Shown here piece after piece: positions 1 through 29,666 of a stretch of 29,666 bases of DNA. Under the pieces are notes generated by a model. The model was not told the origin of the DNA. It worked only from the letters and a program-made list of their open reading frames with translations, and did not search any database. Position 1 is the first letter of the stretch. Each line of letters begins with the position of its first letter. A program made the translations under genes and the position numbers. Origin of the DNA: a virus; IMG/VR virus record IMGVR_UViG_3300044213_000148, positions 1 through 29,666 of that record; one strand, 5' to 3'.

Positions 1-282
1 AAACGATTACTACACTTGCTCAATGAGGCAGGATTTCATCAGCCAGAAATAGAACGATTAGGTATTGAGGACAAGTTTGAAAAGTTTACCTACTTGATTG
101 TTCGGGAATGTTTAGGATGTTGTGAACAAGTCATCAGCGATCCTGTTCCCAAAAATGTTGATACTTGGTTGAACGGTGGCGAACAATGTATTCAAGAGAT
201 TAAAGAATACTTTGGCTTGGGTATGAGCATTGAAGACAAGAAACAACTAATCAAGGAACTATTAGGAGTAAACAAAGAATGA
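1..282 (+). CDS. array paralogue 1, 5'-truncated by window edge
   Basis: The reading frame is open from the first base and ends at 282. The only in-window start would be a TTG at 16, but the upstream codons read KRLLHL, matching the IKEL start seen in the other copies, so the gene probably begins outside the window. It belongs to a family repeated nine times in the first 3.4 kb. The shared middle motif reads KFTYLIVRECLG and the end contains IKEYFGLG, followed by an extra lysine-rich tail of about 20 residues that the other copies lack. Function is unknown; small size and tandem multiplication suggest an accessory early phage protein. Its stop overlaps the next start (ATGA). Confidence 0.7.
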   Translation, partial: KRLLHLLNEAGFHQPEIERLGIEDKFEKFTYLIVRECLGCCEQVISDPVPKNVDTWLNGGEQCIQEIKEYFGLGMSIEDKKQLIKELLGVNKE

Positions 283-455
283 ACGAAAAACTATCATACG
301 AAGAATGGCGTGATCGTTATTGGGGTCAGGTCACAATGGCTGATGAACTAAAGGTGGAACTAAAACAGTTACACAATATTGATGCTGACACAGAGATTGA
401 ATCTACCATGCGTAAAGAATACGAACTGTATTTGAATGGTGAATACACCCAATGA
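279..455 (+). CDS. small acidic hypothetical protein (58 aa)
   Basis: A 58-residue protein starting MNEKLSYEEWRDRYW and ending LNGEYTQ. It starts on an ATGA overlap with the previous stop, with AGGAG at 263-267 as ribosome-binding site, and ends on an ATGA overlap with the next gene. This double coupling is the main evidence that it is real. The N-terminal MNEK resembles the paralogue start, but the FAELIVREC and HFGVEE motifs are absent, so I treat it as an unrelated interleaved gene. Function unknown. Confidence 0.65.
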   Translation: MNEKLSYEEWRDRYWGQVTMADELKVELKQLHNIDADTEIESTMRKEYELYLNGEYTQ

Positions 456-643
456 TACCAAATCCTAAAATCCAAGAACTAATCAAGAGTATGGGCATTA
501 TTCCCGAAAGCGAACATTACGAAATCGCCCAACAGGTGATACAGGAATGTATGGACATTGCCTGTGAATATGACGCACCAAAAATGAGCGGACCTGGTAT
601 GATTATTGCTGGCAGGATTGAATCACATTTCGGAGTAGAATAA
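452..643 (+). CDS. array paralogue 2 (63 aa)
   Basis: A short member of the repeated family: IQELIKSMGI at the start, a degenerate middle motif (IAQQVIQECMDIA, about residues 25-37) and a C-terminus IESHFGVE. It is the shortest and most diverged copy; the middle FAELI has become IAQQVI. It overlaps its neighbours by ATGA at the start and TAATG at the end, so translation is probably coupled along the array. No known domain recognised. Confidence 0.7.
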   Translation: MIPNPKIQELIKSMGIIPESEHYEIAQQVIQECMDIACEYDAPKMSGPGMIIAGRIESHFGVE

Positions 644-834
644 TGTATATTAGCCAAGAAGAAGTCAAAAAAATACTGGCTGTTATGGAAGAATTTCCTG
701 ATGCCCGATCCTACAAACTAGAAGCAGATAATTCTAGTGGTATTGGTAGCATTTTAACCATTACCATCGACATGCAAATCAACGGTAGAAATGCCCTTGT
801 TCGGGTAGATATTTCTGGTGTGGAGAACTGGTGA
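643..834 (+). CDS. hypothetical protein (63 aa), interleaved
   Basis: Starts on a TAATG overlap; the ribosome-binding site CGGAG lies inside the HFGVE codons of the previous gene. The protein (MYISQEEVKKILAVMEEF...) looks like an N-terminal helix followed by alternating beta strands (SILTITIDMQI, ALVRVDIS). It does not carry the array-family motifs. Function unknown. The stop overlaps the next start (TGATG). Confidence 0.65.
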   Translation: MYISQEEVKKILAVMEEFPDARSYKLEADNSSGIGSILTITIDMQINGRNALVRVDISGVENW

Positions 835-1058
835 TGAAAAAGATACCTATGTTAGAAAAATTTGCCGCACAAAGTCTTGTTTATGTAGATACAGGTCTTG
901 ACGATGGTAAGGAACTAATCTTTAGTAAAGAAAAGTTCGCCGAGTTGATTGCCAAGGAATGTGCTGGTGTTGCTGAAGTAAGTATGCCTGTAAATTCACA
1001 TCCTGATGATCGACTAAAGGTAAAGAATAGTGTATTAAAACATTTCGGAGTTGAATGA
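834..1058 (+). CDS. array paralogue 3 (74 aa)
   Basis: I chose the ATG at 834, which overlaps the previous stop, rather than the in-frame GTG at 831. It carries the family middle motif EKFAELIAKECAGVAE (around residues 38-53) and the end LKHFGVE. The N-terminal IKEL segment is replaced by MKKIPMLEKFAAQS. It lies between two genes with overlapping stop/start codons. Function unknown. Confidence 0.7.
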   Translation: MKKIPMLEKFAAQSLVYVDTGLDDGKELIFSKEKFAELIAKECAGVAEVSMPVNSHPDDRLKVKNSVLKHFGVE

Positions 1059-1267
1059 TGAACGAACAAATTAAAGAATTGTGGGCACAGGCCAGTATTC
1101 AAAAAGCAGTCAAAGGTGATACCCGAGCCACTTGGGAAGTATTTGCTGAGTTGATTGTTCGGGAATGTGCTGGCATCTACAGCAAGATTGACAACGGCAA
1201 CCTACACATGGGCACAGACGATTATCTTGAAGCATTACACAAGACCTTTTTCGGAGTTGAACAATGA
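1058..1267 (+). CDS. array paralogue 4 (69 aa)
   Basis: A full family member: MNEQIKELWAQASI at the start, VFAELIVRECAGIY in the middle and FFGVEQ at the end. Two adjacent in-frame ATGs exist (1055 and 1058); 1058 gives the MNEQ/MNER start conserved in the family. The upstream CATTTCGGAG (1041-1050) belongs to the preceding gene's last codons and provides the Shine-Dalgarno. Function unknown. Confidence 0.72.
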   Translation: MNEQIKELWAQASIQKAVKGDTRATWEVFAELIVRECAGIYSKIDNGNLHMGTDDYLEALHKTFFGVEQ

Positions 1268-1422
1268 AATACATTGTAAAACATACGGTAGATTCAAATA
1301 ATGAAACATACTCAGAATATGTTCAATCTTTTGAATCAAGAAAAAATGCAGAAGATTATGCCGATACCTTGAATAGCCGCACTCAAGGCGACAATTATTA
1401 CTATGTTGAATTAGAAGATTAA
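1264..1422 (+). CDS. small hypothetical protein (52 aa), interleaved
   Basis: A 52-residue acidic, tyrosine-rich protein beginning MKYIVKHTVDSNNETYSEYV and ending YYYVELED. It starts on an ATGA overlap after a TCGGAG ribosome-binding site at 1251-1256. The SRKNAEDYADTLN segment resembles the helix of small phage proteins that place two or three strands around one helix. The gene is followed by a leftover copy of the array repeat that is not part of any protein. Function unknown. Confidence 0.65.
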   Translation: MKYIVKHTVDSNNETYSEYVQSFESRKNAEDYADTLNSRTQGDNYYYVELED

Positions 1423-1443
1423 ACAACATTTCGGAGTTGAAGA
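1421..1443 (+). repeat. orphan copy of the array 3'-end repeat
   Basis: The sequence AACAACATTTCGGAGTTGAA directly after the stop at 1420-1422 is the same DNA that encodes KQHFGVEE at the ends of paralogues (compare 1722-1743). Here it is untranslated: gene 1264-1422 stops in another frame at its left edge. It supplies the GGAG ribosome-binding site for the gene starting at 1444. Confidence 0.8.
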
Positions 1444-1749
1444 ATGAAAAATGTAAATGTAACATTTGGTGATGGTGTAATTGACGATCTAGCCAAAATG
1501 GGTATTGATGCTGAACAGGAAGTAAGCCGTGCTCTTGGTCGACAACGAATTTTTGAACTTGCTGAACAGGCTGGATCTACACATAAGCAAAATTTAGGTG
1601 TGTATCAATTTTATACAGATGAATTGGAAAAGTTCGCCGAATTGATTGTTCGAGAATGTTTACACATTGTAGATGATGAAGGTTGTGGCGAAGGTGGTAG
1701 TATTCGTGCAATGGAAAAGATTAAACAACATTTCGGAGTTGAAGAATGA
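1444..1749 (+). CDS. array paralogue 5, N-terminally extended (101 aa)
   Basis: The family core starts late here: RIFELAEQAGS (about residue 34) corresponds to the RIKELAxQA start of other copies, LEKFAELIVRECLHIV follows near residue 60, and the end is IKQHFGVEE. The first about 33 residues (MKNVNVTFGDGVIDDLAKMG...) are extra and could be a fused small domain. Its ribosome-binding site comes from the orphan repeat just upstream. Function unknown. Confidence 0.72.
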   Translation: MKNVNVTFGDGVIDDLAKMGIDAEQEVSRALGRQRIFELAEQAGSTHKQNLGVYQFYTDELEKFAELIVRECLHIVDDEGCGEGGSIRAMEKIKQHFGVEE

Positions 1750-2054
1750 TTGACTATCACGAAGCCGTAAAGGAAATGCATAAAGGCAATGTTGTCAAGT
1801 ATGTTGGTACAGTCAACGGCAATGTGATGACCGACAATGGCTGGAGTTGGTGTATGTGTCGTGGTTGTATTTTTCCATATAAAGGTGAGCCAATTTGGAA
1901 ACTAACAGGACATATGGTCTATGATCCAGACTTTCGTTATGTACTAACTGGTGAAACAGTTGACACAAGAGCGTGGAAGCCAGAAAAGAATAAAGACCGT
2001 AAAGAGATTAAATCCAAGTTGGGTTACAGTAGGATAGGATTGGGGAACGTATGA
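1746..2054 (+). CDS. hypothetical protein (102 aa), interleaved
   Basis: Starts on ATGA with CGGAG at 1734-1738 inside the previous gene's HFGVEE codons. The N-terminal half (YHEAVKEMHKGNVVKYVGTV, then DNGWSWCMCRGCIF) resembles the small 'DUF2829-like' phage proteins in which an N-terminal helix is followed by a short beta segment. This resemblance is by eye only. Three cysteines lie close together (WCMCRGC), which could bind metal. The stop overlaps the next ATG. Confidence 0.65.
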   Translation: MIDYHEAVKEMHKGNVVKYVGTVNGNVMTDNGWSWCMCRGCIFPYKGEPIWKLTGHMVYDPDFRYVLTGETVDTRAWKPEKNKDRKEIKSKLGYSRIGLGNV

Positions 2055-2359
2055 ACGAACGAATTAAAGAACTGGCCAAACAAGCCCATTTTGATGAAGA
2101 TGGAGGTCATTTGCTGGCGCATGGAGTGTATGTCACTACCCGATTGGAAAAGTTCGCCGAGTTGATTGTGAAAGAATGTGCCGATGTATTAGTGGAGAAT
2201 GGTGATAAACAATTTGTCATTAGAACTGTGGAACCAGAATTACACAACAAAACTACAGACTGGATGCAAGGGTATGAAGAAGCGGTAAAGCATTATGGTA
2301 GTTTCTTATTGAAGAAAAATGCTCGACTGATTAAGAAACATTTCGGAGTTGAAGAATGA
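2051..2359 (+). CDS. array paralogue 6 (102 aa)
   Basis: The longest canonical copy: MNERIKELAKQAHF, then RLEKFAELIVKECADVL (about residues 31-47), a long variable middle (MQGYEEAVKHYGSF) and IKKHFGVEE at the end. The next copy (2356) follows directly, so this is a tandem pair joined through a perfect repeat junction (2337-2378) encoding the end of one and the start of the other. The ribosome-binding site is weak (GGGGAACGT). Function unknown. Confidence 0.75.
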   Translation: MNERIKELAKQAHFDEDGGHLLAHGVYVTTRLEKFAELIVKECADVLVENGDKQFVIRTVEPELHNKTTDWMQGYEEAVKHYGSFLLKKNARLIKKHFGVEE

Positions 2360-2580
2360 ACGAACGAATTAAGGAACTGATGATTCAATGTGAGAAGAAG
2401 TATTGTCAAGACCATGATGATTACTTCTACGATTTGGAAAAGTTCGCCGAGTTAATTGTATTAGAATGCTCCCAGCAAGCCTTATTGATTGGAAGATATA
2501 ATACACCGAGCGGTATTACACCAGATCTGGCTATTGCTATTGCAGTAGGACTAAAGAAACATTTTGGAGTTGAAGAATGA
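2356..2580 (+). CDS. array paralogue 7 (74 aa)
   Basis: Canonical family member: MNERIKELMIQCEKK, LEKFAELIVLECSQQA, and LKKHFGVEE at the end. Start by ATGA overlap, with GGAG at 2346-2349 in the previous gene's terminal codons. It shares the DNA string GAAAAGTTCGCCGAGTT with at least four other copies, so duplication is recent or maintained by recombination. Function unknown. Confidence 0.75.
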   Translation: MNERIKELMIQCEKKYCQDHDDYFYDLEKFAELIVLECSQQALLIGRYNTPSGITPDLAIAIAVGLKKHFGVEE

Positions 2581-2702
2581 AAGATCCGAAGTTTGGGTAT
2601 CATTGGATATGGTTTATCCCATATTACTATATTTTCCAAGTATATCTTTCTATACTAGAAAAATGGTTTCCAAAAAGATATAGAAAAGCAATAGGAGTCT
2701 GA
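2577..2702 (+). CDS. tiny aromatic membrane-like protein (41 aa)
   Basis: An ATGA-coupled start after GGAG at 2567-2570 gives MKDPKFGYHWIWFIPYYYIF followed by QVYLSILEKWFPKRYRK. The run of aromatic and hydrophobic residues (about residues 9-28) could form one short membrane segment, with a basic tail. It fills an otherwise empty 125-base stretch between two paralogues, with coupling on the left and a GGAG site for the next gene near its end. Function unknown. Confidence 0.55.
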   Translation: MKDPKFGYHWIWFIPYYYIFQVYLSILEKWFPKRYRKAIGV

Positions 2703-2704
2703 GA

Positions 2705-2986
2705 ATGGGCCAACGAATTCGAGAACTTAAAAAGCAGGCTTACGAACTTGCCGTCAAAGACCTAGAGACAAATGATCCTGCTAGATACTACAGCGATCGA
2801 GGTCCAGCAGTGGGTGCAGTGATTGATAAATTTTCTCTGTTGATTGTTAGAGAATGTATACAGACTATTATTGATAACACTCCTGCTCTCAATCCCGAGG
2901 TTGACACAGTTTGGGAACTAGGTTATAATAGGGCTATGAAAGATTGTATGCATCACATTACAGAACATTTCGGAGTTGAAGAATGA
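2705..2986 (+). CDS. array paralogue 8 (93 aa)
   Basis: Starts MGQRIRELKKQAYEL, close to the MNERIKEL consensus but diverged. The middle motif is IDKFSLLIVRECIQTI and the end ITEHFGVEE. The variable part contains WELGYNRAMKDCMHH, similar to the WMQGYEEAVKHYG region of the copy at 2051. This suggests a longer two-lobed subtype within the family. Ribosome-binding site GGAG at 2693-2696. Function unknown. Confidence 0.72.
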   Translation: MGQRIRELKKQAYELAVKDLETNDPARYYSDRGPAVGAVIDKFSLLIVRECIQTIIDNTPALNPEVDTVWELGYNRAMKDCMHHITEHFGVEE

Positions 2987-3180
2987 GATTAGAAAAGGTC
3001 AAAATAAATCCACATAATCGTGTAAAGATATTATGTTCGTATTGTGATCTCCTCAAGCACGAGAATAAAATTTATGCTGATCTTGATACACGATTCCGTT
3101 ATATCTGTCATAAGTGTACCATGGATATGATGTTGATTGATGGAAAAAATTTGGAGTTGAAGAATGAACGAACGAATTAA
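2983..3180 (+). CDS. putative small zinc-ribbon protein (65 aa)
   Basis: Contains two CxxC pairs, CSYC (residues 18-21) and CHKC (residues 42-45), a typical spacing for a small zinc ribbon. The C-terminus (NLELKNERTN) is encoded by the array repeat read in a different frame from the one used to encode HFGVEE and MNERIKEL. It therefore overlaps the next gene by 17 bases. It starts on ATGA. The role is unknown; nucleic-acid or protein binding is possible. Confidence 0.65.
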   Translation: MRLEKVKINPHNRVKILCSYCDLLKHENKIYADLDTRFRYICHKCTMDMMLIDGKNLELKNERTN

Positions 3181-3391
3181 AGAACTTATCGACCAATGTA
3201 TCAATGAACGGCTTATTGAATATGATGGCGGTGGTGAGTATGTTGAAGTGTTTGATAAAGAAAAGTTCGCCGAGTTGATTGTTCAGGAATGTATCCAAGT
3301 TTGTAAGAGCAGAGTAGGTAATAGCGATTACACGACAGGTAGGATGCATTGTGTATCAGATTTGAAAGAACATTTCGGAGTTGAAGAATGA
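3164..3391 (+). CDS. array paralogue 9 (75 aa)
   Basis: Last copy of the array: MNERIKELIDQCINER, KEKFAELIVQECIQVCK and LKEHFGVEE. The start ATG lies inside the previous gene, whose terminal codons are the repeat in another frame, with TGGAG at 3152-3156 as ribosome-binding site. Its own last codons provide CGGAG for the P-loop kinase that follows. The family's function is unknown. Confidence 0.75.
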   Translation: MNERIKELIDQCINERLIEYDGGGEYVEVFDKEKFAELIVQECIQVCKSRVGNSDYTTGRMHCVSDLKEHFGVEE

Positions 3392-3801
3392 GAATGATTT
3401 TAGTTCGTGGGTTGCCTGGATCTGGTAAGTCCACTGTTGCCCGATTAATGGTTGGGTATGATTATTTCAACTACGAGACTGATAAGTTTTGGATGGTTGA
3501 TGGTGAGTATAAGTTTGATATCACTCGAATTGCCGAGGCGCATCAGTGGTGTCAGGACGAGGTTCGTAAGTGTTTGACCAATGGGTTCAGCGCCATCGTT
3601 TCTAATACCTTCACTACTAAGCGAGAAATGCAGCCATACTTTGATATGGCCAGAGAGTTTGGTTGTGAACCTCAGGTAGTTTTGTGTCAGGGTAACTTCG
3701 GGAATATTCATAATGTTCCCTATGAAGTTATTGAACGCATGGCAGCAAGATTTGAATATGATATCGGAGAGTTGTATGGCCAGTCTGAAAGAGTACTTTG
3801 A
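3388..3801 (+). CDS. P-loop ATPase/kinase, NEDD4BP2-like (137 aa)
   Basis: The Walker A motif GLPGSGKST is at residues 8-16. Then follow a conserved tyrosine/aspartate region (YDYFNYETDKFW), AHQWCQDEV and VSNTFTTKREM, where the FT and the acidic context fit the AAA_33/NEDD4BP2-like and polynucleotide-kinase-like phage ATPases. In that family the P-loop domain phosphorylates nucleic-acid ends or small substrates; the substrate here is not determinable. It starts on ATGA after the last array repeat. It may take part in RNA repair or nucleotide metabolism, but no ligase partner is in view. Confidence 0.8.
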   Translation: MRMILVRGLPGSGKSTVARLMVGYDYFNYETDKFWMVDGEYKFDITRIAEAHQWCQDEVRKCLTNGFSAIVSNTFTTKREMQPYFDMAREFGCEPQVVLCQGNFGNIHNVPYEVIERMAARFEYDIGELYGQSERVL

Positions 3802-4021
3802 AAAACGAGATGCCAATAAACCCAAACCAAAGTGGGTTTATGGTGACAGGGTTTCAGGGAAACTTGGAAAAGTTCCAGTTCTTGGTATGGTTATTCGTGA
3901 AATGTATGATGACCAAAGTCAGGTTCTATGTCATCTAGATCTTCCAGTAATGGACGACGGTACATATAAATGGATAGTATATGTCCCTGCAAAGGGAATG
4001 AAACGATTGAAAGAATTTTAA
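3776..4021 (+). CDS. hypothetical protein (81 aa)
   Basis: The frame is open from 3713, but I choose the ATG at 3776, which follows GGAGAG and overlaps the kinase by 26 bases, giving MASLKEYFEKRDANKPKPKW. The remainder (VYGDRVSGKLGKVPVLGMVIREMYDDQSQVL...) looks like a small beta-barrel, SH3-like fold: charged start, VYGDRV turn, then strands. Such proteins occur often as small phage genes of unknown function. Followed by a strong ribosome-binding site for the next gene. Confidence 0.65.
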   Translation: MASLKEYFEKRDANKPKPKWVYGDRVSGKLGKVPVLGMVIREMYDDQSQVLCHLDLPVMDDGTYKWIVYVPAKGMKRLKEF

Positions 4022-4028
4022 GGAGAGT

Positions 4029-4355
4029 ATGATGATTAGTTTGGATATGGACACCTGCGATAATATTACACGATTAACCCTGACAGAACAGAGGGACTAT
4101 ATTCTGTCAGAACTACATAAATGGGAGGCTGATCCAAAATCAGACGATAATCCGAATGGTTATTGGATGCATCCTGAAGACGTAGTTAATGGTAAGGTTT
4201 ACGTGAAGCAAATCAATAGCATTTTGAATTATTTCGGTGGAGAATTATATGGCGAACGTCAAACAAGGGAATTTAGCTCGCCCTCCTCAATGGTGGAAGC
4301 ATCTAAGAGATTGGAAGCGTACTTTTTGGAAGTCGGAAAGAGCAAAGCAAAATAA
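4029..4355 (+). CDS. hypothetical phage protein (108 aa)
   Basis: Preceded by a strong AAGGAGAG (4020-4027); ATG at 4029 or 4032 could start. The sequence is acidic and contains LTEQRDYILSELHKWEADP and a predicted helical C-terminus (MVEASKRLEAYFLEVGKSKAK). No catalytic motif recognised. It sits between the kinase block and another small gene, on the same strand. Confidence 0.65.
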   Translation: MMISLDMDTCDNITRLTLTEQRDYILSELHKWEADPKSDDNPNGYWMHPEDVVNGKVYVKQINSILNYFGGELYGERQTREFSSPSSMVEASKRLEAYFLEVGKSKAK

Positions 4356-4366
4356 AAGGATTAAGG

Positions 4367-4639
4367 ATGAGTTATAGCAGATGGTCGAACAGTTCATGGT
4401 ATACGTTCTGGAATGCATGTTCCGGAGATACTAAGGACACGCAAGTTTTATCCGCATGGTATTCTCTGGATAAGACCATCGATTGGACTTATGCAGAAGC
4501 AGAGGATTTATTTAAGAATGGAATTCTGGAAGCAGCAAAGAAGTTGCGTCTAATTTACAATTGTAATGAAGACGAGGCTACTGAATTGCAGGAAATCTTC
4601 CAAGTTTGGATGGGTAACGTACGAACACAATTCGCTTGA
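4367..4639 (+). CDS. hypothetical phage protein (90 aa)
   Basis: A tryptophan-rich small protein: MSYSRWSNSSWYTFWNACSG, later DWTYAEAEDLF and LQEIFQVWMGNVRTQFA. Similar small 'SRWSNSxWYTFW' proteins occur in other T4-like marine and freshwater phages as far as I recall, with no assigned function. RBS AAGGAT at 4358-4363. Its last codons overlap the -35 box of the promoter at 4636. Confidence 0.7.
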   Translation: MSYSRWSNSSWYTFWNACSGDTKDTQVLSAWYSLDKTIDWTYAEAEDLFKNGILEAAKKLRLIYNCNEDEATELQEIFQVWMGNVRTQFA

Positions 4640-4664
4640 CATTAATTGAAAACAACGGTATAAT
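4636..4664 (+). promoter_or_regulatory. consensus sigma70 promoter P1
   Basis: TTGACA (4636-4641), a 17-base spacer and TATAAT (4659-4664): a perfect match to the host housekeeping promoter consensus with ideal spacing. The spacer ends GG, as at 6930. Transcription would start near 4671 and serve the 2OG oxygenase and metallophosphoesterase downstream. The ATG at 4665 touches the -10 box. Confidence 0.85.
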
Positions 4665-4829
4665 ATGACTGATGAAGAAGTTTTGAAATTCTACAACGAA
4701 CTTGAAGAGTTCTATGGGGATAACCTTGCAAATTTTGAACATCATCCAAAACAGTTTCAAAATCAGGTAAAGTTATACCGTTACTATAAAGAGAAAAATG
4801 AGAGAACATCCGATAAACCAGCAGAATAA
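4665..4829 (+). CDS. small acidic hypothetical protein (54 aa)
   Basis: An open frame of 54 residues, MTDEEVLKFYNELEEFYGDN..., ending TSDKPAE, too short for usual cut-offs. Composition (acidic, amphipathic helix, FYNELEEFYGDNL) and the 32-base overlap with the next gene are phage-like. Its ATG immediately follows the -10 box of P1, so a transcript started at P1 would lack it; it would have to be read from upstream transcription. Moderate confidence. Confidence 0.5.
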   Translation: MTDEEVLKFYNELEEFYGDNLANFEHHPKQFQNQVKLYRYYKEKNERTSDKPAE

Positions 4830-5436
4830 TTTTATCATGGGATGGTATGCCGATGATACAAAATTTTGCGACAACCTTATTAGAATCTTCAACAGCAACG
4901 AATCTGTTGTAGATGGGTTTGTTGGTAGTTATGGTTATGTTGATAAAAATATCAAAGAGTCTAGAGATTTACATTTTAACTCTGAGTCGTTGAATAATCT
5001 AAATTATGGTAATATTGTAAAGACCTGCACTAAGTTATATTTTGAAAAATATGACAGGGCGATTTGTACTGGAGTTTATCCTGTTGAAGGATTCAACGTA
5101 CAACATTATAATATTGGTGGTGGTTTCAAACAGTGGCATGATGAACGACAGTCTGCTGATTATCCATCAGTTGCTCGGCATTTGGTTTTTATGACATACT
5201 TGAATGATGTTGATGATGGCGGCACAGAGTTTTTACATCAGAACATCAAGGTAAAGGCTGAGAAAGGTTTAACCTTGGTATGGCCATCTGATTGGACGTT
5301 TACTCATAAAAGCGAAGTATCAAATACGAAGGAAAAATGGATAGCGACTGGGTGGTTACATTTACTCAGCGTAGAAGAAAAGAAACATAATAAGTTTGAA
5401 TCGAGGGTTGAATATGAAAATCGCAGTATGCAGTGA
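4798..5436 (+). CDS. 2OG-Fe(II) oxygenase, prolyl-4-hydroxylase-like (212 aa)
   Basis: The double-stranded beta-helix core reads: YNIGGGFKQWHDER (Fe ligands H-x-E), then HLVFMTYLNDVDDGGTEF, the strand found in phage prolyl-4-hydroxylase-like enzymes. FTHKSE gives the distal His and KWIATGW the basic residue for the 2-oxoglutarate carboxylate. The family couples 2-oxoglutarate decarboxylation to hydroxylation of protein or small-molecule substrates. Such genes are common in T4-like aquatic phages, with substrates mostly unknown. The first ligand pair is H-x-E rather than the commoner H-x-D. It overlaps the metallophosphoesterase by 23 bases. Confidence 0.85.
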   Translation: MREHPINQQNNFIMGWYADDTKFCDNLIRIFNSNESVVDGFVGSYGYVDKNIKESRDLHFNSESLNNLNYGNIVKTCTKLYFEKYDRAICTGVYPVEGFNVQHYNIGGGFKQWHDERQSADYPSVARHLVFMTYLNDVDDGGTEFLHQNIKVKAEKGLTLVWPSDWTFTHKSEVSNTKEKWIATGWLHLLSVEEKKHNKFESRVEYENRSMQ

Positions 5437-6340
5437 CCTACACTTAGAGTTTGGTCCTATCAAATTAAAAAATCCAGGAGGGGTTGATGTATTGATCCTC
5501 TCAGGAGACATCTTGGTTGAATGTGACCTTGATATTTTTGATCGTCGTCAGATGGAACTTGGTTTTATGCGCAACAAGTCTCAGACGTTTCATGAGTTTT
5601 TTGAGAATGTTTGCTATGAGTTTCCGCATGTTCTCTACGTCATGGGTAACCATGAGCACTACCATGGCGACTTCAAATACACAGCCACTGAATTGAAACG
5701 CAAGCTGGCTCATTACAACAACCTTCATATCTTGGATCGCGAGGTCTTTGAGTTGAACGATGTAATGTTTGTTGGCGGAACTCTTTGGACTGATATGAAC
5801 AAAGAAGATCCAATCACGCTAAGTGCCATGAAAGGTATGATGAACGACTTCCGCTGTGTTCGTAACAGCAATCGTCAGGTTTATCATAAAGTGCCAGTAT
5901 ACGAGAGAAATGCTAACGATGAGTTGGTCAGAGATCCTTCTGGAAAACCGCAAGCGATTGGTATGAAGATGAAAGAAAGTCCTGCGACGTTCTCTCCAGA
6001 AGATGCGGTTGAAGAACATCGTAAAATGCTTGGTTACATCAAGACAGTTTACGAAGATATGCCAGCATGGAAACAGATGGTTGTTATTGGTCATCATACT
6101 CCATCTCATAATTCATGTCACCCTCGTTATAAGGATGATCAGGTTATGAATGGTGGTTACCATAGCGATCTTTCTGAGTTTATCTTGGATCGTCCAGGAA
6201 TTAAACTATGGACTCATGGTCACACTCATGAGCTTTTTGATTATATGATCGGCGACACTCGTGTTGTATGCAACCCACGTGGCTATGATGGCTACGAAGA
6301 TTTGGCCGATAATTTTACATTAAAGGTAGTCGAACTATGA
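5414..6340 (+). CDS. calcineurin-like metallophosphoesterase (308 aa)
   Basis: All five metal-binding blocks of the calcineurin-like fold are visible: SDLHLEF (D8, H10), LSGDILVE (D32), MGNHEHY, VIGHHTPS and THGHTHE. These coordinate two metal ions that hydrolyse phosphomono- or diesters. Start at ATG 5414 after a GAGGG site; the frame extends upstream to a TTG, which would only lengthen the overlap with the oxygenase. The length suits single-domain phage phosphoesterases. Substrate unknown (nucleotides, DNA ends or 2',3'-cyclic ends). Confidence 0.9.
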   Translation: MKIAVCSDLHLEFGPIKLKNPGGVDVLILSGDILVECDLDIFDRRQMELGFMRNKSQTFHEFFENVCYEFPHVLYVMGNHEHYHGDFKYTATELKRKLAHYNNLHILDREVFELNDVMFVGGTLWTDMNKEDPITLSAMKGMMNDFRCVRNSNRQVYHKVPVYERNANDELVRDPSGKPQAIGMKMKESPATFSPEDAVEEHRKMLGYIKTVYEDMPAWKQMVVIGHHTPSHNSCHPRYKDDQVMNGGYHSDLSEFILDRPGIKLWTHGHTHELFDYMIGDTRVVCNPRGYDGYEDLADNFTLKVVEL

Positions 6341-6558
6341 GTTCATACAAAGATATTTCAGAATTTTATTCTGATGACAACAAACGCAGAGCAAGTATCG
6401 TAAAAGAACTTGGAACAAAAAATTTTATTGTTCGAGTTATTAACGACTCTGGCTCTGTGTTTTCTACTACATTTTCAGAAGAAGACGACGCAGAGGCTTA
6501 TGCAGAGGCATGGGTATCACACTCCGAACATTATTTTAACACAGAAAGAAACAAATGA
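6337..6558 (+). CDS. hypothetical phage protein (73 aa)
   Basis: MSSYKDISEFYSDDNKRRAS followed by strands (NFIVRVINDSGSVFSTTF) and a helix (EEDDAEAYAEAWV). This beta-beta-alpha plan matches small proteins frequent in T4-like phages of cyanobacteria and SAR11 relatives, of unknown function. ATGA-coupled on both sides (6337/6340 and 6555/6558). Confidence 0.72.
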   Translation: MSSYKDISEFYSDDNKRRASIVKELGTKNFIVRVINDSGSVFSTTFSEEDDAEAYAEAWVSHSEHYFNTERNK

Positions 6559-6929
6559 CAAAAGTATTTACCGATGTAGAAGTTTTTCTACAGGCATGCG
6601 GTCAAAAACACGCAAACACCCCTGTTCCAATGAACGATTTGTCTGCTCTTTACTACAAACTCATTATTGAAGAGTATAGTGAGTTTATTGAAGCGTGTAT
6701 GGCTAAAGACGACGCTGAACAACTCGACGCATGCTTCGATATGATCTGGGTTATCGTTGGATATATGAAAGCTCGTGGTTGGGATTGCGAAGCAGCATGG
6801 GATGAAGGCGCAAAAAGCAATTTAATCAAGATTGACGAGAAAACAGGTAAGGTTATTCGTCGTGAAGACGGAAAAATCCTTAAACCAGAAGGTTGGCAAC
6901 CTCCAAATTTCGCAAAATTCGTAAAATAA
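6555..6929 (+). CDS. MazG/PRA-PH-like nucleotide pyrophosphohydrolase (124 aa)
   Basis: All-alpha NTP pyrophosphohydrolase fold: KLIIEEYSEFIEA carries the EExxE metal motif (E39, E40, E43) and QLDACFDMIWVIVGY the second acidic motif (D58, D62). The tail IDEKTGKVIRREDGKILKPEGW is typical of phage members annotated phosphoribosyl-ATP-pyrophosphohydrolase-like. The family cleaves pyrophosphate from NTPs or dNTPs, or lowers (p)ppGpp-like signals; here probably nucleotide-pool control beside the 5'-nucleotidase. ATGA start coupling. Confidence 0.85.
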   Translation: MTKVFTDVEVFLQACGQKHANTPVPMNDLSALYYKLIIEEYSEFIEACMAKDDAEQLDACFDMIWVIVGYMKARGWDCEAAWDEGAKSNLIKIDEKTGKVIRREDGKILKPEGWQPPNFAKFVK

Positions 6930-6958
6930 TTGACAATTTACCGAAAATCAGGTATAAT
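6930..6958 (+). promoter_or_regulatory. consensus sigma70 promoter P2
   Basis: TTGACA (6930-6935), 17-base spacer, TATAAT (6953-6958), in the gap after the MazG-like gene. The predicted transcription start, about 7 bases after the -10 box, coincides with the A of an in-frame ATG at 6965. The transcript may therefore be leaderless. Confidence 0.88.
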
Positions 6959-7468
6959 ATGGATATGATTACACTTTATCTCGATATGGACGGTGTCCTT
7001 GCTGATTTTAACAAGGAATATACCAAACTTGACCCCAAAAAAGAAGATCGAAAGAAATTTCGATGGTCTGTAATGGAACATAAGATTTTTGAGAAGCTGG
7101 ATTTTATGCCAGACACTCAAGAATTGCTAAATCACGTAGAAAAACTCGTGGGTGTTGATGTTCAGATCCTAACTTCAATGGGAACTCATGAACCTGAACA
7201 AGCTGCCGAGGCTAAACGTCAAAAACTCCTTTGGCTCGCCGAAAAAGGTATCGCTTGTAAAGCAAACTTTGTACATAACAAAGAAGAAAAGGCAAAATAT
7301 GCTACACCCACCTCGATTCTTATTGATGATTCGGCTGGTTGCATTGGTCCTTTTATTGCTGCTGGTGGCCATGGCATTCTACATACCAATTCTTCTGAAA
7401 CGATTCGTATTCTAGACGCAACCTTCCGTCAGATTATGATTTTACATTATTTGAATAAAAATGCTTGA
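6959..7468 (+). CDS. 5'(3')-deoxyribonucleotidase-like HAD phosphatase (169 aa)
   Basis: HAD-family motif I is LYLDMDGVLADF (D9 nucleophile, D11). Then come ILTSMGTHEPEQA (motif II region), KANFVHNKEEKAKYA (the motif III lysine) and SILIDDSAG (motif IV aspartates). This arrangement fits the NT5C-type deoxynucleotidases encoded by many phages, which dephosphorylate dNMPs. The frame extends to 6893 without a good start. ATG 6959 touches the -10 box and ATG 6965 lies at the expected transcription start, so MITLYLDMDG may be the true N-terminus. Overlaps the next gene by 8 bases. Confidence 0.85.
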   Translation: MDMITLYLDMDGVLADFNKEYTKLDPKKEDRKKFRWSVMEHKIFEKLDFMPDTQELLNHVEKLVGVDVQILTSMGTHEPEQAAEAKRQKLLWLAEKGIACKANFVHNKEEKAKYATPTSILIDDSAGCIGPFIAAGGHGILHTNSSETIRILDATFRQIMILHYLNKNA

Positions 7469-7748
7469 TATTTTTGAAAACACTTGGGAATGGATAAAAG
7501 ATGACTGGAATTCTAATCGCTTTCGCTTTGTCATTGAGTTGTTGGCTTGGGCTGTTAGTATTGGTTGTAGCTTTACGATGGCGGTCACTGTACCCAACCC
7601 TCCGCTTCTTGTTTTGTATCCCATTTGGATTACTGGCTGTGCTATGTACGGTTGGGCTGCTTACACTCGGAGATCTTTTGGCATGCTGGCTAACTATCTC
7701 CTTCTCGTAACAATTGACACTGTAGGTTTATTAAGGATGGTATTATGA
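7461..7748 (+). CDS. small phage membrane protein (95 aa)
   Basis: MLDIFENTWEWIKDDWNSNR is followed by two or three hydrophobic segments (about residues 22-44, 48-66 and 75-93). I recall close relatives with the SFGMLANYLLLVTIDTVGL end in many T4-like aquatic phages. Function unknown; an inner-membrane protein is likely. An overlapping hydrophobic frame at 7501 was rejected. Confidence 0.78.
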   Translation: MLDIFENTWEWIKDDWNSNRFRFVIELLAWAVSIGCSFTMAVTVPNPPLLVLYPIWITGCAMYGWAAYTRRSFGMLANYLLLVTIDTVGLLRMVL

Positions 7749-8005
7749 CCCCAAATTTAACAACAAACACATATTTCGGCGCAACGCCGATGACGCCAGC
7801 AACTCCTCCTGCTCCTTCTATTACGTTACCTGAACCAATCAGTTATGAGTTTCAGGTAGTTGAACATGTTGAAGATAATAAAATCACAAAAGTTGCGCTA
7901 CAAGTAAAACGTAACATTCATGATCAGTATGGAACAATTAAGGTTCATGGCACTTGGGAAGATGTTCCACGTGTAAGGATTGGCGATGTGGCGCCTGTGG
8001 TGTAA
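7745..8005 (+). CDS. hypothetical protein with Pro/Thr-rich start (86 aa)
   Basis: N-terminal low-complexity MTPNLTTNTYFGATPMTPAT, then PPAPSITLPEPI, then a likely beta-rich domain (SYEFQVVEHVEDNKITKVALQVKR... VHGTWEDVPRVRIGDV). ATGA coupling with the membrane protein before it. RBS AAGGATGG at 7733-7740. Function unknown. Confidence 0.65.
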   Translation: MTPNLTTNTYFGATPMTPATPPAPSITLPEPISYEFQVVEHVEDNKITKVALQVKRNIHDQYGTIKVHGTWEDVPRVRIGDVAPVV

Positions 8006-8034
8006 AGCGATTGGAGAAAAGAGCGGAACAACGG

Positions 8035-8124
8035 ATGTGGAATCTGATCGAATCGCTTTTATTCGCACTGCTATTATTATGGTGTATGTTTGCACAAATT
8101 TCGTTATTGTGGCTGGTGTTATAA
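8035..8124 (+). CDS. possible 29-aa single-pass membrane peptide
   Basis: In the 130-base gap after 8005, an ATG at 8035 opens MWNLIESLLFALLLLWCMFA followed by QISLLWLVL: almost wholly hydrophobic and ending 12 bases before the next start. An in-frame TTG at 8011 would add LEKRAEQR, giving a positive cytoplasmic start. Small holin-like or membrane peptides look like this, but so does chance AT-rich DNA. Low confidence. Confidence 0.35.
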   Translation: MWNLIESLLFALLLLWCMFAQISLLWLVL

Positions 8125-8136
8125 GGCATTGGTAAT

Positions 8137-8673
8137 ATGAATATCTTCTATCTCGACAACGACCCTAAAACCTGTGCGCAGATGCATGTCGATAAGCACT
8201 GTGTTAAAATGATTCTTGAATATGCCCAACTTCTATCAACTGCTCATCGGGTTCTTGATGGCACTCTTGGTATTTCTCTTTCTAATTCAGGACGAAAAAG
8301 ACAGACCTATACTCTTAATTCTGCCCTTGACGGCATTCTTTATTCTGCTACTCATATCAATCACCCTTCTGCAGTTTGGGTGAGACAGTCTGATGACAAC
8401 TATATTTGGTTGTATAATCTGTGGCGCCAGCTAATGATAGAATACACATATCGTTATGGCAAAAACCATGCGTGCGAAAAACTTATTGAATCATTATGTA
8501 TTGTGCCACAAAATATTCGCACTGGTAATTTCACACAACCAACTCCAGCAATGCCAGAACATTATAAAGTATCTGGCGATTCAATCCAGTCATACAAGAA
8601 CTATTATATTGGCGATAAACAACGCATGTTCTCTTGGAAAAATCGAAATACTCCTAGTTGGCTGACTAAATAG
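8137..8673 (+). CDS. conserved phage protein of unknown function (178 aa)
   Basis: Begins MNIFYLDNDPKTCAQMHVDK followed by HCVKMILEYAQLLSTAHRVLDG. The D-P...DKH..KM..E..Q.L pattern recurs in T4-like phages and some bacteria. The rest (HPSAVWVRQSDDNYIWLYNLW, later YKNYYIGDKQRMFSWKNR) is rich in aromatic residues and conserved His, Asp and Lys that could form an active site. I know relatives only as hypothetical. Closely spaced after the preceding small frame. Clear codon structure makes the gene itself secure. Confidence 0.8.
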   Translation: MNIFYLDNDPKTCAQMHVDKHCVKMILEYAQLLSTAHRVLDGTLGISLSNSGRKRQTYTLNSALDGILYSATHINHPSAVWVRQSDDNYIWLYNLWRQLMIEYTYRYGKNHACEKLIESLCIVPQNIRTGNFTQPTPAMPEHYKVSGDSIQSYKNYYIGDKQRMFSWKNRNTPSWLTK

Positions 8674-8689
8674 ACCGTAAGGAGTTATA

Positions 8690-8935
8690 ATGCCAACATA
8701 TAAGTTTCGAAACAAAGACACTGGTGAAGTGACAGAAGAATTTATGTCAATTTCAAAACTCGACGCATTCCGTGCCGAGAATCCCCACTTAGAAACAGTA
8801 ATTCAGGCTCCAATGATATGCGACCCTGTTAGAGTAGGCGCACGCAAAATGGATACTGGATTCAAGGAGGTGCTACAGAAAATACACGAAAGAACTCCAG
8901 GAAGTCAATTGAATCAAACATCATCACAAATTTAA
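8690..8935 (+). CDS. FmdB-like phage protein lacking the zinc cysteines (81 aa)
   Basis: MPTYKFRNKDTGEVTEEFMS resembles the start of FmdB-type zinc-ribbon proteins (MPTYEYRC), but there is no CxxC pair; only one Cys (MICDP) exists. The ending DPVRVGARKMDTGFKEVLQKI is shared by similar small proteins in T4-like phages of cyanobacteria, as I recall. Strong RBS AAGGAG at 8680-8685. Likely a small structural or regulatory phage protein; function unknown. Confidence 0.72.
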   Translation: MPTYKFRNKDTGEVTEEFMSISKLDAFRAENPHLETVIQAPMICDPVRVGARKMDTGFKEVLQKIHERTPGSQLNQTSSQI

Positions 8936-8942
8936 GGATTAT

Positions 8943-9065
8943 ATGGCTGTTAATTCTAAAACTGGTAAAGTCGTAAAACCAAAATCTCTTGGTCAAAAGA
9001 TAAAAGCTGCTTCTACTAGAAAACATAATAAAATTTCTGGTAAAACAAAACCTAAACGAAAATAA
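8943..9065 (+). CDS. tiny lysine-rich basic protein (40 aa)
   Basis: MAVNSKTGKVVKPKSLGQKI followed by KAASTRKHNKISGKTKPKRK: about one third Lys/Arg with no acidic residues. RBS AAGGAT 5 bases before ATG, 7 bases after the previous stop and 9 before PhoH. Such a basic peptide might bind nucleic acid. Too short for ordinary gene cut-offs, but spacing and RBS support it. Confidence 0.6.
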   Translation: MAVNSKTGKVVKPKSLGQKIKAASTRKHNKISGKTKPKRK

Positions 9066-9074
9066 GGGATATTA

Positions 9075-9857
9075 ATGGCTCGGACAGCTGCAAAGAAAAC
9101 AATAAATGATAATGAAGAACGTGAGCCCAAACCGATTGCAAGCAATCAATTGAAGATAAGATTAGATAATCTAAAGACATTCGACCCATTAACAGATAAT
9201 CAAAAATTATTTTTTGATGCATATAAGCGAGGAGATTATTTCGTAGCGCTACATGGTGTAGCTGGAACTGGTAAAACATTTTGCGCACTATATAAAGCAA
9301 TAGAAGAAGTATTGGATAAATCAAATCCATTTGACAAGATTATCGTAGTTCGTTCTGCGGTTCAATCTCGTGAAATTGGTCATCTTCCAGGAGACGTAAA
9401 TGAGAAGATGGAAATTTATGAGCAACCTTACCGTCAAATTTGTGAAACACTTTTTGGACGTAAAGATGCATGGGATAGATTAGAAGAACAGGGATATATT
9501 CAGTTTATCTCTACTTCTTTTATTCGTGGTATGAGTTTTGATGATGCTATTATCATCGTTGATGAGATGCAGAACTTAACTTATGAGGAAATTGATACCG
9601 TTATGACTCGTGTCGGTTATCGATCTAAGATTATGTGGTGTGGCGATTATCGTCAGACAGATTTGAATAAACGCAAGACTGATGTTACAGGGATTCTAAA
9701 ATTCTTTGACATCGCACAACACATGAGTGCTTTTACTCGCATTGAGTTTACTGTTGACGACATCGTTCGATCTTCCTTAGTGAAGGACTATATTCTGGCT
9801 AAACTCAAGTACGAGGACGCTGAGGATAAAACGAATGATAACAGTAGAAAACTTTAA
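9075..9857 (+). CDS. phoH: PhoH-like ATPase (260 aa)
   Basis: Core of the PhoH family: Walker A GVAGTGKT at residues 61-68, the VVRSAVQSREIGHLPGD segment diagnostic for phage PhoH, SFIRGMSFDDAIIIVDE (Walker B, D163-E164) and GDYRQTD. PhoH proteins are P-loop ATPases related to superfamily 1 helicases and common in marine phages; their role in RNA metabolism or phosphate stress is not settled. The N-terminal 35 residues are charged and not conserved. Overlaps the endolysin by 23 bases. Confidence 0.92.
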   Translation: MARTAAKKTINDNEEREPKPIASNQLKIRLDNLKTFDPLTDNQKLFFDAYKRGDYFVALHGVAGTGKTFCALYKAIEEVLDKSNPFDKIIVVRSAVQSREIGHLPGDVNEKMEIYEQPYRQICETLFGRKDAWDRLEEQGYIQFISTSFIRGMSFDDAIIIVDEMQNLTYEEIDTVMTRVGYRSKIMWCGDYRQTDLNKRKTDVTGILKFFDIAQHMSAFTRIEFTVDDIVRSSLVKDYILAKLKYEDAEDKTNDNSRKL

Positions 9858-10446
9858 GCAGGTATTTCCGCATTGTCAAGACGCTGAAGGCTGGGTTCAG
9901 GCATTTACTGATACCCTTGCTGGATATGGTATTGATCAACCACACCGTATCGCTGCATTCATTGGCCAATGTGGTCATGAATCTGGTGGATGGACAACTT
10001 TTGAAGAGAACTTAAATTATTCCGCACAGGGATTAGAAAAGATTTTCGGTTCTCATTTCCATGGTGATGCAGAAGAATATGCTCGTCAACCAGAAAAGAT
10101 TGCAAATAGAATTTATTGTAATCGTATGGGTAACGGAGATGAGGCATCTGGTGATGGATGGAAATATCATGGGCGTGGTCCAATCCAATTGACTGGTAAA
10201 GCAAATTACACTAAATTTGCGCAAGAGATGTTTGATGACTGGCAAAACTTACTTGACAATCCTGATTGGGTAAGTTATGATAAGTCTTTCTCTCTAATGT
10301 CAGCTATCTGGTTCTGGAACGCACACAACCTAAACAAATATGCCGACGAAGGTGATATTAAGACAATGACTAAGATTATCAATGGTGGTTATCTTGGTTT
10401 AGAAGAACGTGAACAACTTTACAATACATTACTACCACACTGTTAA
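9835..10446 (+). CDS. GH19 chitinase-like endolysin (203 aa)
   Basis: Single-domain glycoside hydrolase family 19: GQCGHESGGWTTFEENLNYS carries the catalytic acid Glu49 and second acid Glu57/58. KYHGRGPIQLTGKANY, the family's substrate-cleft motif, follows, then FSLMSAIWFWNAH and MTKIINGGYLG. In phages these enzymes cut peptidoglycan glycan strands at lysis. No signal peptide is visible, so export through a holin is expected; a holin-like gene lies at 28435 on the other strand. Start ATG 9835 lies inside the phoH tail. Confidence 0.92.
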   Translation: MITVENFKQVFPHCQDAEGWVQAFTDTLAGYGIDQPHRIAAFIGQCGHESGGWTTFEENLNYSAQGLEKIFGSHFHGDAEEYARQPEKIANRIYCNRMGNGDEASGDGWKYHGRGPIQLTGKANYTKFAQEMFDDWQNLLDNPDWVSYDKSFSLMSAIWFWNAHNLNKYADEGDIKTMTKIINGGYLGLEEREQLYNTLLPHC

Positions 10447-11096
10447 TGCGAAATTTTATACATCATGATTTTCCCCAACTTGAGCGTGTTACAACCGATG
10501 GGATGCGATTATATAACACCCCATCGGGTAAACCCTACCCTTCCGTCACAACAGTCACAGGACTCCACAATGCAAAGGGGATTGCAGAGTGGCGTCGCAG
10601 AGTTGGCGAAGAAGAAGCCAACCGAATCTCAAATAGAGCAAGCGCAAGAGGAACTCGCATTCACCAATATTGTGAGGACTATCTACGAGGAAATGTATTC
10701 GAAGCCGATATGTTCGACCTCGAAATGTTCAACTCAATTAAACCGCAGCTCGATCAAATCGACAATATCCACTGTCTGGAAACTCCACTGTATTCAGACT
10801 TTCTACAAGTCGCAGGAACAGTTGACTGCATCGCAGACTTCCAAGGTAAACTATCTGTCATAGACTTCAAAACAGCAAGCAAACCAAAAGACAGAGACGA
10901 TATTTACAACTACTTCATGCAAACAGCAGCTTATGCCGTTGCCTTTGAAGAACGAACTGGAATACCGATTGGTAGATTAGTCATTATCATGGCAGTTGAA
11001 AACGACGACCCAAGATGGTTTATTGAGAAACGCGATAACTGGATTGGTGGTTTTAGGAAACTTCGATTGGATTATAAAAATCTAAAAGGTATTTGA
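10446..11096 (+). CDS. PD-(D/E)XK nuclease (216 aa)
   Basis: Cas4/RecB-type nuclease fold: RGTRIHQYCEDYLRG (His73 region), ETPLY, AGTVDCIADFQGKLSVIDFK giving the metal-binding D127, D140 and catalytic K142, then YFMQTAAYAVAFEERTG with the Q-x3-Y motif typical of this exonuclease group. Phage members process DNA ends in replication, recombination or host DNA breakdown. TAATG overlap with the endolysin start side. No helicase domain. Confidence 0.88.
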   Translation: MRNFIHHDFPQLERVTTDGMRLYNTPSGKPYPSVTTVTGLHNAKGIAEWRRRVGEEEANRISNRASARGTRIHQYCEDYLRGNVFEADMFDLEMFNSIKPQLDQIDNIHCLETPLYSDFLQVAGTVDCIADFQGKLSVIDFKTASKPKDRDDIYNYFMQTAAYAVAFEERTGIPIGRLVIIMAVENDDPRWFIEKRDNWIGGFRKLRLDYKNLKGI

Positions 11097-11097
11097 C

Positions 11098-11811
11098 GTG
11101 TATTTTGATAATTATCCAGAGTTTATTGATAATGATGTAAGAAAAAACAGAGAATACCTTACAGTAACTTCTGAGTCATTATCTAAGCGATGTTCTGTTA
11201 TTGTTCCAGAACATCTAATTAAAAATAAAACAGTCCTCGATTTGGGATCAGCACTTGGCGCCATGGGGCATTATTGCCTACACCATGGTGCTTCATCATA
11301 TACTGGTGTTGAGATTCAAAAGAACTACAGAGATAAATCTATAGAGTTATTGGGTAATTATAATTCGTCTTTTGAGATTTTTAACTCAATCGAATCTGTT
11401 CGAGGCACATATGATGTCGTATTGGCTTGTGGGTTTGTGCATGGTTTTTTTGATGTGTTTGATATATTACGCAGAGTCTGCTCACTCTCAAACAAATATG
11501 TTATAATTGAAACGCACAATCCTCAGTTTGGAGAATCTCCAGTAATATCCTTTAATCTGACTGGTAATATGGTCAAGAACGATGGACGGTATGATGTGTT
11601 TCGAGGAGTAGAAACTGTAACAAATAGGCACGCCATCGATTTAATTATGGCGGTTAATGGATTTTCTGTTGATGAGCGTCTATACCCAGAAAAGATAGAA
11701 ACCAGTCATGATGGATATAATTCGGAGACCAATTATTCTAGATTTATTTGTAGATACATAAAAGGTGGAACAGTAAATACACTTGAGGATGCAATAAATG
11801 TGGGATTTTGA
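11098..11811 (+). CDS. class I SAM-dependent methyltransferase (237 aa)
   Basis: GTG start one base after the previous stop. Rossmann motif I VLDLGSALGAMGHYCLHHGA (around residue 43) binds S-adenosylmethionine, with the motif II acid in YTGVEIQKNY and DVVLACGFVHGF as motif IV region. The substrate cannot be read from the sequence. It opens the accessory operon; the next gene is a second, related methyltransferase with a similar GSALG loop, suggesting an old duplication or paired action. Confidence 0.85.
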   Translation: MYFDNYPEFIDNDVRKNREYLTVTSESLSKRCSVIVPEHLIKNKTVLDLGSALGAMGHYCLHHGASSYTGVEIQKNYRDKSIELLGNYNSSFEIFNSIESVRGTYDVVLACGFVHGFFDVFDILRRVCSLSNKYVIIETHNPQFGESPVISFNLTGNMVKNDGRYDVFRGVETVTNRHAIDLIMAVNGFSVDERLYPEKIETSHDGYNSETNYSRFICRYIKGGTVNTLEDAINVGF

Positions 11812-12418
11812 TAAATCTGTCGCGAGTCGGTTTCAACACGAAGCCGAAACTAATATACCTGATTATCATAGGGTTGTTGATCTTTGTTTGCGAATCGTTA
11901 ATAAGAAATTCAATTTTGATTCAAAAATAGTTGATGTTGGTAGCGCTTTAGGGTATACTATTGATAAGTTGATCTCAGATGGTTACACCAACGTAATTGG
12001 TATCGAATCAAGCCAAGACATGATTGATCGTTCTTTACATAGAGAAAAAGTAATCCTCTCTGATACATTTGTTGGATCTAATTACGATGTTATTTTAATA
12101 AACTGGACGTTACATTTTATTCAAAATAAATGGTCTTACGTTAAAACTGTGTATGATTCTATGTGTGCTGGTGGAGTTTTAATTCTAACAGATAAGACGA
12201 ATCAATCTGAAACTGTAAAGAATTTATACTATGACTTTAAGAGGTCTAATGGTGTATCCGACGAGTACATATACAGTAAAGAAGAGAGTCTCAAGGGATA
12301 TATGGACACTAAAGATTTTTATGATTATGCGCACAACTTAAACTCCATTGGGTTTGATGTTGAGATAATAAATGCATCATATGGATTTGTTACATTTTAT
12401 TGTGAGAAAGTATGTTAA
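11798..12418 (+). CDS. class I SAM-dependent methyltransferase (206 aa)
   Basis: SAM-binding motif IVDVGSALGYTIDKLISDG (around residue 44), acidic residue in VIGIESSQDM, YDVILINWTLHFI as motif IV, and VLILTDKTNQSE after it. The fold fits small-molecule methyltransferases. It overlaps the previous gene by 14 bases and the next by 7. Target unknown; neighbours suggest a modified amino-acid or amide product. Confidence 0.85.
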   Translation: MWDFDKSVASRFQHEAETNIPDYHRVVDLCLRIVNKKFNFDSKIVDVGSALGYTIDKLISDGYTNVIGIESSQDMIDRSLHREKVILSDTFVGSNYDVILINWTLHFIQNKWSYVKTVYDSMCAGGVLILTDKTNQSETVKNLYYDFKRSNGVSDEYIYSKEESLKGYMDTKDFYDYAHNLNSIGFDVEIINASYGFVTFYCEKVC

Positions 12419-13005
12419 TAATAGACGATGTCGTTGGTAAAGAAACACAAGATTTAATTGAGAATTATGTGTTCTCAGTAAAACCACAATGGACTTTACA
12501 TCTTAATTATAACATGCCAATCCGTGTTCCTTATGTTTCTCCTGAAATGCGACCACAGAGCATGTTTTTTAATATTATCAAACCACACACATTTAGGTTA
12601 GACCGAGAAGAATATTCGCTTTTAATCGAACCAGTAAAACAGATTAGTTCTAAATTTTTTAAGGTCAGATGCGTCATGAGTTTACCTGTCACATCACATC
12701 AGACTTCAGTTGCGACACCTCATCTAGATGCGGATGCTCAGAGGGATTATAATGTAAACAAATTTAGAGTCGGCATTTATTACGTTTCTGACTCAGAGTC
12801 CCCAACTACAATATACAAAGATACGCATGCTTCTGTTAAAGAAAAAGGAATAACAGATAAAGATATCAATAATGGTGTGTTAGAAATAGATACTATTGTT
12901 GAGGCAAAAAAAGGTAGACTCGTTGTCCTCGACGGAGATGTGTTTCATTCTTCTGGTATCGCTAGAACCAAATATCGATCAATTATTAACTATAATTTTG
13001 AATAA
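12412..13005 (+). CDS. 2OG-Fe(II) oxygenase-like protein A (197 aa)
   Basis: The Fe ligands can be read as H-x-D in TPHLDADAQRDYN and the distal His in GDVFHSSG, with Arg in TKYRSIINYNF binding 2-oxoglutarate. The stretch FRVGIYYVSDSESPTTIYKD is the strand pair between. This arrangement is typical of phage DSBH oxygenases. The substrate is unknown; hydroxylation or desaturation of an amino-acid-like substrate is possible in this operon. TAATG overlap with the next gene. Confidence 0.75.
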   Translation: MLIIDDVVGKETQDLIENYVFSVKPQWTLHLNYNMPIRVPYVSPEMRPQSMFFNIIKPHTFRLDREEYSLLIEPVKQISSKFFKVRCVMSLPVTSHQTSVATPHLDADAQRDYNVNKFRVGIYYVSDSESPTTIYKDTHASVKEKGITDKDINNGVLEIDTIVEAKKGRLVVLDGDVFHSSGIARTKYRSIINYNFE

Positions 13006-13286
13006 TGTTCAACGACCACTTCCAATTCGATCATTTAGAAGAAGCAAGAAGAAACTCTAATTTACCTAAGAGTAATTTCTTCTATTTCAAACATATGTGG
13101 TGGGCTCTCCACGCATCTTTTCTATTTTTATTTTGGTCTGTTCTAATGCTAATCCACGCATTAGTCCCACCATTTGTCGGTTTCTATGTGATTCAAAAAC
13201 TTGTTTCATATGTAAAGCGTCTAAAAACTATACACCCAGAAGATCCTCTATTGAAGAAAGTTACGTTTGATGAATCCATTGATTAA
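13005..13286 (+). CDS. small membrane protein, DUF6356-like (93 aa)
   Basis: MFNDHFQFDHLEEARRNSNL..., then YFKHMWWALHASFLFLFWSV and LMLIHALVPPFVGFYVIQKL. The pattern of a short amphipathic start followed by a long hydrophobic segment with LxHALxP is like DUF6356 proteins. One or two membrane segments at about residues 34-70; charged tail. Overlaps both neighbours, so it is translated with the operon. Function unknown. Confidence 0.75.
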   Translation: MFNDHFQFDHLEEARRNSNLPKSNFFYFKHMWWALHASFLFLFWSVLMLIHALVPPFVGFYVIQKLVSYVKRLKTIHPEDPLLKKVTFDESID

Positions 13287-13890
13287 AGTAAATTTACCTA
13301 GACTTTCAGAGTCTCTAGAAAACAAACTTATTTCTATCGCAAGTCAATACAAAGAGTTCAAATATAATAATGGAACTCTCGGTAAAAAATATTATGAACA
13401 AAAAGAGTCTTTAGATGAAATAGAAAACTTAAAACGAATTTATGGATTTGATGACTTGCCACAACATAGATCTTGTGGGATTGGAGAACTGTCGCAAGAA
13501 GTTATTGGCGAACTAAATCATACGTTTCTTGAAGGTATGAATATGTACGTTCAGGTTATTGAAAGCGAAGATTCTTTTATACATACTGACGGTGGCCATA
13601 GGATTTGTTCGTTGTATTATCTAATTTCAGATAATGGTTCTAAGACAACATTTTATGAATCTGATAAACCTCCAGTTCTTACTACAGTTTGGAATCCAAT
13701 GGATGTTTATCCATATTATTCTTACACTATGGAACAACACAAATGGCATGCGTTTTCTCATAATGAAATACACAGCGTCAATGATATCAAAGGGCTTAGA
13801 ATTGGATTGATAATTGATTTTACGCCAAAATTCAAAACATATGATGATTTTATTAAATTTCTCAGTAACCATGGTTTGATAGATGAATAA
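13270..13890 (+). CDS. 2OG-Fe(II) oxygenase-like protein B (206 aa)
   Basis: Start ATG 13270, overlapping the membrane protein by 17 bases; an upstream TTG is less likely. The putative metal site is IHTDGGHRICSLYYLIS (H-x-D) with a distal His in FSHNEIHSV and Arg in GLRIGLIIDF. It resembles protein A in plan but not in sequence. Two such proteins flank a membrane protein in one operon. The assignment is by motif only; a cupin with other chemistry is possible. Confidence 0.65.
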   Translation: MNPLIKVNLPRLSESLENKLISIASQYKEFKYNNGTLGKKYYEQKESLDEIENLKRIYGFDDLPQHRSCGIGELSQEVIGELNHTFLEGMNMYVQVIESEDSFIHTDGGHRICSLYYLISDNGSKTTFYESDKPPVLTTVWNPMDVYPYYSYTMEQHKWHAFSHNEIHSVNDIKGLRIGLIIDFTPKFKTYDDFIKFLSNHGLIDE

Positions 13891-14686
13891 TTACCCTGCG
13901 TATAAAAATGGAACATTCTGTCAGATTAAAGATCTGACAGTTTCAATTCTAGACTTTGGTTTTATCCATTCAGACGCAACTTATGATGTTATGTCTGTTC
14001 AAAATGGTGTCGTCAAGGATTTCGACGAACACGTGAACCGATTTATGGATAATTGTAATTTTTGGGGTCTTAATACTCCAAACGATTTCCATATTAAAGA
14101 AACTATTATGGAGTTGGTTAATACATCTCCAACCAAAGATCTATTAGTCTGGATTTGTGTAACACGTGGGACACCGACAACAGGAAATCCTAGAGATCTT
14201 GGTTCATGCGAACAAAACTTCTTCGCATATACAAAACCTTATTATGGGTTCAATCCAACAAATACAGCCACTGTTTGTTTAGCCAAGCAACGAAGAAATA
14301 CCGCAATCAATCAAAGAAGAAAGAATTTCGCTTGGAATGATTTAACCATCGCTCAATTTGAGGCAAATTCTAGAGGATTTGATACAGCTATTCTATTAGA
14401 TGAGAATGGTTTCGTAACTGAAGGTCCAGGATTCAACGTTGGGTTGATACGAGGCGAACATATTATTGCTCCAGCTAAAAATTGTTTACTTGGTGTAACA
14501 ATGTCAAAGGTTAAAGAAATGGCTGGCGATATGTTTCATTATTACAACGTAACGCCAGAAACATTCAAATCCGCAGATGCTATGTTCTTGACATCAACTG
14601 CTGGTGGTGTTATTCGTGTTTCTACCTTCGAAGAAACAAATTATTCAGATAATAGGATATTGTCATGGTTACAGAACAACATATAA
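13883..14686 (+). CDS. PLP-dependent class IV aminotransferase (267 aa)
   Basis: The fold-type IV signature is present: DFGFIHSDATYDVMSV at the start, RRKNFAWNDLTIAQFEANSR containing the Schiff-base lysine, GFDTAILLDENGFVTEGPGF and NCLLGVTMSKVKEMA. The family includes branched-chain and D-amino-acid aminotransferases and aminodeoxychorismate lyase. Length (267) suits D-amino-acid or ADC-lyase-type members rather than the longer branched-chain enzymes. It would supply an amino acid or keto acid in the operon. Overlaps both neighbours. Confidence 0.88.
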   Translation: MNNYPAYKNGTFCQIKDLTVSILDFGFIHSDATYDVMSVQNGVVKDFDEHVNRFMDNCNFWGLNTPNDFHIKETIMELVNTSPTKDLLVWICVTRGTPTTGNPRDLGSCEQNFFAYTKPYYGFNPTNTATVCLAKQRRNTAINQRRKNFAWNDLTIAQFEANSRGFDTAILLDENGFVTEGPGFNVGLIRGEHIIAPAKNCLLGVTMSKVKEMAGDMFHYYNVTPETFKSADAMFLTSTAGGVIRVSTFEETNYSDNRILSWLQNNI

Positions 14687-15498
14687 ACGGAACGTATTTC
14701 AAATACTATCAGGAAGAACAAAACGAGCATCTATTGTTCTTGCTTCCTGGTCAATCCCTTTCTCCTAGAGCTTTTTGGGACTTTGAATTACCAGATGGTA
14801 AAACGCATGCGCAGCATTTCGTTGAATCGGGAATTGATGTTGTTCTTTTTGATCCAGTTGGGTATGGAAATAGTAAACATTTTTATAATTACAACAGAAT
14901 AAAATATGCAGAACAGATTAAAACAGCTACAGAGCAATTAACAAAATTATATAAAACGAAAACAATATTTGGTTTTTCCACATCAACATCCCCAGCTATG
15001 ATTGCTGGCCATAATGGATTCTTTAATAAAATTATAATTCACAGTCCTGGAATTCAAGAACGCCATGAATTTCTTCCATTCTATAGAAAAACTGGTTATT
15101 CGTTTGATAGTAATTTCGAAATTCTAATTAGAGATAGATTACAGAAGATTAGCGATGTTCTAATCCCAAAATCTAACAAAATAGATAATTGGGTGCGCCG
15201 AGTTCGTTCTGTTGTTGGTGACAGTTGGAGAGCACCATATCAAACAGTTCACGATAACCACACATATTGGTTATATAATAAGACTCATAGTTTATCATTC
15301 GATACACTCGTCAATACATTAATACTTGTTGGTGAGTATGATAATGAGATTGTTGAGATGGCTAAGTGTTACTCTAGATTCAAAACGTTGTTTCCTGACA
15401 ATAAAACTGTCGTTATTCCAAATAGCACACATTTTTCTATGTGGGAGAATAACTCGCATCTTACTCGACAAGCAATAATTGATTATATTAAGGAATAA
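14665..15498 (+). CDS. alpha/beta hydrolase (277 aa)
   Basis: Alpha/beta-hydrolase fold: LLFLLPGQSLSPRAFWDFEL (oxyanion loop), VVLFDPVGYGNS, nucleophile elbow GFSTSTSP (Ser after GF), acid in LILVGEYDNEI and the catalytic His in IPNSTHFSMWEN. Such enzymes are esterases, thioesterases, amidases or lactonases. It may release or hydrolyse an intermediate made by neighbouring genes. Overlaps the aminotransferase by 22 bases. Confidence 0.85.
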   Translation: MVTEQHINGTYFKYYQEEQNEHLLFLLPGQSLSPRAFWDFELPDGKTHAQHFVESGIDVVLFDPVGYGNSKHFYNYNRIKYAEQIKTATEQLTKLYKTKTIFGFSTSTSPAMIAGHNGFFNKIIIHSPGIQERHEFLPFYRKTGYSFDSNFEILIRDRLQKISDVLIPKSNKIDNWVRRVRSVVGDSWRAPYQTVHDNHTYWLYNKTHSLSFDTLVNTLILVGEYDNEIVEMAKCYSRFKTLFPDNKTVVIPNSTHFSMWENNSHLTRQAIIDYIKE

Positions 15499-15499
15499 A

Positions 15500-16237
15500 A
15501 TGGATAAACAAATTATAGAAAAGATTTATACCGAATGTAAACCACATTTTGTGGATCATAATATTCAAAGGATTCATGTTCACCCACAATCTGGTTTAGT
15601 TCCACTTTTGATTGATAGTGGTAGTAACAGGATAATCGGTTCGTCTAGATATTATCTCTCTATTGAAAGTATGTTAAATCATAATACCATAGAACGTAAT
15701 TCGTTTCATACTAAAAATATATCTGATAACTTATTTGTCGATTCTGATAAAATCTGGACGATTAAGTTTAATAAATTCAAAGATTGTTGGGAAGCTGATT
15801 ATAATTTCTCAAGCGAGGATTCTGTTTTTAGGTATATCTTTATGAATCAACAACTCAAAGCGATTGATATTGTTAATGATATTGTTTGCGTCCATAAAGC
15901 CAGAGTTACATACAAACTTCCATACGAACAGTATATTTTTGCTGGTAAAGTTGCAGAAGTTAAAGAGATTCTTTCTAATAATATAGAAAATGACCCATTA
16001 AACCATTATCCGATAACGAATGCGTACGCAAGATATAGAAACATTTCTTTAATTGAAGCTGCCAATGAATATGACTTTCATCTGAAGAATGAGTTTGTTT
16101 ATCTCGGCGAACTTGAATATGTTAGATTAAGATATTCAGAAATGATTTCAAAAGAAACTGATTTCAGTAATTTGAATAAAATTATGGAAGAGTTACATAA
16201 CGAGATGTATGGATATTCAAGATTTGGTGTGTCATGA
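15500..16237 (+). CDS. protein of unknown function, possible phage-tail-chaperone-like C-terminus (245 aa)
   Basis: Start ATG 15500 after AAGGA, two bases after the previous stop (the frame runs back to a TTG at 15479). The first half (IHVHPQSGLVPLLIDSGSNR...) is unfamiliar. The second half reads FAGKVAEVKEILSNNI... PITNAYARYRNISLIEAANE, then LGELEYVRLRYSEMI. This resembles, in spacing only, the helical repeats at the end of many phage tail-fibre-assembly proteins. Its place in the operon suggests a partner of the amide-forming enzyme; this is inference. Confidence 0.6.
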   Translation: MDKQIIEKIYTECKPHFVDHNIQRIHVHPQSGLVPLLIDSGSNRIIGSSRYYLSIESMLNHNTIERNSFHTKNISDNLFVDSDKIWTIKFNKFKDCWEADYNFSSEDSVFRYIFMNQQLKAIDIVNDIVCVHKARVTYKLPYEQYIFAGKVAEVKEILSNNIENDPLNHYPITNAYARYRNISLIEAANEYDFHLKNEFVYLGELEYVRLRYSEMISKETDFSNLNKIMEELHNEMYGYSRFGVS

Positions 16238-17358
16238 GTAGTTTATATCATTATAACAGCGTTGATTTGTTCAGGAAAAAGGATAATTATGATATGATTC
16301 CTGGAGGGGAGAATTTCTCTTTTATGTTTTATATCGTTGGTGGAAATTATGTTTATTATGATAGGACAGGTAATATATCAATTCCCTTGAATTATGATTT
16401 GATACCACACCTTAGATTGCCAGCGTATAAAGTAATGTCTAAAACTTTTGAGGAAATTTGCGATGAACGAGCAATTCATTTATATGAACGAGCAAAGTCG
16501 TCGAATAGAAAACTTGCTATTATGTATAGTGGAGGTATTGACTCTACGTTGGTTGTTACTTCTTTTTTGAGAAACCTTTCTAAAGAACAACTTAAAGATG
16601 TTGTTGTTTTATTGAACGAAGAAAGTATTCACGAAAATAGAAATTTCTATTTTGACCACATATCGAAGAATCTGAAATGTGAATCTTCAATGAATTATGG
16701 TTTGTATATAACATCCAAGGAATATCTGTTGATCAGCGGCGAACAAGCAGACCAACTGTTTTTACCAAATATTATATTTGATTTTCTAGATTATAAGAAG
16801 TGTTCATTAGACGTTACTTCTGCTCCTCTTGAACAAACAAGTGGTATGTTAATTGATTATTTTAATTACGCTATACCAGATTATAAAAATACCAATACTG
16901 CTGAACACATATATCATATTTTTGATAAAACAACTAAATCATGCCCAATCGACATAAAGAATATTCAAGATTTGTTGTGGTGGCATGTTCTGGTTACTAA
17001 GTGGCAGTCATGTTATACTAGAATGCTCGCATTTGTTCCAAACCCTGATTTAATTGAATTTGAAACTGGATATACAACATTCTTTTGTAACGACGACTTT
17101 CAACTTTGGTCAATGAACAATAGAGATGCCATTGTAAAAAGTAGTCTAACAACATATAAATTTGTTCAACGAGAATATATTTTCTCTTACAATAAAGACG
17201 AACAATATTATAAAGAGAAACGAAAGGCTGGTAGTCTTGGTTCTGCTGTTCGAAGAAAGCGTCCAATTTCTTACCTAGATAGTAGTATGAATTATTCTTA
17301 TGGTGTTCCATCCAAGGAATACTATAATATAAACAATGATTTTGTCAACTGGAGTTAA
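16234..17358 (+). CDS. stand-alone asparagine-synthetase-like ATP pyrophosphatase (374 aa)
   Basis: PP-loop motif SGGIDST at residues 99-105, preceded by KLAIMY, and LISGEQADQLF later, the equivalent of the SGDGADELF segment of asparagine synthetases. These enzymes adenylate a carboxylate and form an amide; relatives include beta-lactam and carbapenam synthetases. The N-terminal 90 residues are not a glutaminase domain: there is no catalytic Cys2. Ammonia or another amine would therefore have to be supplied directly. ATGA start coupling. The C-terminal region is basic (SAVRRKRPISY). Confidence 0.82.
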   Translation: MSSLYHYNSVDLFRKKDNYDMIPGGENFSFMFYIVGGNYVYYDRTGNISIPLNYDLIPHLRLPAYKVMSKTFEEICDERAIHLYERAKSSNRKLAIMYSGGIDSTLVVTSFLRNLSKEQLKDVVVLLNEESIHENRNFYFDHISKNLKCESSMNYGLYITSKEYLLISGEQADQLFLPNIIFDFLDYKKCSLDVTSAPLEQTSGMLIDYFNYAIPDYKNTNTAEHIYHIFDKTTKSCPIDIKNIQDLLWWHVLVTKWQSCYTRMLAFVPNPDLIEFETGYTTFFCNDDFQLWSMNNRDAIVKSSLTTYKFVQREYIFSYNKDEQYYKEKRKAGSLGSAVRRKRPISYLDSSMNYSYGVPSKEYYNINNDFVNWS

Positions 17359-17360
17359 AA

Positions 17361-17588
17361 ATGAAATTTTATGAGAAGGCTATGCGTTCTCTGGGTAAAG
17401 TTGTTACCTGGAGAATTTTAGTCACAATTACCAATTTTATTGGTGGATGGTTAGCGTCAGGTTCTTGGACTGTTGGTCTTGGTGTTGTTTCTTTTGCGTT
17501 GGTCGTGAATAGTATTCTGTACTTCTTCCACGAACGTGCTTGGAATGCAATTGATATTGGTAAAGAAATTAAAGAGGAGATTTTATAA
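17361..17588 (+). CDS. DUF2061-like small membrane protein (75 aa)
   Basis: KAMRSLGKVVTWRILVTITN followed by FIGGWLASGSWTVGLGVVSF and ALVVNSILYFFHERAWNAID: two membrane segments and the FHERxW end typical of DUF2061 proteins. Members are found next to sulfate/APS-reduction or unknown transport genes in bacteria. Here it directly precedes the symporter with a TAATG overlap, suggesting joint expression and possibly a common membrane role. Confidence 0.82.
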   Translation: MKFYEKAMRSLGKVVTWRILVTITNFIGGWLASGSWTVGLGVVSFALVVNSILYFFHERAWNAIDIGKEIKEEIL

Positions 17589-19015
17589 TGCTTGGATATG
17601 ATTGGTTTATTATTGCGGCTTTTATTTTGTTTGTGTCGGCAGTTCCTGTTACTGCTTTTGCGTGGGGGTATGGTAAAACAAAGGAAAGTTTCCTTTTGAG
17701 TTTACGAAATATTGGTCCAGTATTACTTGGTGTCAGTTTAGCCATGGCATGGGCTAACAGCCCTTCTGTATTACTTGCTTCGGCTCAGGCATATAATGTT
17801 GGTTTAGTTGGATGGTTTTGGTTTGCTGTTGGTAATATTTTGACACTTGCCTGTTTTGGTTTTGCAGCTCAAACTGTCAGAAAGAAACTACCAGAAGGAT
17901 ATACTCTTGCTGGATTCTTTAGAGAAACTCATGGCAATGTTATTCATAAAAATTATTTGTTCTGCGCTATCGCAATCTCAGTATTAGCGATGTGTATATC
18001 TCTTGTCGGTATATCTACATTGATCAGTATTACGTCTGGAATTTCTAAATTGTGGGCGTGTTTGATGATTCTTGCTCTTTCTGTTACTTTAAGTATTCGA
18101 ATTGGCTTTAGAGCCACCGTATTAGTTGAAGTTGTTAAGTTTGTTCTTGGTGTTTCAGTTCTTGGTGGAATTTTATATTTCTTATCAACTACTCCAGCAA
18201 TCTTAAGTCTAGCCAATGGATTCTCTGGCGTAAAGGGAACAGGTGGTGATATTTTCTCTGGGGCAAATTCCTGGACGATTTTTGCTACATTTGGTGTTAT
18301 TACTTTCTTTGGTCAAATGAGTGCACCATGGGTTGATAATAATTTTATGCAAAGAGCATTCTCATTTGGTGGTGATAAAAATAAGATTTGGTTTTCTTTC
18401 TTGATCGGATCAATCTGTTTTGCGTTCTTCCCTGTTCTTAGTGGTTTGATTTCCTTCTATGGCGTTGCTAATGGTGTTACTATTCCAAATGGCCAAGGAA
18501 CCTATGCACTATATCACGTAATCGATCAGCTTGTTGGACCAACTGCTGTTTTCTTGTTCTGTTCTTTTGTGATGGTTTCTTGTGTTGCGATTGTTGACGA
18601 TCAAATGAATAATATTTCTGCTTTGATTAAACATGATATCATCGAAACATACAACATTGATGAACAAAAGTCTTTAGTTTATACTCGATATGGCGCTGTT
18701 TGTTTTGCTTTACTGGCGATTGCCATTGTTAATGTTCCATTCGTTAACTTAACATATATCCTTCTTCTTGGATATATTATTAGAGCTTCTCTTGGTTTGA
18801 CAACTGTCGGGTTAATTTTTAGACCAGACTGGTTTGAAGGTAAGATTACTGGTATTGTTTTAGTTGTTTCTTTACTTTTGACTGGTATTGGGTTTACGAC
18901 TATCGAGCTTACTGGCTTGAAGGAATATATCTTACCATTAACCCTTACAAGTACATTTGGAACGCCATTACTTGCATTCTTGTTATCGAAATACTTGACA
19001 CACAAGAATAAATAG
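17588..19015 (+). CDS. sodium:solute symporter family (SSS) transporter (475 aa)
   Basis: About 12-13 hydrophobic segments over 475 residues, the usual length for the sodium/solute symporter (SSF/SLC5) family. LLGVSLAMAWANSPSVLLA near residue 45 fits the unwound TM1 of the LeuT-type fold, and MSAPWVDNNFMQRAFSFGGD is the family's mid-protein signature with the QR pair. Substrates in the family include proline, pantothenate, urea and organic acids; the substrate here cannot be read. It closes the accessory operon. The -35 box of the tmRNA promoter lies inside its last codons. Confidence 0.85.
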   Translation: MLGYDWFIIAAFILFVSAVPVTAFAWGYGKTKESFLLSLRNIGPVLLGVSLAMAWANSPSVLLASAQAYNVGLVGWFWFAVGNILTLACFGFAAQTVRKKLPEGYTLAGFFRETHGNVIHKNYLFCAIAISVLAMCISLVGISTLISITSGISKLWACLMILALSVTLSIRIGFRATVLVEVVKFVLGVSVLGGILYFLSTTPAILSLANGFSGVKGTGGDIFSGANSWTIFATFGVITFFGQMSAPWVDNNFMQRAFSFGGDKNKIWFSFLIGSICFAFFPVLSGLISFYGVANGVTIPNGQGTYALYHVIDQLVGPTAVFLFCSFVMVSCVAIVDDQMNNISALIKHDIIETYNIDEQKSLVYTRYGAVCFALLAIAIVNVPFVNLTYILLLGYIIRASLGLTTVGLIFRPDWFEGKITGIVLVVSLLLTGIGFTTIELTGLKEYILPLTLTSTFGTPLLAFLLSKYLTHKNK

Positions 19016-19023
19016 AGTATAAT
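18995..19023 (+). promoter_or_regulatory. consensus sigma70 promoter P3, driving the tmRNA gene
   Basis: TTGACA (18995-19000), 17-base spacer, TATAAT (19018-19023). The expected start near 19030 lies just before the acceptor piece of the tmRNA. It is the only promoter-like element in this gap and matches the host consensus perfectly. Confidence 0.88.
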
Positions 19024-19029
19024 TAAAGG

Positions 19030-19095
19030 AATTGTTGTAATCCCTTCAAAGCGAAGGACTTCTGGACGTGGGTTCGACTCCCACCATCTCCACCA
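19030..19095 (+). ncRNA. tmRNA acceptor piece
   Basis: Contains a small hairpin (CCTTC 19043-19047 / GAAGG 19053-19057), the T-arm GTGGG-TTCGACT-CCCAC (19068-19084), the 3' strand of the acceptor stem CATCTCC (19085-19091), discriminator A and encoded CCA. There is no anticodon arm upstream, which separates it from an ordinary tRNA. The 5' end is set at the predicted transcription start. Confidence 0.85.
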
Positions 19096-19185
19096 AAAGA
19101 ACATATAGGACATGGTTACGTCATTAGCCAGTCACAAACGAAGGACGTTATAAGTTTGTGGGAGAGACTTATGTGTTCTTTTGAT
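19096..19185 (+). other. intervening segment of the permuted tmRNA precursor
   Basis: About 90 bases removed during maturation. Its ends are complementary (AAAAGAACA near 19095 with TGTTCTTTT at 19174-19182) and extend the acceptor stem, holding the two halves together. Inside are two further hairpins: TGGTTA/TAGCCA with loop CGTCAT, and CACAAAC/GTTTGTG. Host tRNA-type processing (RNase P at 19186, 3' trimming at CCA) is expected. Confidence 0.8.
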
Positions 19186-19353
19186 GGGGATGCCATGGTT
19201 TCGACAGGGGTAGATAGTAGAGACGGCAACACGGTAGGCGATGACCGTAAATCAAGCAAACTAAGTAAATGCAAACGACTCTGTCTTCGCATTAGCAGCC
19301 TAAACGCTGCTTAGGGTTTCGGTAGGTTTCCTCGTAACAGAATAACCTACCAT
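19186..19353 (+). ncRNA. tmRNA coding piece
   Basis: Starts GGGGATG, followed by the D-arm consensus TGGTTTCGACAGG, the resume region, the tag frame and a helix (AGCAGC 19294-19299 / GCTGCT 19306-19311) enclosing the stop codon, as helix 5 does in known tmRNAs. A last stem GGTAGGTT (19321-19328) / AACCTACC (19344-19351) closes the piece. The 3' end is approximate. Confidence 0.85.
19271..19303 (+). other. tmRNA tag reading frame, ANDSVFALAA
   Basis: GCA is the resume codon, then AAC GAC TCT GTC TTC GCA TTA GCA GCC and stop TAA: peptide ANDSVFALAA. The AND start and ALAA end match proteobacterial tags; LAA is the recognition end for ClpXP-type proteases. Upstream bases AGTAAAT fit the usual resume context. 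Confidence 0.9.
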
Positions 19354-19359
19354 TTTATT
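19321..19359 (+). terminator. possible terminator/3' stem after tmRNA
   Basis: Stem GGTAGGTT/AACCTACC with a 15-base loop, followed by ATTTTATTAA. The T-run is short and interrupted and the stem may instead be a structural part of the tmRNA, so termination is uncertain; partial read-through would feed the genes at 19381 onwards. Confidence 0.4.
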
Positions 19360-19380
19360 AACTTGAAAAGGTAGATTTAA

Positions 19381-19953
19381 ATGAAAAAATATTTGGCTGT
19401 TTTGGCTCTGTTGGTTTCTGGGTCTGTGTTTGCAGAAACTACTGGAAGCGTTAGTTATCAGGTTCAACAAAACGATAGTGGGACGCAAGGTCATGTAATG
19501 AATTATAAACTTTCAAATGAGTTTTATAAACATTTAGAAGGCGACTTAACTGTGAACAATTTTGTTGCTGATGGTTCGAATGCGACATATATCAGAACTG
19601 AAGTTGGTGTAACACCAAAATATGATGTTACTAATTTTCTAACTGTAGCTTCTCGATTCAGTGTTGGTAATGTTCAGTCGAGCAATCATGGCAAATGGCA
19701 AACATATACAATTGAACCAAAGATTGTAGCAAAGCTACCTTATGATTTTGATGCAACAGTTGGATTCCGTTTCCGTTCTGGTTTTGGTGATAACGACCTA
19801 GATACTTCTAGAACATATGGCGCTGCTCTTGGTTATAATATCACTAAGCACGACAAAGTTAGTCTTGGTGTTTCTAAGTTGAGTGGCGATAATGGTGGAG
19901 TCGCTAATAATGGTAACCACACATATGCTGTTACATACGCTCGAGGATTCTGA
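19381..19953 (+). CDS. secreted outer-membrane beta-barrel protein (190 aa)
   Basis: Signal peptide MKKYLAVLALLVSGSVFA, cleaved before ETTG. The mature part of about 172 residues alternates polar/hydrophobic strands (TYIRTEVGVTPKYDV, FLTVASRFSVGNV, YTIEPKIVAKL, DFDATVGFRFRSGFGD, AALGYNI, KVSLGVS) and ends HTYAVTYARGF with a terminal Phe, the BAM assembly signal. It should form an 8-10-strand barrel in the outer membrane. Phage barrels of this sort may alter receptors or exclude other phages, but that is inference. RBS AAAAGG at 19366-19371. Confidence 0.85.
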   Translation: MKKYLAVLALLVSGSVFAETTGSVSYQVQQNDSGTQGHVMNYKLSNEFYKHLEGDLTVNNFVADGSNATYIRTEVGVTPKYDVTNFLTVASRFSVGNVQSSNHGKWQTYTIEPKIVAKLPYDFDATVGFRFRSGFGDNDLDTSRTYGAALGYNITKHDKVSLGVSKLSGDNGGVANNGNHTYAVTYARGF

Positions 19954-20216
19954 TGGAAATTAAACCACTGAGAAAAATGGTTCTTATTGCTGAGCAAGCG
20001 AAAGAGCGCACCACTGAATCTGGTATCTTTTTAGGCGACCGTGGTACTGGCGATATGGCTAAAGCCACTGTTCTTGCTGTTGGCGATGAGGTTACTGAGG
20101 TTAAAGTTGGTGATGTTATTCTACCAGAATGGGGTAAGTGTTCTATCGTTAAAGTAGATGGCGCTCAACGTGCCATGATCAAAGAAGAACATATTATCGC
20201 AGTGGTAGAACAGTGA
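19953..20216 (+). CDS. GroES/Cpn10-like co-chaperonin (87 aa)
   Basis: MEIKPLRKMVLIAEQAKERT fits the GroES start (IRPLxDRVLV), with a mobile-loop-like segment KERTTESGIFLGDRG, then GTGDMAKATVLAVGDEV, VKVGDVILPEWGKCSIV and a final beta strand EEHIIAVVEQ. Length 87 is close to bacterial GroES (about 95) and shorter than T4 gp31. It would cap host GroEL to fold phage proteins such as the capsid. TGATGG overlap with the barrel gene before it. Confidence 0.88.
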   Translation: MEIKPLRKMVLIAEQAKERTTESGIFLGDRGTGDMAKATVLAVGDEVTEVKVGDVILPEWGKCSIVKVDGAQRAMIKEEHIIAVVEQ

Positions 20217-20740
20217 AAGCTGCAGTTCTTTGCAATGGACCATCTAGAGTTGCTTACAAAGGCAGATCAGGGTATGATTATGTTATTGGATGTAACATAC
20301 CTTGGACTGATGTTGATGGTACGGTAATATTAGACAGCAATGTTATTCATGCATGGAGCGAGAACCCTTCGCTCATTAAATGTTCTGAAGATCAGATCTT
20401 CATTACAAAGAAAGCATGGATGACTGCTGACGAATTGAAGTTTAGAGATTTTATCACAAATAGGTTTTCTATTCAGCTTATTGATAAAGACTTTAACATA
20501 CCAGAGATGTACAGCGCAGGTCATGTTGCTGCTTCCATTGCATTGAATTTATACGTTGATCAGGTAGACATATATGGGTGCGATTCTTATTATGAGCAAA
20601 CAGTAGAAAGTTTTACAAGCTCATATATTAACGATGTTAATAAGGATTCTGAACAACAAAGGATTGACAGCTGGAGAAAACACTGGATTAAAATTCAAGA
20701 TAAGTATTCAGAGGTTATTTTTAATTTTGTAAAGGTCTAA
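20213..20740 (+). CDS. DUF115/sialyltransferase-like phage protein (175 aa)
   Basis: GTG start overlapping the GroES stop by four bases. The N-terminal MKAAVLCNGPSRVAYKGRSG, then YDYVIGCNIPW and GTVILDSNVIHAW resemble the nucleotide-sugar-binding start of DUF115/MptE-like and GT29-like phage proteins (NGPS, GCN, D). SAGHVAASIALNLYVDQVDI and YGCDSYYE complete the Rossmann-like half. It may be a small glycosyltransferase or pterin-type enzyme; assignment is tentative. Confidence 0.62.
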   Translation: MKAAVLCNGPSRVAYKGRSGYDYVIGCNIPWTDVDGTVILDSNVIHAWSENPSLIKCSEDQIFITKKAWMTADELKFRDFITNRFSIQLIDKDFNIPEMYSAGHVAASIALNLYVDQVDIYGCDSYYEQTVESFTSSYINDVNKDSEQQRIDSWRKHWIKIQDKYSEVIFNFVKV

Positions 20741-20741
20741 A

Positions 20742-20921
20742 ATGAAAAAAGAAATTTTACTTGCTGCTCTAATTGCAAATTTGGCGATGCCTGCTATGGC
20801 TGAAACAAAAACACAAAAAGCGAAGGTTGAGGGCAAACCAGCTGTTTCTAAGAAGGTTCAGGCTCCAAAGGCTCCTCCTTCTGGCGTTAAACCAACCCCA
20901 AAGAAGAAAACGCCTAAATAA
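20742..20921 (+). CDS. secreted lysine/proline-rich small protein (59 aa)
   Basis: ATG 20742 one base after the previous stop, RBS AAAGG at 20731-20735. The first 20 residues (MKKEILLAALIANLAMPAMA) are a signal peptide with an AMA cleavage site. The mature 39 residues are Lys, Pro, Ala and Val rich (VSKKVQAPKAPPSGVKPTPK) with no Cys. It should be a periplasmic, disordered, strongly basic peptide, possibly bound to envelope polymers. Just below common gene length cut-offs. Confidence 0.7.
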   Translation: MKKEILLAALIANLAMPAMAETKTQKAKVEGKPAVSKKVQAPKAPPSGVKPTPKKKTPK

Positions 20922-20937
20922 TTATCCCAGGGATGGG

Positions 20938-20960
20938 AACATGGCGGCAGCAACCATGTT
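20938..20960 (+). promoter_or_regulatory. hairpin in the leader of the 20999 gene
   Basis: Inverted repeat AACATGG (20938-20944) / CCATGTT (20954-20960) with a 9-base loop, about 40 bases before the AGGAGGT ribosome-binding site of the next gene. It could stabilise the mRNA or be a protein-binding site. An AT-rich CTAAATAA lies just upstream (20914-20921). Confidence 0.45.
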
Positions 20961-20998
20961 AAAAACTGTCAACTTTACACACAACACAGGAGGTAACT

Positions 20999-21277
20999 AT
21001 GTCAAATATGACACCGTTCGAGATTCGCCTTGAACTACTAAAAATGGCGAAAGATATGTTGGAACAAGAGTATCACGGCAAGCGTGAACGAATGACCAAT
21101 GAGTGGCATGCCTTAGTCGATAATGCTCGACATTCTGGTACTGCTGTTCCTGGACACCCAGAACTCCCAGCATTTCCAACCGAATCTGAAATTATCAAGA
21201 AAGCCACAGAGCTGAATAGTTTCGTTTCGCAAACTCCCACTAATACACAAGAAAAGACTAGCAAAAAGTCCACCTGA
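20999..21277 (+). CDS. hypothetical phage protein (92 aa)
   Basis: A near-perfect Shine-Dalgarno AGGAGGTAAC precedes ATG 20999. The protein (MSNMTPFEIRLELLKMAKDM..., later GHPELPAFPTESEIIKKATE) is helical and acidic/basic mixed; relatives occur in many T4-like phages as conserved hypotheticals, as I recall. The strong RBS and downstream terminator suggest high expression as a unit. Function unknown. Confidence 0.78.
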   Translation: MSNMTPFEIRLELLKMAKDMLEQEYHGKRERMTNEWHALVDNARHSGTAVPGHPELPAFPTESEIIKKATELNSFVSQTPTNTQEKTSKKST

Positions 21278-21287
21278 TATGGGATTG

Positions 21288-21314
21288 GAGAGGTGTTCGC
21301 ACACCTCTCTTTAA
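21288..21314 (+). terminator. Rho-independent-type terminator
   Basis: Perfect 9-bp stem GAGAGGTGT (21288-21296) / ACACCTCTC (21301-21309) around a TCGC tetraloop, then TTTAACTAATT. The stem is strong, the T-tract short, so termination may be partial. Confidence 0.7.
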
Positions 21315-21331
21315 CTAATTAAGGAGAAAAT

Positions 21332-21928
21332 ATGCGAAGATACCGTATATACATACCATTATTCATAATGATGTTTTGCGCGATTCTTTTATCAAGAACC
21401 GCATTTTCTGATTCTATTCTAATTGATGTTAGATACAGTCAGTTAACAAAGGAAAGTCAAAAGCAAGTTGATTGCCTTGCCGATAATATCTACCACGAAG
21501 CTGGATATGAATCAGAGGACGGAAAGAAAGCCGTAGCTCTGGTAACCCTCAATAGAACTCAAGACCCACGATTCCCAAAAGATATTTGCGGTGTTGTTAA
21601 ACAGAAAACGTCAAGCATATGTCAGTTTTCTTGGTTCTGTATGCCATTCAAAAGTAATAAGGAAAGTGAAGCATACCAAAAATCAAAAGACGTCGCTTTA
21701 TATGTTTACGCAAATTATGAGAATTTAAGCGACATAACGAAGGGCGCATTATACTACCATGCAGATTATATAAATCCTAAATGGAAACTCGAAAAAACTA
21801 CAGTAATCGGTAGACATATTTTTTATAAGGAAAGTGGAAAATACTATGATGCAAAAACTGAATCTGCAACTGAAGGACGATCATTCAAAACACTCATTTT
21901 TACTACTGATGGAAGAGATTTCCCTTAA
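21332..21928 (+). CDS. SleB-type cell wall hydrolase, membrane-anchored or secreted (198 aa)
   Basis: An N-terminal hydrophobic segment (residues 7-26, MRRYRIYIPLFIMMFCAILL) acts as signal peptide or anchor. The hydrolase_2 (SleB/CwlJ) domain follows: CLADNIYHEAGYESEDGKKA with the catalytic Glu, VALVTLNRTQDPRFPKDICG, CQFSWFC and GALYYHADYINPKWK, then GRHIFY. The family cuts glycan strands in peptidoglycan. With its own export signal it may act from the periplasm, unlike the GH19 endolysin. RBS AAGGAG; downstream of a terminator. The end overlaps the protease gene. Confidence 0.88.
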   Translation: MRRYRIYIPLFIMMFCAILLSRTAFSDSILIDVRYSQLTKESQKQVDCLADNIYHEAGYESEDGKKAVALVTLNRTQDPRFPKDICGVVKQKTSSICQFSWFCMPFKSNKESEAYQKSKDVALYVYANYENLSDITKGALYYHADYINPKWKLEKTTVIGRHIFYKESGKYYDAKTESATEGRSFKTLIFTTDGRDFP

Positions 21929-22403
21929 CAGCGTAAAGAATGCAGTTGAGTGGATTTTTGAAGCGAACTTCGCAGAGGAACGTCCAGAATTATTGAATAT
22001 GATTATTACATCTCCAGGTGGAGATTTGAATGCAGCTTTTGCTTTGATTGACACAATGCGTGGTTCGGCGATTCCAATTAGAACTATCGGTCTTGGTCAG
22101 GTTGCCTCTGCTGGTCTTATGATTTTCATTGCAGGGACTCCTGGCCATAGAATTCTAACACCAAATACATCGATTCTATCTCATCAATACTCATGGGGTG
22201 CTATCGGTAAAGAGCATGAACTATTCGCAACTGTTAAAGAATTCGATTTAACTACCAAGAAGATGATTCAACATTATAAGAAGTGTACTGGTCTTGGTGA
22301 AAAAGAGATTCGCGAAATGCTTCTACCTCCACAAGATATTTGGTTGAGTGCGATTGAAGCAAAGAAGATGGGATTATGCGATCATGTTAAAGAGTTATCC
22401 TAA
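21846..22403 (+). CDS. clpP: ClpP-like serine protease subunit (185 aa)
   Basis: ClpP fold: ITSPGGDLNAAFALIDTMR, GLGQVASAGLMIFIAGTPG with nucleophile Ser88, LSHQYSWG with His113, and PPQDIWLSAIEAKKMGLCDH carrying the third catalytic residue (Asp of PQD). Length (185) fits a mature ClpP without propeptide. I chose ATG 21846 (21849 also possible); this overlaps the SleB-type gene by 83 bases in another frame. It may pair with host ClpX/ClpA, act as a prohead-type protease, or work on tmRNA-tagged proteins. TAATG-coupled to the next gene. Confidence 0.88.
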   Translation: MMQKLNLQLKDDHSKHSFLLLMEEISLNSVKNAVEWIFEANFAEERPELLNMIITSPGGDLNAAFALIDTMRGSAIPIRTIGLGQVASAGLMIFIAGTPGHRILTPNTSILSHQYSWGAIGKEHELFATVKEFDLTTKKMIQHYKKCTGLGEKEIREMLLPPQDIWLSAIEAKKMGLCDHVKELS

Positions 22404-22624
22404 TGGAGAAGAAAATGCAAAATGATAAGGTTTTTATTGTATCGGTTCTTATTGCAATTATCACCCTCATCGGTACTATGGGATTTAATTCTTATGCCGA
22501 ATTAAAGTCGATGGAGAGAAATATTGAGTCTGCAATTGTAAAGGGTATTGACCCAGTTGCAGTAAAGTGCGCTTACAGGTCTGATTCAACGATGTGCGCC
22601 ATCTACGCCACCAAAGCAAAATAA
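22403..22624 (+). CDS. small single-pass membrane protein (73 aa)
   Basis: One hydrophobic segment, VFIVSVLIAIITLIGTMGF (residues 10-28), then an ELKSMERNIESAI helix and a CAYRSDSTMCAIYA tail with two cysteines 9 apart (a possible disulfide in the periplasm). Similar short proteins accompany T4-like replication clusters. A second start is possible at 22415. Function unknown. Confidence 0.72.
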   Translation: MEKKMQNDKVFIVSVLIAIITLIGTMGFNSYAELKSMERNIESAIVKGIDPVAVKCAYRSDSTMCAIYATKAK

Positions 22625-22627
22625 TCC

Positions 22628-22656
22628 TTGACATTTATTCGCAGTTATAGTATAAT
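22628..22656 (+). promoter_or_regulatory. consensus sigma70 promoter P4 with palindromic -10 region
   Basis: TTGACA (22628-22633), 17-base spacer, TATAAT (22651-22656). An inverted repeat CAGTTATA (22642-22649) / TATAACTG (22657-22664) surrounds the -10 box, suggesting operator function. Leader of about 26 bases to ATG 22690. Confidence 0.88.
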
Positions 22657-22689
22657 TATAACTGTGAGTAACTTTGGAAACCCTATATT

Positions 22690-23040
22690 ATGCAAATGAT
22701 TTTTACAGGTACGCAAAAATCAAAAAAGCGCAAACCTAATGCAAAACAACGTGAGTTGGATGCAAGTTGGGAAGCGTTAAAAAAGAAGTATGCCCCAAAG
22801 ACTGTTGTCCCCAAAAAAGAGCAACAACTCAGGGATGTATACTCGCTTGGAAAACCTGCTTGTCGTGAGACACCTAAGATTCCGAGTCTTCCATTCTCTG
22901 GTGCTCCATGCACCAAAAAAGAATCCCCTGTCTATACTGGCTCTTCTATCAAGGGTATTGGGACAATGCACAAGTCAAATGCTGTTCCAATCTTCAGTGA
23001 TGAACAGGCAATTGAAATCGCAACGATGCGTCGAAATTAA
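22690..23040 (+). CDS. conserved hypothetical phage protein (116 aa)
   Basis: Basic start (FTGTQKSKKRKPNAKQRELD), helix (ASWEALKKKYAPKT), then a loop-rich stretch (LGKPACRETPKIPSLPFSGA) and a helix at the end. Proteins with the RELDASWEALKKKY and GIGTMHKSNAVPIFS motifs recur next to gp33/gp59 in T4-like phages as conserved hypotheticals, as I recall. The first gene behind promoter P4. Confidence 0.75.
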   Translation: MQMIFTGTQKSKKRKPNAKQRELDASWEALKKKYAPKTVVPKKEQQLRDVYSLGKPACRETPKIPSLPFSGAPCTKKESPVYTGSSIKGIGTMHKSNAVPIFSDEQAIEIATMRRN

Positions 23041-23042
23041 AC

Positions 23043-23071
23043 TTGATTTACAACCACTTAAAAGGTATAAT
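23043..23071 (+). promoter_or_regulatory. sigma70-like promoter P5 (two mismatches in -35)
   Basis: TTGATT (23043-23048), 17-base spacer ending GG, TATAAT (23066-23071). The next ATG (23077) is six bases after the -10 box, at the expected transcription start, so the message may be leaderless. Confidence 0.72.
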
Positions 23072-23076
23072 TGATT

Positions 23077-23289
23077 ATGAACTATGTTGCCAAACGCAAT
23101 GATCTTCTTGCTGAGAAAATGAAACTCGACAAATTCTTCACGATGTTCTTGGATAAATTTGAGCGGAAGATGGACCCAGAAAATACAAACACTCCAGTTT
23201 GGAAATTGTTCAAAAAAGAATCCGCAAGGTATAATAAAATTTGTCAGGAAATTAGGAATGCAGAATATTGGATCGCCAAAAATGTTTAA
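23077..23289 (+). CDS. hypothetical phage protein (70 aa)
   Basis: MNYVAKRNDLLAEKMKLDKF followed by FTMFLDKFERKMDPENTNTP and KESARYNKICQEIRNAEYWI: mostly helical, charged, coiled-coil-like. The frame extends to a TTG at 23071 inside the -10 box; ATG 23077 is preferred. No Shine-Dalgarno fits if transcription starts at P5. Overlaps the gp33-like gene by 8 bases. Confidence 0.7.
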   Translation: MNYVAKRNDLLAEKMKLDKFFTMFLDKFERKMDPENTNTPVWKLFKKESARYNKICQEIRNAEYWIAKNV

Positions 23290-23500
23290 CTCTTCCAATG
23301 AGTTTTCAATGTACATCGAGCAGATCGTACATGAGAAAAAGATTACATATATGGAAGCTGTTCTCCAATATTGTAAAGAAAACTTCATTGAACCAGAAGA
23401 TATCGCAAAATTAGTAAATAAATCGCTCAAGGATAAACTTGAGGTAAATTTCCAAGATGAAAATTATTTACCAAAGAAGGCTACATTGAATGTTGAATAA
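23282..23500 (+). CDS. 33: gp33-like late transcription co-activator (72 aa)
   Basis: Start ATG 23282 (the frame is open from 23159 but without conserved sequence). MYIEQIVHEKKITYMEAVLQ, YCKENFIEPEDIAKLVNKSL and the end DENYLPKKATLNVE follow the pattern of cyanophage-type gp33 proteins. In T4, gp33 joins RNA polymerase and the sliding clamp with gp55 to activate late promoters. Size (72) matches short aquatic-phage gp33 forms. Its position next to gp59 and gp32 supports this. Confidence 0.8.
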   Translation: MFNSSNEFSMYIEQIVHEKKITYMEAVLQYCKENFIEPEDIAKLVNKSLKDKLEVNFQDENYLPKKATLNVE

Positions 23501-23690
23501 GTTTCAAACACAAATTCTTGTTGCTGCTTTTGCTATCGTATGGGCAGTCGCAGGGTTAATTTTTATCAATTATGCTGTTGAGAACCGTACTGTGGCATAC
23601 GACTGTCGTTTGTCTGAAATTTCTCCAGACTTTCCAATAGAAGTACGGGAACAATGCAGAAAATTGAGAGCAACAAGTGGACGGATTTAA
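23490..23690 (+). CDS. small membrane protein (66 aa)
   Basis: A hydrophobic segment at residues 9-28 (ILVAAFAIVWAVAGLIFINY), then VENRTVAYDCRLSEISPDFP and VREQCRKLRAT. The YDCRLSEISPDFP stretch is conserved in small proteins next to gp59 in T4-like phages. Function unknown; Cys pair may form a periplasmic disulfide. Overlaps both neighbours. Confidence 0.78.
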   Translation: MLNKFQTQILVAAFAIVWAVAGLIFINYAVENRTVAYDCRLSEISPDFPIEVREQCRKLRATSGRI

Positions 23691-24285
23691 GGCATACCGT
23701 TATTACCTAGCAATTAAATTACACTTCACAACTGATAAATTTAACGTCTTCGAAAATCGAGGTAACGTAAGAGGTTCTCGTGAAGCATTTAATGCTCGTA
23801 ATGACAGATACATATTTGAAAAGTTGGCAAGAAAGTTTTCTACCGACCGAGATATAATTCAGTTCTTCGTATCAAATTTTGCATACGGAACCGAAGCAGC
23901 GATTTATGCTGGACAAGAAGCGGATGATACACACTTAGAATGGAACAGACGAAAGCAAAGTATCAGTCGAATTTTTATTGACGATTTAGCATCGTTATTG
24001 ACTTATGTTGAGATAAATAAACTACCGACTTCTTGTATTTTTGATTTTCAGAATAACGAATATCCTGCAGCATTAAAATTATTTTTGGGTAACAAGATTT
24101 CAATTGAAACCCTTGTGATAATTAACGAGCTAGACAACGTTGTTGAACATTGGATAAGTAATCCTACAGTGCAACATATTTGGGGTTCTGAGTTATTGCG
24201 AATAAAAAAGTTGACAGGCTTCGTTAAATACGATAAAATAAAACTTGAGCAAATTTTCAAACATTTTGTAGAAGAATTAGACTGA
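23677..24285 (+). CDS. 59: gp59 helicase loader (202 aa)
   Basis: GTG start, MDGFKAYRYYLAIKLHFTTD, then VFENRGNVRGSREAFNARND, the conserved N-terminal HMG-like domain of gp59. IQFFVSNFAYGTEAAIY and the C-terminal helices (TLVIINELDNVVEHWIS) complete the fold. gp59 loads the gp41 replicative helicase onto gp32-coated DNA forks. The length is close to the 217 residues of T4 gp59. gp32 lies two genes downstream. Confidence 0.9.
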   Translation: MDGFKAYRYYLAIKLHFTTDKFNVFENRGNVRGSREAFNARNDRYIFEKLARKFSTDRDIIQFFVSNFAYGTEAAIYAGQEADDTHLEWNRRKQSISRIFIDDLASLLTYVEINKLPTSCIFDFQNNEYPAALKLFLGNKISIETLVIINELDNVVEHWISNPTVQHIWGSELLRIKKLTGFVKYDKIKLEQIFKHFVEELD

Positions 24286-24286
24286 T

Positions 24287-24508
24287 ATGGGTCGCACATA
24301 TAATAAATCATCAAAGTCCTACGATGATGAGAAATCTAGTGGTCGTTCGGGAAAGCATGCTAGACATACCAATGGTAAAAAAACAGGAGGTATGAGAACG
24401 ATAAATAGTTATGTTGAAACAGATTATGATCTTGATGATGACGTCTTTGACGATGATATTGAAATAGATGATCATATGGAAATACAACATACTAAACATA
24501 AACCGTAA
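24287..24508 (+). CDS. charged low-complexity phage protein (73 aa)
   Basis: MGRTYNKSSKSYDDEKSSGR, then basic HARHTNGKKTGGMRT, then an acidic tract (DLDDDVFDDDIEIDDHMEI). The protein is probably disordered, with separate basic and acidic ends. Its place between gp59 and gp32 suggests a DNA-metabolism partner; this is inference only. Start one base after the gp59 stop. Confidence 0.75.
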   Translation: MGRTYNKSSKSYDDEKSSGRSGKHARHTNGKKTGGMRTINSYVETDYDLDDDVFDDDIEIDDHMEIQHTKHKP

Positions 24509-24532
24509 TACAATTATACAAAGGAAAATACG

Positions 24533-25447
24533 ATGGATATTCAAACACTCCGTAAAATGCGCAATCAAGACTTCAGCAAAATCGCTGGAGAATTTGATAA
24601 AATCTCTAATCCCCAATCTGGCGAGAAGAAGTCATATGACGATGACCGATTCTGGCGTCTAGAGGGCGACAAGGCTGGTAACGGAACAGCTACTATTCGA
24701 TTCCTACCACGTGTTGAAGGCGATGAACTCCCATGGGTTCGTATCTTTTCTCATGGCTTCCAGGGTCCAACTGGTAAGTGGTATATCGAAAACTCCCTAA
24801 CAACTCTTGGTGAAAATGATCCTGTCGGTGAATTGAACACCCAACTTTGGAACTCTGGTTCTGAAGCAAACAAAGAGATTGCTCGTAAACAAAAGCGTAA
24901 GTTGAGTTTCATCGCGAACGTTCTTATCGTTTCCGATCCAAAGCATCCTGAGAATGAAGGACAGGTTAAACTGTTCAAATTCGGTAAGAAGATCTTTGAT
25001 AAGATTATGGATAAGGCGAAGCCAACCTATGAAGATGAAACACCTGTAAACGTGTTTGACTTCTGGGAAGGTGCAAACTTCAAGTTGCGTATGCGTAAGA
25101 AAGATGGTTACACCAACTATGATGAATCTGCATTCTTGGAGCCAGCAGCAATTGGTTCTGATGAGGAGATCGTTGATGTTGCGAAAGCCCAGCATAAACT
25201 TGCTGAGTTCCTTGATCGTAAAAACTTCAAGTCTTATGATGAATTGAAGAAGAAACTTGATCAGGTTCTTTCTGGTGATGCGTTTGCTTCTAAGTCTGCC
25301 GCAGCTATGTCTGATGAAGACGAGATGCCAACAGCATCTGCTCCTAAGATCGCATCAAAACCTGCGCCTACACCAAAGGCTTCTGTGTCTGATGACGACG
25401 AGGAAGATGTTATGTCTTACTTTAAGAAGATTGCTCAAGAAGAATAA
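24533..25447 (+). CDS. 32: gp32 single-stranded DNA-binding protein (304 aa)
   Basis: The N-terminal basic segment (TLRKMRNQDFSKI) corresponds to the cooperativity 'LAST' arm. DRFWRLEGDKAGNGTATIRF and LPRVEGDELPWVRIFSHGFQ match the DNA-binding core, followed by RKQKRKLSFIANVLIVSDPK and NVFDFWEGANFKLRM. The acidic tail (SDDDEEDVMSYFKKIAQEE) binds partner proteins. It contains no cysteine at all, so the zinc site of T4 gp32 (His64, Cys77, Cys87, Cys90) is lost. RBS AAAGGA. Followed by a strong terminator. Confidence 0.93.
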   Translation: MDIQTLRKMRNQDFSKIAGEFDKISNPQSGEKKSYDDDRFWRLEGDKAGNGTATIRFLPRVEGDELPWVRIFSHGFQGPTGKWYIENSLTTLGENDPVGELNTQLWNSGSEANKEIARKQKRKLSFIANVLIVSDPKHPENEGQVKLFKFGKKIFDKIMDKAKPTYEDETPVNVFDFWEGANFKLRMRKKDGYTNYDESAFLEPAAIGSDEEIVDVAKAQHKLAEFLDRKNFKSYDELKKKLDQVLSGDAFASKSAAAMSDEDEMPTASAPKIASKPAPTPKASVSDDDEEDVMSYFKKIAQEE

Positions 25448-25461
25448 TTGAGCTAAATGAG

Positions 25462-25487
25462 AAAAGGGAGCTCGGCTCCCTTTTTTT
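25462..25487. terminator. bidirectional Rho-independent terminator
   Basis: Stem GGGAGC (25466-25471) / GCTCCC (25475-25480), loop TCG, extended by AAAA/TTTT; seven T follow on the plus strand and AAAA mirrors on the minus strand. Serves gp32 from the left and the tail operon from the right; the minus stop codon (25486-25488) touches it. Confidence 0.92.
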
Positions 25488-27108
25488 ATGCGTAACGATT
25501 TGCCGTATATTTGTTAACGGAAGATTCTTGATTACGTATTGGAGATCTAATAACCTGTGTAGTATTAGAGTTATTAGTAACTGGCGCATTAACAACGCTG
25601 GTATTGTTCTTAACTCCTGGGCTTGCAGCAGAATTAGCGTTATCAGCTGATTTCTGTTCAACGATATTGCCTGTTGTTGGAGCAGCAGCTTCTGGTTTCG
25701 AACCACTACCATCTGACTTAAATGGATAGAATGGACCGATAGAAACTTCTTTACCAATTACTGGAACCTTGAATTTAATTTCAGGAATTCCGATTCCTTC
25801 AATAAATGATAGGAAACTATCTTTCATGGCAGTAAAGAACTCTCCGATTGGTTTAACAATATGATCGCCGATCCAAGCAGCCATATCACCGATAACAGCC
25901 TTGACCTTTTCTTTGTCGAATAATCCAAATGTCAAGAAGTCTACTATACCAGCAAGCCCAGCGATTAGTGCTTTACCGATATCGCCTGATTCTTGAAACT
26001 CTTTGAATCCATCCATAATACCTTCAAAAAGAGCACCAACAATCATACCAATTGCGAATACTTTACCTAGAGCTTTTAGAATTGCCTTTGGATTAAACAT
26101 CGCTTTAAGAGCAGTCATGAATCCTTCACCCAAGAAACCAGTGATCATGTCAAGGAAACTATCGCCCTTAACCTTTTCTGGCTTGGCTTCAGCTGCCTTA
26201 CCTTCTGCGCCAGCTCTAGTGTTTTCTTCAATCTGCTTTAGAATTCCAATTTCGCTCTCTTGAGCACGTTGACTTTCCTCAGCAGTTTCAGCTCCCTGCA
26301 TTGCTTCAGCAGCAGTGGCAGTTGGAGATTTTGGTAATAGACCAGCAAGTTTAGCATTCTTAAGGTCTGGGCTAAACTGTCTTGCTCCTCTATCAAACTT
26401 ACTTAAATTTTCTGTTTCGGATTGACGAGTAGCAAATAATTTTGCAGCAGCAGGAGAGTGTGCTTTTAGTGTGTCTTCGTCAGAAATTCCTGTTAGAGCT
26501 TTTAGTTTATCTAGAGCTTTCTCATTTTTCTTAATCGCATGAGATGCTTTACGAGCACCTTCATAGTCGGCTTTTAGTTCTTTTGTTGAAGATGTGCTTC
26601 CAAGAGCTCGTTGTTTCTTTACAAATTCATCTCGTTCAAGAGTTTTATTAAATATACCACCAACATTCATCGCACCAAGTACGGTTTTCTTTAGACCACC
26701 ATTTGCAATACCAAATTTGTCTTTTACACCTTCAATCTTATCTTTGAATTTTTCCCCAATAGTCTTAAACGACTTCATACCTTTAGCCATCTCAGCGATG
26801 TCTTTGGCTTCTTTGCGCCACTCTTCTTCAAACTCTTCTTGAGTCTTCCAATACTTTCGGCTTCCGTGTAATTGTTGTTCGGCAACAATTAACATCAGAT
26901 CTTGGATCTTTGTTTGATCGATGCCACCGTTCTCATTCTTCTTCAGTTGTTCGTGTTGCTTAGATAAATCAAGCAACTGTCTAATTGAAGATAGTTCTCC
27001 AAGAGATGCTTGTTGTGTTTCCAGCAATCTTCCCAAACCCTCGTCGTTCGCTTTGGTTTGTTGTCTGATGCTTGAATTTACTGAGCTGTTACCTGTTCTT
27101 TTTGGCAT
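25486..27108 (-). CDS. large phage tail structural protein, tape-measure candidate (540 aa)
   Basis: Long helical, charged N-terminal half with coiled-coil character (residues about 20-310), then hydrophobic segments (SFLDMITGFLGEGFMTALKA, FAIGMIVGALFEGIMDGF and GKALIAGLAGIVDFLTFGLF at about 335-420), then a Pro/Ser/Asn-rich tail ending SSVNKYTANRYA. Such a helical body plus membrane-like patches suits a tail length/tape-measure or DNA-injection protein (the role of T4 gp29). It follows gp26 and gp51 in one operon. Assignment is by architecture, not sequence match. Confidence 0.65.
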   Translation of the reverse strand: MPKRTGNSSVNSSIRQQTKANDEGLGRLLETQQASLGELSSIRQLLDLSKQHEQLKKNENGGIDQTKIQDLMLIVAEQQLHGSRKYWKTQEEFEEEWRKEAKDIAEMAKGMKSFKTIGEKFKDKIEGVKDKFGIANGGLKKTVLGAMNVGGIFNKTLERDEFVKKQRALGSTSSTKELKADYEGARKASHAIKKNEKALDKLKALTGISDEDTLKAHSPAAAKLFATRQSETENLSKFDRGARQFSPDLKNAKLAGLLPKSPTATAAEAMQGAETAEESQRAQESEIGILKQIEENTRAGAEGKAAEAKPEKVKGDSFLDMITGFLGEGFMTALKAMFNPKAILKALGKVFAIGMIVGALFEGIMDGFKEFQESGDIGKALIAGLAGIVDFLTFGLFDKEKVKAVIGDMAAWIGDHIVKPIGEFFTAMKDSFLSFIEGIGIPEIKFKVPVIGKEVSIGPFYPFKSDGSGSKPEAAAPTTGNIVEQKSADNANSAASPGVKNNTSVVNAPVTNNSNTTQVIRSPIRNQESSVNKYTANRYA

Positions 27109-27111
27109 GTT

Positions 27112-27294
27112 TTATCTCTTGTTAGATTCTATTCTTTTCTTTTCTTCTTCCAAATATTGGATCAACATAGCAACGTAAACTTCACGCTCAAAGGGTATCA
27201 TATTTTCAATCTCTGCCAAAGAGTATTTGTGGTATTGAAGTAAGGCGAAATTCATTTTATAGTAGTTTACCAAACTTTCATGACAGAGATTCAT
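27112..27294 (-). CDS. 51: gp51-like baseplate hub assembly catalyst (60 aa)
   Basis: ATG at 27294 overlaps the gp26 stop as TAATG, giving MNLCHESLVNYYKMNFALLQ and YHKYSLAEIENMIPFEREVY. A longer open frame to 27345 is only coding-frame shadow of gp26. The HKYSLxEIENMxPFEREVYV motif is typical of aquatic-phage gp51 next to gp26. T4 gp51 assists hub assembly and is not part of the virion. Confidence 0.82.
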   Translation of the reverse strand: MNLCHESLVNYYKMNFALLQYHKYSLAEIENMIPFEREVYVAMLIQYLEEEKKRIESNKR

Positions 27295-28016
27295 TAAAAA
27301 AAACTTTGCATTCCCTCCAGTGTAACTGAATGGTGTTTGTTGCAAATAGGACAGTTATATTCAACTTCCTTTTTAATTCTTGGCATGGTTGTAAAGAATT
27401 TTTGAATATTACCAAACTGTGCGGTGTTTAGGTTATTCAAAAACTCAATCAGTTCTTCTTTCTTCTGTTCTTTGCCATGATAAACCTTTTCGCCTTCGTA
27501 GATACAATCAATACTATCGGCGATGACATCGAAGATATTATCTACGTCGTCTGTATCCAATTTTTCAAGTCTTGACATAATTTCAATTGATGGGTATTTC
27601 ATAATAACACCAACGTTACCGAAAAGTTCAATTTTCTTATTGTGTTCTTCTGGCACATCAACTGCTAATTTTGTAAGGTCGATTGAGATCTTAATCTTTG
27701 CCTTATCGTTCTGGTCGCCATGATCAACGTCGCATGGGAATAACAACTCAACGATTTCGCCAACGGACTTTGCCCTAAGTTGAGTAAAGATATACTCAAT
27801 ATCAAACGTAGCCAAAGAGTTCACATCAATATTATCAATGACGCATGCGGAAATGATATCTTTTAGTGTATCAACCATCACAGTCATATCTTCGCTTTGT
27901 TGTGCGATCAATAAAGCCTTTTCTTCTTTCACTAAAAATGGACGATACTTAACACTCTTTTTAGTAGAAGGAATCACCAAATTATATGTTGGTGTACTCA
28001 TCACTGGTAATGCCAT
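27294..28016 (-). CDS. 26: gp26-like baseplate hub protein (240 aa)
   Basis: MALPVMSTPTYNLVIPSTKK, YRPFLVKEEKALLIAQQSED, FDIEYIFTQLRAKSVGEIVE: the T4-like gp26 N-terminal pattern. The C-terminal YNCPICNKHHSVTLEGM shows a CxxC...HH zinc-knuckle-like motif. T4 gp26 is part of the central hub of the baseplate (now linked to gp51/gp28). Same length class as aquatic-phage gp26. Confidence 0.85.
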   Translation of the reverse strand: MALPVMSTPTYNLVIPSTKKSVKYRPFLVKEEKALLIAQQSEDMTVMVDTLKDIISACVIDNIDVNSLATFDIEYIFTQLRAKSVGEIVELLFPCDVDHGDQNDKAKIKISIDLTKLAVDVPEEHNKKIELFGNVGVIMKYPSIEIMSRLEKLDTDDVDNIFDVIADSIDCIYEGEKVYHGKEQKKEELIEFLNNLNTAQFGNIQKFFTTMPRIKKEVEYNCPICNKHHSVTLEGMQSFF

Positions 28017-28432
28017 TATTTCTCTCCTTGCATATTCTTAATCATTTTACTTAATTCAGCTGTGCTTCCTACGAATACAGCGTTGTTAATCACTTTATCA
28101 GCAACTTTACCATTGGCAGTATCTATCTTTTGTTTTTGTTGGTGGATATCCATCAACTGTTGGTTAACGTCGGCGAGTTGTTTCATTAAGTTACCAACAA
28201 CCTCAAATGCTCTTGGGTGTTCAGATTGTTTAGCAACTTCCAGCGCATGCATCAAAGCATTTTGGCCAGTTATTAGAAGCTCTCTTAGATTGTCACGAGC
28301 ATGCTCGTAGTCGTTTTCAATCTTACCCTCTGGAGTTGTTACGATCTCTCCAGTAGTGTTGTCAATCACTTCAGTTGGTTTAGTTTGAGGCATTAAATCA
28401 AATACCTCTGATAATGAATCATCAATTTTCAT
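28016..28432 (-). CDS. 16: gp16-like small terminase subunit (138 aa)
   Basis: YEHARDNLRELLITGQNALM, HALEVAKQSEHPRAFEVVGN, LMKQLADVNQQLMDIHQQKQ, then NNAVFVGSTAELSKMIKNM: the coiled helical core and end motif of T4-like small terminases. It recognises DNA and regulates the large terminase (gp17), which is outside the window. T4 gp16 is 164 residues. Overlaps gp26 by a TAATG-type junction. Confidence 0.85.
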   Translation of the reverse strand: MKIDDSLSEVFDLMPQTKPTEVIDNTTGEIVTTPEGKIENDYEHARDNLRELLITGQNALMHALEVAKQSEHPRAFEVVGNLMKQLADVNQQLMDIHQQKQKIDTANGKVADKVINNAVFVGSTAELSKMIKNMQGEK

Positions 28433-28434
28433 AG

Positions 28435-28953
28435 TTATAAATCGCTTCTAGAATTTCTCATTGGTGGGTCGCCAGGATCAGCTGCAGTTGTATTTATTAC
28501 TGGCGCTGGTCTTGGTATTGGGGTTGGCATCGGTCTTGGAATTGGCGACGGTGTAGGTATGCTTCCAACGCTGCTTGGTGCAGGTACTGTTGGGGTTGCG
28601 ACTGGCGTAGGTACGCTAGGTGCTGTTGGCACTGTTGGTACGCTGGATGGAAGTGCGATGCCGCCATTGTTTGCTCCATTTAATTTCTCTTGAGTTCTAC
28701 CGTAAGCTGCGATACCTAGAACAGCACCCATGGCTACGTGGAATAAACCAGCACCCTGTAATGTTAGAGGTTGCCATTGTGTTTGAACTGAACCATGGCT
28801 AATACTTTGTAAAATACTCCATAGGATTGGAGCTACCATAAAGTCGAATCCACAAACAGCCATGTACATCCAACCCATCATTGGACGCCACTTACTATTC
28901 ATCCAATCTTCTTTTTTCTTCTCGCTTGCGCTCATTTCTTGTTGGTCTGCCAT
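28435..28953 (-). CDS. holin-like 3TM protein with proline-rich tail (172 aa)
   Basis: SKWRPMMGWMYMAVCGFDFM starts the WRPxxGW motif of three-segment phage holins. Hydrophobic stretches lie at residues about 24-52 and 65-85, including LQGAGLFHVAMGAVLGIAAY, and a charged RTQEK follows. The last 80 residues are a PTP-rich, repetitive tail (PTVPTAPSVPTPVATPTVPA, then PTPSPIPRPMPTPIPRP). The likely job is timing of lysis by releasing the endolysin. The operon context (tail/terminase genes) is unusual. Confidence 0.8.
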   Translation of the reverse strand: MADQQEMSASEKKKEDWMNSKWRPMMGWMYMAVCGFDFMVAPILWSILQSISHGSVQTQWQPLTLQGAGLFHVAMGAVLGIAAYGRTQEKLNGANNGGIALPSSVPTVPTAPSVPTPVATPTVPAPSSVGSIPTPSPIPRPMPTPIPRPAPVINTTAADPGDPPMRNSRSDL

Positions 28954-28954
28954 T

Positions 28955-29587
28955 TTAGAACTTTATTAGGTTTGGAAGTTTTGATACTAGTGCAGCGCCA
29001 GCAGCACCGATCGCGAAGTTTGATAATCTAGAAGTGAACGAATTTATTGGGTCAACTGGATGATTAACACCCTGAATCGTCGCTGATGTTTCATACCACT
29101 TATATGCAAAATTTACAGATAATTTCATGACGTCTTTGGCAGCATAGTCTAATTGAATAGCGCCGACGCTCTTTGGAAATGCTTCGTGTAGTGTTACAGT
29201 ATATGTTTTGTTATCGTTAATATCTTGAACGTACACTTTTATATCTGACACATATGAATCATAGTAGTTGAATGTTCTTGTGTTTGGATCCATAATACTG
29301 TCCTGCCAAACATCAAACAACTTCTTAACCTGCATGTCTTTATCGACATAGAAAGACATATTGATGTCTTCGAACAGTTTCTCGTAAGGAGCTTTTCTAA
29401 CTTCGCCGAAAGATCTATTTTCGTTTGTGTTGTAGTTTAGTCCTGGGATTTGAACCTGATCGCAGAATAACAATGCTGTTTGCAGTGTGTATGTGTCAAA
29501 ATTGAACGGTATACCAATTTCAACAGCATATCTGTTGGTTCTGGCCATCCCATTACTTTTGACTTGTGCTATGAAATCTTTTATCAT
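28955..29587 (-). CDS. T4-like tail-tube-fold protein, gp54/gp19-type (210 aa)
   Basis: FIAQVKSNGMARTNRYAVEI, a typical N-terminus with 'RxNRY', FCDQVQIPGLNYNT, RKAPYEKLFEDINMSFYVDK and KLFDVWQDSIMDPNTRTFNY, then KYYD..VSDIKVYVQDIND and YKWYE. This is the beta-sandwich pattern shared by tail-tube and baseplate tube-initiator proteins in T4-like phages. It probably contributes to the tube-initiation complex. Start ATG 29587 overlaps the upstream gene's stop. Confidence 0.78.
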   Translation of the reverse strand: MIKDFIAQVKSNGMARTNRYAVEIGIPFNFDTYTLQTALLFCDQVQIPGLNYNTNENRSFGEVRKAPYEKLFEDINMSFYVDKDMQVKKLFDVWQDSIMDPNTRTFNYYDSYVSDIKVYVQDINDNKTYTVTLHEAFPKSVGAIQLDYAAKDVMKLSVNFAYKWYETSATIQGVNHPVDPINSFTSRLSNFAIGAAGAALVSKLPNLIKF

Positions 29588-29666
29588 TACGCTTTTCTTA
29601 TAATTCTTCTGGACTCTGCCCAGACTTGTTGTTTAGACGCTCCGACAAAACGCTCAACTGGTAACA
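29587..29666 (-). CDS. C-terminal end of an upstream structural gene (partial)
   Basis: On the minus strand the window edge opens in a frame ending PVERFVGASKQQVWAESRRI IRKA and stop, overlapping the next ATG as TAATG. Only about 25 residues are seen. Likely a baseplate/tail gene of the same operon; identity not determinable here. Confidence 0.6.
   Translation of the reverse strand, partial: LPVERFVGASKQQVWAESRRIIRKA

Follow-up and report, generated by a model that had tools for sequence, protein, structure and literature searches.

A beta-type circularly permuted tmRNA gene in a T4-like phage contig, and hypervariable spacers among its relatives

Introduction

Phage-encoded two-piece tmRNA has been published for the phage Melnitz (PMC9004378). 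The same study counted 53 two-piece tmRNAs among 18,146 phage genomes, with 50 of the 53 being marine or aquatic, and found a permuted tmRNA in 17 of 47 related contigs (PMC9004378). Across all forms, 79 unique phage tmRNA sequences are on record (PMC11915505). The tmRNA of mycobacteriophage DS6A is also encoded by the phage, but it lacks a tag and inhibits the host tmRNA (cited in PMC11915505). Among bacteria, betaproteobacteria possess permuted ssrA genes (Rfam model RF01850), including a copy on a Cupriavidus megaplasmid (L245).

Here we describe a gene of this kind in the window, the stretch of 29,666 nucleotides that constitutes virus record IMGVR_UViG_3300044213_000148. An original prediction, made from the sequence alone, had placed a phage-encoded, circularly permuted tmRNA in this stretch. 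The gene is a further case of the published phage permuted tmRNA, not the first.

A beta-type permuted ssrA gene in the window

With cmscan and Rfam, the window matches beta_tmRNA (RF01850) at 18981-19357 on the plus strand (162.5 bits, cut-off 84, E 1.3e-50) and tmRNA_permuted (RF04321) at 19033-19303 on the plus strand (151.8 bits, cut-off 47, E 1.8e-30). The covariance search that had been proposed as a check of the original prediction therefore scored above the cut-off with both models. ARAGORN reports a single gene in the window, at 19003-19394, with a permuted layout and the tag ANDSVFALAA. The features of the locus are as follows.

18995..19023, plus strand: sigma-70-type promoter, TTGACA-17 nt-TATAAT, within the 3' end of the upstream transporter ORF (12/12 consensus; beta_tmRNA coverage)
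19033..19095, plus strand: 3' (acceptor) half, with the start of the long helix, T-arm, acceptor 3' strand, A73 and CCA (RF04321)
19057-19095, plus strand: 3' tRNA domain (ARAGORN)
19068-19084, plus strand: T-arm
19085-19091, plus strand: acceptor 3' strand
19093-19095, plus strand: CCA, after A73
19094..19109, plus strand: 5' arm of the spacer-closing helix (16 pairs with 19168-19183)
19096..19185, plus strand: intervening spacer of 90 nt, expected to be excised (arms pair 10/10; hairpin z -5.67)
19168..19183, plus strand: 3' arm of the spacer-closing helix (16 pairs with 19094-19109)
19182-19185, plus strand: conserved UGAU leader, adjoining the 5' end of the mature piece
19186..19212, plus strand: tRNA-like 5' domain, with the acceptor 5' strand GGGGATG and a D-loop-like region (ARAGORN, RF04321/RF01850)
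19271..19303, plus strand: tag frame, with resume codon GCA, ANDSVFALAA and stop TAA (ARAGORN)
19294..19311, plus strand: helix enclosing the tag stop codon (RNA fold)
19322..19350, plus strand: last helix/pseudoknot region of the 5' half, GGTAGGT..ACCTACC (Rfam match, RNA fold)

The acceptor half is encoded first and is separated by the spacer from the 5' half, which starts at 19186, with CATCTCC-A-CCA (19085-19095) preceding GGGGATG (19186-19192). Read directly from the sequence, GGGGAUG and CAUCUCC form 7 of 7 pairs of the acceptor stem, in which pair 3-70 is G-U (G19188, U19089), and the T-arm reads GTGGG-TTCGACT-CCCAC. A G-U pair at 3-70 is an identity element for alanine. In the RNA fold, 19294-19299 pairs with 19306-19311 around the tag stop codon. 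The promoter agrees with the sigma-70 consensus at 12 of 12 positions and is nearly identical to the promoter in the related locus L121; because the beta_tmRNA model also spans 18995-19023, it is placed as in the bacterial gene. The acceptor half with its T-arm and CCA ahead of the 5' half, the 7-bp stem between the halves, the tag frame with its stop helix, and the perfect promoter had all been predicted, and each is borne out here.

Three further features go beyond that prediction: a long hairpin in the precursor, described below, and the absence of both a terminator and the terminator-like 3' hairpin of the beta_tmRNA model. A search for a terminator 3' of the window tmRNA found none, and in the model alignment a 20-nt gap stands in place of the hairpin. 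The 5' piece is thus without a defined 3' end, and with neither element present transcription probably continues into the outer-membrane-protein-like gene at 19381.

Judged by its sequence, this T4-like phage carries a complete and probably functional circularly permuted ssrA gene of the beta type. A phage tmRNA could alternatively serve as an inhibitor or decoy of host trans-translation, for which the tag-less DS6A form, described in PMC11915505 as inhibiting E. coli tmRNA, is a phage precedent. However, a decoy would need none of the elements present in the window gene, which has its tag frame in full, a resume region, a stop helix and a pseudoknot region, making this role very unlikely.

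Comparison with described permuted tmRNAs

The gene of Melnitz (EXVC044M) resembles the window gene in being permuted and phage-encoded, in its slot in the order exonuclease - tmRNA - gp33 - gp59 - gp32, and in its closing helix and UGAU. It differs in being alpha-type (106.7 bits with alpha_tmRNA), with a 14-aa tag and a 142-nt spacer, whereas the window gene is beta-type, with a 10-aa tag and a 90-nt non-coding spacer. A glutamine riboswitch lies just downstream of the Melnitz tmRNA, whereas the window has no riboswitch match, and the Melnitz spacer contains an unannotated frame with a Shine-Dalgarno site and ATG that runs into the 5' half. Elsewhere, in phage contig L138, a manA RNA motif adjoins the permuted tmRNA, which may be compared with the glutamine riboswitch beside the Melnitz tmRNA (L362).

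The betaproteobacterial permuted ssrA genes share the order and the ALAA tag class with the window gene, and in two of three comparators their halves are 73-75% identical to its own. The spacer of the Cupriavidus gene has paired ends and a UGAU end, as in the window, but is 32 nt long compared with 90. The phage gene also lacks the 3' hairpin of the beta_tmRNA model.

The tmRNAs of Pelagibacter phage HTVC008M, Rhodobacter phage RcXuper and Pseudomonas phages (Samunavirus) are permuted as in the window, and their spacers likewise pair at the ends and have UGAU, but they belong to other lineages and have other tags. The permuted tmRNA genes of HTVC008M (L402, 145.1 kb) and RcXuper (L400, 3.2 kb) lack annotation in the GenBank records. 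Pseudomonas phage PA_L9 (L401), whose spacer has paired ends and UGAU, likewise carries a permuted tmRNA without tmRNA annotation, as do UF_RH6, PaMx31, SM1 (twice) and FBPa45. The host of these phages, P. aeruginosa, has a one-piece tmRNA of its own.

Phage setting and conservation of the locus

The window record is a 29.7-kb T4-like phage contig, a fragment, with PHROGs matches for PhoH, endolysin, a ClpP-like protease, gp32, tail tube, exonuclease, gp33 and gp59. By gp32, the nearest isolate is the Methylophilales phage Melnitz, at 51.5% identity. A permuted tmRNA occurs in 18 of 49 virus records with a close gp32, which is a lower bound as many of the remaining records are short fragments. 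The statement in the original prediction that tmRNAs in phages are rare thus holds for phages overall, with a tmRNA in 2.3% of phage genomes (PMC9004378), but not for this lineage.

In the kin the tmRNA occupies the same slot, between exonuclease and gp33/gp59/gp32, and the order PhoH - endolysin - exonuclease - (variable) - tmRNA - (variable) - SleB - ClpP - gp33 - gp59 - gp32 is mostly kept in those tested. Melnitz and HTVC008M likewise have the tmRNA between exonuclease and gp33. Among 61 distinct phage genes, 7 of 7 acceptor pairs form in 58, 3-70 is G-U in 59, and A73-CCA is present in 59. Rfam, ARAGORN, PHROGs, the 18 kin records and synteny all agree with a phage-encoded, circularly permuted gene that is two-piece by design.

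Integration at bacterial ssrA genes is common, and the gene might be a mere passenger, either an ssrA copy or fragment from imprecise excision at a bacterial ssrA att site, an origin considered by the Melnitz authors (PMC9004378), or a mis-assembled bacterial stretch. However, the location is conserved across many related phages, complete isolates among them, the halves are 93-99% identical between phages with unrelated spacers, and the full structure is retained in 58 of 61 phage genes. The probability that the gene is a passenger is close to negligible.

Several other features of the window and its kin were observed. Between exonuclease and tmRNA, at 11098-19015, the window has a cassette with two methyltransferases, a class IV aminotransferase, an alpha/beta hydrolase, a DUF2061 membrane protein, a sodium:solute symporter and several proteins that match nothing in Pfam; much of this cassette is found again, minus the symporter, in the nearest relative, L059, and it is absent from other kin. 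No relatives of the upstream transporter were found in viral contigs. At 452-3391, the window contains a run of small tandem paralogous ORFs ending with the motif FAELIVRECxx..HFGVE.

Lineage and origin

The beta model matches the window gene and most of its kin, and the alpha model matches Melnitz and some marine genes. A tree of the two halves, which is a quick one of 154 columns with many weak forks, places the window in a group at SH-aLRT 97 together with 33 phages and two betaproteobacterial genes, and none of the 43 alpha rows falls in this group. The beta-type comparators were only three (L202, L245 and L246), and searches by class and phylum around the L026 metagenome-assembled genome (MAG) yielded no betaproteobacterial set that could be used. 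For many phages the halves are 93-99% identical to those of the window, compared with 69-75% for the three beta-type genes; many loci were fetched by a 5'-half motif, so similarity in that motif is partly ascertained, with the spacer result unaffected.

These identities, together with synteny across divergent phages, point to an old resident and not to a recent pick-up. The original prediction that the phage acquired a host-like gene is consistent with the grouping of the halves with betaproteobacterial genes, but not as a recent event, and we read the sequences as those of a gene that passed from the beta lineage to phages long ago and has stayed in them since. In Melnitz the alpha type occupies this slot, which suggests that tmRNAs have been replaced at the locus. 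For the host of the window phage, the beta affinity is only suggestive; Melnitz, which infects an OM43 host, has a gene of the alpha type (PMC9004378).

When bacterial genomes were scanned for the exact T-arm, the matches were mostly from Clostridia, with one phage contig from a MAG labelled Gammaproteobacteria (L026), and so no host can be named from the scan. A gapped pattern with a 76-106-nt spacer had no matches because the flanking motifs vary. The L026 contig (also L398-L399; GTDB genome contig CALMJT010000228.1) is a 46-kb T4-like phage contig binned in an Alteromonadales-labelled MAG, and its permuted tmRNA has halves 97% identical to those of the window and a 37-aa spacer ORF.

Predicted processing and function

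From the acceptor stem through the spacer, the window pre-RNA folds as one long hairpin (z -5.67), with 0 of 200 shuffles as stable. The spacer arms pair at 10 of 10 positions and the closing helix extends to 16 pairs (19094-19109 with 19168-19183). This closing hairpin supports cleavage into two RNAs, one predicted to end in CCA and the other to start at the acceptor 5' strand.

In the mechanism that we propose, host polymerase would transcribe the precursor from the strong sigma-70 promoter, acceptor half first. Pairing of the acceptor-stem strands and closing of the spacer, as seen in the sequence and the fold, would be followed by cutting between UGAU and GGGG by host RNase P and by 3' processing that ends the acceptor piece at CCA (19095), as expected from the known mechanism. 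The product would be a two-piece tmRNA joined by base pairing. It could then be charged with alanine through G3-U70, loaded with host SmpB, and, during infection, enter ribosomes that have stalled on broken messages, where ANDSVFALAA would be added for host proteases. SmpB was found in 0 of 22 phage records searched, the window included, versus 10 of 14 control genomes, and the phage tmRNA presumably relies on host SmpB.

Ribosome rescue by the window tmRNA is plausible. A different main use, proposed for Melnitz, would be the tagging of host or unneeded early proteins for amino acid recycling. The window tag ends in ALAA, a class of ending that is recognised by ClpXP, and tags vary widely between phages, with 27-aa forms such as AKASTFKYWQAPVGVSAKNDIEFALAA, so that tag content may be under selection. 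However, tag choice alone cannot discriminate host from phage proteins, and what tmRNA acts on is a stalled ribosome, whichever protein is being made. We consider recycling unlikely to be the main use, although it is the least improbable of the alternatives to rescue. Overall, the best explanation of the locus is a complete beta-type permuted ssrA gene, processed by the host and long resident in phages, with a hypervariable spacer, to which we assign a probability of roughly 0.88.

A hypervariable spacer with complementary ends

Of 61 distinct phage spacers, 46 end in UGAU and 12 in UAAU. On average, 9.20 of the first ten spacer bases pair with the ten before the leader, compared with 6.29 +- 0.18 when partners are shuffled among sequences (0 of 2000 shuffles reach the observed value) and 4.2-5.9 when the register is slid by 1-3. 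Most spacer-end positions show four to six pair types, which indicates covariation and not conservation alone.

The remainder of the spacer varies freely. In 39 phage genes with halves more than 90% identical to those of the window, there is no 9-mer in common with the window spacer core. Phage spacers range from 25 to 256 nt, compared with 4-48 nt in most of 46 bacterial genes, a set drawn from high-scoring matches. A 90-nt spacer had been considered as a phage marker and was dropped, as one alphaproteobacterial-class genome has 89 nt (L396). Four pairs of genes have a common spacer though their halves are less than 90% identical, indicating recombination. The Cupriavidus gene fits paired ends and a final UGAU into 32 nt, which indicates that the spacer design was inherited from bacteria. 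The best explanation of these sequences is that the spacer is a hypervariable site, with its sequence free except for the complementary ends and the UGAU leader.

Putative microprotein genes in the spacers of relatives

In a subset of relatives that does not include the window, the spacer reads CCA-UAAGGAGAUUAGU-AUG and remains open to the UGA of the UGAU leader, with a Shine-Dalgarno site directly after the tmRNA CCA. In a sample of 63 spacers that was not chosen for spanning frames, 8 have both a spanning frame and a Shine-Dalgarno motif, compared with 0.18 predicted by shuffling; a targeted pattern search yielded many more. An ORF in the spacer of the window itself was rejected, the longest being 13 aa, as expected by chance (p 0.78).

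Selection was assessed as dN/dS by the Nei-Gojobori method and compared across reading frames. The ratio is 0.21 for a 24-aa membrane-peptide family (other frames 0.86 and 2.38), 0.12 for a 44-aa spacer family (1.16 and 1.62) and 0.07 for a 66-aa spacer pair (1.05 and 1.86). Results are not clear-cut for a small family of four sequences with 86-nt spacers (0.44, with another frame at 0.29), nor for the upstream frame of the two-gene spacers (0.37 versus 0.38). Neither Pfam nor PHROGs assigned the spacer peptides to a credible family, and tblastn with the 44-aa peptide found no isolate phage.

Membrane-type peptides of 22-24 aa, such as MNDDLTHLAIGVVVVLVVFALVLL, whose stop is the UGA of UGAU, occur in the permuted tmRNA spacers of 14 loci (L150, L153, L168, L174, L200, L249, L254, L263, L265, L269, L289, L305, L331 and L352). 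In 177-nt spacers there are two frames, an acidic frame of 23 aa (MKEMISGDSDEESSCKKNIGGDV), which may or may not be coding, and a 44-aa membrane peptide (MKNPLVKKISVVMFKLYILWSICADIILISGIIALLLGYGKISF); these spacers (L251, L253, L266, L276, L285, L292, L298, L326, L330, L336 and L347) are in alpha-type genes where tested. Several tmRNA genes with coding spacers have tags of 23-30 aa. Very long tags, of 23-31 aa, occur in L140, L146, L168, L172, L174, L178, L199, L254, L272 and L310, and some look like a second tag fused to an ordinary one (AKSAFKFYEVDVAVNDSKFALAA).

Because the Shine-Dalgarno site lies within the closing helix, a spacer frame may be translatable only before the 3' arm is transcribed. 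We think it rather likely that the spacer is a hypervariable cargo site in aquatic phages, in which a sizeable minority of genes, the window gene not among them, carry one or two microprotein genes, mostly for small membrane peptides, so that a microprotein and a rescue RNA would both come from one transcript and closing of the hairpin would shut off the ribosome-binding site. A literature search that extended to neither preprints nor most subscription papers found no published report of microprotein-coding tmRNA spacers. The hypervariable and sometimes coding spacer looks new, as a trait of the family and not of the window.

Implications

The window gene is a beta-type addition to the known phage permuted tmRNAs, and permuted tmRNA is a stable, syntenic part of a freshwater and marine T4-like lineage. 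This stability supports ribosome rescue as a standing need of these phages, not an accident. Melnitz, RcXuper and the Samunavirus phages of P. aeruginosa offer cultured systems for trans-translation by phage RNA. Comparison across the family reveals a composite gene design, in which the waste segment of a structural RNA would carry microproteins.
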